NCBI RefSeq assembly: GCF_030655665.1 | Contig: NZ_JAUSPQ010000006.1 | Location: 124,001-188,000, forward strand | Direction: 5' to 3' | DNA from: Methanocorpusculum sp. | GTDB taxonomy: Archaea; Halobacteriota; Methanomicrobia; Methanomicrobiales; Methanocorpusculaceae | DNA length: 64,000 nt | Shown: positions 1-64,000 of the stretch, one piece after another | How the letters are laid out: every line of letters starts with the position of its first letter | Numbering within the stretch: the first letter of the stretch is position 1 | Translations under genes and position numbers: made by a program | The notes under the pieces: generated by a model | What the model was told of the DNA's origin: nothing | Seen by the model: the letters and a program-made list of their open reading frames with translations, nothing else | Databases searched by the model: none

Positions 1-29
1 AATAACCGCGATCCGCGGAGGTGAGTGAA

Positions 30-797
30 ATGGAAGACATTATGCAGTATATCCCGGGGAACCGGTTCGTTCACCGGTTGTCGCCGATGACGAAGATCTT
101 CTTCGCGGTCGGTATGATGTTTGCGGCGATCTTCACATCGAATCCGCTGCTTCTTGGCGGGATGGTCGTTTTCGTGCTGGCGTTCGCGGCGATCGGCGGG
201 CTTATGAAGCCGCTGATCCGTCAGGTCCCTCTGCTGATCATTCTCGGTCTTGCTCTGGTCGTCCTGACGGTGCTTACGAGTGCGTCGGGCGATGTGCTGT
301 TTACGATTCTGCCGAACGGGATGATCCCGGTGACGACGGGCGCAATCATGTTCGCGGTCCAGATGGCTCTCCGGTTTGCGGTGCTGATCTTCTCGTTCCA
401 GCTGCTGGTCATCTCGACCCAGCCGCGTGATCTGGTGAATGCTCTCTACACGCTCCGGATTCCGGGCGATTACGCACTGATGTTTTTGATTGCTATCCGG
501 TTTATCCCGACTCTGCAGAGAGAGGGTGTCCGGATCAATGAGGCTCAGCTTTCCCGCGGGTATTCTCCCGGAGGAGGCGTTATCGGCAAGCTGAAGCAGC
601 TTGGCCCGGTGATGCTTCCGCTGATGCTGAATTCACTCGCAAAGGCGGATACGCTTGGTCTGACGATCGATATGCGGGGCTACCGGAAAGCGTCGGAGCA
701 CCGGAGGAAGATGGTCTACCATGCGGCGGATCTCGTGACGGTTCTTCTGGTTGCCGGGATCTTTGCGGGCATCGTGTATGTGACGTTTATTCTGTGA
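30..797 (+). CDS. ECF transporter transmembrane subunit EcfT (CbiQ family)
   Basis: Membrane-embedded T component of an energy-coupling-factor importer, which couples the ATPase pair to a substrate-binding S component for a vitamin or metal. The protein begins MEDIMQYIPG, has about five or six hydrophobic segments, and carries the NxLxLRIP...FIPTLQREGVRINEAQLSRG region typical of the T-component coupling domain, followed by an AxTLGLTIDMRGY motif (second coupling helix). About 255 residues is normal for the family. The start at 30 is chosen because GGAGGTGA lies at 17-24; an in-frame GTG at 21 falls inside that site. Partner ATPase or S-component genes would be upstream, outside the window, so the substrate (Co, Ni, biotin and others) cannot be told. 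Confidence 0.9.
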   Translation: MEDIMQYIPGNRFVHRLSPMTKIFFAVGMMFAAIFTSNPLLLGGMVVFVLAFAAIGGLMKPLIRQVPLLIILGLALVVLTVLTSASGDVLFTILPNGMIPVTTGAIMFAVQMALRFAVLIFSFQLLVISTQPRDLVNALYTLRIPGDYALMFLIAIRFIPTLQREGVRINEAQLSRGYSPGGGVIGKLKQLGPVMLPLMLNSLAKADTLGLTIDMRGYRKASEHRRKMVYHAADLVTVLLVAGIFAGIVYVTFIL

Positions 798-800
798 GAA

Positions 801-825
801 GAGCAAAAACCTTTTTTTTTTAAAT
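801..825 (+). terminator. T-run terminator after ecfT
   Basis: Ten consecutive T residues at 812-821 follow the ecfT stop codon. Archaeal termination is typically at oligo-T, and this run also separates ecfT from the convergent gene ending at 827. Confidence 0.55.
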
Positions 826-826
826 T

Positions 827-1774
827 TTAATTAATATTGTCCATTTTATTCATTCTTTTTAAACTAAAATCCCATTTATTGAACAATGATTTGGCATTTT
901 CAACATGAATTTCTATATTTGAGATATTTGAAACATCAACTTTTTCGATTTCTCCAAATCTTGCTTTATAAAATGCTATATTTTTAATTCCAGATCCAAC
1001 AGGAGTACCATTGAATTCTTCACAATTTATTCTATCTAACAAATAGTAACCTATTAATTGCATCGTATTTTCCTTACGATATCCGTTGCGTTTGATTGTT
1101 TTGAAATCATACAATGTTCCGTCGATAAATATATCTGCATCAGCTCCATGCACAATCTCACTTGCATGCCCAAAAATAGGATTGAATATTACTTCGCTAT
1201 CTTCATTTATTAAAACATTCACGAATTCTGTTTCAAAATCTGTGCATAATTGTGTCAAATCTTGATTTATGTTTTTCGGAACTTCTTCAAACCATTGCTG
1301 CAGATATTCTGTAGTTGGGAACAACTTAGAACGAAAGACATGTTCTAAACGTGACAAAAAAATTGCTGAACGAATTAATATGTTAAAATCATCCATATTG
1401 CCTTGGATATATTCTATTATTTGATTTATACTTGAATTAAACATCCCATCAATATCAAAATCTTCTTCGAATTTATGTCTATTTAATAAATCTAATCCAG
1501 CAAAAGCGACTAATTTCTTTGTTACCTCCATTCTATTTTTTTTGATTTTCTGTGCAATCATAAAACGTGCTAGGTAATCAAATGTGAATCCAACAAGTTG
1601 AGCCTCATATTTTGTCTCTAGGATATAGGGATAGTTTGTACAAATATTTAAAAATGGTTTTTTCCCGGAAATCGTAGTGAAATCTGATTTTAAAGGTTTA
1701 GCCTCTTCTAAAATTGTTCTGAACCTATCTTCATAAATGGATCCTGAACCATTGATAATTGAAGTTAATGACAT
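827..1774 (-). CDS. PD-(D/E)XK nuclease-like protein of unknown role
   Basis: A 315-residue protein, AT-rich compared with ecfT. Around residues 205-245 it has GADADIFIDGTLYDFKT followed about 12 residues later by MQLIGYYLL. The D...DFK arrangement after a beta hairpin, followed by a helix carrying Q, is the pattern of PD-(D/E)XK nuclease-fold proteins (RecB-like or Cas4-like core). That is my reading and not a search result. There is no signal peptide or membrane span. It stands alone, convergent with ecfT and followed upstream by an intergenic repeat. The composition suggests acquisition. It could be a defence or mobile-element nuclease, or an inactive relative; a specific function cannot be assigned. 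Confidence 0.55.
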   Translation of the reverse strand: MSLTSIINGSGSIYEDRFRTILEEAKPLKSDFTTISGKKPFLNICTNYPYILETKYEAQLVGFTFDYLARFMIAQKIKKNRMEVTKKLVAFAGLDLLNRHKFEEDFDIDGMFNSSINQIIEYIQGNMDDFNILIRSAIFLSRLEHVFRSKLFPTTEYLQQWFEEVPKNINQDLTQLCTDFETEFVNVLINEDSEVIFNPIFGHASEIVHGADADIFIDGTLYDFKTIKRNGYRKENTMQLIGYYLLDRINCEEFNGTPVGSGIKNIAFYKARFGEIEKVDVSNISNIEIHVENAKSLFNKWDFSLKRMNKMDNIN

Positions 1775-1855
1775 TATATTCTCTAATGTTTTATCGAACG
1801 TACATACAGATAAATGGTTAGCCCTCTGTTAAAAATTGAGATGATAATAAAATCA

Positions 1856-2010
1856 GGGAGGCGCTGGGGCGCCGACAGGATTTGCCCGAACGGTCCCGAT
1901 GAAGGGACGAGCAAGACAGCGAAGCTGGATTGCGAGAGTGAGGAATAGCAAATCCGATTCTCTCGCCCGTAGGGCGGATTCGCGCCGATTCGCGGTTGGT
2001 TTAATCTCAT
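1856..2010 (+). repeat. Mosaic intergenic repeat, copy A
   Basis: A roughly 155-bp GC-richer block in an otherwise AT-rich gap. It starts GGGAGGCGCTGGGGCGCC and ends GATTCGCGGTTGGTTTAATC. The same outer and inner segments recur at 11145-11309 (inverted) and 11397-11611, with different middles. In this copy the second variable slot holds the small palindrome GCCCGTAGGGC. Short reading frames through it are not convincing genes. The rest of the gap (1775-1855 and 2011-2095) shows only AT-rich promoter-like sequence. Confidence 0.8.
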
Positions 2011-2095
2011 AATATCGCATATTTGCCTTCACGAAATCAAAGAACACTAAAAAAGAAAAATCCCTTTGCTCCTTCCACACAATATCCCGGATTTT

Positions 2096-2743
2096 TCACC
2101 CTTTCTTCAGCTCATCCATCCGTGTTTTCACATCATTCTGAAATTTATCATAGGTGGCCTTGATTTCAGAATTTCTCTTATAACAGTTCTCCGGGTACAC
2201 AGCACGTAATTTTGCATCTTCCGGAGTCTGAGCTTCCGGTATGTATGCCTGTGCATAATCACACGCTTGATATGAACAGGTTTCTGCAAATTTCCGCAAA
2301 TCAACAATGATATTTTCAGGAATGGAAGATGTGCTTGCCTCAGATAAAACTTCAACCTTACGAACTTTTTCCAATAATTCATTGCACCTCTCTTCATGCC
2401 ATTTATTTCGTTCCTCCCGAGAAGAGGGGCCTCCTCCAAGTCCGTGACCTGGGTGCAAACCTAATGCATATGAATAGCAATCCGCAACTACTGGGGTGAG
2501 AGTTCGGTAAAGGAGAATTTCATTATCCATAAAGGTGCTAAGAGTATGCTCAATTTTCAACATATCTCTAGTTGATTTATTTTGGAAATTATACACCAAA
2601 ACCGCAACTACTATTGTGATAATTATTCCAATGAGAGTAAGCACAATACTGATAATCGCGAGAGTATTTGGTGAATTATTTAGTAATATATATTCAATTG
2701 TCATATTAATCACAGAATATAACAGTAATATATATTCAATCAT
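2096..2743 (-). CDS. Hypothetical membrane-anchored protein
   Basis: 215 residues. A hydrophobic N-terminus (two stretches, about residues 1-20 and 27-50) is followed by a soluble, charged, probably helical domain with several Cys and His, including GLHPGHGLGGGP. I do not recognise the family. The start at 2743 is supported by GGAG 8 nt upstream (2752-2755). A 17-bp direct repeat (2682-2698 and 2724-2740), spaced 42 bp apart, duplicates the first residues (IEYILL occurs twice), so a second in-frame ATG at 2704 is also possible. It is AT-rich like its neighbours in the island. Confidence 0.5.
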   Translation of the reverse strand: MIEYILLLYSVINMTIEYILLNNSPNTLAIISIVLTLIGIIITIVVAVLVYNFQNKSTRDMLKIEHTLSTFMDNEILLYRTLTPVVADCYSYALGLHPGHGLGGGPSSREERNKWHEERCNELLEKVRKVEVLSEASTSSIPENIIVDLRKFAETCSYQACDYAQAYIPEAQTPEDAKLRAVYPENCYKRNSEIKATYDKFQNDVKTRMDELKKG

Positions 2744-2818
2744 AAGCTATACTCCACAATATACGATAATGTTAGATTCAATCTCAGTGTATTTTAGGAT
2801 TAGAAAGTTCATATTTCC

Positions 2819-3211
2819 CTACTCCCCCCTCTCCTCCGTCTTCACGATCCACTTCCCCTTCTTCTCCAGCCCCTCCATCACCCCTGCCGGATCCTCCAGA
2901 ACCTTCAGAACCGCGTCAAGATCCCGTCCTTCCTCAAGCTCCTCCCTCAGCAGATCCTTCAGCCACGCGAAATACATCGACCTCTTACTATCCTTCAGAC
3001 TCGCCCCGCACTCATTACAGAACTTCGCCGTCCCGGAATTCACCGTCCCGCACGTCGGGCACACATTCAGCAGACTGATCCGATTCACCATCGCTTTTCG
3101 CACCCAATCCTGAACCGTCGTCCCTTCCACGCGTGCCGCCGTTTCCAGCTGCATCTTCAGGTTCTTCGGGAGTCGAATCAGGATCTGATCATCGTTTCTT
3201 TCTTCAGACAT
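2819..3211 (-). CDS. Ribbon-helix-helix plus zinc-ribbon protein
   Basis: 130 residues. Residues about 8-45 (DQILIRLPKNLKMQLETAARVEGTTVQDWVRKAM) read as a ribbon-helix-helix DNA-binding unit: a short beta strand with alternating side chains and then two helices. Residues about 50-70 hold a zinc ribbon, CPTCG...FCNECG. The C-terminal half is a charged helical region. It is divergent from the primase gene starting near 3252, with only about 40 bp between the two starts, so it is a good candidate regulator of that replication gene and of itself. Specific target and activity are inference. Confidence 0.6.
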   Translation of the reverse strand: MSEERNDDQILIRLPKNLKMQLETAARVEGTTVQDWVRKAMVNRISLLNVCPTCGTVNSGTAKFCNECGASLKDSKRSMYFAWLKDLLREELEEGRDLDAVLKVLEDPAGVMEGLEKKGKWIVKTEERGE

Positions 3212-3251
3212 AATACTAAGATATACATATGAGACTTAAACTATAAATACT

Positions 3252-5135
3252 ATGCTATCTAATTATTCTGTATATCATGATACATTTGATAAATACAACA
3301 AAAGGAGTGACAACCTAGCCTTGATTGAAGTACAAACAACCCTGCCGATGCCTTACACAGTAAAGCATCACGAAACGATCACAGAACAACTCTCCCCCGA
3401 ACACCCCGGCGTCAACCTGGATTTGAACGCCTACCGGTTCGGTCTGTATAAAAACGGCGAACTCGTCGACATAATCACCACCTTCGATACCGGCCCCGAC
3501 CTTACACGGGCCGTCAAAGAACACATCACGGACAATGAACCGGAAGGTCCCGAAAAAGCGTTCCTTCTTCGGTTCTTCGACCCGTCTTCTGCCCCGCCCT
3601 GGGAGCGAAAGACCATGACCCGCCGGCAGCTCCCCACCCCCGAAGCTCTGCTGAATTCTCTCAACGACGAAGGAAACGCCGTCCGTTTCGAAAAAGAAGC
3701 TGCCGGCCACCTCATCTACGACGCGGCCCGGGGCGAATGGTTCGCCTACATCAACAATCACTGGGAACCCGCCGGCGACAAAATCGGCAAAACCCTCCGG
3801 TTCATCGGCAAAAGCATCGAAGAAGAACAGAAATACTGGAACCGGCGGGCAGAAATCGAAAACACCCCCGAAATGCGAAACCTCGTTGCTCAGCTCCAGA
3901 ATCACCTGAACCTCAGCAAAAACCACACAAAACAGATCGCTCTCCGGAAAATGATCGAAGGCTCCTCCATGCAGGTGAACCTCGCCGAAGCGTCCGACGG
4001 CCGGTATATCACCTTCAAAAACGGTGCTCTCGACTGCAAAACCGGGGAGATCATCCCGATCTGGGCGTGCGATTCGATCCGGGAGAAGTATCCGCTGATC
4101 TATCTCGATCGGACCTATACGCCGGGGCTTCGCTCGCCGGCGTTCATCGGCCACCTGAAAAAAGCGTTCGACGACAACATGAGCGGGCTCGGTGAAGAGG
4201 AGCGGACGCTTCGGATGATGGAACTCGGCCGGTTTTTTCTGCGGCTGATGGGCTATCTGCTGTATCCGGGGAATCCGGAGCAGATCATCCTTTTCCTGTG
4301 GGGAAAGGGAAGCAACGGGAAGTCGACGACGATCGATGTGCTGAGGGAGATCTTCGGGCCCGAGATGTCGGAGGCTTCGGTTAGGGAGCTGTATTCCGGG
4401 GCCGAGGATCGGCCGGCTTCGGGTATTGCCCGGTCGCTTAGAAAACGTGCAATGTTGATCGCCGAGGCGAGCGATGAGGAGTCGCGGGGCGGCAGGATCA
4501 GTGCGGACACAGTGAAAGCTCTCACAGGGGACGCGGTGACCAGCCGGTTTCGGGACATGTATGAGAAGTCCCGCCCGCAGAAGATCGTCTGTACGCCGGT
4601 CGGGGTGACGAACGAACTGCCCCGGTTCGATAAGGTTCTGGATTTTGCCCTTCTGCGCCGGATCTTTACGATCCCGTTCCCGCATCTGTTTGCGGGGGAT
4701 GAGCGGGTGCGTGATATCCGGGAGTCTTTGCTTGCCGAAAAGAACGAGATCTTCTCGATGATGGTAGATGAGCTTATCGCGTATACGAAAGAAGGTCTTT
4801 TGCCGGTTCCGGCGTTTTGCGCATCGACGCAGAATGAGCTGCTGGCAGGCTTCGAGGTGTCGGCGTTTATCGAGGAGTGCGTGGAGAGGTCGGAGACGGG
4901 GAAGGTGTCCCGCCTGGAGCTGGAGGAGGCGTATATCTCGTGGTGTGCCCGGCATGATATTCCGGTGGGCCTTGCTAAGATCCAGATGCCGGGGTATGAT
5001 GAGTATTCGCAGGTGAATTTCCGGCAGGGTCTGTCGGAGAAGGAGAAGAGGGGGCTGTTTAAGGGGATGCGGGTGTATGGGTATGATGAACTGCGGACAA
5101 ACAGTCAGCGGTATTTCAAGTGCCGGCTGAAATAG
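3252..5135 (+). CDS. D5/P4-type primase-helicase (superfamily 3 ATPase)
   Basis: 627 residues. The C-terminal half carries a superfamily 3 helicase core: Walker A GKGSNGKST (about residue 353), Walker B-like MLIAEASDEE, and downstream GVTNELPRFD...ALLRRIFTIPFP, which matches the D5/P4 replication protein signature (sensor 1 Asn and arginine-finger region). The N-terminal half probably holds the D5_N region. Such proteins open origins and unwind DNA for plasmids, viruses and integrated elements. The 5' end is uncertain: alternatives are TTG 3321 (AGGAGTGA at 3303-3310) and ATG 3348, and base composition shifts to GC-rich near 3340. Iteron-like repeats follow immediately downstream. It is probably the replication module of an integrated or decayed element, since no integrase is seen in the window. 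Confidence 0.8.
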   Translation: MLSNYSVYHDTFDKYNKRSDNLALIEVQTTLPMPYTVKHHETITEQLSPEHPGVNLDLNAYRFGLYKNGELVDIITTFDTGPDLTRAVKEHITDNEPEGPEKAFLLRFFDPSSAPPWERKTMTRRQLPTPEALLNSLNDEGNAVRFEKEAAGHLIYDAARGEWFAYINNHWEPAGDKIGKTLRFIGKSIEEEQKYWNRRAEIENTPEMRNLVAQLQNHLNLSKNHTKQIALRKMIEGSSMQVNLAEASDGRYITFKNGALDCKTGEIIPIWACDSIREKYPLIYLDRTYTPGLRSPAFIGHLKKAFDDNMSGLGEEERTLRMMELGRFFLRLMGYLLYPGNPEQIILFLWGKGSNGKSTTIDVLREIFGPEMSEASVRELYSGAEDRPASGIARSLRKRAMLIAEASDEESRGGRISADTVKALTGDAVTSRFRDMYEKSRPQKIVCTPVGVTNELPRFDKVLDFALLRRIFTIPFPHLFAGDERVRDIRESLLAEKNEIFSMMVDELIAYTKEGLLPVPAFCASTQNELLAGFEVSAFIEECVERSETGKVSRLELEEAYISWCARHDIPVGLAKIQMPGYDEYSQVNFRQGLSEKEKRGLFKGMRVYGYDELRTNSQRYFKCRLK

Positions 5136-5139
5136 AGGT

Positions 5140-5395
5140 GGGTTTTGTGTCACGTTGGTTTTTGAAAAACGTGACACCTCTTTTCTGGAGGGAATTTTGT
5201 GTCAGGTTTTGAAAAATGATGGTGACACCAAAATCAGGCTTATTTTGGCTGAATTCTTAAAAAACAGGACATATGGTGGATTTATTGTGTGGTGTCAGGT
5301 TTTTCCCGAAACTCTCTTTTTAGTAGTATATAGGTATAGATTCAGGTGTTTGAAGATTTTCCCAGGGTTTTGAGAAAAATGTGACACTAGGGTAA
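5140..5395. other. Iteron-like GTGTCA/TGACAC repeat cluster, putative element origin
   Basis: Within about 250 non-coding bases the hexamer GTGTCA or its complement occurs six times: 5147, 5172, 5199, 5223, 5292 and 5382 (approximate starts). Most are attached to a poly-T/poly-A tract (GTGTCAGGTTTT; AAAAATGTGACAC). The first pair forms a perfect 10-bp inverted repeat, GTGTCACGTT (5147-5156) and AACGTGACAC (5168-5177). Position directly behind a D5-type primase-helicase, with the AT-rich tracts, is the arrangement expected for a plasmid or viral replication origin. A role as transcription terminator or operator is an alternative, at least for the first hairpin. Confidence 0.5.
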
Positions 5396-5423
5396 AAGAG
5401 GATTTTATAATCGATGCCTTTTT

Positions 5424-6587
5424 TCACCGCGAATGTGTTAATTTAATCTGTTTTAGGTCTTTTTCTTCAAGGCAGGGTTTGGATTTGAAATAGCCAAATG
5501 AGTTCTTCACTTCTTCTGCGGCAACTAATTGAAGGTGCTGACACTCTGCTGTTTGCTCCTGAAGATTTACAAGCCCCATCTTCTTTTCCTTTGTAATTTT
5601 AACAGGCTCTGCCAATATTTCATCACGAGAAAATAATGCAGATTCTGGGAAATGGGACGTATCGTGTAGACTTTCAACTTCAAGACGGTAGTATCCATAT
5701 TCCTCCTTATCAAACACGCGGAACTTTTTTGGAACAATTATTGGTGTCGTTCCATTTGTTGGTCTTACAAATACGCGGGGTCGATGTGCATTACCCATAC
5801 TATCCAATCCGGAGCCAAATCCAAGGAAATCTCGTGCTGGAAGATAGATTGCTTCTCTATTTGTTTTACCATAATCCATGTTCACAAAATGAAGAAAATG
5901 ATTTTCTTCGAGTCCATGCTTACCTAACCGTCTCTTTATTGTTGTTAGGGCAGTTGGATTGCTCAATGGTCCTTTTCTGTTAAAATCAATGTAATACGCG
6001 TTAATCCCATGTTCCACGTACAAGTCCACAATATTATTAAGAATTGGTCCTACTGTGAGGGGAATATAACCCATAATTGGTTTATGATTCCATTCTTCTA
6101 TTGAGGTAACTGCTGATGTGAGATAATTGAGAAATTCCTCCTGATTATCGATAGTGAGTTTACTTGCATAATTTGGGAGGGCGGGTATTGGTGTAATATC
6201 TGAAAAAGTATATGCAAAATTTGTAAGGGTGTCTATCTCTTTAGCAGTAGGAATTAGGGGATTTTCCGTGTTTCTTTCCTTAAAATCCAAGAGTGTTATT
6301 GTGGGTGAATTTGATCCGTTGTTAAATAATTTACCGAATTCTTTGTTTTTCGTCTCATTATATTTTTGATCAGTTTGGATTTTATTCATTATCTCTGAGG
6401 TAAATGATTTGTAGATTTCATTTAACTGATTCCCGGCATTGGGAAAAGATAATTTCGGTGAAACTAAATCTGCTCCAAGAGATTTGGAAGGTGTCGTAAT
6501 TTTAGATTTTCCAAGCGATATTTCCAAGGATCGAAGTGCCGTGTCGTCTGCAACAGAGAGGGTTTTTATTCGTGTTTCAGTTGTCAT
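5424..6587 (-). CDS. Unknown protein, third gene of PIN/UPF0175 operon
   Basis: 387 residues, AT-rich, no membrane span. I do not recognise the family. The middle section (GYIPLTVGPILNNIVDLYVEHGINAYYIDFNRKG) looks like alternating beta strands and helices ending in an acidic residue, as in TIM-barrel enzymes such as tRNA-guanine transglycosylase relatives, but similarity is too weak for a call. Its start ATGA (6584-6587) overlaps the PIN gene stop by 4 nt, so it is translationally coupled as the last gene of a three-gene operon. It could be an extra effector, the protected target, or an unrelated enzyme. Confidence 0.6.
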   Translation of the reverse strand: MTTETRIKTLSVADDTALRSLEISLGKSKITTPSKSLGADLVSPKLSFPNAGNQLNEIYKSFTSEIMNKIQTDQKYNETKNKEFGKLFNNGSNSPTITLLDFKERNTENPLIPTAKEIDTLTNFAYTFSDITPIPALPNYASKLTIDNQEEFLNYLTSAVTSIEEWNHKPIMGYIPLTVGPILNNIVDLYVEHGINAYYIDFNRKGPLSNPTALTTIKRRLGKHGLEENHFLHFVNMDYGKTNREAIYLPARDFLGFGSGLDSMGNAHRPRVFVRPTNGTTPIIVPKKFRVFDKEEYGYYRLEVESLHDTSHFPESALFSRDEILAEPVKITKEKKMGLVNLQEQTAECQHLQLVAAEEVKNSFGYFKSKPCLEEKDLKQIKLTHSR

Positions 6588-7093
6588 GAGTCAAGTTTTT
6601 TTAATAGAATTTCACTGACTCTGAATGGTGAGTCACGAAGTTCCTTTTTAATTTTGTTTATATCATCCGTTCCAAGCTGTTCTTTGTCTCTCTCCCAGAT
6701 AATAAGCCCGATAGTTCCTGTTGTTGGAAGATTTTCAGCTTTTGAAATATTTCTTGCATCCTCATCTATAATACAATAGAATGGTATGTTATTGTCTTTA
6801 AGATAATGCCCAACACAGATCACGCTTGCTTCTCCATCGTGTATCCATGGATATCGTTTTTTATATGATTCTATAGCTTTTGTAATATCAAATGGTAATT
6901 TATCAGAGGGTAATACTGCTATTTTGCCATAATCCTGAAATTTCTTAAATGTATGTTCATTTTTCTTTAATTCTTCATAGACCTCGTTTGTGACATAGAG
7001 CTCATGACCTAATGTTTCACAGATGTCAAATATTTTTGGTTCTTCGATTTCTTTTAGGACACATATAACAGGACTTGCATCAAGTATTTTCAT
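6584..7093 (-). CDS. PIN-domain (DUF3368-like) ribonuclease toxin candidate
   Basis: 169 residues. It begins MKILDASPVICVLKE, the first PIN strand with catalytic Asp. It then has DGEASVICVGHYLKDN (about residue 93, second acidic site) and IDEDARNISKAENLPTTGTIGLI, the D..AR..A....TGT.G signature of DUF3368-type PIN proteins. These are predicted metal-dependent RNases that act as toxins and are typically paired with a UPF0175 antitoxin. Here the gene before it ends in exactly such a UPF0175-like segment, and the two genes overlap by 4 nt (7090-7093). All expected acidic positions look present. Confidence 0.75.
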   Translation of the reverse strand: MKILDASPVICVLKEIEEPKIFDICETLGHELYVTNEVYEELKKNEHTFKKFQDYGKIAVLPSDKLPFDITKAIESYKKRYPWIHDGEASVICVGHYLKDNNIPFYCIIDEDARNISKAENLPTTGTIGLIIWERDKEQLGTDDINKIKKELRDSPFRVSEILLKKLDS

Positions 7094-7674
7094 GCAAGAT
7101 TCCTCTTTACCCGCATTTTGTCAAGGAGATTCTCCATGGATATCCCGGCAAGGTGTGCTGCCATTTCAAGTCCGACTTTTCCTTTTTTGTAGAGTGAGAT
7201 GGAAAGTGGGATTCGTTTTGCAAGGACCTTCTCACGTATTTTCGATTCTGAGGTGTAGTCCGGGTGCAGGATATAGGTAAAGAGTATCCGTTCGTCGTGG
7301 GTCATGTCATTGAGGAATATTTTGACATCTTCTATCTCATCAAGATCAACGTCAGTATCCTCATTTTTGAGCAGATCTGCAATCTCTTTCCCACGTTTGG
7401 TAAGGAGATATTTCTCATCGATTTTTTCTGCAAGTCCGTATACGATGAGATTTTCCATTGCCGTTTCTCCGGGTTCACTAAAAGGACCGAAGTTATATGC
7501 CTGAAAATCTGCAACAGTGTTGAGTTCTTCATCGTAGTTTGCAATGAGGAAGAGCTCTTTTTGATATGCAGTATCACCAGGGATGGGGGAGTTGTTTGCT
7601 CCGCTCAAAAGAAAGAGAGCGCTCCGCTCCAGTTTGTCAAGGTATGATATTATTTCATCGTTGGTAGTCTGCAT
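7090..7674 (-). CDS. Winged-helix + UPF0175 fusion, antitoxin candidate
   Basis: 194 residues. The N-terminal part (about 1-90: YQKELFLIAN, FGPFSEPGETAMENLIVYGLAEK...LTKRGKEIADLL) resembles a winged helix of the DUF4065/SocA-like type. The C-terminal part (about 150-194: AKRIPLSISLYKKGKVGLEMAAHLAGISMENLLDKM) matches the UPF0175 pattern, in which short DNA-binding antitoxins pair with PIN toxins. It is the first gene of the operon. An AT-rich stretch with the palindrome ATATTAATAT (7687-7696) and a TATA-like block lies directly upstream, suggesting a leaderless, autoregulated transcript. The fused layout is larger than a classical UPF0175 protein (about 80-90 residues). Confidence 0.65.
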   Translation of the reverse strand: MQTTNDEIISYLDKLERSALFLLSGANNSPIPGDTAYQKELFLIANYDEELNTVADFQAYNFGPFSEPGETAMENLIVYGLAEKIDEKYLLTKRGKEIADLLKNEDTDVDLDEIEDVKIFLNDMTHDERILFTYILHPDYTSESKIREKVLAKRIPLSISLYKKGKVGLEMAAHLAGISMENLLDKMRVKRNLA

Positions 7675-7679
7675 AGTGT

Positions 7680-7705
7680 ATAGATAATATTAATATATTC
7701 GTTTT
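7680..7705 (-). promoter_or_regulatory. Promoter/operator of the PIN operon
   Basis: On the minus strand, AT-rich TATA-like sequence containing the 10-bp palindrome ATATTAATAT lies about 13-22 nt before the start codon at 7674. The close spacing suggests a leaderless mRNA and a site where the operon's own winged-helix/UPF0175 protein could bind. The motif is low in information, so the call is tentative. Confidence 0.35.
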
Positions 7706-7759
7706 CAATAGCAAAAAAAGTTTAGTTGCTGAATTAATTCTTTGTGAGATATTAACTCG

Positions 7760-7972
7760 TACATTCTTTTCATCCATCTCTCTCTCCAGAATACCCCGTT
7801 AATGTCGAGGCGACTGCTCTTCTGAAATCACTCGGATGTGAATAATGATGAAGAGCCTGCCCCTCTCCATTTCGATATCGCCCAGAGAAATACCATCTTC
7901 TGGAACGACAATGAAGATCTCAAACAACAGCTCATCATGAAAATAAAAGAGTTACAGGAGACTGGAAAATAG
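7760..7972 (+). pseudogene. Decayed gene remnant (TIR-like C-terminus?)
   Basis: Two coding-like pieces in different frames. One reads SPEYPVNVEATALLKSLGCE and then stops. About 10 bases on, another reads EEPAPLHFDIAQRNTIFWND...QLIMKIKELQETGK and stops at 7970-7972. The FDIAQRNTIFW...L...L...I pattern resembles the C-terminal end of TIR-like nucleotide-binding proteins (PFDI..R..I.Y). No start or upstream domain remains. It is probably a degraded fragment of an acquired gene, next to the toxin-like operon. Frames were worked out by eye. Confidence 0.4.
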
Positions 7973-7976
7973 CCCC

Positions 7977-8426
7977 TCACCCCTCCATCATCTTCAGCAC
8001 ACCCGCGATATCCCGCTCAATCAGCGGCCGCATATTCGCATTATACCTCCCCGTATCCGCATTCTTAAGCGCCTCCCTGATCTCCGGGACAAGATCCCTC
8101 CTCGCCGAAACAATACTCTTCAGCGCCTGAATACACTGCCTTGCCGTGATCGGCTTCTCATCACAAACATGCTCAAGATACCGGGCAAGGACCCCGTCCA
8201 TCTTATGCTCCGTATCCCAGGCGGCATTCGCCGCAATCAGCAAAAGCCCCCGCGTCCGGACATACGAATTTTCGCTCTCGATCATCCCGGCAAAATCGTC
8301 CCAGAACCGGTAGACCGCATTGCCCGCCTCGCTCTCCGCCTTCAGCCGCAAAAAACTCGCATACGCCGCTTTCGTATCCGGTGAATACAATCCCCGGACA
8401 TTCTCCTCCAGCTCTTTTGCATCCAT
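7977..8426 (-). CDS. HEAT-like helical repeat protein
   Basis: 149 residues from the ATG at 8426, preceded by GGAGA (8431-8436). A longer frame to 8453 lacks a better site. The protein is all-helical, with ENSYVRTRGLLLIAANAAWD and DEKPITARQCIQALKSI. These match a small HEAT-repeat-like family common in Firmicutes, often mislabelled SufBD-like, that probably mediates protein binding. No enzymatic motif is seen. It is GC-rich, unlike the toxin-like operon. It ends 4 nt after the upstream remnant's stop codon on the other strand. The resemblance to bacterial proteins hints at transfer. Confidence 0.6.
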   Translation of the reverse strand: MDAKELEENVRGLYSPDTKAAYASFLRLKAESEAGNAVYRFWDDFAGMIESENSYVRTRGLLLIAANAAWDTEHKMDGVLARYLEHVCDEKPITARQCIQALKSIVSARRDLVPEIREALKNADTGRYNANMRPLIERDIAGVLKMMEG

Positions 8427-8510
8427 ACTATTCTCCAGGACCCCGGTCCGCAAAACTGCTGCCTCATCAATCTCAAAATGAATTTATAGTAGTATCATCA
8501 TGAATTAACT

Positions 8511-8702
8511 ATGTTAAACCGCTTCATCCCCCACTTATCCGGCGTAGAATCCCTCATTCTCGCACTGATTTGCGGGATCGGAACGGCGATATTCACGCCA
8601 TGGTCTCTCGAGTTCGAACTCTTTGCCCTTTTCGGACTGGCATTCCTCATCATTGGCGTGATCCTCCTCCTCAAAAATCACAACCGCAGTACGGAGAAAT
8701 AA
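8511..8702 (+). CDS. Small two-span membrane protein
   Basis: 63 residues with two hydrophobic helices (about residues 13-28 and 36-54) and a short basic tail (KNHNRSTEK). There is no recognised family. A TATA-like AATTTATAGTAG near 8481-8491 lies upstream. It has no operon partner. It may be a genuine small membrane protein, but support is limited to composition, start context and lack of a competing gene. Confidence 0.45.
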   Translation: MLNRFIPHLSGVESLILALICGIGTAIFTPWSLEFELFALFGLAFLIIGVILLLKNHNRSTEK

Positions 8703-8734
8703 TACTATAAAAAAAGTGAACGGAAATATTCCGG

Positions 8735-9013
8735 TTATTTCCGTCTCTCACCATAAAGCGGCCCTTCGACCCGGGCCGGCGCATTCCCGCTTCTCACCTC
8801 AGCGGGTTTCGTATAACAATCCATACACAAGATCATACAGTTTCGCACTTCATCCTTCCCCCCCTCACTCGCCGGTTTAATATGACGTGCCTCCCAGGCT
8901 CCGCGTGCCTCCGCATTTCCTCTGCTATTAAATATCAATTTCTTCCCGCAGATCTGACAATATCCATTCACTTTGTCAAACGCGTTCTTTACCACATCTT
9001 CTGAAAATACCAT
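8735..9013 (-). CDS. HNH endonuclease-like protein
   Basis: 92 residues. It has CQICGKKL at about 19, then WEARHIKPASEGGKDEVRNCMILCMDC at about 40-66. This gives the CxxC...H..P...GG...N...LC..C order of the HNH/McrA-like nuclease domain, with two zinc-binding Cys pairs and the catalytic His in RHIKP. A strong ribosome site, GGAGAAGG, lies just before the start. It is stand-alone, so it could be a restriction-like, mobile-element or repair nuclease. On its strand, a T7 run (complement of 8709-8715) follows the stop. Confidence 0.8.
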   Translation of the reverse strand: MVFSEDVVKNAFDKVNGYCQICGKKLIFNSRGNAEARGAWEARHIKPASEGGKDEVRNCMILCMDCYTKPAEVRSGNAPARVEGPLYGERRK

Positions 9014-9146
9014 TCCTTCTCCGATACGTAGGAGTAGGTATCTCTGTCACGATAAAACTATCCCTACAATACATTCTGCCGGAATATTTTGGGGTTTTGG
9101 GAGAATCAGGCCCGGAAATACGTTTTTTGCTCTCCTTACCCTCTCA

Positions 9147-9506
9147 TCAACTCGTAAGAAACAGGAACTGATAATAGGTCCCATTCCAGAAAAGGATCTT
9201 CCCGCCGTACTTCCCGTAAATTTCCTGCCCCTCCAGAGAGGTGACCCCTGAAAACTTAAAATAATCAAGGGGGCGCTCATAGATATGCACATATTTTCCC
9301 ATACACTCATAGAGACTCTGATGGGCCGCAAAATCCTCCTCCGTCAGATTCATGAGAACAGCATCATGCGGCAGTTCATCCTCCGCAATCGGGCGCATCG
9401 TAAACGCCTCGATTGTATCATTAAACGGTTCGACAATCACCCATAAGCCGATCACAGAGATGATAAGGATCCCGATTATCAAGAATATCACCGTTTGTTT
9501 CTTCAT
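9147..9506 (-). CDS. Small membrane-anchored extracytoplasmic protein
   Basis: 119 residues with an N-terminal hydrophobic segment (MKKQTVIFLIIGILIISVIGLWVIV) serving as uncleaved anchor or signal, then a roughly 95-residue polar domain rich in aromatic residues (HIYERPLDYFKF, FWNGTYYQFLF). There is no lipobox and no recognised family. It is probably exported or facing outside. Bases 9014-9146 before the next gene show no further coding. Confidence 0.5.
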   Translation of the reverse strand: MKKQTVIFLIIGILIISVIGLWVIVEPFNDTIEAFTMRPIAEDELPHDAVLMNLTEEDFAAHQSLYECMGKYVHIYERPLDYFKFSGVTSLEGQEIYGKYGGKILFWNGTYYQFLFLTS

Positions 9507-9548
9507 GATGGGTCTTTCGTTCCAGAAATATATAATCTGTCCGTTTGG

Positions 9549-10442
9549 TCAGAGTGCTTTTCTCACATTCCGCGTCGCTTCGCACATCCTCGAAAGCTTC
9601 TCGAACGCCGTCTCAGGCGTATGCATCCGAAGACCGCAGTCCGGATCGATCAGAATATTCTCCGCCCCGAACGCATCTACGCAGAGCATGATCCGCCGTT
9701 CGATCTCCTCCACCGACTCCATCGTCGGATCCGAACTCTTCACGCACCCGCACCCGATCTTCTTCCCGGCAAGATCTCTCTTTGAAAGAACCGACAGATT
9801 TTCCATCGACACCGCATACTCGAAATCCAGAATATCCACCGGAAGTTTTGTCCACGAATCCGCGATCTCCCCAAGCATCCCGCACGTATGGATACATGAC
9901 GGTGTTTTGATCCCTGCAAAAATAATTTTCAGTGCCTCCCGTGCCGTATCCACAGAGATCGCCCCCGTAGAAAGGATCGGCTCATCCACCTGAATGATCG
10001 TTACCCCAGTCTCCGAAAGAAACTTTGCCTCCTGATGCAGAGCGGCGGCGAGATCCATCACCACTTCCTCCTTATTCCGGTAGGCGGGCGTTGCCACCTG
10101 CAAAGCATAGGCAAGCGTGCACGGACCTGTAAGGATCCCCTTCACGTACTTTGTCTGCGTCAAAGCATACTTCGTATCTCCCACAGTGATCGGCTTATCC
10201 GCCGCTCCGATCTTTCCAACGACTGTCTTCTCCGAGATCCCCGGCAGCTTCGAAACGAATGCCTGGACCATATCCGATCTGACCTGCCCGTCGGAAATAA
10301 TATCCACCCCTGCCCGTATCTGCTCTGATACCGCAAACTGTACCGCTTTCTTATACGGGTCCAAAAGGGACGAAAGTCCCGTCCCTTTCACGCAGGGAAA
10401 CGAACCGACGACCGTCGTCGGCAAAAGACAGGGGAGATCCAT
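9549..10442 (-). CDS. MetE-family methionine synthase catalytic domain (core-MetE)
   Basis: 297 residues, corresponding to only the C-terminal catalytic half of cobalamin-independent MetE, as is usual in methanogens. Motifs: TTVVGSFP at the N-terminus, SDGQVRSDMV, VDEPILS, IHTCGM (His and Cys of the zinc site), IGCGCVKSSDP...V.S.EEIERR (second Cys), and DPDCGLRM (third Cys). It transfers a methyl group to homocysteine to make methionine. In methanogens the donor is thought to be a methyl-corrinoid and not methyl-tetrahydrofolate; that part is family knowledge. It is transcribed alone, divergent from the flavin protein at 10554. Confidence 0.85.
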   Translation of the reverse strand: MDLPCLLPTTVVGSFPCVKGTGLSSLLDPYKKAVQFAVSEQIRAGVDIISDGQVRSDMVQAFVSKLPGISEKTVVGKIGAADKPITVGDTKYALTQTKYVKGILTGPCTLAYALQVATPAYRNKEEVVMDLAAALHQEAKFLSETGVTIIQVDEPILSTGAISVDTAREALKIIFAGIKTPSCIHTCGMLGEIADSWTKLPVDILDFEYAVSMENLSVLSKRDLAGKKIGCGCVKSSDPTMESVEEIERRIMLCVDAFGAENILIDPDCGLRMHTPETAFEKLSRMCEATRNVRKAL

Positions 10443-10553
10443 GATAAATTAGGTCGTCCTGAGCAGATAAAAACCCTCTGGGTCGGGGCCCACCTCTTCT
10501 GCCGCAAACCAAGAGTTTATTGTTGCCTGCGAGAACTTATTGCATGATCACCA

Positions 10554-11033
10554 ATGTCCGCACCATTAAAAATCCCGAAGATGCTAAAACCCGAATACGA
10601 CTCTCTCATCAGAAACAATGTCGTATCGCGTATTGCCTTCTCAGGGAAGGAATATCCTTACATCGCACCCTTCCTCTACGTCTTTGACGAGAAAAACCTC
10701 TACTTCCTCTCGACCCGATACGGCAAAAAAATGGAGCTGTTCTCCCAGAATCCAGCCGTCTCTGTCGAGATCGAAAGTGTGGCGCCGGATATGTCTGCCT
10801 ACAAGTTCGTGACGCTGCTCGGCAAACTCTCCGAGGTTACGGACGATGAGAAAAAACGTGCGGTAAAAAATCACTTCGTCAAACTTATCTCAGACAAAAA
10901 AATCTCGGAAAACAGTCTCTATGCCCTGGGTCACTCACCCACCGAGTCTGCTGAGAAAATCATCAGCGAAGAACGAACAATGGTTTGGAAACTGGTTGAT
11001 GTTAAGGAGATCGTCGCGCTGAAAAACGCATGA
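10554..11033 (+). CDS. Pyridoxamine 5'-phosphate oxidase-fold flavin-binding protein
   Basis: 159 residues. Motifs include ISRIAF-like VSRIAFSGKEYPYIAPFLYVF, LYFLSTRYGKKMELFSQNPAVSVEIE, and a late MVWKLVDVKEI strand. These are the split beta-barrel arrangement of PNPOx-like FMN- or F420-binding proteins, in which K..L..NP.V contacts the cofactor phosphate. Genuine vitamin B6 oxidase activity is unlikely, because this organism carries the PdxST de novo route and the C-terminal PNPOx signature is absent. Probable redox or flavin-reductase role. An oligo-T run at 11043-11050 follows the gene. Confidence 0.7.
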   Translation: MSAPLKIPKMLKPEYDSLIRNNVVSRIAFSGKEYPYIAPFLYVFDEKNLYFLSTRYGKKMELFSQNPAVSVEIESVAPDMSAYKFVTLLGKLSEVTDDEKKRAVKNHFVKLISDKKISENSLYALGHSPTESAEKIISEERTMVWKLVDVKEIVALKNA

Positions 11034-11144
11034 CCCCTTAACTTTTTTTTAATAGGACTTACGCGGTGTGCTCTCAACCGAAAAAAAAACTGAAGTCCTT
11101 ATGAGATGTACTTCGATTTCGTGTACGGCATTAATCTAGACACA

Positions 11145-11309
11145 AGAGAAAAAACCAACCGCGAATCGGCGCGAATCCCGCAAGCCTTTGGCTTGCTCCC
11201 AGAATCGGATTTGCTTTTCCTCACTTTCGCAATCCAGCTTCGCTGTCTTGCTCATCCCTTCATCGGGACCGTTCGGGCAAATCCTGTCGCCGCCCCAGCG
11301 GCTCCCATT
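11145..11309 (-). repeat. Mosaic intergenic repeat, copy B (inverted)
   Basis: The reverse complement matches copies A and C at both ends and in the middle (GATTTGCCCGAACGGTCCCG, AGCAAATCCGATTC, GATTCGCGGTTGG). Its first variable slot equals that of copy A (AAGACAGCGAAGCTGGATT), but its second slot holds a different hairpin, GCAAGCC-TTT-GGCTTGC (11180-11196). With copy C it forms a large inverted repeat separated by about 90 bases. Confidence 0.8.
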
Positions 11310-11396
11310 ATTGATTTTCATCTTGATTTTATGTCGTGATTGTCAGAAAAATGGATATTTTTCAGATTAAGAACTGCTCAATGAATTTCTCCCTCA

Positions 11397-11611
11397 CGGG
11401 AGGCGCTGGGGCGCCGACAGGATTTGCCCGAACGGTCCCGATGAAGGGACGAGCCGTTGGGTCGAGCGGGTTGGCGACGAAGTCGACGACCTTAGCGGAG
11501 CAAGGCTTTGCCTTGCGACTTGACCCAACGAGCGAGAGTGAGGATAAGCAAATCCGATTCGCCTCGCCCGAAGGGCGGATTCGCGCTGATTCGCGGTTGA
11601 TTTTATCTCAG
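11397..11611 (+). repeat. Mosaic intergenic repeat, copy C (with insert)
   Basis: It shares the outer and inner segments of copies A and B. Its first variable slot is longer, about 75 bases from 11455. It begins GTTGGGTCGAGCGGGTTGG, contains the hairpin GCAAGGC-TTT-GCCTTGC (11510-11526), and closes with a complementary ACTTGACCCAACG. That insert resembles sequences at 33045-33115 and 45026-45085. The second slot holds GCCCGAAGGGC. Confidence 0.8.
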
Positions 11612-11697
11612 ATATCCACACCCAGTAATACCCTTCCCGAATTGGATTGGGAATAACACCGCGTAACTCCTATTTTAAAACACCTGATGTGAAGGAA

Positions 11698-11725
11698 ACT
11701 TCATATGAAATAAACTTCATATGAT
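11698..11725 (+). promoter_or_regulatory. Tandem operator candidate ACTTCATATGA x2
   Basis: Two copies of ACTTCATATGA start 16 bp apart (11698 and 11714). Each contains the palindrome TTCATATGA(A). They lie 6-33 nt before the start codon of the membrane protein gene at 11731. Because the same operon encodes an XRE repressor (12150-12359), autoregulation by that protein is the natural guess. Confidence 0.5.
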
Positions 11726-11730
11726 ATTGT

Positions 11731-12150
11731 ATGCAAAAGAATATTCTCTTCTCAATCTTTGGGCTGGTTATTGGAATCGTGCTGATCCTTCTCGCAGTCT
11801 TCGTCTTTACGGGCAGTACTACGTTGAATGGTGCATGCTACGGAATCGGGGCCGCGTTGATTGCCCTGTCTGCGGGATTTCTGATCGGAAAATCCGTTAT
11901 AAAATCGGTAGAGACGCCCGAGACCCTCAAAATACAGGCGATCGAGGTAAATGACGAGAGGAACATCCGTATTCGTGAACGTGCCGGCTGGAATACTGTC
12001 CGGATCTTTACGCCGGTTCTGTGTTTTCTGACACTTGCCTCGGCTCTTATCGGCGTTGAATTATATGTGACGCTTGCGGCGTGCGGACTTGTGATCCTGC
12101 TGGCAGGTCTTTCCATCGGTTCACAGATCTATTATGACAAGAGGCTCTAA
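11731..12150 (+). CDS. Four-span membrane protein (DUF2178-like)
   Basis: 139 residues with hydrophobic spans at about 6-27, 34-52, 88-106 and 110-130. The cytoplasmic loop between spans 2 and 3 contains EVNDERNIRIRERAGW, the DER..I...A motif of DUF2178-type proteins that are encoded beside small XRE regulators. Its stop overlaps the start of the regulator by one base (TAATG at 12148-12152). Function is unknown; the pair behaves as a membrane protein and repressor cassette. Confidence 0.65.
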   Translation: MQKNILFSIFGLVIGIVLILLAVFVFTGSTTLNGACYGIGAALIALSAGFLIGKSVIKSVETPETLKIQAIEVNDERNIRIRERAGWNTVRIFTPVLCFLTLASALIGVELYVTLAACGLVILLAGLSIGSQIYYDKRL

Positions 12151-12359
12151 TGGAGAACAGGATAAAAGAACTGCGGACCGCCCGAAATCTGACCCAGGCG
12201 GAGCTTGCAGAGACCATTTTCGTGTCGTCCAGAACGATCATTTCGCTTGAGAAGGGCCAGTATAACCCATCGGTCCTTCTCGCCTACAAGCTGGCTCTTG
12301 TTTTCGGCTGTGCTATCGAAGAGGTCTTTATTTTCGGCAAAGAGGACGGTATCCTTTGA
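12150..12359 (+). CDS. XRE-family helix-turn-helix regulator
   Basis: 69 residues, almost entirely one HTH domain: RIKELRTARNLTQAELAETIFVSSRTIISLEKGQYNPSVLLAYKLALVFGCAIEEVF. This is the YgzD/small-XRE type that accompanies DUF2178-like membrane proteins. Coupled translation with the upstream gene is indicated by the TAATG overlap. It probably binds the tandem TTCATATGA sites at 11698-11725. Confidence 0.85.
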   Translation: MENRIKELRTARNLTQAELAETIFVSSRTIISLEKGQYNPSVLLAYKLALVFGCAIEEVFIFGKEDGIL

Positions 12360-12406
12360 GACCGGTCCCTAAAAAGAAAAGAAAATAGGTGGAAAGTTCA
12401 ATTGGT

Positions 12407-12544
12407 TCACTTAAGTTTTTTCTCGAGTTTCTTGAGCTTTTTCTGGGCGTCTTTGCTGCCCCCGGCTGCAAGCTTTGCGAGTCCTTCTGCCTTGACCTTC
12501 TTTTCTTTGTTCAGTTTCCCCATCTGTTTCTTACTTGTTGGCAT
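12407..12544 (-). CDS. Small lysine-rich protein (45 residues)
   Basis: It reads MPTSKKQMGKLNKEKKVKAE, then GLAKLAAGGSKDAQKKL and ends KKLEKKLK; nearly a third of residues are Lys. AAAGGAG (complement of 12556-12562) lies 11 nt before the ATG, and the frame is open over 46 codons including TGA, in a stretch with no alternative gene. The sequence suggests a basic helix with possible nucleic acid binding, but I know no characterised homologue. Codon use is like the neighbouring genes. Confidence 0.65.
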   Translation of the reverse strand: MPTSKKQMGKLNKEKKVKAEGLAKLAAGGSKDAQKKLKKLEKKLK

Positions 12545-12643
12545 ATTATTCACTACTCCTTTGACTTACTCTATATAGGTTTTTTCCGTTTTATAAATAT
12601 CCCTGAATAAAAGCCGGGTACGATTCCCGCGAATTTATTTTTT

Positions 12644-12934
12644 TTAGATGATGTAATCGACGACGACGCTTTTTTCGCTCGCCTGCGTCATGTATTTCTT
12701 GACGACGTCCAGATGATAGGGATGATCGGCATACCCGCGGAGTCCCTCATCATCATCAACGATCACCGTTAAGGCGATGTCGAAGGACCGGTCGGTGTGA
12801 TACAGGTCGATGCCGACTTCGATCTCCCGGATATGTTCAACGGTTCCTTTCATGGAGAGGAGCAGATCGCGGACTTTTTTGCAGGATTCTTCGCTGTTGT
12901 CGGCGAGTTTGAAGAAGACGATGTGTTTTATCAT
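12644..12934 (-). CDS. Dabb-family (stress-responsive A/B barrel) protein
   Basis: 96 residues: MIKHIVFFKL at the start, LLLSMKGTVEHIREIEVGID, then SFDIALTVIVDDDEGLRGYADHPYHLDVVKKY. This is the dimeric alpha/beta barrel pattern of Dabb proteins, with the conserved H in HIVFFKL and the YADHPYH motif. Members range from small stress proteins to cyclases; no specific substrate can be read. It sits 11 bases downstream of aspS on the same strand, so it may be cotranscribed. Confidence 0.85.
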   Translation of the reverse strand: MIKHIVFFKLADNSEESCKKVRDLLLSMKGTVEHIREIEVGIDLYHTDRSFDIALTVIVDDDEGLRGYADHPYHLDVVKKYMTQASEKSVVVDYII

Positions 12935-12945
12935 AAAAAGAAGGG

Positions 12946-14235
12946 TTATGGACTGACTCTGTGTCGGTCACGCGGGAAGAGAACAGCTTCCCTGATATTC
13001 TGAAGGTCGAGCATGGTCATGACCAGACGCTCGGCGCCGAGTCCCCAGCCTGCGTGGGGCGGCATCCCGTATCTGAACGGGTTTAAGTAGAACTCGAATG
13101 CGTCGGGGTTGAGACCTTTTGCTTTGATCTGATCTACGAGAAGGGAGTGGATATGACAGCGCTGTGCGCCGGAGGTAAGTTCCATTCTGGGGTGCATCAT
13201 ATCGAATGCACGGCAAACCTCGGGGCGGTCTTCGAACGGCATGGTGTAGAATGGTCTCGTCGAGGTCGGCCATTCCGTGATGAAGTACATGGTACCCATC
13301 TTTTCTCCAACAACTCTCTCGGCAGCGGTCGAGAGGTCGTCACCGAAAACGAGCGGTTCGCCGCCGGCGGTGGAGATCTCGATGGCTTCTTTGTAGGTGA
13401 TACGGGGGAACGGAACGGTCGGGATCTTGAATTCGGTGATGCCGAGTGTTTCAAGAGCATCGCCGCAGTGTTCTGCGACGTAGGTATACGCAGCTGCTAC
13501 GACGTTTTCGAGCACCTTCATCGCGTCTTCTTCGTCAGCGAAGGACATTTCAATATCGATCGAGGTGGCTTCGTTTAAGTGACGAACGGTGTTGTGTTCT
13601 TCAGCACGGAAGATCGCACCGATCTCAAAGACTCTGTCGAACCCGGCGCTCATGAGCATCTGTTTGTAGAGCTGAGGGGACTGGTTCAAGAATGCTTCTT
13701 TGTCGAAGTAGGCGAGCGGGAAGAGTTCGGTTCCTCCTTCGGTGGCGGCAGCGACGATCTTCGGGGTCTGGACCTGAGTGAATTTCTGGTCCCAGAGGTA
13801 TTCGCTTATGGCACGCAGACAGGCGTTTCTGATCTGGAAGATAGCGTTGATGCGGGGTTTTCGGAGATCGAGGTACCGGTTGTCGAGCCGGGTGTCGAGT
13901 TCTGCGAGAACTTTTTCCGAGACGTCAAGCGGAAGGGGGGTTTCTGCACGGGAGATAACGCGGAGTGTGTCGGGGACGAGCTCCCGTCCTCCGGGTGCTT
14001 TTTCGGTGGCTTTGACTACGCCTTCGCATTCAATAACGGACTCGCGGGTAGCGTCTTTGACGGCAGCGAGTACTTCGGCGGTGACTTTCTTTTTGGGGAT
14101 GGTGACCTGGAGGATCCCGGTTCTGTCACGAACGAGGAGGAAGGTGAGCCCTCCAAGATCACGTTCTTCGTGGACCCAGCCTGCAATGTGTGCATGCCCA
14201 ATTTCAGGGGTCACGTCTTTTATTGGTATACGCAT
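12946..14235 (-). CDS. aspS: Aspartyl-tRNA synthetase (archaeal type)
   Basis: 429 residues from MRIPIKDVTP at 14235. The frame extends to 14289, but the extension is not homologous in appearance. The N-terminal OB fold (HIAGWVHEERDLGGLTFLLVRDRTGILQVTI) binds the anticodon. The class II core has motif 2 FEIGAIFRAEEHNTVRHLNEATSIDIEMSF and motif 3 GWGLGAERLVM. It charges tRNA with Asp. Archaeal enzymes may also charge tRNA-Asn where AsnRS is absent; the discriminating state cannot be settled here. Confidence 0.95.
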   Translation of the reverse strand: MRIPIKDVTPEIGHAHIAGWVHEERDLGGLTFLLVRDRTGILQVTIPKKKVTAEVLAAVKDATRESVIECEGVVKATEKAPGGRELVPDTLRVISRAETPLPLDVSEKVLAELDTRLDNRYLDLRKPRINAIFQIRNACLRAISEYLWDQKFTQVQTPKIVAAATEGGTELFPLAYFDKEAFLNQSPQLYKQMLMSAGFDRVFEIGAIFRAEEHNTVRHLNEATSIDIEMSFADEEDAMKVLENVVAAAYTYVAEHCGDALETLGITEFKIPTVPFPRITYKEAIEISTAGGEPLVFGDDLSTAAERVVGEKMGTMYFITEWPTSTRPFYTMPFEDRPEVCRAFDMMHPRMELTSGAQRCHIHSLLVDQIKAKGLNPDAFEFYLNPFRYGMPPHAGWGLGAERLVMTMLDLQNIREAVLFPRDRHRVSP

Positions 14236-14368
14236 AAAATCTCTATAGTATTTGCGGTGGGAATAGATTATAGTTTGTTCGGGGACCAAAGATGAGCCGC
14301 CCTCATTTCGAAGAAGTACTATGCTCAGAGATCGGCGGCCTTCTCAGCATGAAGGAAAAAAGGAGTTT

Positions 14369-15412
14369 TTAGGCAAGATGGACTGCATCGGTCCGCCATG
14401 CAATATGCACGACTTCTCCGGGATCATATGTGTCCCCGGTCTGCCGGAATGGGCAGATGACCGAGAAGATGCAGCCGGCATCTACCAGAACATGCAGAAA
14501 TGCTCCCGCTCTATCTGAGGAGACCACTCTGCCCTGAACCGAGATCCGTCCGGGGTCGATCTCCGTTTTCGACAGAGAAATGTCTTCGGCGCGAAGCATG
14601 ATCTGCACAATTCCGTCCGGAACATGAGGAGCAGGGCAGAACACGACGCCGCCCGATGTAGCATTCCCATTTCTGACAACGCCGGTGAAGAGGTTTTGGA
14701 CGCCGACAAACTTTGCCACACGCTCATTTGTTGGATGGTAAAACACCTCATCGGCAGAACCGATCTGGACAAACTCCCCGTTCATCATCACCGCCACCCG
14801 GTCCGCGAGCCGCTGGCTCTGTGACTGATCATGGGTATTGATGATGATCGTGGTCTTGTTCACCCGGTTTTCGTGCAGGATCATTTCTTCGAGCAGTTTC
14901 GTTGCGACCGGATCAAGATTTGCTGTCGGTTCATCAAGGAACAGGATCTCCGGTTTTGTTACCAGGACGCGGGCGAACGAAACACGCTGTCCCTCTCCGC
15001 CGGAAAGGGTCCGGCTGCTCCGTCGTGCATACTCGCTCATCCCCATCTCCTCAAGGATCTCTGTTACCCGTTTTTGTCTCTCTTCATGGGAAACATGTCT
15101 GTAGGACAGACCGAGAGCGATATTTTCCTCCACGGTTCTGTCAAAGAGGACCGTTTTTTGGAAAAGCATCCCCATCCGGTTCCGGAGATTGTGAGTTGAG
15201 TGTTTTGTCACCTTTTCGCCGAACAGCGTGATCTCACCTTCGGATGCCGGTTCTATCGTGTCCAGCATGCGGAGAAGTGTACTTTTTCCGGCACCTGACG
15301 GTCCTATGATCGCGAGGATCTCGCCCTTTTTCACCGAGAAGTTCAGCGGGTGAACGACCTCTTTTTTTCCGTAGCTTTTTGCAAGGCCGCAAACCGAGAT
15401 AATATCAGTCAT
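14369..15412 (-). CDS. tupC: Tungstate/molybdate ABC transporter ATP-binding protein
   Basis: 347 residues. Walker A GPSGAGKST, Q-loop MGMLFQKTVLFDRTVEENIALGL, signature LSGGEGQRVSFARVL, Walker B ILFLDEPTANLD, H-loop THDQSQ. A C-terminal regulatory region of about 120 residues (TOBE-like) follows. The gene overlaps the permease gene by 8 bases (15405-15412). With the permease and a TupA-type binding protein next to it, it imports tungstate or molybdate for the pterin cofactor of Fdh and formylmethanofuran dehydrogenase. Confidence 0.85.
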   Translation of the reverse strand: MTDIISVCGLAKSYGKKEVVHPLNFSVKKGEILAIIGPSGAGKSTLLRMLDTIEPASEGEITLFGEKVTKHSTHNLRNRMGMLFQKTVLFDRTVEENIALGLSYRHVSHEERQKRVTEILEEMGMSEYARRSSRTLSGGEGQRVSFARVLVTKPEILFLDEPTANLDPVATKLLEEMILHENRVNKTTIIINTHDQSQSQRLADRVAVMMNGEFVQIGSADEVFYHPTNERVAKFVGVQNLFTGVVRNGNATSGGVVFCPAPHVPDGIVQIMLRAEDISLSKTEIDPGRISVQGRVVSSDRAGAFLHVLVDAGCIFSVICPFRQTGDTYDPGEVVHIAWRTDAVHLA

Positions 15413-16112
15413 CTTTCATCCTCCCGTTATAGTGCTGGAAAAAATTCACACCGAAGTTTACGATCAAAGCGATCGTCAGCAGAATAATTCCGAGGGCAAT
15501 GGATGTGGAAAACTCACCCATGGAAGTGTTCAGGGTGATGGCCGTTGTCAGGGTCCGGGTAAAGTGCCGGATATTTCCGCCGACCATCATTACTGCGCCG
15601 ACTTCCGCGATCGCCCTGCCGAATGCCAGGACGACTGCTGATAAAATAGCAAATTTCGTCTCGCGAACCAGGGTCATCATTGCCCGGTATGCCCGTGCAT
15701 TGAGGGACATGGTCGTGTATTTCATCTCTTTGTCCAAGCCGGAGAGTGCGGCTATGGCCAATCCGACGATCAAGGGTGAAACCAGAATGACCTGTGCAAT
15801 GATCATTGCATTGGTCGTGTACAGGAGTTTTAAGGGACCGAGAGGTCCCGAATTCGATACAAGGAGATATACCAGTAATCCTACGATGACGGTCGGCAGA
15901 GCATATAATGTCTGGACGAGATTGATGACGGTACGTTTTCCGCGAAAATCATAGTAGTAGATGATGGCGCCGATCGGGATCGCGATCAACGCAGCGACGA
16001 GCGTTGCGATCGATGAAACGTACAGACTTCGTCCGGCGATTTCCATAAGCTCCGGATTCATCGTAACGATGAGCGTTATAGCTTCCAGAAATCCGTCGGT
16101 TATCTCTCCCAT
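15405..16112 (-). CDS. tupB: Tungstate ABC transporter permease
   Basis: 235 residues with about five or six membrane spans. It contains the permease coupling motif EMKYTTMSLNARAYRAMMTLVRE...LAFGRAIAEVGAVMMVGGNIRH, which matches the GRAxxExGA...GGN pattern of Tup/Wtp permeases. The middle gene of tupABC on the minus strand, it is separated from tupA by 47 bases that include a T8 run (complement of 16138-16147), which may act as a partial terminator so that more binding protein than permease is made. Confidence 0.88.
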   Translation of the reverse strand: MGEITDGFLEAITLIVTMNPELMEIAGRSLYVSSIATLVAALIAIPIGAIIYYYDFRGKRTVINLVQTLYALPTVIVGLLVYLLVSNSGPLGPLKLLYTTNAMIIAQVILVSPLIVGLAIAALSGLDKEMKYTTMSLNARAYRAMMTLVRETKFAILSAVVLAFGRAIAEVGAVMMVGGNIRHFTRTLTTAITLNTSMGEFSTSIALGIILLTIALIVNFGVNFFQHYNGRMKDD

Positions 16113-16159
16113 GAGTATTTTCCTGTATTAGATAAAATAAAAAAAATTGGATGACTGTT

Positions 16160-17098
16160 TTATGCAGTCGGTATGACTACTGGAGTCTTACAGTCAATGT
16201 TGAACGGCGGAAGAGTGCTGTCGTTCAAGGTGCTCATCGGCGTGAAGAGTGGTTTGCCGTAGGTTTCAACACCGTATGCGCCGATAAAGTTCTGACCGTC
16301 TTCGGAGATGAGCCAGTTGGTGAAATCGGTTGCATCTTTAACATTGGTATCCGGGAATTTAGCAGGGGATATGGTCATGATACTGTATCTGTTCAGAAGG
16401 CTGGCTCCCTCATTAATGATCACTTCGAGTGAGAGGTTGTTGTTCTTCTTGTAGGTGAGATAGGTTGCTTCATCAGTGAGGATGTAGGCGCCAAGCTGAC
16501 CGGCGGTGGTCAGGGAGTCTCCCATACCTGCACCGGTCTCTTTATACCATGGGCCGCATCCGGTGATCTGAGCAGTGTAGTTGAATCCGGCTGATTTCCA
16601 GATGGCCTTCTCTGCAGAGTGGGTTCCTGAGTTGTCGCCGCGGGATACGAAGATGATCCCCTCGGTTCCTGCATCTCCCAGTGCTTTGAGTGTGGCAACG
16701 CCCTCTTCCGGAGTCATTCCTGCAATTCCTGCCGGGTCATCAGCCGGACCGACGATGATGAAGTAGTTGTATGCAATACCTCTGTGGTTTACACCATAAC
16801 CATCATCGATAAAAACTGCTTCCTGAGATGGGGAGTGGACGAGTAAGACATCGACATCACCGTTCATTGCGGAGGCGATTGCTTTTCCGGTTCCCTGCGA
16901 GGTGATCAGGAGATCAACATTGTATTTGTCAAGATAATAATCCTGGACGGCATCAAGGAGGCCGGTATCATACAGCGACGTGGTTGTCGCGATTTTCAGC
17001 TGGGTCGGTTCCTGCTGTTGTGTACTTACACATCCTGCTGCACAAATGACGGCGAGCAGAATGAGAAAAACACCAAACACACTTAGTAACTTTTTCAT
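16160..17098 (-). CDS. tupA: Tungstate-binding lipoprotein TupA
   Basis: 312 residues. N-terminal signal MKKLLSVFGVFLILLAVICAAGC with a lipobox-like Cys at about 23, then LKIATTTSLYDTGLL, the TTTS motif that binds the oxyanion in TupA proteins, and ITSQGTGKAIASAMNGDVDVLLVHSP and SRGDNSGTH. It captures tungstate outside the membrane for TupBC. Location between Tfx/fdh and its transporter partners supports a role in feeding W to formate and formylmethanofuran dehydrogenases. Strict W versus Mo specificity cannot be read. Confidence 0.88.
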   Translation of the reverse strand: MKKLLSVFGVFLILLAVICAAGCVSTQQQEPTQLKIATTTSLYDTGLLDAVQDYYLDKYNVDLLITSQGTGKAIASAMNGDVDVLLVHSPSQEAVFIDDGYGVNHRGIAYNYFIIVGPADDPAGIAGMTPEEGVATLKALGDAGTEGIIFVSRGDNSGTHSAEKAIWKSAGFNYTAQITGCGPWYKETGAGMGDSLTTAGQLGAYILTDEATYLTYKKNNNLSLEVIINEGASLLNRYSIMTISPAKFPDTNVKDATDFTNWLISEDGQNFIGAYGVETYGKPLFTPMSTLNDSTLPPFNIDCKTPVVIPTA

Positions 17099-17100
17099 AC

Positions 17101-17395
17101 GGATTTACGTATCTTAGGCATCCCATAAAAATCAATCTGGAGTTAATTTAATCAATTAAGTTTATTTAACTTAATGTTTGAAACGAATTTGGTGAATTAA
17201 CCCTCATTTTTATGATAATTTTTGGTTATTGTTTGAAAAATTCTGATAAATTATCGAAATTTCAGCACAGGTCGCAAAGCATCGATTTTCGGGATGCAAT
17301 CCTTCAGAAAAATTACGGGGCGCATATTTTGGTGAAAAAATTCAAAAAAAATATGCAAAAAAGTACGTATACCCTCTTCACTCAATGAAAAGAGG
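17101..17395. promoter_or_regulatory. tupA promoter region with AT-rich inverted repeat
   Basis: Gene-free, very AT-rich 295 bases between tupA and tfx. A perfect inverted repeat TTAAGTT-TATTT-AACTTAA spans 17156-17174, about 58-76 bases before the tupA start, a plausible position for a regulator controlling the tungstate operon. Low sequence complexity makes this only moderately convincing. The rest holds A/T runs that may terminate tfx. Confidence 0.4.
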
Positions 17396-17800
17396 TCAGT
17401 ATATATAAATTATCCCGGTGAGATTCAGATAGATATTGATGTCCTCTCTGATTGTACCGTCAGCAATCTTTTCCGGCACGGCGGTCATTACCCGATTCAT
17501 CAGTGCGCCGGTATCATACTGGACTTTGATGTTAATCTGGCGTGCGGCTTTGTAGATCAAAAAAATTTCATGGGTAAGCTCGCTTCCTGCAGAAAGTGTG
17601 CAGACAAGGGTCGCCTCAAGTGAATAGACATAGTCCAGAGCCTCTTTTGCGAGCCGGATATTATCGTTGGCCGATTTCTCTATAAGACTGATGTTCGAGC
17701 GGGTGGTCTGGAGTTCATCAGCGATTTCCTGTTGAGTCATACCATCCTTTCGGCAGTGGATCACCATCTTCTGACGATCTGTTAACAACGGTCCGGGCAT
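17396..17800 (-). CDS. Tfx-family DNA-binding protein (paralogue 1)
   Basis: 134 residues from MPGPLLTDRQ at 17800; a longer frame to 17899 adds a non-homologous extension. The N-terminal HTH reads LLTDRQKMVIHCRKDGMTQQEIADELQTTRSNISLIEKSANDNI. The C-terminal domain ends in EDINIYLNLTGIIYIY. Tfx was described in Methanothermobacter as binding near the promoter of molybdenum formylmethanofuran dehydrogenase. Here it sits between the tungstate transporter and fdhAB, fitting control of Mo/W enzymes. A second copy lies at 61602-62006. Confidence 0.88.
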   Translation of the reverse strand: MPGPLLTDRQKMVIHCRKDGMTQQEIADELQTTRSNISLIEKSANDNIRLAKEALDYVYSLEATLVCTLSAGSELTHEIFLIYKAARQINIKVQYDTGALMNRVMTAVPEKIADGTIREDINIYLNLTGIIYIY

Positions 17801-18223
17801 TATTCTTACCTTTGCAACTGATGAGTATAAAATATCTTTGATTCCACTATTTTTTTGAAAAAACCCTTCAAAGATGGGGGAAAACCGGCGCACGCACAAA
17901 CACCACCATTATTGATCAAAAAATCGAAATGGGGCGAGCAGAATGGCCCGAATGTAATTACAAGCCCTAATGCGTTCTCCCTCAATTATTAGAAATACCT
18001 TGAATCCTTGCGCGTATCAGCAAACTGGGGCGTTTAGTGCGTTAATTTAATGTTAATGTAAAAAAATAAACACATCCATTTTGTAAACTAAAAAGTATGT
18101 TTTGTGCTGATTTATGATACTTTGTAAACTAACATCATTTTACACAAACCACAAATAATTGACAACACTGTCAATTAATATACCCTCGTTCAAAGAAATT
18201 TAACTATACGAGGTTTACCAAAC
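17801..18223 (+). promoter_or_regulatory. fdhA: fdhAB promoter region with repeats and operator-like palindrome
   Basis: 423 gene-free bases. TTTGTAAACTAA occurs at about 18080 and again at 18121, spaced 41 bp (about four helical turns). TTTTACACAAA lies near 18139. A perfect inverted repeat AATTGACA-ACAC-TGTCAATT covers 18157-18176 and runs straight into TTAATATA (18175-18182), the likely TATA box, which puts the start of transcription near 18205 and the ATG at 18224. A regulator at the palindrome would compete with TFB/TBP; the TGTAAACTA pair could be an upstream activator site. Confidence 0.55.
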
Positions 18224-20296
18224 ATGGCTGATTTGAAATATATTCAGAGCACTTGCCCCTACTGTGGAACGGGTTGCTCTTTCAACCTCGTTGTAAGTGA
18301 CGGGAAGGTAGTTGGTGTGTCTCCCTACCCCCGTTCACCTGTCAACGAAGGAAAACTCTGTCCGAAAGGCATGTACGCCAACGAGTTCATCAACTCCCCC
18401 GACAGACTGACAACGCCCCAGATCAGGAAAGACGGCAAACTTGTGCCTGTTTCCTGGGATGAAGCAACGAGCTTCATCGCGGAAAATCTGAAGAAATACA
18501 AACCATCAGAGCGGTGTGCTCTATCTTCTGCCCGTGTGTCCAACGAAGATAACTACGCCATGATGAAATTTGCCCGCGGTGTTTTGAAGACCAACCATCT
18601 TGATCACTGTGCACGTCTGTGTCACTCTTCCACCGTCGCCGGTCTTGCTGGTTCCTTTGGATCCGGTGCAATGACCAACAGTATTCCCGACATTGCCGAG
18701 TCCAAATGTGTTTTCATCATTGGTTCCAACACCTTTGAGCAGCACCCGCTGATCGGACGCCGCGAATACATGGCAAAAGCAAAAGGTGCCCACTACATCT
18801 ACGCTGACCCGAGACGTACCATCACCGCCAGTCAGGCAGATCTCTTTTTACAGTTCCACTCCGGATCTGATGTCGCTCTCCTTAACGGTTTGATGCATGA
18901 TATCATCAAGAACGGATGGGAAGACAAAGAGTTCGTCGCAAAACGTACCAAAGGCTACGAAGAACTCAAAGCCCTTGTCATGCAGGAGAGATACAACCTT
19001 GAGAACGCTGCCAAGGTTACTGGTCTCACGCCCGAAGAGATTCACACCGCAGCTGACTGGATCGCCAATTCAGGCGGATGTGCGTTGATCTACTCCATGG
19101 GTATCACCCAGCACACAGTCGGTGTCGACAACGTGCACGCGACTGCAAACCTTCAGATGCTTACCGGCAACCTCGGGAAACCAGGTACCGGCGTCAACCC
19201 ACTCCGTGGCCAGAACAATGTTCAGGGTGCCTGTGATATGGGCGCACTTCCGGTTAGCTTCCCCGGATACCAGAAAGTCACCGATCCAGAAGCACACAAG
19301 AAATTCGCCGATGCCTGGGGCTTCCCCGAAGACATCGCTCCGACCCAGAACGGATACGAAGTTACCATCATGATGAACGTTCTCGTGGACAACCCCGGAG
19401 AACTCAAATGCATGTACATCATGGGTGAAAACCCGCTTATGTCCGATCCGGACTTAAACCACGTGAAGGAAGCATTCGAGAACATTGAGTTCCTCGTTGT
19501 TCAGGATATCTTCTACAACGAAACCTGTGACTACGCTGATGTCATTCTTCCGGCCGTCTGTTATGCAGAACGTGACGGAACTCAGACCAGCACCGAACGC
19601 CGTGTGATCCGCTGGAGAAAGGCTCAGGACGCTCCAGGAGAAGCACTTGATGACTGGCAGATCATCTCCATGGTCGCCGCAAAGATGGGCTACGAAAAAC
19701 AGTTCGCATGGAAATCTGCATCTGAGATCTTCGACGAAATGGCGGTCCTTACTCCGCAGTATCACGGTATGAACTACGAACGTCTCAACACGCCCGAAGG
19801 TCTCCACTGGCCATGCAAGACCCCCGAAGACCCCGGAACCCCGATCCTCCACAAAGAGAAGTTCCTTACACCGGACGGACTTGGTGTCTTCTTCCCGGCA
19901 GAATGGAAAGCACCGGCTGAGGTCCCGGACGAAGAGTATCCGTTTGTTTTCACGACCGGACGTTGTTTGTTCCACTGGCATACCGGAACCATGACCCGCC
20001 GCAGTCCGACTCTCGACAAGGAAGTTCCGACCGGCTGGATCGAGATCAACGACGAGGATGCTAAAGCACTCGGCATCAATGACGGCGAGATGGTTCACGC
20101 AACGACCCGCCGTGATACTATCTCCGTAACGGCAAGAATCAGCCCGCAGATCATGAAAGGAACGACTTTCATGCCGTTCCACTTCGCTGAATGTGCAGCC
20201 AACCTGCTTACCCACAACGCACTTGACCCGGTCTGTAAGATTCCGGAATACAAGGCATGTGCAATTAAAATTACCAAGATCGAGGAGGGCCAGTAA
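18224..20296 (+). CDS. fdhA: F420-dependent formate dehydrogenase, catalytic alpha subunit
   Basis: 690 residues. The N-terminal [4Fe-4S] site is Cys11, Cys14, Cys18 and Cys46 (CPYCGTGC...GKLCPKG). The Mo/W-bis-pterin ligand is Cys133 in CARLCHSS, encoded TGT at 18620-18622, so this is a Cys and not a selenocysteine enzyme. Later come FIIGSNTFEQHPLIGRR and the C-terminal pterin-binding beta barrel (FTTGRCLFHWHTGTMTRRS). It oxidises formate to CO2 and passes electrons to FdhB. It is the first gene of fdhAB; the stop codon abuts the fdhB ATG. No formate transporter gene (fdhC) is present here. Confidence 0.96.
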   Translation: MADLKYIQSTCPYCGTGCSFNLVVSDGKVVGVSPYPRSPVNEGKLCPKGMYANEFINSPDRLTTPQIRKDGKLVPVSWDEATSFIAENLKKYKPSERCALSSARVSNEDNYAMMKFARGVLKTNHLDHCARLCHSSTVAGLAGSFGSGAMTNSIPDIAESKCVFIIGSNTFEQHPLIGRREYMAKAKGAHYIYADPRRTITASQADLFLQFHSGSDVALLNGLMHDIIKNGWEDKEFVAKRTKGYEELKALVMQERYNLENAAKVTGLTPEEIHTAADWIANSGGCALIYSMGITQHTVGVDNVHATANLQMLTGNLGKPGTGVNPLRGQNNVQGACDMGALPVSFPGYQKVTDPEAHKKFADAWGFPEDIAPTQNGYEVTIMMNVLVDNPGELKCMYIMGENPLMSDPDLNHVKEAFENIEFLVVQDIFYNETCDYADVILPAVCYAERDGTQTSTERRVIRWRKAQDAPGEALDDWQIISMVAAKMGYEKQFAWKSASEIFDEMAVLTPQYHGMNYERLNTPEGLHWPCKTPEDPGTPILHKEKFLTPDGLGVFFPAEWKAPAEVPDEEYPFVFTTGRCLFHWHTGTMTRRSPTLDKEVPTGWIEINDEDAKALGINDGEMVHATTRRDTISVTARISPQIMKGTTFMPFHFAECAANLLTHNALDPVCKIPEYKACAIKITKIEEGQ

Positions 20297-21538
20297 ATGT
20301 CTGCCAAAGGCGATATGTTCTACGCATGGACCGCAGTTCCCGGAATTAAGGGAGAATGCGGTGGTGCCGTAACATCCATTCTCAAATACCTGCTTGACAG
20401 CAAGATCGTTGACGGTGTCTTAACCGTCCAGAAAGGTCTTGATGTTTTCGATGCAGAACCGGTCGTCATTACCGACTCTGCAGATCTTGCAAAGACTGCC
20501 GGCTCCCTTCACTGCGGAACGCTGCTCCTGCCAAAGCTCATCAAGAAGTACCTGAATGGTGCAAAAGACATGAAGCTTGCCGTTACCTGTAAAGGTTGCG
20601 ACGCAAAGGCAATGTACGAACTTGCAAAGCGTAACCAGATCAATCTTGACAACATCGTCATGGTCGGTCTGAATTGCGGTGGTTCAGTGTCTCCGGTCGT
20701 TGCCCGTAACATGATTTCATCGAAGTACGGCATCAACCCGAATGATGTAGTGAAAGAGGAGATCGACAAGGGACAGTTCATTGTTATGACCAAAGACGGT
20801 CAGCACAAAGGCATCTCGATCGATGAACTCGAGGAACAAGGTCTCGGCCGCAGAACGAACTGTCAGCGCTGCGAAACCAAGATCCCCCGTCAGTGCGATA
20901 TCGTGTGTGGTAACTGGGGAGTTATCGGAGATAAAGCCGGTAAAGCGACCTTCGTTGAGATCTGCTCCGATAAAGGCGCAATGGTCTTTGACGGTGCCGT
21001 CAAGGCAGGCGTTCTTGAAACCTGCGCACCGAACCCGAAAGGTCTCGAGATCCGCGGGAAGATCGAGAACGTCATGATCAAGATGGGCAAGAAAAACCAG
21101 GATAAGCAGTTTGCCGCGATCGGTGAAGGCACCGGTGGCCGTCTGGTCCGCATCATGGCTGATACCAGCCGCTGTATCAAATGTTACGGCTGTATCGAGA
21201 GCTGCCCGATCTGCTACTGTGTTGAGTGTTCAACCAAGAAGAACTACTTAGTCCCGTCAGGAAGACTCCCGCCGGACTTTATGTTCCAGCTGATCAGATT
21301 CGCCCACATCGCAGATTCCTGTGTGAACTGCGGTCAGTGTACCGATGTCTGCCCGATGAACATTCCGAACTCGCTCTTTATGCACGCCCAGCAGGTCGAG
21401 CTTCAGAAGATGTTCGGCCACAAGCCGGGTATGGACATGGAACTCCCGGTTCTTGCCTTCGCAGAAGAAGCCGACGAGCGTGCCCGTCTGCATGCAACCG
21501 GCTCGGATATGATCTACGAGAACGTATTCAAAGAGTAA
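20297..21538 (+). CDS. fdhB: F420-dependent formate dehydrogenase, beta subunit
   Basis: 413 residues. N-terminal FrhB/FdhB domain (GECGGAVTSILKYLLDSKIVDGVL; VTCKGCDAKAMYELAKRN), which binds FAD and F420, followed by GRRTNCQRCETKIPRQCDIVCGNWG. The C-terminal pair of [4Fe-4S] motifs is CIKCYGCIESCPICYC and CVNCGQCTDVCP. It reduces F420 with electrons from FdhA. In formate-grown relatives FdhAB also docks on heterodisulfide reductase. Starts directly after the fdhA stop (TAAATG). Confidence 0.96.
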   Translation: MSAKGDMFYAWTAVPGIKGECGGAVTSILKYLLDSKIVDGVLTVQKGLDVFDAEPVVITDSADLAKTAGSLHCGTLLLPKLIKKYLNGAKDMKLAVTCKGCDAKAMYELAKRNQINLDNIVMVGLNCGGSVSPVVARNMISSKYGINPNDVVKEEIDKGQFIVMTKDGQHKGISIDELEEQGLGRRTNCQRCETKIPRQCDIVCGNWGVIGDKAGKATFVEICSDKGAMVFDGAVKAGVLETCAPNPKGLEIRGKIENVMIKMGKKNQDKQFAAIGEGTGGRLVRIMADTSRCIKCYGCIESCPICYCVECSTKKNYLVPSGRLPPDFMFQLIRFAHIADSCVNCGQCTDVCPMNIPNSLFMHAQQVELQKMFGHKPGMDMELPVLAFAEEADERARLHATGSDMIYENVFKE

Positions 21539-22068
21539 ATTTCCAGTCTCCTATAATTTGGATTAAAACCTTACAGAGATAAACGGAGGGGGTCTACACC
21601 ATCCCTTCCGAGCCTTCCTTCTCTGACTTCTTTTTGAAATAATAATATAGTGTATATTTTCAGATTTGACTTTTTTTGCACACCTATTGTTTGCACATGT
21701 AATGTATCCATCTGAAGAAAAATAGAGAAAGATCCCGTCTGATTGTATCCTGACGACGGGATACGGCTTTTATCAGGATCCATCAAAAGCAGTCGAAACT
21801 AGATTTGGTGAATATATTATTGCGTGCATCGCAGTATTTCCGGAACGGGAAATAACGTAACTGATACATACTGCAGATCGACATTGCCTGGGTGGATATT
21901 TGACGCAATTTTGTAAATATTATTATTTAACTTATTCAAAATAATAAATGAATCTATTTATATAATTGCGAACGAATAATGATACCGATAGGCAAAAATA
22001 ATGACTTTTGATACCCCGCATTCCGATGAAATGAGTTTTGGATTCTGTAAAAACAGGGAGGGATACAC
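21539..22068 (+). promoter_or_regulatory. Gap after fdhB: hairpin, polyferredoxin promoter
   Basis: 530 bases with no credible gene. A hairpin ATCCCGTC...GACGGGAT (21732-21739 with 21755-21762) followed by a T-rich stretch is a possible terminator or structured end of the fdh transcript. A TATA-like TTTATATA at about 21957-21964 lies 105-110 bases before the polyferredoxin start, which implies a leader of roughly 80 nt ending in the strong ribosome site GGGAGGGAT (22056-22063). Confidence 0.45.
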
Positions 22069-23286
22069 ATGACGATAAATACCCTGTATCCTAAATTCTC
22101 GAGAAGAAAAGAGAATGATGCGATGATGATCATGGAGCAGCGTCTTCTCACATCAGTATCACAACTCGTTCTTGACACCTCAAGATGTGCCGGTTGTGGA
22201 ATCTGTGTTGAATCCTGCCCGAAAGATGCGATCGTTTTACAACATGTCGGTGTTCTGAGAGGGGAGGGTGCGATTTTGGTTGACCCGGCGATATGTTCAT
22301 ACTGTGGTATCTGTTCGATCCTCTGCCCGCTTAAAGCTCTGAAAATCACCGTTAACGGGGCAGAGACCCTGCCGATCATTGATAATGAAGGTTTCCCCCA
22401 GTTTGATAATACCGCTCAGATCGATGAAACGAAATGCACAAGATGTACTGTCTGCAGCGAGGCATGCCCTGAGGATGCGATCGTTCGTGACGTTCCGGTT
22501 TTTGAAGGTCAGGACCCCACCGGGGCAAAACGTCAGTCTGCTCTGACGGCGAATATCACGATGGTCATCTGCCTGCACAAGTGTACAGTCTGCGGCGTCT
22601 GCGCCTCACTTTGTCCAGCCCTTACTATCAAGCACCGCCGGTTCGATCCGGAGAAGATGTCCTTTGGTCCAACGGGCTGTCCTGCGGAAAAAAGCGGTAT
22701 CAAATGTGATAGTCAGTCGGGAGAGATCAAGTGGGAGAAATCCCTTTGCGATGCCTGCGGTGTCTGTGTTGCTGCATGTCCGGAGAAGGCGATCCTTGAA
22801 GTTACCCGTAAACTGACGAAGGATCCGGTCCTTCCGGGGAAAGTCACGATCAACAAAGACAAGTGTGTGGCATGTCGCTGGTGTGATGAACTCTGTCCGT
22901 CCGATGCCATTGTCGTTACGAAGTTCTTCGAGGGAGAGATCCTCCTGGATACGGCAAAGTGTCAGGAAGGCTGTACTGCCTGTGTGGATGTTTGTCCGTG
23001 CCGTGCATTCTATGTTACTGTTCCAAAAGCGGAGAAGGGAAAGAAAAAGGGGAAGGGAAAGAGTTCCAAAAAGGCGTATGTTGCCGTGAATCAGGATCTC
23101 TGTATTCTCTGCGGTGCCTGCGTGTATGCTTGTCCGGGTGAACAAGCTCTCACGATCCAAAGGAAGGGAATCAATGTGAAGGGCGTGGAGACGGATATGT
23201 TCAAAACGATTGCGGCTAAACTCTGCACCCCGAGAACGTCTGCAGGTATAGAGAAGACCGAGGATGCGGCTCCGGTCGAAGAGTGA
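22069..23286 (+). CDS. Polyferredoxin with eight [4Fe-4S] motifs (FwdF/FmdF type)
   Basis: 405 residues. Eight CxxCxxCxxxCP-like motifs are visible: CAGCGICVESCP, CSYCGICSILCP, CTRCTVCSEACP, CTVCGVCASLCP, CDACGVCVAACP, CVACRWCDELCP, CQEGCTACVDVCP and CILCGACVYACP. A Lys-rich linker (KAEKGKKKGKGKSSKK) precedes the last. The number and the MEQRLLTSVSQLVLDTSRC opening fit subunit F of formylmethanofuran dehydrogenase, which relays electrons to CO2 reduction and bridges to the heterodisulfide reductase/formate dehydrogenase assembly. No fwdABCD genes are adjacent; only fdhAB is. An Mvh/Ehb-type polyferredoxin is the alternative. Confidence 0.8.
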   Translation: MTINTLYPKFSRRKENDAMMIMEQRLLTSVSQLVLDTSRCAGCGICVESCPKDAIVLQHVGVLRGEGAILVDPAICSYCGICSILCPLKALKITVNGAETLPIIDNEGFPQFDNTAQIDETKCTRCTVCSEACPEDAIVRDVPVFEGQDPTGAKRQSALTANITMVICLHKCTVCGVCASLCPALTIKHRRFDPEKMSFGPTGCPAEKSGIKCDSQSGEIKWEKSLCDACGVCVAACPEKAILEVTRKLTKDPVLPGKVTINKDKCVACRWCDELCPSDAIVVTKFFEGEILLDTAKCQEGCTACVDVCPCRAFYVTVPKAEKGKKKGKGKSSKKAYVAVNQDLCILCGACVYACPGEQALTIQRKGINVKGVETDMFKTIAAKLCTPRTSAGIEKTEDAAPVEE

Positions 23287-23409
23287 AGAAAAGAATTACC
23301 GTATTCCCGCACGCTTGAAAAAATCCAGAACCTGCTGCATATGGGGTGATGCGCCGAATATTTCTGTAAATTTTTTCAAGCACCGCTTATTTTGCAAAAA
23401 AGAGGTCTT

Positions 23410-24234
23410 TTAGACCTTCCATGAGATATGTGCGTACAGCCCCTCTTCAGGGAACCTCAAGTTCCCATTCTCCCCCCTCACGAGGACAGTGTTTAAATAC
23501 TCTCCAATGATCGCCTTTTGCCGCTTATCATGCGCATCCATCCGGTCCGCGTAATCATCGACCGCTGACGTCAAATCAGGATATCCCCGTTCGTCCTTCA
23601 TAGGATATACTGAGATGTCTGCATAGATTCCCATTTGATACAGACAGTTCCAGACCACATCCGCCTTCGGTTTTGCCCCGTACTTCTCCCCGTGTAGACT
23701 TTCCCACAACTTTCCATACGTCACATCCCAGACCGGCTCGTTCATAAACCAGAAAATATGCACCTCTTTCTTCGCTGCATGCTGCATCTTCTCCAAAGCC
23801 TCCTTCAGATCCGGTACACTCAGAGCAAATGACGAGATCACATAATCATATTTTCCAAGACTCTTCTTGTCCACATCTTCCCAGGCAGCCGGGATCACAT
23901 CAATCTGTGCATTCACGTTTCGAAACTGCCGGTACTGGTCCATAGCAAGGATCATCGGCTGCGAAGGCTCGACCACTGTCACCTGGCACCCAGTTCCGGC
24001 CAAAGGCACGGCAAACGTACCTGGTCCAGCTCCGATATCCAGAACCGATGAACCGGGCGGGATCCCGAGAGCTGCAAGCTGGTCGGTTACCCGCCCCATC
24101 CCGCCGCTTTTGAGATTTTGCATCATTTTGTCCACAATCATTTGGATCGAAAAAAATTCCGCACTGGTTCTGTAATTCGCAACTTGCTGCTGATTTCGGG
24201 TCATTTCCCGCCATTCAAGATATGCGTTGTTCAT
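23410..24234 (-). CDS. Class I SAM-dependent methyltransferase
   Basis: 274 residues. Motif I VLDIGAGPGTFAVPLAGTGCQVTVVEPSQPM (SAM-binding GxGxG and acidic end of strand 2) and a motif IV-like YDYVISSFALSVPDLKEALEKM are present. The substrate is unknown. It is divergent from the peptide/nickel-type ABC operon starting at 24387, with about 150 bases between the start codons, so a shared regulator or joint function (for example in making or handling a metal chelate) is conceivable but not shown. Confidence 0.8.
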   Translation of the reverse strand: MNNAYLEWREMTRNQQQVANYRTSAEFFSIQMIVDKMMQNLKSGGMGRVTDQLAALGIPPGSSVLDIGAGPGTFAVPLAGTGCQVTVVEPSQPMILAMDQYRQFRNVNAQIDVIPAAWEDVDKKSLGKYDYVISSFALSVPDLKEALEKMQHAAKKEVHIFWFMNEPVWDVTYGKLWESLHGEKYGAKPKADVVWNCLYQMGIYADISVYPMKDERGYPDLTSAVDDYADRMDAHDKRQKAIIGEYLNTVLVRGENGNLRFPEEGLYAHISWKV

Positions 24235-24386
24235 ATTTCTTCTGAGGTAGTATCTGGGGGTGAAAACAGATATGGTTTTCTTTCTCTCTCCAGTAACACG
24301 AAATTTTTTAACATTAATATTTCACACACATCAATTTTAAAAACTAACATATTAATAGAATCAATACCAAGAAAACAGTAGTTGCT

Positions 24387-25976
24387 ATGTATCAGAAAAA
24401 TCATGTTGTGTTCGTAGGGATCCTTCTCCTTACCCTCATCCTCGTCTTTTCCAGCGGATGTATCGGATCTTCACAGACCGATCAGGATGCAGTACTTAAG
24501 ATTGCCACGCCAAATGAGATCACCGAAGCCTCGTATTTCGGGAACTACAACTTTGCTCAGATGACCCGGGTCACTACTCCGCCACTAGTCCAGGTGGATG
24601 AAAACGGTGATTATATCGGCGCAGTTGCGAAGTCATGGACCGTTTCTTCCGACGGAAAAACCTGGACCTTCACGCTGGATCCAAATTATCAGTGGAGCGA
24701 CGGAACGTCTCTGACTGCTGATGATGTCAAATTCTCGCTTCTGTATACTGCAGAAAAGATCACTACATCCCCGTCGTGGATAAAGAATGCCACGATCACT
24801 ACAAACGGGAATGTGGTTACCATCAGTCTTGCAGAACCTGTCTACCGTCTGTGCGGAGATCTTGTTGCGATCAACATCGTTCCACAACACATCTGGGAAT
24901 CGATCGACAATCCTGAGGAGTACATCAATGCAGGACCTTACGTCGGCTCGGCCGCCTACTATGTAAAGTCGGTCGATATCAACTCCGCGACCCTCGTCCT
25001 CGCGGCGAACCCGAAGTGGAAAGGAGGTGCTCCTTACTATGGAACTGTCGAGATCCACTGGTTTGCAACCGAAGATGCCGCGATTTTCGCCATGCTTGGT
25101 GATGAATGCGACACCTATTGGAAATATGCAGCATCCTTCCCTACAGGCTCGGTCGCTCTTCTCGACTCCTCGGATAAATTCACCACGGTCGAGACCCCCT
25201 CCCTGAAAATGTCGTATGTTGGATTCAACACGATCACCTCTGATGTGGGAGGCGATATCGCGTTCCGCAAAGCGATCGTCTATGCACTGAATTATGATGA
25301 ACTCGTTGAGATCTCCGCGTCGGGATATGCTCTCTCGGCGAACTCGGGATTCATTCCAAACGGTGTTCCGTATTATAAGAATACTACAGCCAACACCTAT
25401 AATCTTGATACTGCCAAATCGATGCTTGATGCGGCAGGCTACAAAGATGTGAATGGTGATGGGATCCGTGAAGACACAAACGGCAATGCTTTAACCGTTA
25501 CTCTCCTGACCCGTGACAAAGTCGCGGGAGAACTCATTAAAGAGTACCTCGAAAAGGCAGGGCTGAAGGTCGAGTATAAATTCGCGTCCGATCTGAATGC
25601 ATGGATCGAATTAAAGGATGCCCATGCATACGACATCGCCTACAACGGGATCACACCCAAAGGCATGATGATGGATTCAGGCTGGGCGACCGGATACTTT
25701 GCTTCGAATACCGTGGGTGCGGGAAAACTCCAGAACGTGGATGATCCGGTATTCCTTGAACTCTGTGCGAAAATCGCGACGACCCCCGACGGGGATGAAC
25801 TCAAGGCCCTTATCTACGATCTTCAGGATTATTATGCAGCCAACATGCCGGGTATCGCCATATACTGGTGTACGGATGTGACTCCGATCAACACCGAGAT
25901 CGACGGATGGTACATCTCGAAGGCAACGGGGATCCTGAACGAGATCAATCTTGTCTCGATTCATCCTACTAAATAA
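24387..25976 (+). CDS. Peptide/nickel-type ABC transporter solute-binding lipoprotein
   Basis: 529 residues, SBP family 5. Signal with lipobox LILVFSSGC (Cys about 26), then ATPNEITEAS...GAVAKSWTVSSDGKTWTFTLDPNYQWSDGTSLTADDVKFSL, the classic family signature, and GFIPNGVPYY...AKSMLDAAGYKDVNGDGIRED. It binds a peptide, nickel or chelate outside the membrane for the permeases downstream. In methanogens nickel is a plausible cargo because of coenzyme F430 and hydrogenases, but the binding residues cannot be judged by eye. The upstream spacer has no recognisable NikR-like site. Confidence 0.88.
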   Translation: MYQKNHVVFVGILLLTLILVFSSGCIGSSQTDQDAVLKIATPNEITEASYFGNYNFAQMTRVTTPPLVQVDENGDYIGAVAKSWTVSSDGKTWTFTLDPNYQWSDGTSLTADDVKFSLLYTAEKITTSPSWIKNATITTNGNVVTISLAEPVYRLCGDLVAINIVPQHIWESIDNPEEYINAGPYVGSAAYYVKSVDINSATLVLAANPKWKGGAPYYGTVEIHWFATEDAAIFAMLGDECDTYWKYAASFPTGSVALLDSSDKFTTVETPSLKMSYVGFNTITSDVGGDIAFRKAIVYALNYDELVEISASGYALSANSGFIPNGVPYYKNTTANTYNLDTAKSMLDAAGYKDVNGDGIREDTNGNALTVTLLTRDKVAGELIKEYLEKAGLKVEYKFASDLNAWIELKDAHAYDIAYNGITPKGMMMDSGWATGYFASNTVGAGKLQNVDDPVFLELCAKIATTPDGDELKALIYDLQDYYAANMPGIAIYWCTDVTPINTEIDGWYISKATGILNEINLVSIHPTK

Positions 25977-26027
25977 TCTACCTTTTTTTACTTTTGTGAC
26001 AAATAGTATACATACTTCGAAATACGT

Positions 26028-26984
26028 ATGAATAAAATACTTGTCAGAAAGATCATCCGCTATGCTGTATCCTTGCTGATAGTTGTTCTGCTCGTGTTTT
26101 TGCTCCCCCGGTGTATGCCCGGTGATCCGGTACAGTGTATTGTGGGCGAGGATGTGTATCTGACTCAGGAGATCCTTGATTCTGTCACGATAAAACTCGG
26201 ACTTGATCGCCCGCTGATCGATCAGTTCTGGATATATATCGGCGATCTTTTTACAGGGAATCTAGGATACTCCTATACACGTCATCAGAATGTAGCGGAG
26301 CTGATCTGGGACCGTCTTCCCTGGACGCTTCTCCTGACTGGGGTCTCGATGCTGATCGGCTATACATTCGGTATCATCGCCGGCACCTGGTCCGGATGGA
26401 TGTCTGAAAAAAAGGGTGCCAAGATCCTGACCGCGTTCGGGGTCGTGGTGTCCTGTGTCCCCCCGTATCTTCTCGGTCTGATTTTTTTCTCGGTGTTCGT
26501 GTACCAGCTCGGCTGGTTCCCGTACAAAGGATTTTACGAGACCCCGGATATTTTCAGCGTTGTCTATCACATGGCGCTGCCCGTTTTGACTCTCGCATTG
26601 TTCGTGTTTGTCAGGAACATGATCATCATGCGGGGTTCGGTTCTGACGGAAAGAACTCAGCTGTATCCGCAGTTTGCAAAAAGTCTCGGCGTCCCGCGAA
26701 GAAAAATCATTTACGGCCATGTGATGAAGAATGCGATCCTGCCGATTCTCACTCATTTTGCGATCGACTTCGGGTTCATTCTCTCGGGAGCACTGTTTAT
26801 AGAGATCATCTTCTCTCTTAACGGTCTGGGCAGAGTCATGTACACCGCGATCCTGAATCTGGATTATCCTGTGCTTTCCGGACTGTTTCTGGTGATCGCG
26901 GTCATGGCGATCTGCGCAAATATGCTTGCCGATATTCTTTACGGGATCATCGATCCGCGGGTGAAACGGGGTGATGATCAGTGA
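26028..26984 (+). CDS. ABC transporter permease, DppB/NikB family
   Basis: 318 residues with six spans. The first segment ends in FLLPRCMPGDPVQCIVGED (typical R.MPGDP motif). LGLDRPLIDQFWIYIGDLFTGNLGYSY follows, and the coupling loop is LTERTQLYPQFAKSLGVPRRKIIYGHVMKNAILPILT (EAA motif). It forms the membrane pore with the next gene, whose GTG start overlaps its stop by 4 bases. Confidence 0.93.
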   Translation: MNKILVRKIIRYAVSLLIVVLLVFLLPRCMPGDPVQCIVGEDVYLTQEILDSVTIKLGLDRPLIDQFWIYIGDLFTGNLGYSYTRHQNVAELIWDRLPWTLLLTGVSMLIGYTFGIIAGTWSGWMSEKKGAKILTAFGVVVSCVPPYLLGLIFFSVFVYQLGWFPYKGFYETPDIFSVVYHMALPVLTLALFVFVRNMIIMRGSVLTERTQLYPQFAKSLGVPRRKIIYGHVMKNAILPILTHFAIDFGFILSGALFIEIIFSLNGLGRVMYTAILNLDYPVLSGLFLVIAVMAICANMLADILYGIIDPRVKRGDDQ

Positions 26985-27790
26985 AGTTCGACCGGCGGTA
27001 TATTCTTCCGGGTCTTCTGATCCTGGTCCTTTTGATCGTTGCAGTTTTTCCGGGCGTGTTTGCCCCGTATTCGATCACCGACCGTAGTGCGACCTATCAG
27101 GCGCCGAGTGCCGAGCATATTCTCGGGACCGACAACATGGGAAAGGATATTTTCTCTCTTCTGATATACGGAGCGAGATGGACGCTGATGATCGGCTTTG
27201 CGTCAGGTCTTCTTGCCGTTTGTGTCGGTACCGCTTTTGGTCTTCTTGCGGGCTGGAGAAAAGGGATTTTGGATGAGTTTCTCATGGGGACGACGGATAT
27301 CGTTCTGATTCTCCCAAAGATCCCTCTGGTGATCATTCTTGCCGCCTATCTGGGTCCAAGTCCGTGGGTACTGATTCTCGTTCTCGGGCTTTTGTCCTGG
27401 GAGTCGATCGCCCGTGTCGTACGCTCGAAGGTGATACAGATTAGGTCGGCCGAGTACATTCTCGCCGCCCGCTGTCTGGGATTTTCCGATGTTAGAATTA
27501 TGGTCAGGGAGATCTTACCCGTGGTGTTTCCGGTGATCGTGCCGAAGTTCGTGCTCGTGACGGCGGCAGCGATGATATCGGAGACCTCGCTGGCCTTCTT
27601 AGGCCTTTCTGACCCTCTTATGGTCTCATGGGGAGGAATGATTTCGAATGCTTTTACCTACAGTGGATTCCTTCGCGGGATGTGGTATTGGTGGCTTCCG
27701 CCTGCATTATGCATCATTCTCGGTGTTCTGGCGATCACCAGCCTTGCCTTTATCCATGAACGCGGGGTTCGCGAGGTGATGCAGTTATGA
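26981..27790 (+). CDS. ABC transporter permease, DppC/NikC family
   Basis: 269 residues, GTG start overlapping the previous stop (GTGA, 26981-26984). Early motif FAPYSITDRSATYQAPSAEHILGTDNMGKDIFSLLIYGARWTLMIG is the hallmark of the DppC type. The EAA loop is SAEYILAARCLGFSDVRIMVREILP. Five or six spans. Translationally coupled on both sides (ATGA with the next gene). Confidence 0.93.
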   Translation: MKFDRRYILPGLLILVLLIVAVFPGVFAPYSITDRSATYQAPSAEHILGTDNMGKDIFSLLIYGARWTLMIGFASGLLAVCVGTAFGLLAGWRKGILDEFLMGTTDIVLILPKIPLVIILAAYLGPSPWVLILVLGLLSWESIARVVRSKVIQIRSAEYILAARCLGFSDVRIMVREILPVVFPVIVPKFVLVTAAAMISETSLAFLGLSDPLMVSWGGMISNAFTYSGFLRGMWYWWLPPALCIILGVLAITSLAFIHERGVREVMQL

Positions 27791-28710
27791 TGAATCTTCT
27801 TGAAATCACTGATCTTTCTGTTTCGTTTCCGGGTCCTAAAGGAAAAATCCCTGCTGTTCGAAACCTCTCTCTCTCGCTTGCACCGGGAGAGTGTCTCGCG
27901 ATCGTCGGCGAGTCCGGGTGCGGGAAGTCTGTGGTCGCCCAGTCAATAATGCGTCTGCTTCCTTCCGGGACCGAAGTTCTTGGCCGAATAATGTATCAGG
28001 GTCAGGATATTATGCATCTCTCGGAACGCGAGATGGAACATATCCGGGGTCAGGAGATCGGGATGGTGTTTCAGAGTCCTGCACGGGCTCTCAATCCGAT
28101 AATGAAAATTGGAAAACAGCTGATCCAGCCGCAGGTGCTCCACGGATTCTGTTCAGAAAAGGATGCAGAACTCCGGGCGAAAGGGGTCCTCCAGGGTCTT
28201 GGTCTGGATGCAGAATGGATCATGACCGCCTATCCCTGGATGTGTTCCGGGGGTATGTGCCAGCGGATTGTGTTTGCCGCGGTATCCCTTCTTCACCCGA
28301 ATCTGGTGATCGCCGATGAGCCGACCAAAGGGCTGGATGCTGCGAATGTAACGGATCTTGAAGCAATGCTGTCAACGGTCACCGCCGGAAAAAGGACTGG
28401 TCTACTGCTGATCACGCATGATATGGACGTAGCGTCCCGTCTGTCGAACCGTATCGCAGTGATGTACTGCGGCATGATCGTTGAAGAGGGAGAGACCAAG
28501 GCCGTTTTATCATCACCGAAGCATCCGTATACCCGCGGTCTTCTCGGGAGTCTGCCGAAGAACGGATTCGTGCCGATCCCGGGTATGTCTCCTGCACTTA
28601 CCGATCTTCCCGAAGGCTGCGTCTTTCATCCGCGGTGCAGGTTTGCGGACGAGAAGTGCAGGACGGATGTCCCCGATCTTAAAGACGGGGTGAGGTGTCA
28701 CCGATGCTGA
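27787..28710 (+). CDS. ABC transporter ATP-binding protein, DppD/NikD family
   Basis: 307 residues. Walker A GESGCGKSVVAQSIM, Q-loop GMVFQSPARALNPIMKIGKQL, signature-like CSGGMCQRIVFA (the usual LSGG appears as CSGG), Walker B NLVIADEPTKGLD, H-loop ITHDMD. The C-terminal oligopeptide-transporter zinc-like motif GCVFHPRCRFADEKCRTDVPDL is complete. It starts with the ATGA overlap and overlaps the next ATPase gene by 7 bases. Confidence 0.92.
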   Translation: MMNLLEITDLSVSFPGPKGKIPAVRNLSLSLAPGECLAIVGESGCGKSVVAQSIMRLLPSGTEVLGRIMYQGQDIMHLSEREMEHIRGQEIGMVFQSPARALNPIMKIGKQLIQPQVLHGFCSEKDAELRAKGVLQGLGLDAEWIMTAYPWMCSGGMCQRIVFAAVSLLHPNLVIADEPTKGLDAANVTDLEAMLSTVTAGKRTGLLLITHDMDVASRLSNRIAVMYCGMIVEEGETKAVLSSPKHPYTRGLLGSLPKNGFVPIPGMSPALTDLPEGCVFHPRCRFADEKCRTDVPDLKDGVRCHRC

Positions 28711-29327
28711 TTCTTGAAGCTGAGCATATCTCAAGATCCTACGGGAAGATGGCTGCTCTCAAGGAGTTTTCTCTGCAGGTCGCCGCAGGTGAGACCGTTG
28801 GCCTTACCGGGTTGTCGGGCTCGGGGAAAAGTACCTGCGCCCGGGTCCTTGCCGGGCTGGAACGCCCCGATACCGGCGTCGTCAGATATGCAGGAAGAGA
28901 GCTAACCGGACCAGATCCCGGGATCCAGATGATCTTTCAGGATCCGGCAGGGTCCTTCAATCCGGTTCGGACGATCTATCAGTCATTATCTGCAGTGCTG
29001 AGTCTGCAGGGCGTGGCAAAATCCGAGCGCCGCGATGTACTTTCCGAGCATTTCCGGCATGCCGGGCTGCAGACCGAGATCTTATCGCGTTATCCAGATC
29101 AGATATCCGGCGGTCAGGCCCAGAGGGTCGCGATCGTCCGGGGTATGATCGTCCAGCCGAAGGTGATGATTCTGGATGAACCGACCTCGGCGCTTGATGT
29201 CTCGGTTCAGGCCCAGATCCTGCATCTTCTGAAGCATATTCAGGAGGAATATGATATGGCTTATGTGTTTATCTCGCATGATCCCTCGGTCGTTGCATTC
29301 ATGGCGGATCGGGTGATTGGGATTTGA
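28704..29327 (+). CDS. ABC transporter ATP-binding protein, DppF/NikE family, short C-terminus
   Basis: 207 residues from ATG 28704, chosen because GGGGTGAGGTG (28687-28697) lies just upstream; an in-frame GTG at 28695 is inside that site. Walker A GLSGSGKSTCARVLAG, Q-loop IQMIFQDPAGSFNPVRTIYQSL, signature ISGGQAQRVAIVRGM, Walker B VMILDEPTSALD, H-loop ISHDPSVV. The protein stops at DRVIGI, right where relatives continue with about 50-100 further residues (MRDG.IVE and the C-terminal motif). The core is intact, so it may still hydrolyse ATP. A T7 run (29328-29334) follows. Confidence 0.88.
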   Translation: MLILEAEHISRSYGKMAALKEFSLQVAAGETVGLTGLSGSGKSTCARVLAGLERPDTGVVRYAGRELTGPDPGIQMIFQDPAGSFNPVRTIYQSLSAVLSLQGVAKSERRDVLSEHFRHAGLQTEILSRYPDQISGGQAQRVAIVRGMIVQPKVMILDEPTSALDVSVQAQILHLLKHIQEEYDMAYVFISHDPSVVAFMADRVIGI

Positions 29328-29393
29328 TTTTTTTCTTTCCCGGTTTTGATAAACAGATTGATATTTTGTGTTGCCGATTATACTAACAATACC

Positions 29394-30122
29394 ATGTCCG
29401 GGACCGTCTATCTGCATAAGGTCATACTGAAAAATTTTGATGACCACTCGTATCTTGCTGATTTACCCGTGGTCCAAAATCTTCAGCGAATGGGCGAACT
29501 CGCGTTCGATTCCCCGGTGACGTTTTTTGTCGGAGAAAATGGTTCGGGAAAATCAACATTGCTGGAGGCCATCGCTATTTCAGCAGGATTCAATGCGGAA
29601 GGAGGTTCCCGGAATTTTTCATTTGCCACGAGATCGACCGAGTCACATCTGCACTCCTATATCACTTTGTCACGCAGGGCACGGGAAAAGGACGGATTTT
29701 TTTATCGAGCAGAGAGTTTTTACAATGTGGCATCTCAGGTGGTGGATCTGCAACTCAACCTTGACGGGTACGGCGGGAAATCCCTGCATGATCAGTCGCA
29801 TGGGGAAAGTCTGCTGGCACTTGTACAAAACCGGTTTCGAGGAAATGGTCTGTATATCCTCGATGAACCCGAAGCGGCATTGTCTCCTTTACGTCAGATG
29901 ACGTTGATGCTGGAGATCAAACGGTTGGTCGAAGAGGAGCATTCCCAGTTCTTGATCGCGACCCATTCTCCGATATTGATAACCTATCCCGATGCGGATA
30001 TTTTTGAGGTGACCCCGGACTCAATCAAAAAAACAACATACGATAAGACCGCATCATATCAGATCACCAAACGCTTTTTGGACGATCCAAAACGCATGCT
30101 CAATGCTCTATTTGAGGATTGA
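29394..30122 (+). CDS. Stand-alone AAA/ABC-like ATPase (COG3910-like)
   Basis: 242 residues from MSGTVYLHKV; the open frame reaches back to 29346 without a likely start. Walker A FFVGENGSGKSTLLEAIA, signature-like QSHGESLLALVQNRF, Walker B GLYILDEPEAALSPLRQ, and ATHSPILITYPDADIFE with the switch His. This is the small, soluble SMC/RecF-like ATPase type, with no membrane partner. It is encoded 3' of the transporter but behind a T-run, so it is probably separate. The exact role is unknown (DNA repair or defence-linked in some genomes). Confidence 0.75.
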   Translation: MSGTVYLHKVILKNFDDHSYLADLPVVQNLQRMGELAFDSPVTFFVGENGSGKSTLLEAIAISAGFNAEGGSRNFSFATRSTESHLHSYITLSRRAREKDGFFYRAESFYNVASQVVDLQLNLDGYGGKSLHDQSHGESLLALVQNRFRGNGLYILDEPEAALSPLRQMTLMLEIKRLVEEEHSQFLIATHSPILITYPDADIFEVTPDSIKKTTYDKTASYQITKRFLDDPKRMLNALFED

Positions 30123-30143
30123 ATACGAAAAAAGAAGGAAAGG

Positions 30144-30398
30144 TCAGCGTTCTTCTCTGACCATCTGAATACACTTTTTCGGGCATTCGTTGGCACAGAT
30201 CCCGCAGCCTTTACAGTAAACCAGATCGATCTCCAGGGTGTCCGGATCAATGACCGCATCCGGGCAGAACATCGCACAGATCCCGCAGTGGTTGCAGGTT
30301 TCCCGGTCCACGATCGGACGGAATGTTCTCCACGTACCGGTAAGACCGGCTCCCCCTTCATGGGGAACGCTGATCGTCATTTTCGGCATTCTGCTCAT
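30144..30398 (-). CDS. porD: Pyruvate:ferredoxin oxidoreductase delta subunit
   Basis: 84 residues with two ferredoxin motifs, CNHCGICAMFCP (about 36-47) and CKGCGICANECP (about 66-77). It carries electrons from the thiamine-diphosphate site of the enzyme to ferredoxin. It is the last gene of porBACD on the minus strand and overlaps porC by 4 bases. Confidence 0.88.
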   Translation of the reverse strand: MSRMPKMTISVPHEGGAGLTGTWRTFRPIVDRETCNHCGICAMFCPDAVIDPDTLEIDLVYCKGCGICANECPKKCIQMVREER

Positions 30399-30925
30399 AC
30401 GATGACCTCCTCATAAGCTGCTCTCGCAGCTGACGTGTTTCTTGGATCGGCGAACGTTTCGGTGATCGCTTTTACGCCTGACTCACGGCTGAAGAGGCCG
30501 AGTTTTGCGAGAGCTCCGATCACCGGGGTGTTCAGGATCGGACTGCCGGCAACCACGAGATTTTCGCGGAGCGCGATCCCGGTAAGATCCGCCTTGTAAA
30601 CCTTGAAGCCTGCGGGGAATGAGACCTCTTCATGCGTGTTGATGAAGATCGAGCCTCCTTCTTTCAGGCCGTCCAGAACATTGACCGTGTCCATGACGGT
30701 CGGATCAAGGATGACGATCATATCGGGTTTGTTGATCTGGGAATAAATTCTCACCGGCGCATCGTCGATTCTTACGAATGAAACGATCGGAGCACCACGG
30801 CGTTCTGCACCGTAGAACGGGCATGCTGTCGCGAATTTGCCGTCTTTTACGGCGGCGGTGGCCATCATTCGGGCCGCCGTCACGCCGCCCTGACCGCCAC
30901 GTGAATGAATACGGATCTCGTACAT
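30395..30925 (-). CDS. porC: Pyruvate:ferredoxin oxidoreductase gamma subunit
   Basis: 176 residues. MYEIRIHSRGGQGGVTAARMMATAA at the N-terminus and CPFYGAERRGAPIVSFVRIDD are the signature of the gamma (domain III) subunit. PorA ends immediately before it and porD overlaps it. Together the four subunits reversibly join acetyl-CoA, CO2 and reduced ferredoxin to pyruvate, the main anabolic entry from acetyl-CoA in methanogens. Confidence 0.9.
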   Translation of the reverse strand: MYEIRIHSRGGQGGVTAARMMATAAVKDGKFATACPFYGAERRGAPIVSFVRIDDAPVRIYSQINKPDMIVILDPTVMDTVNVLDGLKEGGSIFINTHEEVSFPAGFKVYKADLTGIALRENLVVAGSPILNTPVIGALAKLGLFSRESGVKAITETFADPRNTSAARAAYEEVIV

Positions 30926-32053
30926 TTACTGCTCCTCCTGCGGGATACCGAACCAGAACTCTGTTCCCATCTTGCGGCTGCGAACGAATTCTGCCATATC
31001 TTCATAGGTGACTTCCTGTCCGCCGAGACCGGCAATGACGCTCGCGATTTTCGCATCTGGGTATCTTGCCTGGATCTCGCCGGCAACAACGCCGCCGAAT
31101 CCAAACGAGTAGTCACGGTCGATGACCACGAGGTCTTTTCCTTTGATTTTCATATCGAGCGGGAAGGGTCTGAACCAGCGGATCCGCATGACTCCGGCTT
31201 TGATGCCTTCTTTTCTGAGCAGATCAGCGGCGACCTCGGCCTCTTTGCCGAGTGTTCCCATTGCAACGATGATCACGTCTGCATCGTCACAGAAGTATTC
31301 TTCGACCGGTGCATAGCTTCTGCCGAAGCGTTTTGCAAACTCGGCCTCGGTCTCGTCGATTACAGTTCGGGATGCCCTCATGCATTTTTCCATGTCGAAT
31401 CTGAATTGGTAGTGGACATTTGCCGGGCTCATTGCGCCGTAACCTTTCGGGTCTTTGACGTCGATTTTGTGCGGCAGGTCCAGTGGCGGGATGAAGTCGT
31501 CCGGCTCGGTCATCTCGAACGGCTGCATGATGTGGGATAAGAGGAATCCGTCCATGTTGATCATGACCGGCAGAAGAACACGGTTGTCTTCTGCGATCCG
31601 GTATGCCATTAAGGTTGCATCGTATGCTTCCTGCACGGTCGAGACATAGACCTGAAGCCAGCCGGTGTCTCTCTGCGAGAGGGCATCGGAGTGTTCGGCC
31701 CAGATGTTCCATCCCGGGGCGAGAGTCCTGTTGACCTGACCCATTACGATCGGCAGGCGTGCGCCTGCTGCCCAGTGGAGCATCTCGTGCATATAGAGAA
31801 GACCGTGCGAGCTTGTCGCGGTGAATACACGAACCCCGGTAATGGATGCGCCGATCGCGGCGGTCATTGCGGAGTGTTCAGACTCGACAGGGATATAGCG
31901 TGCTTTGAGTTTGCCTGACTCGACGTAGTCGGCGATGCTTTCGATGATCTCGGTCTGGGGGGTGATGGGGTATGCGGGAACGACGAGCGGTTTCGCCATT
32001 TTTACAGCTGCGGCGACGGCTTTGTTGCCGGTGGACATTATAAGTTCGCTCAT
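30926..32053 (-). CDS. porA: Pyruvate:ferredoxin oxidoreductase alpha subunit
   Basis: 375 residues. MSELIMSTGNKAVAAAVKMAKPLVVPAYPITPQTEIIE (domain I pyrimidine-binding start), ARYIPVESEHSAMTAAIGASITGVRVFTATSSHGLLYMHEMLHWAAGARLPIVM, and a C-terminal domain II (VIDRDYSFGFGGVVAGEIQ). PYPITPQT and the E in VESEH (thiamine activation) are in place. Keto-acid specificity is taken as pyruvate from the four-subunit layout; 2-ketoisovalerate is the alternative. It overlaps porB by 4 bases. Confidence 0.9.
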   Translation of the reverse strand: MSELIMSTGNKAVAAAVKMAKPLVVPAYPITPQTEIIESIADYVESGKLKARYIPVESEHSAMTAAIGASITGVRVFTATSSHGLLYMHEMLHWAAGARLPIVMGQVNRTLAPGWNIWAEHSDALSQRDTGWLQVYVSTVQEAYDATLMAYRIAEDNRVLLPVMINMDGFLLSHIMQPFEMTEPDDFIPPLDLPHKIDVKDPKGYGAMSPANVHYQFRFDMEKCMRASRTVIDETEAEFAKRFGRSYAPVEEYFCDDADVIIVAMGTLGKEAEVAADLLRKEGIKAGVMRIRWFRPFPLDMKIKGKDLVVIDRDYSFGFGGVVAGEIQARYPDAKIASVIAGLGGQEVTYEDMAEFVRSRKMGTEFWFGIPQEEQ

Positions 32054-32940
32054 TCTGTTTCCTCCGATTGTGCTGCTTCGAGAGCAATTTTCTTCAGGTT
32101 TTTGTCGACGTTTGCCTGGATGATTGCTTCGGTCTTTTCATCGACTTTTCTGAAGCGTCCCTGGGCTTTGAGGTAGTCGCCTACGGGTGTCGGCCGTTTC
32201 ATGGCGGCACGCGAGGGGGTACTGACGGTGAATTTGTCGTACTCTTTTTCCCAGAGGACCCAGATCCCGGATTTGACTGCCATCTTTCCGATCTCAACGG
32301 TCTTTTCCGAGGGGATCCTCCAGCCCGGCGGGCAGGGTGCGAGGATGTGAATGAATTTCGGTCCCGGGATCGTGAGGGCTTTTTTCACTTTGTTGTAGAT
32401 GTCTGCGGGGTAGGAGGAGCAGGCCGTTGCCTGATAAGGCAGGTTGTGGGCCTCAACGATCCGGTCAAGATCTTTTTTATTGACGGTTTTTCCGTTCGGA
32501 GTCGTGGTGGTTATGGCCCCAAGCGGGGTCGCACCGGATCTCTGCATGCCGGTATTTCCGTATGCTTCGTTATCATAACAGATGTAGAGGAAGTCCTCAC
32601 CGCGTTCCAAGGCTCCGGAAAGTGCCTGGATACCGATGTCGGCGGTCCCTCCGTCACCTGCGTAAACGATGACGTTGGTCTTTTCGCCTTTTGCCCGTAG
32701 AGCTTCGCTCATGCCCGAGGCACAGGCTGCTGCAGCCGCAAATGCGATGTTATAGACGGGCACCGTGTGAAGCATGTAGGGGTAGACACCCTGGATCACA
32801 CTGTTGCAGCAGGCAGGGATCACAAGTATGGTGTCTTTGCCTGCGGCCTTGAGGATATAGCGGAGTGCAAGTAAGGAGCCGCATCCAGCACAGGTGGATG
32901 GACACTTTAAGAGCATCTCTTCTTTGGGAATTTCCGTCAT
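32050..32940 (-). CDS. porB: Pyruvate:ferredoxin oxidoreductase beta subunit
   Basis: 296 residues. CPSTCAGCGSLLALRYI near the N-terminus and PACCNSVIQGVYP supply Cys ligands for the proximal [4Fe-4S] cluster. YAGDGGTADIGIQALSGALERGEDFLYICYDNEAYGNTG is the thiamine-diphosphate/Mg2+ motif. First gene of the operon, so transcription starts near 32960. The gene order B-A-C-D differs from the common archaeal C-D-A-B order. Confidence 0.92.
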   Translation of the reverse strand: MTEIPKEEMLLKCPSTCAGCGSLLALRYILKAAGKDTILVIPACCNSVIQGVYPYMLHTVPVYNIAFAAAAACASGMSEALRAKGEKTNVIVYAGDGGTADIGIQALSGALERGEDFLYICYDNEAYGNTGMQRSGATPLGAITTTTPNGKTVNKKDLDRIVEAHNLPYQATACSSYPADIYNKVKKALTIPGPKFIHILAPCPPGWRIPSEKTVEIGKMAVKSGIWVLWEKEYDKFTVSTPSRAAMKRPTPVGDYLKAQGRFRKVDEKTEAIIQANVDKNLKKIALEAAQSEETE

Positions 32941-32983
32941 GGGTTCTTTATGTATTTGTCACGATTTATAATGAGGTTTACTA

Positions 32984-33130
32984 ATCGAAGCGACGCTTCG
33001 ATCAGTGAACCGCTGAGCAAATCTCTGAACTAGGCTGGTGATAGCGGGTTGGACGCGAAGCGGACGACCTCAGCGGAGCCAGTTTCCAAAGGAAACTGGC
33101 GACAGAGGTTTGCGACATTATGTACCCGCA
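32984..33130. repeat. Hairpin-rich intergenic repeat
   Basis: The gap between porB and the pilin gene holds a perfect inverted repeat ATCGAAGC-GAC-GCTTCGAT (32984-33002). It also holds a segment GCGGGTTGGACGCGAAGCGG followed by ACGACCTCAGCGGAGC and a 9-bp perfect hairpin CCAGTTTCC-AAA-GGAAACTGG (33079-33099) and then CGAC. The module GCGGGTTGG...GACGACC..AGCGGAGC-[hairpin]-GCGAC recurs at 11468-11527 and, in looser form, at 45026-45085. No gene is seen in it. Confidence 0.7.
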
Positions 33131-33151
33131 AAGCAAAAATGAGCGAGGTGA

Positions 33152-34066
33152 TTATGGGGAATAGAGTGTGCCTATTCGCTTCCATCCCCATCCACTGGTA
33201 GCTTCAGATTCGAATGTCGTAGCTGCTGTAGTAGAATCCCATACATAGAGTTTAGTATTGTTATAGTATAGTGTTCCTTTAGATACTGGTTTCACACCCT
33301 CATGGAATGATAAGTATCCCCACCCAATGAAATCTCCATCGTCATAGGTGAGCACCCGGCTTGTATTAATTTTAGTCCATTCATCGTGTTGTGGAAGTTC
33401 TGTGAATATAGTAATATTTGATGTTGTCTGAGCCTCTGCATTACTCAATGTGTATGGAGATACTCCGAATGAAGTAATAGCCCACCAGTGATATTCGCCA
33501 TCATAATAGACATTATTATTTGGTAAGGTTATACTGCCAGTAGCGTTTGCTTCATCCCTGAGATTCTTCCATACTCCACCCCAAACAGCATCGGAAATTA
33601 AATATTTCTGCCCAGCTGCTAATAGTATCATCGGATCTGCACCCCCTCCGCTCCCCGCTTTACCGACCGTCTTCTCTGCAAGAAGTGTTGAGATGCCTTT
33701 ATCACTCGTGGAAACTACGGAAACCGTTCCAACCGCTTCCGTTCCTGAATCCCATGTTAAGGTGATCCCGGGACCAAAATCCCCTGTCCCGCCGAACTCT
33801 GCTGTTTTGTCTACACCATCGACAAGGATCTTATATGTCCCTGCGGGAAGGAGTTCCCCGTTCAGATGTGTCACGGTGATGATATTTCCCTGTTGTCCTA
33901 TGGAAATTCCGAGGATCGGAGCAGGCTCTGCCATACCAAAACCAAGAAAAACGACTGCAGATATTGAAATGAGTACTACGGTAAGAGCAATGATCAGTAT
34001 TGTTCCGATGACCGGTGATACCGCATTGTCTTTTGAAATAGGAGTACTCAGCATGTGTTTAATCAT
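33152..34066 (-). CDS. Archaeal type IV pilin-like protein, variable C-terminus (1)
   Basis: 304 residues. The prepilin segment KDNAVSPVIGTILIIALTVVLISISAVVFLGFGMAEP is the archaeal pilin N-terminus (DUF1628/PF07790 type), cleaved just before AVSPV by a prepilin peptidase, with the hydrophobic helix that assembles filaments. A beta domain to about residue 140 (GISIGQQGNIITVTHLNGELLPAGTYKILVDGVDK...GKAGSGGG) is nearly the same as in the neighbouring paralogue at 34213. After the Gly-rich linker the C-terminal 160 residues differ completely, apart from both being aromatic-rich and possibly adhesive. Confidence 0.8.
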   Translation of the reverse strand: MIKHMLSTPISKDNAVSPVIGTILIIALTVVLISISAVVFLGFGMAEPAPILGISIGQQGNIITVTHLNGELLPAGTYKILVDGVDKTAEFGGTGDFGPGITLTWDSGTEAVGTVSVVSTSDKGISTLLAEKTVGKAGSGGGADPMILLAAGQKYLISDAVWGGVWKNLRDEANATGSITLPNNNVYYDGEYHWWAITSFGVSPYTLSNAEAQTTSNITIFTELPQHDEWTKINTSRVLTYDDGDFIGWGYLSFHEGVKPVSKGTLYYNNTKLYVWDSTTAATTFESEATSGWGWKRIGTLYSP

Positions 34067-34212
34067 CTATGAGTAATACCGTAATATGATTTTCCTTGTA
34101 GAAGCTTTCAAAATCTGCTGTTATTTGAAGTATGCTGGTGAGTCAATCTTTATGGGAAATCTTCGAAAGAATATTCATTCATGCGGGTATGGGAGATAAA
34201 ATGAAGAGAGGT

Positions 34213-35070
34213 CTATTTTATATATGCAATTTTAACCCACTCACCTGTGTCTGGATCACGTGATGGATTCCATTGATTAGATGCTGTAATTACATCCATA
34301 TATAATGCCCCAGAGTATTCATATAGTGAGCCTATTGTTGGATATGGGTATTTCCACGTTCCGCCAGGGGTCTCAATATCACTTGTATTATAAATCTTTT
34401 TTGACAGATCAATCTCTATCAACCTATAATCAGAATAACTTGCCATATACTCTTGGATTGATGGGTCTGTCGCTGCCTCTGCTTTAGACATATACTGATT
34501 GTTAATAGAAACCCAATACTCTCCATTATCAACGTACACAATCCCATGACCTAAAAGAAGACCACCCGAACTTGCATTCACATCATCAAGAAATGTCTGC
34601 CAGTTTACTCTGTGGATAATCGTATATTTATCTTCAAAGCCCCCTCCGCCGCTTCCCGCCTTCCCGATGTTCTTCTCCGCGAGTAGCGTTGATACACCCT
34701 TATCACTTGTATATACCACCGACACCGTTCCAACTGCTTCCGTCCCAGAATCCCAACTAAGCGTTATGCCCGGACCAAAATCCACGGTCCCGCCGAACTC
34801 TGCTGTTTTATCCACGCCGTCGACGAGGATCTTATAGGATCCTGCGGGGAGCTCTGCTCCATTCAGATGCGTGACCGTGATGATATTTCCCTGACTTTCG
34901 ATCGATATCCCGAGAATAGGCGTCGGCTCCGCCATACCAAACCCCATTAGTACAGCTCCGATAATACCGATAAGAACGACCGTGAGGGCGACGAGAAGTA
35001 TCGTTCCGATGACTGGAGACACGGCGTCTTCCTTCGGCGAAGCTGGAAAATGCATAATAAAAAGGTACAT
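34213..35070 (-). CDS. Archaeal type IV pilin-like protein, variable C-terminus (2)
   Basis: 285 residues; an internal ATG six codons in is an alternative start. Prepilin motif KEDAVSPVIGTILLVALTVVLIGIIGAVLMGFGMAEP. The next 95 residues align almost without gaps with the paralogue at 33152 (GISIESQGNIITVTHLNGAELPAGSYKILVDGVDKTAEFGG), ending in GKAGSGGGG. The C-terminal part (KYTIIHRVNWQTFLDDVNASS...YEYSGALYMDVITASNQWNPSRD) is unrelated in sequence, though both contain a short EYW/YHWW...SKAEA or SNAEA motif. Tandem duplication with tip divergence is inferred. Confidence 0.8.
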   Translation of the reverse strand: MYLFIMHFPASPKEDAVSPVIGTILLVALTVVLIGIIGAVLMGFGMAEPTPILGISIESQGNIITVTHLNGAELPAGSYKILVDGVDKTAEFGGTVDFGPGITLSWDSGTEAVGTVSVVYTSDKGVSTLLAEKNIGKAGSGGGGFEDKYTIIHRVNWQTFLDDVNASSGGLLLGHGIVYVDNGEYWVSINNQYMSKAEAATDPSIQEYMASYSDYRLIEIDLSKKIYNTSDIETPGGTWKYPYPTIGSLYEYSGALYMDVITASNQWNPSRDPDTGEWVKIAYIK

Positions 35071-35201
35071 GGACTCATTAGTATATTAATCATCTCTAAA
35101 GGGCAAACCAGAAATTATATCAGGTATATGAGAGGAAACTTTTTTCAAGACATTCTACGAGAAATAGTATTATCATCTCAACCCGCCCTAAATTCATTAT
35201 T

Positions 35202-36065
35202 ATGGATGATGTTCCGAATGGATTAACCGACGAAGAGATTCTTCAGCGGGCTGAGGGTATCAGAAAGGCCGAAGAAGCTAAAAAGGCTGAAGAACTCAAA
35301 CGAGCTGAGGAAATCAGAAAGGCTGACGAGGCGAAGAAAGCTGAGGAGCTCCGGCGTGCTGAGGAGATCAAAAAAACCGAAGCAGCAAAAAAAGCCGAGG
35401 AACTTAAGAAAGCTGAAGTTCTGGTCAATGAAGAACAAGCCAAAAAAGCTGCGGAAGCCAAAAAAGTTCATGATGCAGAAAGAGCTGCAAATCTCGAAAA
35501 AGAAGTTGCACGTCTAGCTGCAGAAAAAGCCGCGGCAGAAGATGCTGCAAAGAAAGCTGCTGCAAAAAATGAACCGAAACCAAAGAAATCCCATAAGGGT
35601 CTGATGATATTCGGGATCGTTCTCCTTCTCGTGATCGTCTTTGCAGGAGTTGTGGTCATTTCGGCAGATGTGACGATAACCGGCGGAACCGACAAAACCT
35701 ACGGGTATGATACGACCTACAATGTCTGGATCCCACTCGACAAAGAACTGAGTGTCGGCGGCTACAAAATCATTGCCCTCTCTCCCTCATCAGGCAACGT
35801 CATGATGATCTCCCTAGGCGGCGTGACCTATCCGCTTACAGTCAATGCAGTGACCTATGTTCCTGATCAGATTGCTACGCTGACCATTTTCTGGGGCAAA
35901 GTAACGGTAATGAAACTCCAGTATGAGATCGCTCTTACGTATCTTGGCAACACGAACGACAATGAAGCAGCATTTAAAATGGTGATCTCAAGTGATCAGC
36001 AGTTGCCGGAGTTCATAATAACTCTCTTCCTCTCGTCAAGCGGGGTCAAGGTCCAATCAGTATAA
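35202..36065 (+). CDS. TolA-like coiled-coil membrane protein
   Basis: 287 residues. Residues about 10-125 are heptad-like KAEEAKKAEELKRAEEIRKA repeats, which predict a long charged helix in the cytoplasm. After a basic stretch (KPKKSHKG) a single membrane span (LMIFGIVLLLVIVFAGVVVIS) leads to an external domain of about 125 residues rich in beta structure (VTITGGTDKTYGYDTTYNVWIPLDKEL). It resembles TolA-like spacers only in composition. Divergent from the pilins and 7 bases before birA. Function unknown. Confidence 0.6.
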   Translation: MDDVPNGLTDEEILQRAEGIRKAEEAKKAEELKRAEEIRKADEAKKAEELRRAEEIKKTEAAKKAEELKKAEVLVNEEQAKKAAEAKKVHDAERAANLEKEVARLAAEKAAAEDAAKKAAAKNEPKPKKSHKGLMIFGIVLLLVIVFAGVVVISADVTITGGTDKTYGYDTTYNVWIPLDKELSVGGYKIIALSPSSGNVMMISLGGVTYPLTVNAVTYVPDQIATLTIFWGKVTVMKLQYEIALTYLGNTNDNEAAFKMVISSDQQLPEFIITLFLSSSGVKVQSV

Positions 36066-36072
36066 TTAAAAG

Positions 36073-37032
36073 ATGACAACAAAATTCCTGGTGCTTTGCA
36101 TCCTGGAAAAAAATACCGGCAAGTATGTGTCCGGCGAGCAGATCGCGGCGGAGCTTTCTCTCTCGAGAACTGCGGTCTGGAAAGCGGTCCGGGCTTTACA
36201 GAGCGAAGGCTATCTTATCTCAGCCGTTTCCAACAAAGGATATCTTCTGGAAAACTCCGACGTCCTCTCGGCTGAAGGTATACGTTCCCGACTTCTGCCG
36301 AAGTATGCCGACACGGTCGTCATTGTCAAGACCTCAACTGAATCGACGAATATTGATGCGAAGGTTTTGGCCGCTGCCGGAGCGAAACACGGAACGGTGA
36401 TTCTTGCAGAAGAACAGACCGCCGGCCGCGGGAGATACGGGAAATCCTTTTACTCCCCCAAAGGTACCGGCATCTATCTAAGCATCATCGCCCGGCTTGG
36501 GATCTCCTTTTCGGACGCGGTTATGATCACGACCGCGGCAGGCGTTGCTGTCTGCAGATCGATCGAATCCGTTTCCGATCTTCGCCCTCAGATCAAGTGG
36601 GTCAACGATATATTTTTGAACGGAAAAAAGATATGCGGGATCGGAACCGAGGCGGTAAGCAATATCGAATCGGGAACTCTCGAGTCGGTGATCGTGGGGG
36701 TCGGCGTGAACTTCAAAACCTCAGAGTTCCCAAAAGACCTCGAATCCATCGCGGGTCCGCTGTTTCCAAAAGATTTTCCGCTCACCAGAAATGCGTTCGC
36801 CGCGATAATGATCAATCATCTGCTGGATATGTTCGCCGCTCTTCCGGAGAAAAATTTCATCGAAGAGTATCGTTCCCGATCGCTTATTCTTGGAAAAGAG
36901 ATCATGTTTATCGAAAAGAATGTCTGGCACTCTGCGAAGGCGGTTGAAATCGACGACAAGGGCGGTTTGGTTGTTGAAACCGACGGAAAAACCAGGACAC
37001 TGACCTCGGGTGAGGTCAGCGTTCGCATTTAG
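36073..37032 (+). CDS. birA: Biotin-protein ligase / biotin operon repressor
   Basis: 319 residues. N-terminal winged helix (GEQIAAELSLSRTAVWKAVRALQSEGYLI), central ligase domain with STNIDAKVLAAAGAKHGTVILAEEQTAGRGRYGKSFYSPKGTGIYLS (GRGRxG biotinyl-AMP loop), KWVNDIFLNGKKICGIGTE (catalytic Lys in the KWPND-like motif) and GVGVNFKT; a C-terminal SH3-like tail. It attaches biotin to carboxylases such as pyruvate carboxylase. The HTH suggests it also represses biotin genes. It ends overlapping the M50 gene by 4 bases on the opposite strand. Confidence 0.92.
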   Translation: MTTKFLVLCILEKNTGKYVSGEQIAAELSLSRTAVWKAVRALQSEGYLISAVSNKGYLLENSDVLSAEGIRSRLLPKYADTVVIVKTSTESTNIDAKVLAAAGAKHGTVILAEEQTAGRGRYGKSFYSPKGTGIYLSIIARLGISFSDAVMITTAAGVAVCRSIESVSDLRPQIKWVNDIFLNGKKICGIGTEAVSNIESGTLESVIVGVGVNFKTSEFPKDLESIAGPLFPKDFPLTRNAFAAIMINHLLDMFAALPEKNFIEEYRSRSLILGKEIMFIEKNVWHSAKAVEIDDKGGLVVETDGKTRTLTSGEVSVRI

Positions 37033-37721
37033 ACAAAAAACTGAAGGATAACTGTCGGCATAAGTGCGAGATAGAGCAGGACAAGCGATACGGCAATAAC
37101 TACGCCGAAGATGACCGGGTTCCATCTCAGAATCTTTTTTCCGTCAAGCGGCCCGACCGGGAGCATGTTGAAGAATGCGAGCATCGCATTGACCTGGAAG
37201 CCGATCATTCCCAGATAGAACAAAAATCCCGGCAGGGTTAAGAGGACGATTCCAGCAGAAGGCGAAATCAAAAACCCGACGATCATTATGATAAGGAATG
37301 GGATGATCAGGACAAGATTCGTCAGGGGTCCGGCGATGGAGATAAGTCCGTTCTCTTTTTTGGTCATCTCGCGTCCGGCAGTGTTGATGAGCGTGGCTCC
37401 GGGTGCGGCAAATACGATCCCCGTGATTGCCGCAACGACTACGGCAATGATCAGCATCTGCGTGCTTTTTCGAAACTCTGCCCAGTAGCCGAACTTCATG
37501 GCGGTGAATTTGTGGGCAAGTTCGTGAAGAACGAAGGAGAGTCCGACCGCGATCAGCGATACGAGGAAGGTTATCAGAAGTCCTTCTACGGTTATGTTTT
37601 GATAGTCGGTGATTAGTGCAAGTCCGCCGTTAATGCCGAGCGTAAAGGCAACACCGAGGACGAGCCAGGCGATCAGAAGATCTTTTCTTTCAAACGGGGA
37701 GATTTTATCTAAGAGACTCAT
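37029..37721 (-). CDS. M50-family (site-2-like) membrane metalloprotease
   Basis: 230 residues with about six membrane spans. The zinc site FVLHELAHKFTAMKFG (HExxH) is followed by a second motif NMLPVGPLDGKKILRW (NxxPxxxxDG, the third zinc ligand Asp). These are the intramembrane protease motifs of the M50 group. The natural substrate is unknown. The gene starts right after the AcnX stop (37722), so it is probably the last gene of the isoprenoid operon, without any clear functional link. Confidence 0.88.
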   Translation of the reverse strand: MSLLDKISPFERKDLLIAWLVLGVAFTLGINGGLALITDYQNITVEGLLITFLVSLIAVGLSFVLHELAHKFTAMKFGYWAEFRKSTQMLIIAVVVAAITGIVFAAPGATLINTAGREMTKKENGLISIAGPLTNLVLIIPFLIIMIVGFLISPSAGIVLLTLPGFLFYLGMIGFQVNAMLAFFNMLPVGPLDGKKILRWNPVIFGVVIAVSLVLLYLALMPTVILQFFV

Positions 37722-38906
37722 TTATTCACCACATCCTACACGGACACATTCCTCGAGAGTGCCTAAAAGCGGCGTCGCTTTGCACATTCCCGGAAGGTAC
37801 GTGAATGCTTTTCCGGAGTTCGTCATAACAACTCCGGCTTTGTCCATTAGCGGTGAGACGACCATACAGGTGTCGGGAACGATTTTTGCACCGCTGCTGA
37901 GGATCTTATTACAAAGATCCGGGTATTTTGCTCTCAATTCTTCTGCAGCAAAGATGTAAAACGGCATTACGACCCGTCTGTTTTCCAGAAGCGAGGCAAG
38001 TTCTTCGAGTTCATCCGTCGAAAGGTGGGGGCATCCAAGGGCTATGACATCCGCCTCCAGATTGCCGAACAGTTCTTCGATCTCGGCCACTTCGATCTCG
38101 ATGACTTCGCGGTCATCCTCTTCGATGTGTTTTTTGAAGAAGGGGAATCGGGTCTCCGGAGTGATCTCGTTTACATGGTACAAAGCAACTGCCCCACTTG
38201 CGGCCATGGCAGCTCCCAGACTTTTGAGCATGTCGCGGTTTGGACGAATGTCGGTGAAAAACGGGATCCTGTTTCCGGAAATTGCTCCGGCGATGATGCC
38301 GAGTGCCCCGTAATGCGCATTGGTCCAGGATTTTGTCGCCGCCGGATCGTCAATGTGGAACTCGATCTGGGGGACACGGTTCTTGACAATGTGGAGACCG
38401 TAGTAGGGTGTCTTTCCGGTGAGGGCTGACGCGAGGGCTGACGGTCCGCCTTCTCTGTTTGTCCTTGCACCGAGAACAGAGTTCACGTAGCTGACTGCCG
38501 AGGACTCCGACCATGCGAGGTGGTCACCTCTTTCGATGATATTGAAGTAGTAAGGTGTGCAGGTGCAGGTCAAACGAATCCCGAGTCGTGCATATGCGGC
38601 ATTTACTTCCAGCTGTTTTTTCGCGAAATCATTTGGGATCCCAAGGTTCTGCCACTCATCACGCGGCATCCCTATCGGATTCAGGAATGACGGGACGACT
38701 GCTTTTCCCGAGAGGGTGTTGAGCCAGGAGAGTCCTGCATCCCCGATGGTTTTGAAGGAGGCTCCGGATACCTGGACACTTTTTACTTCGATGAACTTCT
38801 CCGCCTCGTAGATCTTTCCGAGAGCGAGGAGGATCTCCATCATCTTTTGTTTGGTTTCGCCGTATTCTCCGTTCAGCAGCGCCTGATCATATTTGTCTAA
38901 TTCCAT
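37722..38906 (-). CDS. Aconitase X, large subunit of phosphomevalonate dehydratase
   Basis: 394 residues of the DUF521/AcnX family: LLNGEYGETKQKMMEILLALGKI, VSGASFKTIGDAGLSWLN, CTCTPYY (cluster-binding Cys region), AWSESSAVSYVNSVLGARTNREGGPSAL, GCPHLSTDELEELA, DTCMVVSPL. In archaea this subunit plus a small DUF126 subunit removes water from mevalonate 5-phosphate in the modified mevalonate pathway (established for Aeropyrum-type and methanogen enzymes). The UbiD and UbiX genes beside it belong to the next step. A DUF126-type small subunit gene is not present in this window. Confidence 0.85.
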   Translation of the reverse strand: MELDKYDQALLNGEYGETKQKMMEILLALGKIYEAEKFIEVKSVQVSGASFKTIGDAGLSWLNTLSGKAVVPSFLNPIGMPRDEWQNLGIPNDFAKKQLEVNAAYARLGIRLTCTCTPYYFNIIERGDHLAWSESSAVSYVNSVLGARTNREGGPSALASALTGKTPYYGLHIVKNRVPQIEFHIDDPAATKSWTNAHYGALGIIAGAISGNRIPFFTDIRPNRDMLKSLGAAMAASGAVALYHVNEITPETRFPFFKKHIEEDDREVIEIEVAEIEELFGNLEADVIALGCPHLSTDELEELASLLENRRVVMPFYIFAAEELRAKYPDLCNKILSSGAKIVPDTCMVVSPLMDKAGVVMTNSGKAFTYLPGMCKATPLLGTLEECVRVGCGE

Positions 38907-38924
38907 TGTTCACTTCCTTATTAT

Positions 38925-40163
38925 TCAATCCCATTCAGCACGGATAAACTCATCTTCTGATCCAAGCGGAATAGTTGCGTCCACTCCTGCCTTTACATTC
39001 ATGCCGTCTCCGATCCTGCAGGGGTCGAGGGAGGATCCCCTGACACCTGATATGATCATGACATCCGTGTCTGCCCGGACGCGTGTTGCGATCGCGAACT
39101 CCACATCCGAGGGGTCGTAGATGTTGATGTCTTCATCGACGATGACGACATGTTTGAGCGAGGTGTGGGCGGCGAATGCTGCCATGATGGCATTTTTCCC
39201 GTCACCGTCGGTCATCTTTTTGATCTGGACGACCGCATGGAAGTATCCTGCTCCTCCAGGCGTCAGATACACGTCTTTTACGTTCGTGACGCCAGAAACC
39301 GCCTGATAGATCCTTGGTTCATACGGGGCACCCATGAGCATTTTGTGTTCTGCGCCGGCCGGGACGATCCCGTGGTAGATGAAATCGGTTTTTGTCCGCA
39401 TGCCGATGATCTCAAGCACTGGCTGCATACGGACCGGGTCATAGGTCCCGCTGATGTCCACGAATGGCCCCTCTTCATGGAGTTCTTCGGTCAGGTATCC
39501 GTAGAGAACGATCTCAGCGTCGGGAACCTGGATTCCGTTTGGACAGGTGAAAAGATCCAGCTCTTTTCCGAGGATCTCTGCAGCATAGTTCATCTCTTTT
39601 CCTTCCGGGACCCGGGTGGAGGCGGCAAATGTCACTGCGGGGTGTGTTCCGATCGTGATCGCGATGGGTAGTTTTTTTCCTTCGGAGAAAGCCTGCTTCA
39701 TCAGTTTGTAGGTATGTCTTCCCTCAACGATCCTGCCGATCAGATGGGTTTCATCCAGGACCTGCAGGCGGTGGATCGAGGCATTGGTGACCCCGTTCCA
39801 TGCAGAAAATACGATACCTGATGTCAGGTATTTCCCTGCATCCTTCGGGAAATGCTTCATGATCGGGATCTTTGCAAGGTCTGCCTTTTCGAACTGCAGG
39901 GTTCCTGCATCCCGGGTTTTTCCTGCGTATGTGCAGGCAGCGAGTGTTTTTACAAGTCTTTCCTTTGGGATGTTGAGAGCGACCGAAAGCGATTCCCGGT
40001 CGAAGATGGTGTTCATCACACAGCGGTGACCATCCATATTCGTGAACTCAAGCATTTTTTTAGTTTGGAAAGCACGCTTTGGGGCTTCGTATTTGGAAGA
40101 GACCGGTTCATTGATCTCTTCAACAAGCCCTGCTGTTTTCATCTGCTGAATAAAATTTCTCAT
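38925..40163 (-). CDS. UbiD-family decarboxylase (probably anhydromevalonate phosphate decarboxylase)
   Basis: 412 residues from MRNFIQQM at 40163, because the stop of ubiX and this start share TAATG and GGTGG precedes it; a GTG three codons up is less likely. UbiD features include the prenyl-FMN-binding N-terminal region, EGPFVDISGTYDPVRMQPVLEI with E...F.D..G.Y, and IYHGIVPAGAEHKMLMGAPYEP. Next to AcnX and UbiX, the likely reaction is decarboxylation of trans-anhydromevalonate 5-phosphate to isopentenyl phosphate, feeding lipid synthesis. Confidence 0.85.
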   Translation of the reverse strand: MRNFIQQMKTAGLVEEINEPVSSKYEAPKRAFQTKKMLEFTNMDGHRCVMNTIFDRESLSVALNIPKERLVKTLAACTYAGKTRDAGTLQFEKADLAKIPIMKHFPKDAGKYLTSGIVFSAWNGVTNASIHRLQVLDETHLIGRIVEGRHTYKLMKQAFSEGKKLPIAITIGTHPAVTFAASTRVPEGKEMNYAAEILGKELDLFTCPNGIQVPDAEIVLYGYLTEELHEEGPFVDISGTYDPVRMQPVLEIIGMRTKTDFIYHGIVPAGAEHKMLMGAPYEPRIYQAVSGVTNVKDVYLTPGGAGYFHAVVQIKKMTDGDGKNAIMAAFAAHTSLKHVVIVDEDINIYDPSDVEFAIATRVRADTDVMIISGVRGSSLDPCRIGDGMNVKAGVDATIPLGSEDEFIRAEWD

Positions 40164-40705
40164 TATTTCCACCGTGTTCCAATGGTGTGTTCGATCCCGA
40201 TGTGATCCAGGATCCGTGCGGCGATCATATCTGCAAGTTCGTCGAGAGTTTTTGGCTGTGTGTACAGCGGAGGGGATGCCGGCAGGATCAAGGCACCGGC
40301 ATCATGGGCCGCGAGCATGTTGATGAGATGGACCCGTGAGTACGGGGTTTCCCGCGGAACAAGGATGAGCGGTCTCCTCTCCTTGAGACAAACGTCAGCG
40401 GCTCTCGCAATCAATGTTGTCGAGTATCCGTTTGCGATCTGGGCAAGGCTTTTCATGCTGCAGGGAACGATCACCATCGCATCGAACTGAAACGATCCGC
40501 TGGCGATTCCCGCTTCCAGATCTAAATTTTCCTCATAATGTACCGGGTATCCGGAGAGATCGACCCCTTCGAGTTTGGCGACGGTCCGGGCGGTATCCGA
40601 GATGACGAGAAAAACTTCGGCTTCCGCGTGTTTGAGCGCCTCAAGTAACCGTTTTGCATAAAGTATCCCGGATGCTCCGGTCACCCCGACGACGATCCTC
40701 TTCAT
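40163..40705 (-). CDS. ubiX: Flavin prenyltransferase UbiX
   Basis: 180 residues. VVGVTGASGILYAKRLLEAL at the N-terminus (flavin-binding), VIVPCSMKSLAQIANGYSTTLIARAADVCLKERRPLILVPRETPYSRVHLINML with the conserved E and R, and ILPASPPLYTQPKTLDELADMI. It makes prenylated FMN, the cofactor needed by the UbiD protein encoded directly after it. Overlap of stop and start (TAATG) indicates coupled expression. Confidence 0.93.
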   Translation of the reverse strand: MKRIVVGVTGASGILYAKRLLEALKHAEAEVFLVISDTARTVAKLEGVDLSGYPVHYEENLDLEAGIASGSFQFDAMVIVPCSMKSLAQIANGYSTTLIARAADVCLKERRPLILVPRETPYSRVHLINMLAAHDAGALILPASPPLYTQPKTLDELADMIAARILDHIGIEHTIGTRWK

Positions 40706-40707
40706 AA

Positions 40708-41913
40708 CTATACTATAGTACCTGGGAGTTTATCTTGTTTTGTTGCCCGGCGCAGGGAAAGGACCTCTCGTGCTGCGTCACCAACTTTGTCAAGGACGTC
40801 TGCCGGTGCATAAACCCCGAGCCGCCACTGGCCCTGCCGGGTGGCGTTCATCATGGATAACAGCGGGATGATTTCTTCGAAGGCGACAAGGTCGTGCTGG
40901 TTTTGTACCTGGACCATCATCCGCATCTCTTTTCGGATCGGCGGGATGTCGAGGATGATCTTTTCTTCAGGTACGCCGGCAGTTTCGGCGATCGCCCGTC
41001 TCATCCGGGTCTTCTCTTCTGGTCTGAGCGAAGAGAGCCGGTCCATGTTCAGTTGTTCCCGTCCGGTGTAGACCGCCCGTTTATAGAGATCCCTTCTCCA
41101 GATCCTGTGCATCATCTCGCGGGAGATGGCCGAGGGTGAGTTCATGAGGAGGGTCGTTCCGGCGACATCATCCATTCTCATAAATGAGTCAGGGGTGCTG
41201 TCGGCAAAATGACTTCTTCCGGCAAGGAGGAACATCTCCTCTGCGATCCTTCCGACATGGTGATAATAGACCGAAGGACCCATGAGTGTTCTGGCAATGA
41301 GGAGCGACTCGGCGGCCGCAACGCCGGATTCTTTGATGGCAAGACCGTCGCCGGTGAAAACAAGGGACTGGATAAGCCGGCTCGCATCCAGATTCCCGTA
41401 CGGGACGCCGGTGTAATGTGCATCGCGTAAAAGATAGTCCATACGGTCGACATCCAGATCCCCGTGAATTATCTCTGCCAGTCGGTGGTTTCCTGCCACG
41501 ATCCCGGCGATCTCTTTTGGATCCGTTCCGTTCTCTTCCAGGATGTCGGAAATTTCCGGCGTGATGAGGTATGGTCCGATCTCATCGTGTGAGAACGGTC
41601 CGTACTCTGCCCGGAGTCTTTCACTTGCATGGGAGAATGGTCCGTGACCTATGTCGTGGAGAAGGGCTGCTGCGCAGACGAGAAACGTGTCGTCCCTGCT
41701 CAGGTCAAGCTGACGTGCGAGGAGTGAGGCGAGATGCATCGCTCCAAGCGAGTGTTCGAATCTGGTGTGGTTCGCTCCGGGATAGACAAGGTAGATGAAT
41801 CCGAGTTGTTTGATGTATCTGAGCCTCTGGACCGCTTCTGTGTCCAGAAGCGGGACAAGAGGCGTTGGGACCTCAATGTATCCATGGACCGGGTCTTTTA
41901 TCTGTTTTGGCAT
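40708..41913 (-). CDS. HD-superfamily phosphohydrolase (COG1078)
   Basis: 401 residues. KQIKDPVHGYIEVPTPLVPLLDTEAVQRLRYIKQLGFIYLVYPGANHTRFEHSLG opens the protein, then LLHDIGHGPFSHASE (HD metal site) and HGDLDVDRMDYLLRDAHYTGVPYGNLD. This matches SAMHD1-like/dGTPase-like archaeal HD enzymes, for which dNTP triphosphohydrolase activity is the best guess. It is followed 2 bases later by ubiX on the same strand, so part of the same transcript. Confidence 0.88.
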   Translation of the reverse strand: MPKQIKDPVHGYIEVPTPLVPLLDTEAVQRLRYIKQLGFIYLVYPGANHTRFEHSLGAMHLASLLARQLDLSRDDTFLVCAAALLHDIGHGPFSHASERLRAEYGPFSHDEIGPYLITPEISDILEENGTDPKEIAGIVAGNHRLAEIIHGDLDVDRMDYLLRDAHYTGVPYGNLDASRLIQSLVFTGDGLAIKESGVAAAESLLIARTLMGPSVYYHHVGRIAEEMFLLAGRSHFADSTPDSFMRMDDVAGTTLLMNSPSAISREMMHRIWRRDLYKRAVYTGREQLNMDRLSSLRPEEKTRMRRAIAETAGVPEEKIILDIPPIRKEMRMMVQVQNQHDLVAFEEIIPLLSMMNATRQGQWRLGVYAPADVLDKVGDAAREVLSLRRATKQDKLPGTIV

Positions 41914-41916
41914 TTA

Positions 41917-42291
41917 TCAGGATATTCCCAGTGTGTTTTTCAGATCGGCAGGATCCCGTCCCCCATCGCTGAACGTGATGACGGATGTATGTTCTTTGAT
42001 AATTTTACCGTCTTCTATCGTATATATGATCGCATACTTGCTTTCTCCGTAGTAGACCCGAATCAGCGAAGCTGCGTTGATGTAGTCTCCCTCTTCTGTT
42101 CGAATGACTGGGACCTGTGTTCCGTCGGCTGCCGTGGCCGTCAGAAGTTCGACGCCGAACCATTCCTCGAGGTTCTGTGCCTGCCGGTCCGAGGCGGTGT
42201 CGATCCCGATTCCTGCAAATCCGAGAGCTACGCCGGTCGAAACCATACATACTGCAAAAATGATCGCTATAATTTTCAGATATGTCTCCAT
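41917..42291 (-). CDS. Small membrane-anchored protein, unknown
   Basis: 124 residues from METYLKIIAI; the open frame to 42363 has no family-like extension. One N-terminal hydrophobic segment (IIAIIFAVCMVSTGVALGFA) precedes a beta-rich external domain with EEWFGVELLTATAADGTQVPVIRTEEGDYINAASLIRVYYGESKYAIIYTIEDGK. Not recognised. It ends 3 bases before the HD hydrolase gene, suggesting cotranscription. Confidence 0.55.
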   Translation of the reverse strand: METYLKIIAIIFAVCMVSTGVALGFAGIGIDTASDRQAQNLEEWFGVELLTATAADGTQVPVIRTEEGDYINAASLIRVYYGESKYAIIYTIEDGKIIKEHTSVITFSDGGRDPADLKNTLGIS

Positions 42292-42325
42292 GAGTAGAGT
42301 ATTCGGGGTATAAGGTAAAGAATTT

Positions 42326-43243
42326 TTATATGAAAATGAGAAGGAGAATGCCGATTGCGGCACAGATGACCGTACACCATCTGATCGTACTGATGATCGA
42401 TCTTCCCCCTTCAGCGAGGGTCTGTTCAGGATATCCTATCTGATAGACGCCGGGTTTTTCGAACATGACCCCGCAGCCGCCGGCAATCAGACTCATGGGG
42501 ATCCCGCCGTTGAAACCAGGGCGTAATTTTCGGTCGTGTTTGAAGATATACCATGCCTGTTTGATTCTTCCTTTGAGAAGGAAGATGAGGAGAAGCACTG
42601 CTCCGGTGATTCGTGCAGGGATGAAGGCGAGGATGTCGTCCATTCTGGCAGGGAACCAGCCAAGACGGATCCGTTCGTCTTTGTATCCGAGCATGGCATC
42701 CATGGTGTTGGCCGATCGAAACATTACTGCGCCGATGATCCCCATGCCGAAGAGGAGTTCAAAGACCACGAACCAGAATATCGGGGAGATGATGCTGTCT
42801 ACCAGATTTTCTGCTGCTGATTCATACGCTCCCGACCTGATCTGTTCAAAGGTGAGGGTTTTTGTGTCCCGGCTGACGAGATACTGAACGGCTTTTCTGC
42901 CCTCTTCTTCTCCCTGTTCCAGCGCAGTTTCGACTGCTCCGACATGCTCTTCGAGTGAGCGCCACCCGACGCAGAAAGCGAGTACGAGTATGGAGAACGG
43001 GAGGGATATGTACCATGGGGTGTAGAGGAGTATGAGAAGACAGGGAAGGATCACTATACTGACGGTCAGCAGCCAGCCGCAGATCCCTATGAACCGTTCC
43101 GTTCGACGGTGATAATAGGTCGTGCGACCCCAGAGACCGATGAATCTACCAATAAGAGCTACCGGATGAAAATTAGAACGCGGATCACCGATCAGACGGT
43201 CGATGACCAGTCCAAAAAAAAGAGTTACTGCACCGATCGCCAT
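42326..43243 (-). CDS. cbiB: Adenosylcobinamide-phosphate synthase CbiB/CobD
   Basis: 305 residues, integral membrane with several spans. LIDRLIGDPRSNFHPVALIGRFIG (GDP...HPV..IG), VGWRSLEEHVGAVETALEQGEEEGRKAVQYLVSRDTKTL (RS L..H, V.RDT), SAAENLVDSIISPIFW (ENLVD) and RSANTMDAMLGYK are the family motifs. It joins cobyrinate derivative with aminopropanol (phosphate) in late cobamide synthesis, needed for Mtr and other methyltransferases. The upstream gene overlaps it by 19 bases. Confidence 0.92.
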   Translation of the reverse strand: MAIGAVTLFFGLVIDRLIGDPRSNFHPVALIGRFIGLWGRTTYYHRRTERFIGICGWLLTVSIVILPCLLILLYTPWYISLPFSILVLAFCVGWRSLEEHVGAVETALEQGEEEGRKAVQYLVSRDTKTLTFEQIRSGAYESAAENLVDSIISPIFWFVVFELLFGMGIIGAVMFRSANTMDAMLGYKDERIRLGWFPARMDDILAFIPARITGAVLLLIFLLKGRIKQAWYIFKHDRKLRPGFNGGIPMSLIAGGCGVMFEKPGVYQIGYPEQTLAEGGRSIISTIRWCTVICAAIGILLLIFI

Positions 43244-43779
43244 GTAATAATGATCCCGGCAAGCATAATGATATAGAGGATCACTGCCATGACAGTAGTA
43301 TTGACCGCTGCGGGTGCCTGTATCCAGAAAATAAGAACGATGAAGCCGAGAATTGGAGCGATGAGGTTGATCAGGATCACACTCAGTCCGATCTTTGTCA
43401 GAGGAGCACGTTTGCTTTGTTTTTGTACCGGTTCCTGACAGATCGGTTCCTTCTTTTCTTCAAGTTCCGGCAGGATCACATTGACCGTAAACCCGGTACG
43501 CCGCATGCCGTATCCGGAGATGACCTGCATCTCAAAACTACCGGGGTTTGCTGAAGGAAGGATGTCGACTTTGATTTCCGACTCGGCCTCGACGTAGAGG
43601 TTTTCGTAGGTGAAGTTGGTATATGCCGATCCTTCGGTCCGAAGAGTTGCGTGGGTGGGTGCCCCGTAGTTTACGATCCGGATATGGAGGGGTGTTCCGG
43701 CACTGACCTCGACAGAGTCGGTCGAGATTTCGAGTGAGTTTATTCCGAGACGGTTCAGATGGACTTCAACAATTGGCAT
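43225..43779 (-). CDS. Membrane protein with external beta domain, unknown
   Basis: 184 residues. The first about 105 residues look like an Ig-like or Tg-type beta domain (VEVSAGTPLHIRIVNYGAPTHATLRTEG), without a signal peptide, followed by a basic linker (KQSKRAPLTK) and two membrane helices near the C-terminus (about 130-152 and 161-180). The layout suggests tail anchoring with an N-terminal cytoplasmic or threaded domain. Not recognised as a named family. Overlaps cbiB by 19 bases. Confidence 0.55.
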   Translation of the reverse strand: MPIVEVHLNRLGINSLEISTDSVEVSAGTPLHIRIVNYGAPTHATLRTEGSAYTNFTYENLYVEAESEIKVDILPSANPGSFEMQVISGYGMRRTGFTVNVILPELEEKKEPICQEPVQKQSKRAPLTKIGLSVILINLIAPILGFIVLIFWIQAPAAVNTTVMAVILYIIMLAGIIITWRSVQ

Positions 43780-43785
43780 TTTAGG

Positions 43786-43965
43786 TTACCTCTGATCTTC
43801 TGGAAGGAGATTTGCGATCCCCGATGAGATCGGATACACCCGTTTGCATACGGTACAGGTCAAGAGTCCTTCCATTATTTCTGTATCATTACCCTCCATC
43901 TCTGTAAGCATAAACTTTCCCTTGCATACGGGGCAGCAGATGATGTCAAGTATTCGGCGTTTCAT
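43786..43965 (-). CDS. Trm112-like zinc protein (59 residues)
   Basis: MKRRILDIICCPVCKGKFML at the start, then LLTCTVCKRVYPISSGIANLLPEDQR at the end. CPVC and CTVC provide a zinc-ribbon, and the Y-P-I-...-I-P-(N)-LLP end is characteristic of Trm112/YcaR-like proteins, which stabilise and activate methyltransferases such as those modifying tRNA and release factor. Archaeal Trm112 forms such complexes. It starts 3 bases from the purA stop on the same strand and ends 6 bases before the next gene, so is well placed in an operon. Confidence 0.85.
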   Translation of the reverse strand: MKRRILDIICCPVCKGKFMLTEMEGNDTEIMEGLLTCTVCKRVYPISSGIANLLPEDQR

Positions 43966-43968
43966 TGA

Positions 43969-44979
43969 TTAAAGCTCTGATCTGATGTCGATGATATGTG
44001 ATTGGTCAGGTCCGGTGGAGATGATCCCGACAGGTTTTCCGGTGTCGGCTTCGATCTGGTCAATGAAAGCCAGTACTTTGGGAGTGAGTTTTGCGTAATC
44101 GGTCGCTCCAAAGACGGTCGAGTCGACGTGGTCGACTCCGGTGATGGCGATGGTGGTACAGCCGTTGATCATTGCGGAGTAGCGTGCCATTTTGCCGTCC
44201 CAGGTTCCGATACGGCGTTCTCTGTGGGTGACGGCTCCAAACTCCTGGATTCCAAGGGCAATTGATTCTTCGTGGGTGAGTTCGGTTGGGAAGGGTCCTT
44301 CGCCGACTCGTGTTGGGAATGCTTTGAAGACAACGACGACGTCATCAATGTTGGTTGGTCCGACGCCAACGTCAGCTGCCATCTGGGATGCCGAGGTGTC
44401 TTTGCTGGTGACGAATGGGTAGTTTCCGTAGTAGAGGGAGATCCCAAAGCCCTGTGTTCCTTCAATGAGGACAGAGTCGCCCTTTTCAATAGCGTCGTTG
44501 ACGCTTTGGGCAACATCGGTGATGTAGGGGGCGAGTTCAGGAATGTCTCTTGCAAGACGGCCTTTCCTCATGACGCGGTCTGAGTTGGCAGGCCCGCATC
44601 CTGATCCGGTCGATCCGACTGTTTTAGACAGGTGAGGATCTTTTTTGTCCAGAGTGATGTGTGCCTCTTCGATGATCCCGCAACGGCCGTCGATCTTTGT
44701 TCTATCGGCGCATTTGAGGATGTCAAGTTCGTGAGCGAAGACTCTTGGGTCAACGAGTACGCCGCTTCCGATCATGAGTTCCGCTTTGGGGTAGAGGAAT
44801 CCTGACGGGATCATACGGACAACATATTTTTCGTTTAGTACATTTATGGTGTGACCTGCGTTCGGCCCCACACCGCCGCGGGCAATAATGGTTGCTTTGT
44901 CTTTTTGCGCAATGTGGGCGACGATTTTCCCTTTCCCTTCGTCGCCAAAAAAGCCACCGACTATGATCGTACTTGGCAT
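43969..44979 (-). CDS. purA: Adenylosuccinate synthetase
   Basis: 336 residues, the short archaeal form (bacterial enzymes are about 430). Phosphate loop [17 protein letters not shown], then [55 protein letters not shown] and GVTGVDH-like region. It forms adenylosuccinate from IMP and Asp with GTP in AMP synthesis. The first gene of a cluster with the Trm112-like gene; upstream lies a repeat-rich gap. Confidence 0.95.
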
Positions 44980-45017
44980 GGTTATCGAATATTATTGGAT
45001 GCAGTTGGTGATAAGGA

Positions 45018-45200
45018 CTTGGGTTATTGGGTTGCGAACGGAGTGAGCGACCTCAAAGGAGCAAACCGTAGGTTTGCGACCGGGGCGGATCACGACCAGA
45101 GAGCGTGGCCAAAGCTTGAGCAAACCCCTGGTTTGCGTGTGCGGCTTACGATGCATCCTTCCTTCAAAGAAAACCACCTCTCTAAATCTCTCCAGCAAAG
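45018..45200. repeat. Hairpin-rich intergenic repeat with GCAAACC hairpin
   Basis: Between purA and the S-layer gene: GGGTTGCGAACGGAGTGAGC, then GACCTCAAAGGA and the perfect hairpin GCAAACC-GTA-GGTTTGC (45061-45077) followed by GACC. This matches the module at 11468-11527 and 33045-33115. A second perfect inverted repeat GCACTAT-TATATT-ATAGTGC follows at 45216-45235. No gene is seen from 44980 to 45562. Confidence 0.65.
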
Positions 45201-45409
45201 ATGAGGTCCTCGTTCGCACTATTATATTATAGTGCATCTTCTTCCTTCTTGTCGTATGTGACGTATTACCAGCGGCAACATTCCGTCGTTTGTCGAAATG
45301 AATTATGCGGTTATTTCGCTTGAATGGTATGCCCCATAAGGATGCGTGTTTTATCTTTTGGCTCACGTTACCACCTATATTGGCCTGGATTCGAGACCCC
45401 GACCACAAA

Positions 45410-45562
45410 GTCTATTATATAACATAATCAAATATCAAAGCATATTCCGTTCATCGGAGTATGACCCTTGCAGAATGCTTATTCGACAAATGTCGAATAT
45501 CACGTATCGCATGTTAAACATGCACAAACAAATTTACAATCCTAATTTAGGAGGAATTGAAA
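45410..45562 (+). promoter_or_regulatory. S-layer gene promoter and hairpin leader
   Basis: TATTATATAA (about 45413-45422) is a good TATA box, which puts transcription start near 45445 and gives a leader of roughly 115 nt. The leader holds two perfect palindromes, ATTCGACA-AA-TGTCGAAT (45481-45498) and GCATGTT-A-AACATGC (45509-45523), then AGGAGG at 45549-45554. Stable 5' hairpins are compatible with long mRNA life for a highly expressed surface protein. Confidence 0.6.
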
Positions 45563-47812
45563 TTGAAAACAACTAAAACTATTGCAGCAGTCCTCGCTGT
45601 GTTCCTTGTTGCCGTTCTCTTTATGGGAGCAGCATCAGCAGCACCAGTTGGTGGATCTACTGTATATGTATACCAGTATGGTGCAACAGGAGATGTTGCC
45701 CCCACAACGTACTACCTGTACCAGAATGGTCAGGTAGCAGGGTCTGCTACTACTGATGCCACCGGTACATTCGCTTCCGAGGGTATCGTTGCAGGTACAT
45801 ACGATAGCGTAGCTACCGGTCTTACCGCAGGCGCTTTCATCCTGAAATACCCCGCTTTAACTCTTGACGCATTCAAAGCAGGTACCGGAACATCAATCGT
45901 CGGAACCTCTGTCTTAAAGAGCCAGAATGTCGATTTAAGTGTGTCTGGAACCAACGGTCTTACCTATGGATTTACTTTTACTACCCCTGAAGGCGGTAAA
46001 ACCAATGAATTCGGTAAGGATGCAGTAACCGGAGTTCCGCTTGTATTTGCAGACTCCACTGTCTTCCCCGCAGCTCAGCTGAGCAACATTGATATCAGCG
46101 ATGTTGCCACTGGCGAATGGACCGCAAAGTATGCATTAAAGACTGGTGCTGTTGCGACCAGAATGACAGGAATCACTCCGTCAAAGTACCTTGACTCACC
46201 GTCAATTAAGTTCACCGTTGGCGCAGCCGTTACAGAATCTATCTCCATCAATACTGAGAAGATCATTCGCGGCGGCTCCATTCTTGTAACCATCACCGGT
46301 GATCCATATGCTGTAGTTCCAGTAACTATTGACTCCCTTGGTTTCACACCTCTTGCTGGTCAGTCAGGTATTACTACAGTAGCTGCTGATTACGATGTAA
46401 CAACTGGTTACCTTAAAAGCTTCAGAGCAACCCTTAGCTCCTCTGGAACCCGTACTCTCCAGTTCGACTCCAACACTAAGCCACTTGCAATCGACGCAGA
46501 AGACACCACTTACACCTTCGCAGCAACCTTCCCTGTGACTCTTGTCACGAAAAAGGCAAAAGTAGCTGTTGAACAGGGTACAGTAACTGTTAAAACATCC
46601 CAGGATTCTTACTTTATCGGTAACGATATGACGATTTCCGGTACAAACACCGAGTCTGAAGTTGTTTATCTCTTTATCAAAGGTGCCAACGTAGCAACCA
46701 CAGGTATTGCCGGTTACTCTGGTCTTACCCCAGTATCAGTTGACTCCGATAACACCTGGAAAGTAACCTTTAACACCAGAACCACCCTTGGTCCATTAGA
46801 TGCAGGTACTTACACGATCTACGCAGCAGCATCTGCTCTTCCTGTTACCTTTGCATTTGACTCAGACTCAGTATATGAGAGTACCTCAGTTGCTCTTAAA
46901 CAGCCGTTCCTTACCGCAACTGCAGCATCATCAACTGTTGCACAGGGCGATAAGATCAAGATTACCGGTACTGCAGAAGCAGCTACACAGGTTATGTATT
47001 ACATCTTTGGTACCAACAAATTCGCTTCCGCAACAATCTCTGTTGATGATGACGGATCCTACTCCAAAGAAATCGCAACCGACAACTTTGCAGCAGGTCA
47101 GTACTTTGTTGTAATCCAGCACCCGATGTATGACGGCTGGTTCAACATTGGTCCAGTCCCAGCAGTTCTGCCGGCAACTGGATTTGATATCACTGAGAAC
47201 ACCCTTGGTCCGTATACCTTAGGTACCACTGTTCTGTTCAACACTGTAGAGCGCCAGAGCGCAAATGCTGCTGAAGCACTTTGCGTTGCAATGGACTCTC
47301 AGAACATCGATGATATCTACGTGAAACTCACCTTCATCGTTGCTCAGCCAACCCTTACAATGAACTCTGTTTCCGATGTCACCAAAGGCTCTGCCCTTAA
47401 AGTCTCCGGAACCTCTAACCTCAAAGAAGGTACTATTGTAACCGTTGATGTCCTTTCAACTGCATTCACTGCTGTTGATAAGAGCACAGTAAGTTCCGCA
47501 TCCTTCATCACTCTGACCACTAAGGTCGTAAAGGGTGCTGACGGCGTTAACACCTGGGAAGTCACCTTTGACACAACCGGATTAAACGTTGACACTTACA
47601 CTATCCGTGCAATAACTGACGATCTCTCTACTTCTACGACTGTCAAAGTCCTTGAAGCAACGAAGACTCCAACTGCAACTGCAACTGCAACTGCAACTAA
47701 GACTGCAACTGCAACCGCAACTGCAACTCCGACTAAGACTCCCGGCTTCGGTGCATTCCTTGCACTCGCAGGCCTTGGCGCTGTCGCTGTTCTCGTCCTC
47801 CGCCGCGACTAA
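45563..47812 (+). CDS. S-layer glycoprotein with PGF-CTERM anchor
   Basis: About 749 residues. There is no ATG; two in-frame TTG codons lie at 45557 and 45563. AGGAGG at 45549-45554 favours 45563 (MKTTKTIAAVLAVFL). Signal peptide cut near AASAAP. The mature protein is Thr/Ser/Val-rich, beta-sheet in character, with repeated domains such as SVTVKTSQDSYFIGNDMTISGTNTESE and SSTVAQGDKIKITGTAEAATQ, and many N-glycosylation NxT/S sites. It ends in a spacer of TATATATA-type Thr-Ala repeats, TPGFG (PGF motif), a hydrophobic span and RRD, which are the signals for archaeosortase processing and lipid anchoring. Confidence 0.88.
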   Translation: MKTTKTIAAVLAVFLVAVLFMGAASAAPVGGSTVYVYQYGATGDVAPTTYYLYQNGQVAGSATTDATGTFASEGIVAGTYDSVATGLTAGAFILKYPALTLDAFKAGTGTSIVGTSVLKSQNVDLSVSGTNGLTYGFTFTTPEGGKTNEFGKDAVTGVPLVFADSTVFPAAQLSNIDISDVATGEWTAKYALKTGAVATRMTGITPSKYLDSPSIKFTVGAAVTESISINTEKIIRGGSILVTITGDPYAVVPVTIDSLGFTPLAGQSGITTVAADYDVTTGYLKSFRATLSSSGTRTLQFDSNTKPLAIDAEDTTYTFAATFPVTLVTKKAKVAVEQGTVTVKTSQDSYFIGNDMTISGTNTESEVVYLFIKGANVATTGIAGYSGLTPVSVDSDNTWKVTFNTRTTLGPLDAGTYTIYAAASALPVTFAFDSDSVYESTSVALKQPFLTATAASSTVAQGDKIKITGTAEAATQVMYYIFGTNKFASATISVDDDGSYSKEIATDNFAAGQYFVVIQHPMYDGWFNIGPVPAVLPATGFDITENTLGPYTLGTTVLFNTVERQSANAAEALCVAMDSQNIDDIYVKLTFIVAQPTLTMNSVSDVTKGSALKVSGTSNLKEGTIVTVDVLSTAFTAVDKSTVSSASFITLTTKVVKGADGVNTWEVTFDTTGLNVDTYTIRAITDDLSTSTTVKVLEATKTPTATATATATKTATATATATPTKTPGFGAFLALAGLGAVAVLVLRRD

Positions 47813-47969
47813 ATTCTTCTTGAAGAATTTTAACGGCTAAGACAGATTTGTGTCCCGCATGGGGCACAAATCCCCTAATTTTCCAGAGTTGCTTTTTTGA
47901 AGATTTAGTATTCTGGCTATGTTGGTATTTTTCCGTGATGTGGCTGCTTCTCACTCTAGGCATTCTCAC

Positions 47970-48045
47970 TCCCTACTGAGCGCCCCGCACTCGCAAGTCT
48001 ATCGACTTGCTCGACTGAGGGCACCCCTCCGGGGTCCCCCGTAAC
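47970..48045. repeat. Intergenic hairpin repeat with GCAAGTC stem
   Basis: Between the S-layer gene and AMP phosphorylase gene. It contains the perfect hairpin GCAAGTC-TATC-GACTTGC (47993-48010), bounded by TCG/TCGACT, and a second C-rich palindrome CACCCCTCCGGGGT. It belongs with the GCAANNC-loop-GNNTTGC hairpins at 11180, 11510, 45061 and 62461. No gene in 47813-48085. Confidence 0.6.
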
Positions 48046-48085
48046 ACAAAAATCCTTATCCTATCCCGACCAAAAGAGAATCATC

Positions 48086-49603
48086 ATGAACCTCATCCTG
48101 GATATTATCGATATCTCTACACCTGTTATTCTTCTAAATGACACTGATGCCCGGCAGATCGGTGTTCTTGAAGGTGATCGTGTAACCATTACCCGCATAA
48201 AAACAAAACATACGATAACCGCTCCCGTTTCGATTACCAAAACACTCACTCGTCAGGGAACTGGCACCGTCTCTCTTGGAACTAATGAAACGCTTGCAGC
48301 CGAAAAAGGCGATGAAATGGAAATACGTGCTGCTCTTCGACCTGCCTCAATTGCCTTCATTCGAAAGAAAATGGACGGAGGCAAATTCACCCGTGAAGAA
48401 ACGGCCACCATCATCTCCGACTTGTCATCCAACGTGCTTTCTCCATCAGAAATCACCGCCTACATCACCGCTGCCTACATCAACGGACTCGACATGGATG
48501 AAGTTGAATATCTCACCCGGGAGATGGTAGCTTCAGGAGAGCAGATCACCTTCTCGAAAAAACCTGTCGTTGACAAACATTCGATCGGCGGGGTTCCCGG
48601 AAACAAAATTACTCTTCTTGTTGTCCCGGTCATCGCCGCCGCCGGTCTTCTCATTCCTAAAACCAGTTCGCGGGCAATCACCGGGGCGGGAGGAACAGCT
48701 GATCTCATGGAAGCCCTTGCCCCAGTTGCCTTTTCAGCAGCCGAAATCAAAACAATGACCGAGAAAGCAGGCGGAGTTATCGTCTGGGGCGGGGCAACAA
48801 ACATCGCTCCTGCTGACGATATCATCGTCACCTACGAGTATCCGCTCAAAATCGATGCCAGAGGTCAGATGCTTGCAAGCATCATGGCAAAGAAAATGGC
48901 CGTCGGTTCAGACACCTGCGTCATAGATATCCCGATCGGTCCCGGCACGAAAATTGCTGATGAAATTGAAGGCCGTGTCATTGCAAATGAACTCATTACA
49001 CTTGGCAACCGTATTGGGATCCGTGTAGAATGTGCCATCACGTACGGCGGGTCTCCCATTGGAAGAAACATTGGCGTAAACCTTGAAGTATCCGAAGCTC
49101 TCAGCATTCTGGAAGGAAAACAAGGGGCCAATTCTCTTGTTCAGAAAAGTGTGGCCATCGCCGGAATCGCCCTTGAAATGACCGGTAAAACCGGGGCCGG
49201 TTCGGGAGCGGAAGCTGCGCATGATCTGATCAAAAAAGGCAAAGCTCTCAAGAAAATGCTGGAGATCATCGAGATCCAGGGCGGCGATCCAAAAGTCAAA
49301 TCAACTGATTTCCCATCTGGAGAACATACATTTATTGTTCCATCAGCTTCAGACGGCTATGTGGTCTCCATCAAAAATCAGGCTCTGATTACTATTGCCC
49401 GAGCCGCAGGATCTCCGGTAGATCATGGGGCTGGTCTCCACCTTCACAAAAAACCCGGAGAGTATGTCAAACGCGGTGAACCGCTTCTCACCATCTATGC
49501 CGAACGCGGCTGGCGGCTAACCCGTGCGATCGAAGAAGCAAGAACCTCCCACCCTGTCCTTGTTGAAGGTATGCTTCTTGAACGGATCTCAAACAACCGA
49601 TGA
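48086..49603 (+). CDS. deoA: AMP phosphorylase (archaeal, thymidine phosphorylase family)
   Basis: 505 residues, with an N-terminal extension of about 85 residues beyond the pyrimidine phosphorylase fold, as in the archaeal AMP phosphorylases. Motifs [54 protein letters not shown] (KHS.GG, phosphate-binding; TSSRAI-AGTAD) and DVE-like [13 protein letters not shown]. It converts AMP and phosphate to adenine and ribose 1,5-bisphosphate, feeding the archaeal pentose bisphosphate pathway with ribulose bisphosphate carboxylase. The other pathway genes are not here. Confidence 0.9.
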
Positions 49604-49627
49604 ACTAATAGGAGTTGACCGCAAAAT

Positions 49628-50812
49628 ATGAATACAATGATAAAGCGTATCCTTGCAGTATTATTCCTCCTCTTTCTTTTATGTGGGACAGTCTCGGCTG
49701 TCTCCACAACTCTCACCGTAAATGTGTTTGACAACAACGCAAACTACGATGCGGTCAGCGGAGCGAGCGTCACTATTACAAAAGGAGCGATTAGTAACAC
49801 TCTGTACACTGATGTGAATGGAGTTGCCCAGTTCATTGAGGTTGAATATGGGGGTGTGTACACCATGTCGGTTTACAAATCCGGTTACATCACCCAGACG
49901 AAAACCATCACTATAAGTACAATGCCCAGAAGCGAGTCCGTCTATCTCGTCTCTGAAACTCCCGTCTCCATAAAAATCATCAATGAGAATGGAGCCGCTA
50001 TTTCCGGAGCAGTAATCAGCATAGATGGAAAAGAGGAAGGTACAACTAATAGTGCAGGTTTGCTTCACGTAGGAATGGGGAAAGGTGTGTATCATCTGAT
50101 CACTGTCAGTGCTGATTCATACGATCCCTACAGCTCATCCCAATATATCGGTACAGATCAGACCTCCCTTACTATTTCCCTAACCAAATCCCAATTTACG
50201 CCATTGATCCTTATCTACAATGAGGCGAAGCTTCCTATCTCCGGAGCTGCAGTATATATCAATCAGAAGATCGTCTCTTACTCGGATGCATATGGTCGAG
50301 CTCAACTTCCGACCTATACCTCAGGAACCTATGCTCTGAAAATTGTAAAGGATGGTTATGTTTCAAATGAACAGGAGATCCAGTTCAGTTCCGATACACC
50401 CGACATCATTGTTGAACTTAACTACTCAGTTGTCCCTCTGATTATCTCCGTGACCGCACATGAAAAACCGGTTCAGGGGGCCATTGTCTACTTTGATGGA
50501 ACGGTGAAAGGCATCACCTCCTTCAACGGAACCTACACTGCAAGCATTAAACCCGGGACAACTCTCGTTCTCTCTGCATCCGCTGATGGATATACGGGAA
50601 CCGATGTTACCTATCTGGTTCTTGCTGACTCAAACAACAATGTAACCCTCACGTTATCGGAAAATCTCCCCACAACGTTGATCGGTATTTCTGCTCTTGC
50701 CGCAATCATCGTTATACTTATTCTCATCCTGGTTGCCACCGGCAAAAAACGGCGAGGGAAAAAATCAGGAAAAACCAGATCTCCTGCACCAAGCAGAAGG
50801 GATTCACTCTGA
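49628..50812 (+). CDS. Secreted/anchored protein of tandem Ig-like (carboxypeptidase-regulatory/PEGA) repeats
   Basis: 394 residues. Signal peptide about 1-24. Four tandem beta-sandwich units follow, each with V...G..I.I......T...G........G.Y.L.......Y pattern: for example SGASVTITKG...TDVNGVAQFIEVEYGGVYTMSVYKSGY, then SGAVISIDGKEEGTTNSAGLLHVGMGKGVYHLI, SGAAVYINQKIV, and QGAIVYFDGTVKGITS. A C-terminal helix (LIGISALAAIIVILILILVATG) with a Lys/Arg-rich tail anchors it. 54 bases upstream of the FtsZ-like gene, probably coexpressed. Confidence 0.75.
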   Translation: MNTMIKRILAVLFLLFLLCGTVSAVSTTLTVNVFDNNANYDAVSGASVTITKGAISNTLYTDVNGVAQFIEVEYGGVYTMSVYKSGYITQTKTITISTMPRSESVYLVSETPVSIKIINENGAAISGAVISIDGKEEGTTNSAGLLHVGMGKGVYHLITVSADSYDPYSSSQYIGTDQTSLTISLTKSQFTPLILIYNEAKLPISGAAVYINQKIVSYSDAYGRAQLPTYTSGTYALKIVKDGYVSNEQEIQFSSDTPDIIVELNYSVVPLIISVTAHEKPVQGAIVYFDGTVKGITSFNGTYTASIKPGTTLVLSASADGYTGTDVTYLVLADSNNNVTLTLSENLPTTLIGISALAAIIVILILILVATGKKRRGKKSGKTRSPAPSRRDSL

Positions 50813-50865
50813 TTTTTTCTATTAACATTATATCTTTGCAAGGGGAATAATAGAAACAGGCATAC

Positions 50866-52860
50866 ATGAGGGCATTACTTATAGGAGTCGGAGGTGCGGG
50901 ATGTCGAATCGTTGAGACGTTATCCCGTCATGATGCAAAAAGTGGTGTGAAAAGTGTCCGCTCTTATGTCTTCGACTCAGATCGTGACCTTATCAATCGG
51001 ATGTCCGGAATCCCCGCGGTTAACCGGATTGTTTTAACACCCATCGATCCGGTAAAAAAGGTTTACGACCGCGGGACGGATTTTGATACTGGTCATCTCG
51101 CAAGTTGTTTTCAGGATGCCGGTGTGGACGAAGTCGATGCAATTTTTGTATGTGCCGGACTTGGCGGCAGAATGGCCGAACTTGTACCGGATTTTGTCAA
51201 ACAGCTGAGTTCCGCATTTCCCGATCCGGTCTTCACTATTCTGACCCTTCCCGGAAGAAACGAAGGGATCAAAGTCTCTGCCCATGCTTCAGAGACCCTT
51301 GAAGCTGTCCGTGCGGTCACAAGTGCCTCTCTTCTCTTCGACAACGAAACATGGTATACACGAATCACCGAGGATATCTCTCTCGCCGCAGAAAAAAACG
51401 GCGTTGCTGCCAAACCAACGCTCGAAGAACTTTATCCCCGGCTGAATGAAGATCTTGCTGCCCGAGTGGGTCTGCTCCTCCGTGCCGGCGAGTTTGGTCT
51501 CAAAGGTGTTGAGTCAGCTGAAGTTGTTTTGGATGCCGGAGAGATCCTGAATACGTTAACAGGCATGGATCTTGTCGCGGTCGGCTATGCGGTGGAAAAA
51601 CTTCCGACAGCATGGTCAAGTTTTATGAAAAGACTCCGAGTTGAGGAGTATCTGCTCAACGAAGGACATCTCAGAACATCCCGAATAGTTGAGCTTGCGA
51701 AAAAAGCGGTGTATGAGGAAATCTCCGTTCCTTGCGACCTTACCTCGGCAGACAAGGCTCTCATTCTCATATCCGGTCCTTCGAAGGAGCTTTCCATGAA
51801 AGGGTTCCAGACAGTTCGCAAATGGATCGACCGGAGTATCAGGGGGCTTGAGATGCGTGCCGGTGATTATCCGGTCAAATCCAAGACGTATGTTGGTGTC
51901 ATCATCGTTCTTGCCGGCATAGAAAATGTGCCCCGGGTCGCTGAGCTTGATGAGATCAGAATGATCTATGAATCGGAACAGACCAAAGTCTATGGTTTCG
52001 AGGAGATAACCGACTCCGACATTCCTCTTTTGACGATGGCAAAAGATGAGGTTATTTTTGAAGACGAATTGGTCGACTTGGGTGAAATACCTGAGGAACA
52101 GGATGATGATTTAGATATTGGTGGCCCCATGGAATTCGAAGACGAGGAAATATTTGAAGAACGTATCGTGGTAGAGCAGACGCCTGATCCTGAGGATGAT
52201 CTTTTTGAGATCGATCCGGTGATCATCCCGACAAAACCTGTCAGGACTCCGGTCGCTGCCCCTCCCAAAAAAGAACCCCCAAAGAAAAAAGATCCGCAGA
52301 TCCTTGTGGGCGGTCCCAAAAAAGTGGAAAAAATCGACAATACCATTCCCCTTCCGAAACGTGAGAAGAAGGAGGACGGTGTTCTCTCAGGCAAGGCAAA
52401 CGTCGGCGGAAATGACAAGCCCAAGGAGATGTACGGAGGTGAAAGAAAACCTGCTGTTGGAACAAGGAAAAGACCGGACGCATCCGAGTCCGGTGTTCTG
52501 GAGGGCTCGATATCTATGGGTCGCGGTCAGCAGCTTCCGAGAGAAACCGACGGTCATGTCCGAATGGCAGATACCCAGCGCCCGAGGGAAACCGATGGTC
52601 ATGTCCGAATGGCAGATACCCAGCGTCCGAAGGATACTTCGGATGATAAGGTTCGGATGAAAACATCCCAACGTCCAAACGACACCGGAGGTTCGATCAG
52701 GGCTGGAAGTTCCCAGAGAGCAAAAGATGACACTGCGGGGATAAAAATGCAGGGGAACAAAATCGCAAAAGATGTGAACCAGCCGATTCGTGTTACGTCG
52801 ATCCCTCTCCCGAAAAATATTGACGGCAAAGTAGAAGCGAAGAAAAAAAAGCAGACCTGA
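50866..52860 (+). CDS. Divergent FtsZ/tubulin-like protein with long charged tail
   Basis: 664 residues. The N-terminal about 400 residues carry a tubulin/FtsZ Rossmann-like start, MRALLIGVGGAGCRIVETL, then DSDRDLINRM and AIFVCAGLGGRMAELVPDFVKQL. The latter takes the place of the canonical GGGTGTG tubulin signature, so nucleotide binding is changed. NLxxA-type residues are not clear. A long acidic then Pro/Lys/Arg-rich tail follows (about 400-664), including a tandem repeat at residues about 558-588. Noncanonical FtsZ-like families in archaea and bacteria are associated with membrane remodelling. The neighbouring Ig-like membrane protein supports that context. Not a normal cell-division FtsZ. 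Confidence 0.65.
   Translation: MRALLIGVGGAGCRIVETLSRHDAKSGVKSVRSYVFDSDRDLINRMSGIPAVNRIVLTPIDPVKKVYDRGTDFDTGHLASCFQDAGVDEVDAIFVCAGLGGRMAELVPDFVKQLSSAFPDPVFTILTLPGRNEGIKVSAHASETLEAVRAVTSASLLFDNETWYTRITEDISLAAEKNGVAAKPTLEELYPRLNEDLAARVGLLLRAGEFGLKGVESAEVVLDAGEILNTLTGMDLVAVGYAVEKLPTAWSSFMKRLRVEEYLLNEGHLRTSRIVELAKKAVYEEISVPCDLTSADKALILISGPSKELSMKGFQTVRKWIDRSIRGLEMRAGDYPVKSKTYVGVIIVLAGIENVPRVAELDEIRMIYESEQTKVYGFEEITDSDIPLLTMAKDEVIFEDELVDLGEIPEEQDDDLDIGGPMEFEDEEIFEERIVVEQTPDPEDDLFEIDPVIIPTKPVRTPVAAPPKKEPPKKKDPQILVGGPKKVEKIDNTIPLPKREKKEDGVLSGKANVGGNDKPKEMYGGERKPAVGTRKRPDASESGVLEGSISMGRGQQLPRETDGHVRMADTQRPRETDGHVRMADTQRPKDTSDDKVRMKTSQRPNDTGGSIRAGSSQRAKDDTAGIKMQGNKIAKDVNQPIRVTSIPLPKNIDGKVEAKKKKQT
52538..52627 (+). 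repeat. 45-bp tandem repeat in the FtsZ-like tail
   Basis: Two near-identical 45-bp units (starts 52538 and 52583) encode PRETDGHVRMADTQ twice, followed by weaker versions with the same pattern (KDTSDDKVRMKTSQRP; NDTGGSIRAGSSQR; KDDTAGIKM). The tail is thus a degenerate array of about 15-residue units, each with an R/K-x-x-D/T-G-x-V-R-M-like core. Confidence 0.8.
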
Positions 52861-52866
52861 TTTCTT

Positions 52867-53289
52867 TCACTCCTCCAGCACAAATCCATCTACTTTTTCC
52901 GGCTCGACTGGGTTTTGTCCCATATGGATGTGAATGGGGCACCCCTCCTCTTCATGCCCGCCGTTTTTCATCACCCAGGTGAGAAGCGGAATCAGCAGTT
53001 CGCGTAACTCCCATCCCGCTACGGTCAGATAATATCTGACGGTTGGTGGACATGTGTCCTGCACCCTTCTCTCGACCAGTTCCTTCTCTTCAAGGTCCTT
53101 GAGCGTTACAGAAAGTGTTTTTGAACTGACGTCGCACAGTCCGCGTTTCAGCTCGTTAAAGCCTGCAGATCCCGAGTTTCCTATCACTGCGATGATCATG
53201 AGGGCCCATTTTTTACTGATCGTATCCAGGATTCCGTGCAGCGGACAGAAACATATGGTCGTGTGTTCAGATATTTCCAAAGTACCCAC
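52867..53289 (-). CDS. HxlR-family transcription regulator
   Basis: 140 residues. CPLHGILDTISKKWALMIIAVIGNSGSAGFNELKRGLCDVSSKTLSVTLKDLEEKELVERRV is the HxlR winged helix with its signature Cys-Pro near the N-terminus and KW. A short C-terminal part with HEEEGCPIHIHMGQ may sense metal or redox state (Cys/His). Divergent from the XRE regulator. Target genes unknown. Confidence 0.85.
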   Translation of the reverse strand: MGTLEISEHTTICFCPLHGILDTISKKWALMIIAVIGNSGSAGFNELKRGLCDVSSKTLSVTLKDLEEKELVERRVQDTCPPTVRYYLTVAGWELRELLIPLLTWVMKNGGHEEEGCPIHIHMGQNPVEPEKVDGFVLEE

Positions 53290-53442
53290 CTCTCAATGAT
53301 TTTATGTTATGATTCGGATAGTAATAAATTTAACACTAAGTTACAAAAGGAAATCATATGGTTTGTGAGCCTCCCAACACTCGGCCAATTTGAATCTCAA
53401 ATGATATTATTTATCTCAGAAAATATACTATACTATGTTAAT

Positions 53443-53928
53443 ATGTTTGAACAGAGAATATTTGAAACCGATTTTCGCGTGGCATTGTCCGAAGAGCTTG
53501 ACCGCAGGGGGTTAAGCATCCGCCAGCTCTCGGAAATGACCGGGATACCTGCTGTTACTCTGTATAAAATCGCATCTGGGGAACGGGACCCCCGGTTATC
53601 TACCGTGAAAAAAATCGTCGCCGTTTTCTCCCCTCATCACGGCAAATTCATTGCCCTGATTGCAGCAAAGTTCCTCCTTGATGAGAACGAAGGCGTAAAA
53701 ATCGAGGCAAACGGAACCGAGTACAGGATCAAAGGGTATGCGGCAAACTCTCTCGAAGACTGTCTTATCGTTTCTGTCCGTGCAAGAAATGACGGAGCAG
53801 CCGGTATTATCTGTGCGCCCATCCTGGCTTCTCTCATCGAAAAAATGGTGGATGTTCCGGTCGCGATTCTGAAACCGGATGGGCATGCCGTCCTTGGAGC
53901 GGGAGAATCAATTGCAAAACGACTGTAA
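53443..53928 (+). CDS. XRE-type regulator with C-terminal ligand domain
   Basis: 161 residues from MFEQRIFETD; the frame upstream is non-coding in character. The N-terminal HTH (LSEELDRRGLSIRQLSEMTGIPAVTLYKIASGERDPRLSTVKKIVAVF) is clear. The rest (YRIKGYAANSLEDCLIVSVRARNDGAAGIICAPILASLIEKMVDVPVAILKPDGHAVLGAGESIAKRL) looks like an alpha/beta ligand-binding domain I do not recognise. The TATA-like ATATACTATA is about 20 nt from ATG, so the mRNA is probably leaderless. No SD sequence. Confidence 0.75.
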   Translation: MFEQRIFETDFRVALSEELDRRGLSIRQLSEMTGIPAVTLYKIASGERDPRLSTVKKIVAVFSPHHGKFIALIAAKFLLDENEGVKIEANGTEYRIKGYAANSLEDCLIVSVRARNDGAAGIICAPILASLIEKMVDVPVAILKPDGHAVLGAGESIAKRL

Positions 53929-53936
53929 AACAAGAA

Positions 53937-54020
53937 CGCTGAGGGGGAGATTTGAACTCCCGAGAGACTTTCGCCTCACGGGCTTTCCAGGCCCGCGCCC
54001 TACCGCTAGACTACCTCAGC
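53937..54020 (-). tRNA. tRNA-Ser (anticodon GGA)
   Basis: On the minus strand the gene begins GCTGAGGTAGTCTAGCGGT. The anticodon arm is CGGGC-CTGGAAA-GCCCG (anticodon GGA), then a long class II variable arm around GAGGCGAAAGTCTC, the T-arm GGGAGTTCAAATCTCCC, and acceptor CCTCAGC paired with GCTGAGG. Discriminator G (53937). No encoded CCA. No intron. Confidence 0.95.
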
Positions 54021-54057
54021 ATTAAAACTAGCATAAAAGATGTGTTCTCAGCCTTTA

Positions 54058-54906
54058 TTAACTTACTGAGTTGGGGGTGACGAAAACCCGTGTTGATTTC
54101 GCTATCAGACCAGGGTTGCCGCAGACGATTTTGTCTGAATCAAACAGTGAATCGGCAAGAGCGATCAGTTTCCCGCTTTGCGTGATCAGAGCAACACTCT
54201 GGCCGCGTGAGAATTTTTCTACTGATAATGCTCCGACTCCAGCCAGAATGGCCCCATTTGCCACAGCTTTTGCCGCACTGTCCCTGATGATAATCTTAGG
54301 GATATCTGCTATTGCCTGTTCGGGAGGAAGGATCATTGCTGAAAGTGCCGCTTCGTCTTTCATCTCCACCGCATCACGGATATCTTGAAGGGTGTGTGCC
54401 TCCTCGCATGAAAATCCGCCGGATTTTGTCCGCCGCAGTTCTACCATCTGACCGCCGCATCCGAGAACATTTCCTATGTGAACACAGACTGATCTGATAT
54501 AGGTCCCTGCTTCGCACCGGACCCTCAGAAGGACTAGTCTGTCCTGCATGTCGATGAGTTCGATTCTGTAGATCACCCGTATACGAAGTGCACGTTTTAC
54601 TGCAGAGCGTCTCGGCGGCCGCTGATATACTCTGCCGGTAAATTGTTTTACGACCTCCTCGACACGTTCACGCGGAATGTCCGCATGCAGACGCATACAT
54701 GCTACGTACTCTTTTTCATGCTGAAGCAGAAGTGGCGCCAGTCGTACAGCTTTTCCCAGCATGACGACGAGGACTCCCGAGACCATGGGATCAAGCGTTC
54801 CTGAATGTCCCACATCGGATTTCAGCATTTTGCCGACCCAGGCAGCAACCTGGTGGCTGGTGGGTCCCCGCGGCTTGTCGACCAGGATGACCCCGGTATA
54901 TCCCAT
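54058..54906 (-). CDS. tRNA/rRNA pseudouridine synthase TruB/Cbf5
   Basis: 282 residues. LVDKPRGPTSHQVAAWVGKML, then GHSGTLDPMVSGVLVVMLGKA with the catalytic Asp, CEAGTYIRSVCVHIG, and GGQMVELRRTKSGGF. The C-terminal part (KAVANGAILAGVGALSVEKFSRGQSVALITQSGKLIALA) is a PUA domain. Archaeal Cbf5 works in box H/ACA RNPs and also modifies tRNA U55. Slightly shorter than typical (about 330). Its stop is close to the tRNA-Ser gene; its start overlaps the HemD stop by one base. Confidence 0.9.
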   Translation of the reverse strand: MGYTGVILVDKPRGPTSHQVAAWVGKMLKSDVGHSGTLDPMVSGVLVVMLGKAVRLAPLLLQHEKEYVACMRLHADIPRERVEEVVKQFTGRVYQRPPRRSAVKRALRIRVIYRIELIDMQDRLVLLRVRCEAGTYIRSVCVHIGNVLGCGGQMVELRRTKSGGFSCEEAHTLQDIRDAVEMKDEAALSAMILPPEQAIADIPKIIIRDSAAKAVANGAILAGVGALSVEKFSRGQSVALITQSGKLIALADSLFDSDKIVCGNPGLIAKSTRVFVTPNSVS

Positions 54907-55601
54907 CAGTGGCTCTCCGTCACAAGATAGGCATTCAAAGCTTTGAGTGTTCCTTCAATGGATCCGTCCCCTATTACGGCAGGGGCATCTCCTCCGTACA
55001 TCATCTCATTTGCCGTGACCTCTCCTATTGCCATCTGGATTATGTTTTCCATCTTTGGAAGTATTGCCAGCTTGAATGCTATTGGGCTCGTGAATAAAAT
55101 TGCGTCAACTCCTGTCAGATCCATGACTTCATCTGTCTTTTCCACGTCATAACAGATGTATTCTATGGGAATCCCTCCTGCATGTATGATGTCTTCGGCC
55201 AGTTTGGGGTAGGTATTTCCTGCTCTCGGGATCCCGATTTTCTTCCCGCGGATCCATTTGTCGAGATACAACACAAGATCCTTTGTGTAGAAAAACGGCA
55301 GCATCTCTGCGGCGAGTCCAATGTTATGCAGAATTTTTGCGGTTTGCGGTCCGTTTGCTATTATCCTGACTTTGGACGCTAGCTGCTGCTTGATGCAGTG
55401 TCCTAGTTTTTCAGCGACAAATGCATTCGGGAAAAAGATGGCATCAAACTCCTCTCCGTTTGCTGCTTTAATAAAACTCTCAATAACCTCCATATTTTTG
55501 ACCGGTTTGATAGGTGAAACGACCTTTGCCTTATGATTGTATTTCTCGCAAAGGGCAGCGTCCTCTAAAGCCCCGGTATGGCGGGTTATGGCAATTAACA
55601 T
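54906..55601 (-). CDS. hemD: Uroporphyrinogen-III synthase
   Basis: 231 residues from MLIAITRHTG at 55601. A longer frame to 55730 adds a polar non-homologous stretch. Two-domain alpha/beta pattern: FDAIFFPNAFVAEKLGHCI, KVRIIANGPQTAKILHNIGL, KKIGIPRAGNTYPKLAEDIIHAGGIPIEYICYDVE, DAILFTSPIAFKLAI and AIGEVTANEM. HemD is divergent in sequence, so the call rests on fold-like pattern and adjacency. It closes the tetrapyrrole ring for F430, cobamide and siroheme synthesis. Confidence 0.75.
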   Translation of the reverse strand: MLIAITRHTGALEDAALCEKYNHKAKVVSPIKPVKNMEVIESFIKAANGEEFDAIFFPNAFVAEKLGHCIKQQLASKVRIIANGPQTAKILHNIGLAAEMLPFFYTKDLVLYLDKWIRGKKIGIPRAGNTYPKLAEDIIHAGGIPIEYICYDVEKTDEVMDLTGVDAILFTSPIAFKLAILPKMENIIQMAIGEVTANEMMYGGDAPAVIGDGSIEGTLKALNAYLVTESH

Positions 55602-55655
55602 ATATGCACTTATTGGACTGTTAGATTTAATAGTCGTTGTGTCTAAATCACTATT

Positions 55656-56882
55656 ATGTTCGGGGTTGTGGCCGGATTTTTTGCGGGTGTCGTCTGCGGG
55701 ACCATCTCCGGTTTTGTCCCGGGTATTCATTCAAATACCGTTGCGGGAATTCTTGCCGCACTTTCCGTTCCTCTGATTCTTGTATTCGGCGTTGAGGGTG
55801 TTTGTGTGATGATCGTATCAATGATGATCGTTCACACGTTTGTAGATATCCTCCCCTCAACGTTTTTGGGTGTTCCCGATCCGGATACCGTCCTCTCGGT
55901 TCTTCCTGCACACAACCTATGTCTCCTGGGAAATGGCCAGGAAGCGGTCAGAGTTTCTGCCCTTGGCAGTCTGTGGGGATTTATGTTATGCCTCCCGCTC
56001 TTTGCTCTGTTTGTGTTCGTTCTTCCATCAGTTCAGGAGTATGTTGATTGGGGCATTGGTCTCGTGATCCTGCTTGCTGCCGGGCTTCTGATCGTATTCA
56101 GCAAAGCTCCTGCCTGGTCATTTTCAGTTTTTCTCGTGTCTGGTTTACTTGGGGTTTATGCGATGCGGTTTTCGTATTTCTCCTTTGGTGTGTTTGGGAT
56201 AGGAGAGATCCTCCTGCCTCTCCTTACGGGTCTCTTTGGCATTCCTGTTCTTATCACGTCGATGAGATCTCTGGTAAAGCCTGCCGAGCAGATTTTTACC
56301 GGACTCATGATATCACAGAAAACGATCCTGAAAAACGGCTTCAAAGGGGCTATTGCCGGCGCGATTGTCGGGTGGCTTCCGGGTTTTTCAAGTGGGACCG
56401 CAAATGCTTTGCTTGCCGTCCGAAGAAGCTCAGATTTCGAAAAAATGGATCCAAGGGAGTATCTCGTCTCAACATCTGCGGCGAACACGGCAAATGCCGT
56501 TTTGGGTCTTGCGGCCCTGTATGCGCTTGGGAGAATGCGTTCAGGTGCAATGGTGACTCTTGCATCGTTCGATCTCCCCTCGATCTATCTGCTGGTCCTG
56601 GCAGCAGGGGTCGCGGCTCTGGCCGGCTACTTTGTAACGGTCGGCGCCTCGACATTCAGCCGGGTGTTTATGAGCATAAATCAAAGAGTCCTTGCCAGAG
56701 TTGTTCTTATTTTTCTGGTTGGCATGACGGTGATCTTTTGTGGCCCCTTCGGTGTTTTGATTTTGATACTTTCAACGCTTGTCGGCCTGATCCCCGGGAT
56801 GATCGATATCCCGAGGATCTTCTGTATGGGGGCAATAATGCTCCCTGTGATGCTTTTTACGCTCGGGATCTTAAATTTTTGA
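55656..56882 (+). CDS. TctA-like (tripartite tricarboxylate permease family) membrane protein
   Basis: 408 residues with about ten to twelve spans. GTISGFVPGIHSNTVAGILAAL near the N-terminus and GAIVGWLPGFSSGTANALLAV near the middle are paired GxxPG.(H/S)(S)NT motifs of the TctA/DUF112 (COG1784) group. Archaeal members stand alone, without TctB/TctC, as here. Substrate unknown. Starts about 54 bases from the divergent HemD start. It ends 12 bases inside the convergent dUTPase-like gene. Confidence 0.8.
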   Translation: MFGVVAGFFAGVVCGTISGFVPGIHSNTVAGILAALSVPLILVFGVEGVCVMIVSMMIVHTFVDILPSTFLGVPDPDTVLSVLPAHNLCLLGNGQEAVRVSALGSLWGFMLCLPLFALFVFVLPSVQEYVDWGIGLVILLAAGLLIVFSKAPAWSFSVFLVSGLLGVYAMRFSYFSFGVFGIGEILLPLLTGLFGIPVLITSMRSLVKPAEQIFTGLMISQKTILKNGFKGAIAGAIVGWLPGFSSGTANALLAVRRSSDFEKMDPREYLVSTSAANTANAVLGLAALYALGRMRSGAMVTLASFDLPSIYLLVLAAGVAALAGYFVTVGASTFSRVFMSINQRVLARVVLIFLVGMTVIFCGPFGVLILILSTLVGLIPGMIDIPRIFCMGAIMLPVMLFTLGILNF

Positions 56883-57302
56883 TTTGACCGCGCCGTAACT
56901 ATCCTGATAATTTCCATTGTATACGTTTTCCACTTTACCCTCAACAGAGTGGATGAGCATCTGGACGACCCGCATCCCTTTTGTTACTGGTATGTCCTCG
57001 GGTCCGTAGTTTGCCATGCAGAGTGTCAGGTTTCCGCGAAATCCCGGGTCGATATATCCTGCACCGAGCACAATTCCTTTTCTCCCGAACGATGATCGTC
57101 CCCAGAGTGTTGCGCAGAGATCTTCCGGGAGACTGACAAATTCCATCGTCGGAACAAGTGTCAGTTCACCTTTTTTTATTGTGATATCTTCTGCACTTCT
57201 GAGGTCGTATGATGAAGGCTGAAGAGATTCCTCGGCAAACGGGTCTATGCCCAGTGTCCCATTTTTGATGCGGATCCTGATTATTGATGAAGAAAGAACC
57301 AT
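56871..57302 (-). CDS. Dcd/Dut-family nucleotide hydrolase, probably dUTPase
   Basis: 143 residues. PSSYDLRSAEDI, TLWGRSSFGRKGIVLGAGYIDPGFRGNLTLCMANYG...MRVVQMLIH. This is the trimeric dCTP deaminase/dUTPase fold with the R-S-S and G-x-IDPGF motifs. Where deaminases carry the catalytic Glu (LTLE-), this protein has Cys (LTLCM), so deamination of dCTP is doubtful and dUTP diphosphatase activity is more likely. It is shorter than usual Dcd (about 170-190). 42 bases before tRNA-Arg on the opposite strand. Confidence 0.75.
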   Translation of the reverse strand: MVLSSSIIRIRIKNGTLGIDPFAEESLQPSSYDLRSAEDITIKKGELTLVPTMEFVSLPEDLCATLWGRSSFGRKGIVLGAGYIDPGFRGNLTLCMANYGPEDIPVTKGMRVVQMLIHSVEGKVENVYNGNYQDSYGAVKSKI

Positions 57303-57343
57303 ACAAGATAATACGCACCGGATACAAATATACTATTAACTCT

Positions 57344-57415
57344 GGACTTGTAGGGTAGTGGATATCCTTTCGGGCTTCGAACCCGAAGAACCGGGTTCGA
57401 TCCCCGGCAGGTCCG
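57344..57415 (+). tRNA. tRNA-Arg (anticodon TCG)
   Basis: GGACTTG acceptor paired (with one G-U) with CAGGTCC. D arm TAGGGTAGTGGATATCC. Anticodon arm TCGGG-CTTCGAA-CCCGA (anticodon TCG). Short variable loop. T arm CCGGGTTCGATCCCCGG. Discriminator G at 57415. No CCA encoded, no intron. A TATA-like AATATACTATT lies about 12-18 bases upstream. Confidence 0.95.
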
Positions 57416-57569
57416 TCTTCTGCTCATAAAGAGCGCATACTAAAACGCTGTATTTGCTGTTTTTTTCGTGTTGGGTTGCAAATGGGCTGAAATCTGCCGC
57501 TGATTCCTTTTTAAAATCATAATATATTTAAGCAGAGGAAAGCAATTTTAACGTGAGGTGTAAAGAACT

Positions 57570-58553
57570 ATGACTTATGGAATTGAGTTTGTTCCAGGAA
57601 ACGTAAATGTCAAACAGGTAGTTAACTACTGCCAGCTCGCAGAGAGCAAAGACATTGATTTCGCATGGATTACCAACCACTACAACAACCGCCACTGTTA
57701 CCCGGTCTTAACCGCAGTAGCACTGGCAACGACCTCTCTTAAGATGGGTCCGGGTATCATGAATGCATTCACTGACACTCCGGCATCAATGGCATCCTTT
57801 GCCTGCACTCTTAACGAGATCTCCGATGGACGTGCAACCCTCGGTATCGGTCCAGGTGACCTGTCAACCCTTCCGAAGCTGGCAATCAAGGCAGAAAAGC
57901 CCGTTGCAAGACTTGGTGAAGCAATTGACCAGATCCGCGCACTCTGCAGTGGTGCAGAAGTAAAGAAAGACGGCAAAGAGTTCTTCGACTACGATGGTGC
58001 AAAACTTACTGGTGTTACTCTCCCAGGCAAGAAAGGTATCCCAATCTACGTCGGTGCACAGGGACCCAAAGTCCTTGAGCTCGCAGGACTGAAAGGCGAC
58101 GGTGCACTTATCAACGCATCCAACCCCAAAGACTTCGCAATTGCAATCCCAATCATCAAAGCAGCATGCGAAACTGTTGGCAAGAAAGGATTCGATGTCG
58201 GTGCATACACTGCACTTTCGATCGACAAAGATGAGAAGAAAGCAAAGAAGGCAGCAAAGATCGTTGCAGCATTTATTGCAGCAGGATCTCCCGAAGCACT
58301 TCTTCTCCGCCACGGACTCGACCTTGCAAACGTAGCAAAGATCAAGGACGCACTGTCCCGCTTTGACTTCGGTGCAGTCGGTGGACTTGTAACTGACAAA
58401 GAAATTGAAGCATTCACCATCTGCGGTACCCCAGACACTATCCGCCAGAAGTGTGAAGACCTTACCAACGCAGGCGTTACTCAGATCATCTTCGGTTCCC
58501 CACTTGGACCCGACATGACGACCTCAATCCGCCTTCTTGGCAAGATTATGTAA
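57570..58553 (+). CDS. mer: F420-dependent methylenetetrahydromethanopterin reductase
   Basis: 327 residues, luciferase-like TIM barrel: MTYGIEFVPGNVNVKQVVNYCQLAESKDIDFAWITNHYNNRHCYPVLTAVALATTSLKMGPGIMNAFT (conserved F420-binding opening), GRATLGIGPGDLSTLPKL, GIPIYVGAQGPKVLELAGLKGDGALINASNP. It reduces methylene- to methyl-tetrahydromethanopterin in methanogenesis. TATA-like ATAATATATTTA around 57520-57531 and GAGGTG before ATG. T-rich run after the stop (58570-58586) as terminator. Confidence 0.97.
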   Translation: MTYGIEFVPGNVNVKQVVNYCQLAESKDIDFAWITNHYNNRHCYPVLTAVALATTSLKMGPGIMNAFTDTPASMASFACTLNEISDGRATLGIGPGDLSTLPKLAIKAEKPVARLGEAIDQIRALCSGAEVKKDGKEFFDYDGAKLTGVTLPGKKGIPIYVGAQGPKVLELAGLKGDGALINASNPKDFAIAIPIIKAACETVGKKGFDVGAYTALSIDKDEKKAKKAAKIVAAFIAAGSPEALLLRHGLDLANVAKIKDALSRFDFGAVGGLVTDKEIEAFTICGTPDTIRQKCEDLTNAGVTQIIFGSPLGPDMTTSIRLLGKIM

Positions 58554-58878
58554 ATTCGGTACAACCGATTTTACCCTTTTTCTTTTAACATTATTATCCA
58601 GACATTTTTGACTGAATCGGGCGGAATGCTCTTCACTCTCTCGATATCTTGCTCTTATTAATAATAACTGAAAAAAATCCTTGTCATAGACGCGATTCTT
58701 TCAGTGGTCCGTCTATTATTATCTAAAAAAGATTATCTTGAAAAATAGTATATGTGATATTTCACACCCTCCTTCATCCAAAACCCTGATATAACGTCAG
58801 TGGTATATTGAATAAGGTATTCTAATGATGGGTCACCCGCCTTTCAAAAGATAAAAACTATACAATCCGTGAGTGTTC
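58554..58878 (+). promoter_or_regulatory. Gap after mer: terminator and pdxS promoter
   Basis: About 325 bases without a gene. T-rich stretches at about 58569-58586 act as the likely mer terminator. An AT-rich block with AAAAAGATTATCTTG (58724-58739) and GTGGTATATTGAATAAGG (58800-58817) contains a TATA-like element. pdxS starts at 58879 without a clear SD. Nothing else is recognised. Confidence 0.4.
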
Positions 58879-59754
58879 ATGACAGAAAATCGTTCAAAAC
58901 TTAACAAGGAACTTGCACAGATGCTGAAAGGAGGAGTGATTATGGATGTCACATCTCCAGAGCAGGCAAAAATCGCAGAGGATGCAGGAGCCTGTGCTGT
59001 TATGGCTCTCGAGCGTATCCCTGCTGATATTCGTGCCGCCGGGGGCGTGTCCCGAATGAGCGACCCGAAGATGATTAAGAGTATCCAGAAAGCGGTCTCG
59101 ATTCCGGTTATGGCCAAAGTCCGTATCGGTCATTTTGTTGAAGCTCAGATTCTGGAAGCCATCGAGATTGATTACATCGACGAAAGTGAAGTTCTCTCCC
59201 CGGCTGACGATCTCAATCACATCGATAAAACGCAGTTCAATGTTCCTTTTGTCTGCGGTGCCCGTGATCTCGGCGAGGCTCTTCGCCGCATTGCCGAAGG
59301 TGCAACGATGATCAGAACTAAAGGCGAGGCAGGTACCGGGGACATTGTCCAGGCTGTTCGTCATATGCGCACATTGAACGGCGAGATCCGCCGCGTTGTC
59401 AGTCTCCGTCAGGATGAATTGTACGTTGCCGCAAAAGATATGCAGGTCCCGATCTCTCTTCTGCAGTATGTTCATGACAATGGAAAACTCCCGGTGGTAA
59501 ACTTTGCAGCAGGAGGAGTTGCCACTCCGGCAGATGCCGCTCTAATGATGCAGCTTGGTGCTGAGGGCGTTTTTGTCGGCTCAGGTATTTTCAAATCAGG
59601 AAACCCGGCAAAGCGTGCAGCGGCTGTTGTGAAGGCCGTTACGAACTATAATAACCCGTCCATCCTTGCAGAGCTCTCCGAAGATCTTGGTGAGGCAATG
59701 GTCGGTATCAATGCAGACGAAATCTCTATTCTGATGGCGGAACGGGGAAAATAA
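58879..59754 (+). CDS. pdxS: Pyridoxal 5'-phosphate synthase, PdxS lyase subunit
   Basis: 291 residues from [57 protein letters not shown] is the PdxS signature, followed by [34 protein letters not shown] (with the catalytic Lys) and [31 protein letters not shown]. It joins ribose or ribulose 5-phosphate, glyceraldehyde 3-phosphate and ammonia into PLP. pdxT starts 4 bases after its stop. An in-frame GTG at 58873 is less likely. Confidence 0.97.
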
Positions 59755-59758
59755 TTTT

Positions 59759-60328
59759 ATGAATATCGGTGTTCTGGCACTTCAGGGTGCATTCATCGAA
59801 CACATCAGGATGCTGGAAAGTCTGGGGGCTGAGACGTTTGAGATTCGGAACCTTTCCGATCTCAAACAAAAACCGGATGGTCTGATTTTTCCGGGAGGGG
59901 AGAGTACCGTCATGTTGAAACTTCTTTTGGATCTCGGTCTGTATGATGAGCTTCGTTCACTCATTATATCAGGCACCCCCGTTATGGGTACCTGTGCCGG
60001 ACTGATCCTTCTTGCAAAATATGTTGAGGGTGGGGTACCTTCTCTTGCAACGATGGACATTACTGCGGTCAGGAATGCCTATGGTCGTCAGCTCGGCAGT
60101 TTTGAAACCATTGCGCCGTTTGCTGATGTCGGGGATGTTCATATGACCTTCATACGTGCCCCGGTGATTTCCCGTATTGGGAAAAATGTCAGAGTTCTTG
60201 CAGAAGTTGATGGAAACATTGTTGCTGCACGTGAGGAAAACCAGCTGGTGTTGTCTTTCCATCCTGAGCTGGGTCAGAATACTGCCGTCCATCAATATTT
60301 CCTGAATATGGTTTCCAGAACGAACTGA
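59759..60328 (+). CDS. pdxT: Pyridoxal 5'-phosphate synthase, PdxT glutaminase subunit
   Basis: 189 residues. MNIGVLALQGAFIEHIRML, FPGGESTVMLKLL, GTPVMGTCAGLILLAKYV with nucleophile Cys, FIRAPVI, and SFHPELGQN (His-Glu of the triad). It supplies ammonia from glutamine to PdxS. It is followed by 117 bases before mtd ends convergently, with A/T runs at about 60330-60345. Confidence 0.97.
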   Translation: MNIGVLALQGAFIEHIRMLESLGAETFEIRNLSDLKQKPDGLIFPGGESTVMLKLLLDLGLYDELRSLIISGTPVMGTCAGLILLAKYVEGGVPSLATMDITAVRNAYGRQLGSFETIAPFADVGDVHMTFIRAPVISRIGKNVRVLAEVDGNIVAAREENQLVLSFHPELGQNTAVHQYFLNMVSRTN

Positions 60329-60445
60329 ACTTTTAAAAAAAAATCTTTGTAATACAGAACAGAGAAATTTTTCATTAATACAGGGTCGGGAGAATTTCTC
60401 CCGCTCCCGCATCCAAAAAGAAAAATGGTAAATTGGGATGTCCGA

Positions 60446-61288
60446 TTACTCGGGCTTGCTGATAAGGGTGACCTTAGAGACGATCTCACCGGTCTTCTTG
60501 TGTGGCTTGCGGATAACGCCGTCACATCCCTTCTCGAGCTCGCGTGCCTGATCACAAAGGTTTGCAGCTGCACGCATCATTTCGTGTGCTGAGGTGACGA
60601 TTGGTACATAGTCTGTCCACTCTTTGGTCATGAAACAGCCTTTGACGTTGACGCCTGCGACTGCTGATGCGATTTCGTATGCTGCACGTGCTTTTGCCTG
60701 TGCATAGGGGTTTGTGAACTCGCCTTTGGTCGAGTTGTCAGCGTTCAGAACAAGTTTCGGGAGTTCGATCTCTGCGCCTTTCTTGCCTGCTTTCACCTGA
60801 TCGATGACTTTGTCAAGCTCCATCTGGATTTTGCGGAATGCACCGGTAAGTGCAAGGACTTTCACGAGGTTGCCGTTGTAGTCTGCCATCTCGATTGGGT
60901 CGAGGAATTCACGGCGGGCACCGATCATTGCGTCTGCTTTGACAATGATGTAGCCAAAGCCAGATGCCTTCAGTAATTCCCAGCCTTCTTTCTTGGTCGT
61001 GACATCGTCAGTGATGACGATGGTCGGAATACCTGCTGCTTTGAGATCTTCGCGTGCACCGACCGGGCCTTCGAGAACTCCGTTCGGGGAAACAACGATT
61101 GCAAAGTCAGGCTGCCATGCTTTCAGGTTAGAAACAACACGGTCAACATCTTCCTTCTGCAGTTTAGTTCCGGAAGTTGCCATGAATGTCATCATGTCTT
61201 CGCGGTCTGCACGCTCATCTAAAAGCAACTCTGCCATAACACCTGATGCGATGTTACCGAGTTTTGCAACTCCTACCTTAACTACCAT
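60446..61288 (-). CDS. mtd: F420-dependent methylenetetrahydromethanopterin dehydrogenase
   Basis: 280 residues from [21 protein letters not shown]; an in-frame start at 61306 is less likely because GAGGTGT lies at about 61294-61302. Characteristic Mtd sequence: [75 protein letters not shown], and [46 protein letters not shown]. It interconverts methenyl- and methylene-H4MPT with F420, feeding mer. The two neighbouring genes code for steps in succession although not in an operon. Confidence 0.97.
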
Positions 61289-61300
61289 ATTTGATACACC

Positions 61301-61318
61301 TCTCATTTTGAAATGAGA
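61301..61318 (-). promoter_or_regulatory. Inverted repeat in the mtd leader
   Basis: Perfect inverted repeat TCTCATTT-TG-AAATGAGA covers 61301-61318, just upstream of the mtd ribosome site. It could be a hairpin that occludes or protects the site, or an operator overlapping the leader. The gap to 61601 is otherwise AT-rich promoter sequence without a gene. Confidence 0.4.
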
Positions 61319-61601
61319 ACATCAGTTTATCGACGAGAATCAATATAAGGTTTGTGAATGACACTGTCCAGAAATCAAATAACAACAATTCCTGCCTGTT
61401 ATTATCTATCGGAATCAAATGCGCAGGTATTTTCACGATGGTTTCTCTACTATATCTCAGAATACTGATACCTTGTCTCGTTTTTTAGGAAATTTTGTAT
61501 ATATCCTTCTCTCTCTGTCTGCGCGCAATGTCCTCATGACATTTCATTGACAAGAATGTTTAATCAAATCATTTATAGTTAATCAGGTTGAATTAATACT
61601 T

Positions 61602-62006
61602 ATGAAAGATACGCTTCTTACCGACCGTCAGAAGGAAGTCATCCGATATCGTAAAAAAGGTATGACGCAGCAGCAGATCGCTGACCGACTTGGGACATCC
61701 AAGGCAAACATCTGCACTATTGAAAAATCCGCCAATGAAAATATCCGTCGGGCAAAGGAGACGCTGGAGTTTCTGTACACACTTGACGCCACTGAACTGT
61801 GTGTTCTCCCTGAAGGTACGGATCTGATAGAAGCTCCGAAGATCATCTATGTCTCAGCGGCCCCTCTCAATATTAAAATCCGGTATGATACCCTTGCCTT
61901 GATCAACCGGATCTCATCCTACATGCCGGAAAAAATTAAAGGTCGGCATGTCAAGGAGGATATCATTGTCTATCTCAATAATGACGGCGAACTGTACTTC
62001 GGCTGA
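61602..62006 (+). CDS. Tfx-family DNA-binding protein (paralogue 2)
   Basis: 134 residues. TLLTDRQKEVIRYRKKGMTQQQIADRLGTSKANICTIEKSANENIRRAKETLEFLYTLDA is the Tfx HTH, closely parallel to the copy at 17396. The C-terminal half ends EDIIVYLNNDGELYFG. It lies opposite mtd, about 310 bases from the mtd start, so control of mtd or of itself is possible. AATCATTTATAGTTAATC (61565-61582) is a probable TATA region and the ATG follows within about 25 bases, suggesting a leaderless mRNA. Confidence 0.88.
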   Translation: MKDTLLTDRQKEVIRYRKKGMTQQQIADRLGTSKANICTIEKSANENIRRAKETLEFLYTLDATELCVLPEGTDLIEAPKIIYVSAAPLNIKIRYDTLALINRISSYMPEKIKGRHVKEDIIVYLNNDGELYFG

Positions 62007-62129
62007 TCACGGTCCCGATCGTATTTTTCAGGTAATGCCGAGTGTGTGCCTCCAAGGTTCAGTGTATGGCGGCTGGGTGGATCCGAAGACCATACAACAA
62101 TTTATATTCTCTCTTCTCCAATAACATAG

Positions 62130-62715
62130 GAGCCTTCAATAGGCTGATATCAGCAAAATCTGCTGAATGAGGATATCCAGTTGGTATGAAACAACCGTGG
62201 TTTCACGTTTGTTTTGTAATTGTGTAACTCTAAGCGGGCAATCCCGCGGTAGATGTTAAGACCTACTATAGGTCTGATTAGGTGCGCCGGGCGAACGTCT
62301 TAATGATGTGCCCTTTCCTGGACGTCAGGAAGCGTATCGGAAGTCAGGTTCTCTTTCGTGAGACTTGGAAATCGCAGTAAAAACTGCAAATCGGGTAAAT
62401 GAACAGATAAGACGTTATCGTGTTCATAATCGGATATCCCACAAGGAATCTCAATTGCGTGCAAAGCAGTGCTTTGCGTGCCTTCACACGTTGAAATACA
62501 CGTGAGTTGAACTCCCGTCTTTCCGTCCAATGTGTCACATGCCCGCGCTTACCAGCGCAATCAGGTGTGTTAAACACAGAGACCGACAAAATGCGTCCCG
62601 CAGGTCGATTCCTGGATTCTAGGAAGCCGGCGGTGAAAGAACGGCTGTCATATTGATGACAACCACAGCAGACGTCTTCCTTGCATAATGCAAGAGAAGG
62701 CACTAAAGGATTGAT
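62130..62715 (+). ncRNA. Large hairpin-rich RNA candidate upstream of rpl3
   Basis: 715 bases (62007-62721) without a credible gene. A TATA-like AATTTATATT (about 62099-62108) is followed by a run of perfect hairpins: GCCT/AGGC (62132-62144), CAGCA/TGCTG (62151-62165), GCGGG/CCCGC (62234-62247), AGACCTA/TAGGTCT (62259-62275), GCAGT/ACTGC (62374-62387), TGAACA+GATAA / TTATC+TGTTCA (62400-62426), GCAAAGC/GCTTTGC (62461-62477), GCGCT/AGCGC (62545-62558), TGTGTT/AACACA (62566-62578), TGTCAT/ATGACA (62646-62661), CTTGCAT/ATGCAAG (62680-62694). I did not find the conserved sequences of RNase P RNA or SRP RNA. It could be an independent RNA or the leader of the ribosomal protein operon. Confidence 0.55.
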
Positions 62716-62721
62716 TAATAA

Positions 62722-63723
62722 ATGAGAACAGTGAGACCCCGTGCCGGGTCACTTGCATACTATCCAAAAGTGCGGGCTAAGGGCATCGTACCAAAGTACC
62801 AGTCCTGGCCAGCATACAATGGGCAGCCAATGCTCCAGGGATTTGCAGGCTACAAAGCCGGTATGACCCACGTGATCATGATCGATGATCGCAAGAAGAG
62901 TCCGACTGAAGGTAAGGAAGTAATGGTTCCCGTAACCGTTATTGAAATCCCAGCCATGATCGTTGCTGCCATTCGTGTTTACGTTAAAGATACCTACGGC
63001 AAACACCCGCTGACTGAAGTCTGGGCAGAAAACCTCGAAGCACTCTCCGGCAGAATCACCAAAGCAAAGACCAACAATGCTGCAAAAGCAACTGAGAAGA
63101 TCAATGCTGCAATTGGCGATGTTGTTGAAGTAATGGTGCTCATGTACACTAAACCGACCGAGATCACCGGTATTCCAAAGAAGGTCCCTGACCTTATGGA
63201 GATTCGTGTTGCCGGCGGCAGTGCACAGGAACGTTTTGATTACGCTCTCTCCATCCTTGGGGCCGATGTCGATATGAATTCCCTCCTTAGCGAGGGTCAG
63301 TTCGCTGACATTACCGGTATCACCAAAGGAAAAGGATTCCAGGGTGCAGTCAAAAGATTCGGTATCACCCTTCGTAAGAGAAAACACGCAAGAACCAAGA
63401 AGGAAAGACATATCGGAACTCTTGGTCCATGGACTCCCCACCACGTCCGCTGGCAGGTACCAATGCCAGGTCAGATGGGTTTCCAGCAGCGTACTGAGTT
63501 CAACAAACGTATCATCAAGATCGGTGAGAACGCAGACGAAATCAACCCGGCCGGAGGCTTCCTCCACTATGGTCTTGTCCGTAATAACTACGTCTTGATC
63601 AAAGGAAGCATCCCCGGACCGGCAAAACGCCTCGTCAGAATCCGGTCTGCTACCCGCATGGGTGAGCAGAAGGTTCAGACCCCGGTTGTAGAATATGTCA
63701 GTCTTCAGAGCAAACAGGGGTGA
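62722..63723 (+). CDS. rpl3: Ribosomal protein uL3
   Basis: 333 residues. [25 protein letters not shown] and [12 protein letters not shown] at the N-terminus, [69 protein letters not shown] is the classical L3 core that reaches the peptidyl transferase centre. It opens the archaeal S10-like operon (L3, L4, ...). AAAGGA lies about 12 bases before ATG. Confidence 0.97.
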
Positions 63724-63731
63724 AATGACCG

Positions 63732-64000
63732 ATGAAAGCAAATGTAAAAGCAATTAACGGCTCAGTCCTCCATGAAATTGAACTCCCGGCCGTATTCGAC
63801 GAAGCATACCGCCCGGACCTTATCAGAAGGGCCATTCTCGCATACCAGAGCGAACAGTACCAGCCGCACGGGGCAGACCCGCTTGCAGGTCTGCGGACCT
63901 CTGCAGTAGGTTGGGGATCCAAACGCGGTGAAGCTAAGATTCCGCGTATCAAAAACGGAAGCCGTGCTGCAAAAGTACCTAACGTAAAAGGCGGTCACCC
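63732..64000 (+). CDS. rpl4: Ribosomal protein uL4 (5' part, runs off the window)
   Basis: First 89 residues, reading MKANVKAINGSVLHEIELP then AVFDEAYRPDLIRRAILAYQSEQYQ and WGSKRGEAKIPRIKNGSRAAKVPNVKGGHP, the archaeal L4 start. The start at 63732 follows GGGGTGA at the L3 stop. An ATG at 63725 is out of frame and quickly stops. Cut by the window edge. Confidence 0.95.
   Translation, partial: MKANVKAINGSVLHEIELPAVFDEAYRPDLIRRAILAYQSEQYQPHGADPLAGLRTSAVGWGSKRGEAKIPRIKNGSRAAKVPNVKGGH

Follow-up and report, generated by a model that had tools for sequence, protein, structure and literature searches.

The region between tfx and rpl3 of Methanocorpusculum sp. is an expanded, non-coding variant of the known ribosomal protein leader family RF03135, with an unusual history. 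Most likely, it represents a leader of approximately 590 nt preceding the rpl3-rpl4-rpl23-rpl2 operon, which contains an L4-type three-way junction as its core, would be subject to feedback by L4, and retains a once nested RNA that outlived the surrounding PF02598 gene. The region was analysed in the context of a stretch of 64,000 nucleotides, hereafter the window.

A preliminary description of the window had pointed to positions 62130-62715 as a gene-free stretch behind a TATA-like element with more perfect hairpins than expected by chance. In line with this, we counted 15 perfect hairpins that do not overlap and have stems of 5 bp or more with loops of 3-8 nucleotides, as compared to a mean of 2.8 and a maximum of 8 in dinucleotide shuffles, and 7 perfect hairpins with stems of at least 6 bp (shuffles 0.65, maximum 2). 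Moreover, the fold energy amounts to -211 kcal/mol versus -168 ± 7.6 kcal/mol in shuffles (z = -5.7). In a survey of the window, in which segments of 590 nt were taken at intervals of 900 nt and each compared to its own shuffles, this region showed the largest departure (-47 kcal/mol; others mean -7, sd 9). The gap between both genes comprises 715 nt (tfx end 62006, rpl3 start 62722) and is devoid of a credible open reading frame, the longest stop-to-stop stretch on the + strand encoding 53 amino acids. The genes and the parts of the region are as follows:

61602..62006, + strand: tfx (PF14601), the upstream neighbour
62101..62108, + strand: TATA-like promoter box (box A) TTTATATT, conserved across the genus
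62131..62166, + strand: 5′ hairpins AGCCU..AGGCU and UCAGCA..UGCUGA, including the genus-invariant CUGAUAUCAGC
62171..62439, + strand: domain I, multibranched, in which GGAUAUCC (62171-62178) and GGAUAUCC (62432-62439) form the closing helix around several hairpins and the L4-type element
62268..62365, + strand: L4-type ribosomal protein leader element (core), three-way junction, from RF03135, model R1 and covariation
62401..62425, + strand: hairpin GAACAGAUAA-GACG-UUAUCGUGUUC, whose GACG loop is conserved; within the genus, GAUAA/UUAUC and GACAA/UUGUC alternate (helix 16)
62455..62504, + strand: clade-specific hairpins, present only in this species and its five closest relatives, a gap in other clades
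62517..62583, + strand: domain II, GUCUUU..GGAGAC-type helix topped by a hairpin of variable length (consensus fold helix 18)
62596..62661, + strand: domain III, CCGC/GCGG helix (62598-62601 paired to 62630-62633), then GGUGAAAGAACGG and the hairpin UGUCAU..AUGACA
62674..62700, + strand: terminal hairpin GUCUUCCUUGCAUAAUGCAAGAGAAGGC, just 5′ of the ribosome-binding region
62707..62715, + strand: Shine-Dalgarno-like sequence AGGAUUGAU ahead of rpl3; AGGATTGAT or AGGACTGAT is common across the order
62722..63723, + strand: rpl3, ribosomal protein L3 (PF00297, E 1.5e-86)
63732..64000, + strand, running past the window edge: rpl4, ribosomal protein L4 (PF00573), the presumed ligand

A second Tfx-family gene is located at 17396-17899 on the - strand, divergent from a molybdopterin oxidoreductase gene (formate dehydrogenase alpha-type, 18224-20296). 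The AT-rich gap between the two contains the near-perfect palindrome AATTGACAACACTGTCAATT at 18157-18176, which could be an operator.

The assignment of the core is based on two covariance models. The Rfam model RF03135 ('L4-Archaeoglobi') matched positions 62274-62347 of the window with 29.4 bits (E 0.0034), below the curated cut-off of 34.5 bits, and the core aligned over all 85 model positions. Upon scanning of 20 loci of the order Methanomicrobiales, 12 reached the cut-off, including two of the same genus (L012, 37.8 bits; L018, 34.9 bits), and on orthologous gaps the scores were 34.9-43.0 bits within the genus and up to 50.5 bits in loci of the order that lack the PF02598 gene (hereafter gene-less). 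For the second model, R1, 13 non-coding sequences from Methanomicrobiales were used. It matched 73 of 78 gene-less tfx-rpl3 gaps, with one match each. Of 37 gene-containing loci, R1 matched 36 at the corresponding place, and in the own genome it recognised a single site, 62268-62365 (72.1 bits, E 1.6e-13). On the basis of these model matches, the core is homologous to the RF03135 family. It is composed of the outer helix CUGA/UCAG, the helix GGUGCGC/GCGUAUC, the arm GGGC-GAA-CGU..AUG-U-GCCC and the hairpin UUCC..GGAA. The three-way junction with its CUGA/UCAG outer helix, which is present according to the full-length model alignment and covariation, the internal-loop arm and the position upstream of the rplC-rplD(-rplW-rplB) operon are shared with RF03135. 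In contrast to the family as described, the element is found here in Methanomicrobiales, is non-coding, lies within a leader of about 590 nt and 375 nt before rpl3, and scores below the cut-off. In the text of Eckert and Weinberg 2020 (PMC7247131), RF03135 is given for Archaeoglobi only and is rated 'borderline'. The initial notion of an undescribed RNA therefore holds for the flanking 400 nt or so, for which no Rfam match was obtained, but not for the core, which belongs to a described family. The exclusion of SRP and RNase P RNA, made by eye at that stage, was correct: archaeal RNase P RNA (RF00373) and archaeal SRP RNA (RF01857) each have a single match in the genome, at C3:127381-127692 and C3:20148-20460, respectively, and none in the window. 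Rfam matches to mir-374 (E 3.7) and sR38 (E 3.9) were attributed to chance.

Conservation of the hairpins with covariation among relatives, which the preliminary description had proposed to examine, was borne out for the core. Across 69 distinct sequences without the gene, pairing amounts to 93.2% of the pair cells as compared to 76% in shuffles and 24-48% in controls with slid partners, and 259 two-sided changes were counted versus 81 in shuffles, whereby the alignment was fitted to the structure and thus flatters both the pairing and the counts of two-sided changes. Under a purpose-written, tree-aware null modelled on R-scape, 6 of 16 testable core pairs reached E<0.05, while no pair outside the structure fell below E=2. 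The coding copies of the element, described below, covary likewise. Covariation thereby confirms the predicted three-way junction.

Matches to RF03135 were obtained in 156 of 246 genomes of the phylum, one each among the matches listed. In the best 30 of these 156 loci, rpl3 is located about 420-490 nt downstream of the element, and the element resides inside a reading frame of approximately 300 codons ending just before rpl3. This frame corresponds to PF02598, a putative RNA methyltransferase of the SPOUT fold. A further 20 loci, taken from other families, showed the same location in every case; outside the order, each of the 50 loci examined thus has the element within a PF02598 gene directly upstream of rpl3. 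Overall, 124 of the 126 genomes outside Methanomicrobiales that contain PF02598 harbour the element, and an element without the gene was found there only in genome G137. Two genomes of family f18 (G149 and G186) kept PF02598 and gave no significant element match, the only two such cases outside the order among those searched; here, the RNA would have been lost or would have diverged while the gene was retained. A location within the PF02598 gene beside rpl3 applies to most Halobacteriota that carry the element, haloarchaea and other families included, whereas in the window and its genome the gene is absent and the RNA element alone is left. The main text of PMC7247131 does not mention a location of the element inside a methyltransferase gene.

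In 28 haloarchaeal genes, fourfold-degenerate sites are 0.78 identical within the element as compared to 0.64 in the remainder of the gene, and identity reaches 0.81-0.89 at the 5′ side of the element. In haloarchaea (loci L095-L124), synonymous conservation starts as much as some 20 codons ahead of the RF03135 boundary, indicating that the functional RNA probably extends further 5′ than the Rfam model.

Among 130 relatives, PF02598 is present in four, always directly before rpl3, and absent from 126, including the genome of the window, in which a PF02598 search yielded no match. Across the element, all 31 gene-containing loci show a spacing of 1 modulo 3 and lack stops. In contrast, the gene-less loci are distributed over the three spacing classes modulo 3 (29, 22 and 18), and 35 of 69 contain stops. 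When the methyltransferase was used as a tblastn query, the matches in gene-less leaders were almost entirely confined to the element and in some cases fell in two frames. Possible coding remnants were limited to short pieces over the element in some loci of the order and a match over about 100 codons in L055; within the genus, no such methyltransferase pieces were detected by tblastn. From the abandoned frame together with the tblastn pattern, it follows that these bases are kept for the RNA and not for the protein.

In a tree of six ribosomal proteins, the gene-containing members of the order fall in two families among gene-less ones. Provided that the gene was not regained, PF02598 would have been lost about seven times in the order, with an eighth loss in G137, a count that is approximate as some deep nodes of the tree are weakly supported. 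A late regain of PF02598 in the order may have occurred in place of repeated loss, but it would require that the same nesting was recreated at the same place. The locus L147 of G137, outside the order, carries the element at approximately 1500-1600 on the - strand, about 430 nt before rpl3, and lacks PF02598, while G158 of the same genus contains the gene, which points to an independent gene loss with retention of the RNA in G137. The most likely course of events is the following: ancestrally, the RNA element would have been written within the PF02598 coding sequence ahead of rpl3; on the line leading to Methanocorpusculum, and repeatedly in Methanomicrobiales, the gene would have been lost with the nested RNA retained; and the former coding stretch would have turned into a non-coding leader, which carries lineage-specific structured domains.

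Control of the corresponding S10 operon by L4 is well established in bacteria, and by this analogy L4 is most likely the ligand of the core. The protein, encoded by the second gene of the operon, would bind to the junction in its own message when present in excess of rRNA, and the L4-bound junction would lower expression of the operon. Presumed control of an L3/L4/L23/L2 operon by L4 is also the feature shared with the bacterial S10-operon leader of E. coli and relatives, a shorter leader that does not lie within a gene; no structural relation between the two is claimed. A further precedent is the autoregulation by L1 in Methanococcus, where the binding site is located in coding sequence. There as here, an archaeal ribosomal protein operon would be under feedback through a coding-sequence site, although protein and operon are different and the L1 site lies in the ribosomal protein's own gene. 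It is possible, if somewhat doubtful given the bacterial precedent of L4, that the core is a ribosomal protein leader responding to L3, L23, L2 or an assembly factor instead: the operon opens with rpl3 and also includes rpl23 and rpl2, L3, L23 and L2 fit the position equally well, no computed evidence singles out L4, and in the text of PMC7247131 L4 was assigned to RF03135 because it is a known bacterial leader ligand, by analogy and not from experiment. The methyltransferase itself is an unlikely ligand since the element persists where the PF02598 gene is absent; on these gene distributions it is excluded as a necessary one. Mimicry of 23S rRNA was not apparent in a local alignment of the leader with the own 23S gene region (score 22, shuffles mean 24), in which the core motifs are absent.

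The flanking domains are unrecognised outside the family, and we consider them genus- or family-level structure as judged from the alignments. Within the genus, the 131 pairs of the consensus for the whole leader show 93% pairing and 171 two-sided changes, as compared to 66 such changes in shuffles. However, no single consensus pair was significant at genus level under the tree-aware null, because only four or five clades are available, and covariation is accordingly claimed for the core only. The predicted closing helix of domain I is almost invariant. Several inner helices of this domain show two-sided changes in the genus. Domain III is kept in the genus and the sister genus with the helix variants CCGC/GCGG, CCGU/ACGG and CCAU/AUGG; these amount to compensatory changes at the family level, where the claim stops short of covariation. 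The terminal hairpin (helix 23) displays two-sided changes at all 7 pairs, with only 72% of the cells paired in that alignment, and is followed by an open AU-rich ribosome-binding region. The sequence UCUGCUG in the 5′ hairpin region can alternatively pair with CAGCAGA at 62666-62672, and covariation favours neither pairing.

In addition, CUGAUAUCAGC (62147-62157) is complementary to CUGAU/UUGAU of the rpl3 ribosome-binding region (62707-62715), and masking of the translation start is possible; the bases involved hardly vary. The consensus fold also proposed a helix 2 between the 5′ AUCAG and the Shine-Dalgarno region, which we do not claim: four of its five pairs are invariant, and in the sister genus the Shine-Dalgarno motif has changed without an obvious change of the partner. 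The likeliest role of the flanking domains would be to relay binding at the core to the rpl3 start or to control the stability of the message. Alternatively, outer domain I and domains II and III could form a second, independent sensor or a processing signal, such as a site for a second ribosomal protein or a nuclease. The conserved blocks, namely GGUGAAAGAACGG in domain III, which is common to the genus and sister genus and accompanied by compensatory helix changes, and the invariant CUGAUAUCAGC and GGAUAUCC, would be compatible with such a function, but the domains lack an Rfam match and similarity to 23S rRNA and are not found beyond the family, and we regard this possibility as rather unlikely.

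Concerning the extent of the transcript, TTTAT of box A is invariant in 21 loci of the genus and nearly so across the order, and from its position transcription likely starts at approximately 62125-62130, i.e. about 22-27 nt 3′ of the box. Downstream of rpl4, the genome contains rpl23-like and rpl2-like genes and further genes, named by position, size and sequence. We did not find a terminator-like site on the + strand of the tfx-rpl3 gap. Given the TATA box at the 5′ end, the missing terminator and the ribosome-binding sequence before rpl3, the simplest reading is that the whole region would be transcribed without interruption as a single 5′ leader, some 590 nt long, of the rpl3-rpl4-rpl23-rpl2 operon. 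The preliminary description had offered three options, of which the very long S10-operon leader with regulation agrees best with the promoter box, the missing terminator, the adjoining rpl3-rpl4 and the structured gap, which is conserved directly ahead of these genes in the whole order. Neither of the other two options, a free-standing large archaeal non-coding RNA or a transcript giving rise to several RNAs, gained support. An RNA or RNAs independent of rpl3 would be consistent with the own TATA box, the length and the strong multi-domain structure, but this is improbable in view of the lacking terminator, the conserved ribosome-binding sequence at the end, the location nearly always directly before rpl3, and a length that varies from 490 to 990 nt among lineages while the core stays constant. 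In L021 of the same genus, the leader is about 280 nt longer than in its neighbours and contains several inserted stretches, several of them self-complementary.

That the RF03135 signal is a mere echo of a conserved PF02598 coding stretch is hardly credible: the element does coincide with coding sequence outside Methanomicrobiales in all examined cases but one, and coding constraint by itself can preserve likeness of the DNA, but in the gene-less leaders, which are too numerous to be artefacts, the frame has been given up and the structure covaries, third-base conservation in haloarchaea is raised precisely at the element, and R1, built from non-coding copies, finds the coding ones.

Taken together, a borderline leader candidate of one class becomes a well-supported RNA element spread through the phylum, in a field, the regulation of archaeal ribosomal proteins, that is poorly known. 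The removal of the gene about seven times in one order, with the nested RNA kept, would constitute a rare, repeated natural experiment that separates selection on the RNA from selection on the protein at the same bases. As the element is present in Haloferax, a genetically tractable host, the balance of archaeal ribosomal protein synthesis becomes directly testable. Tentatively, a regulatory RNA that arose within a coding gene may have persisted through several independent losses of that gene, and the leader thus freed may, in Methanocorpusculaceae, have grown into a multi-domain RNA of about 590 nt that comprises a second regulatory or sensing domain adjacent to the putative ribosomal protein-binding junction.
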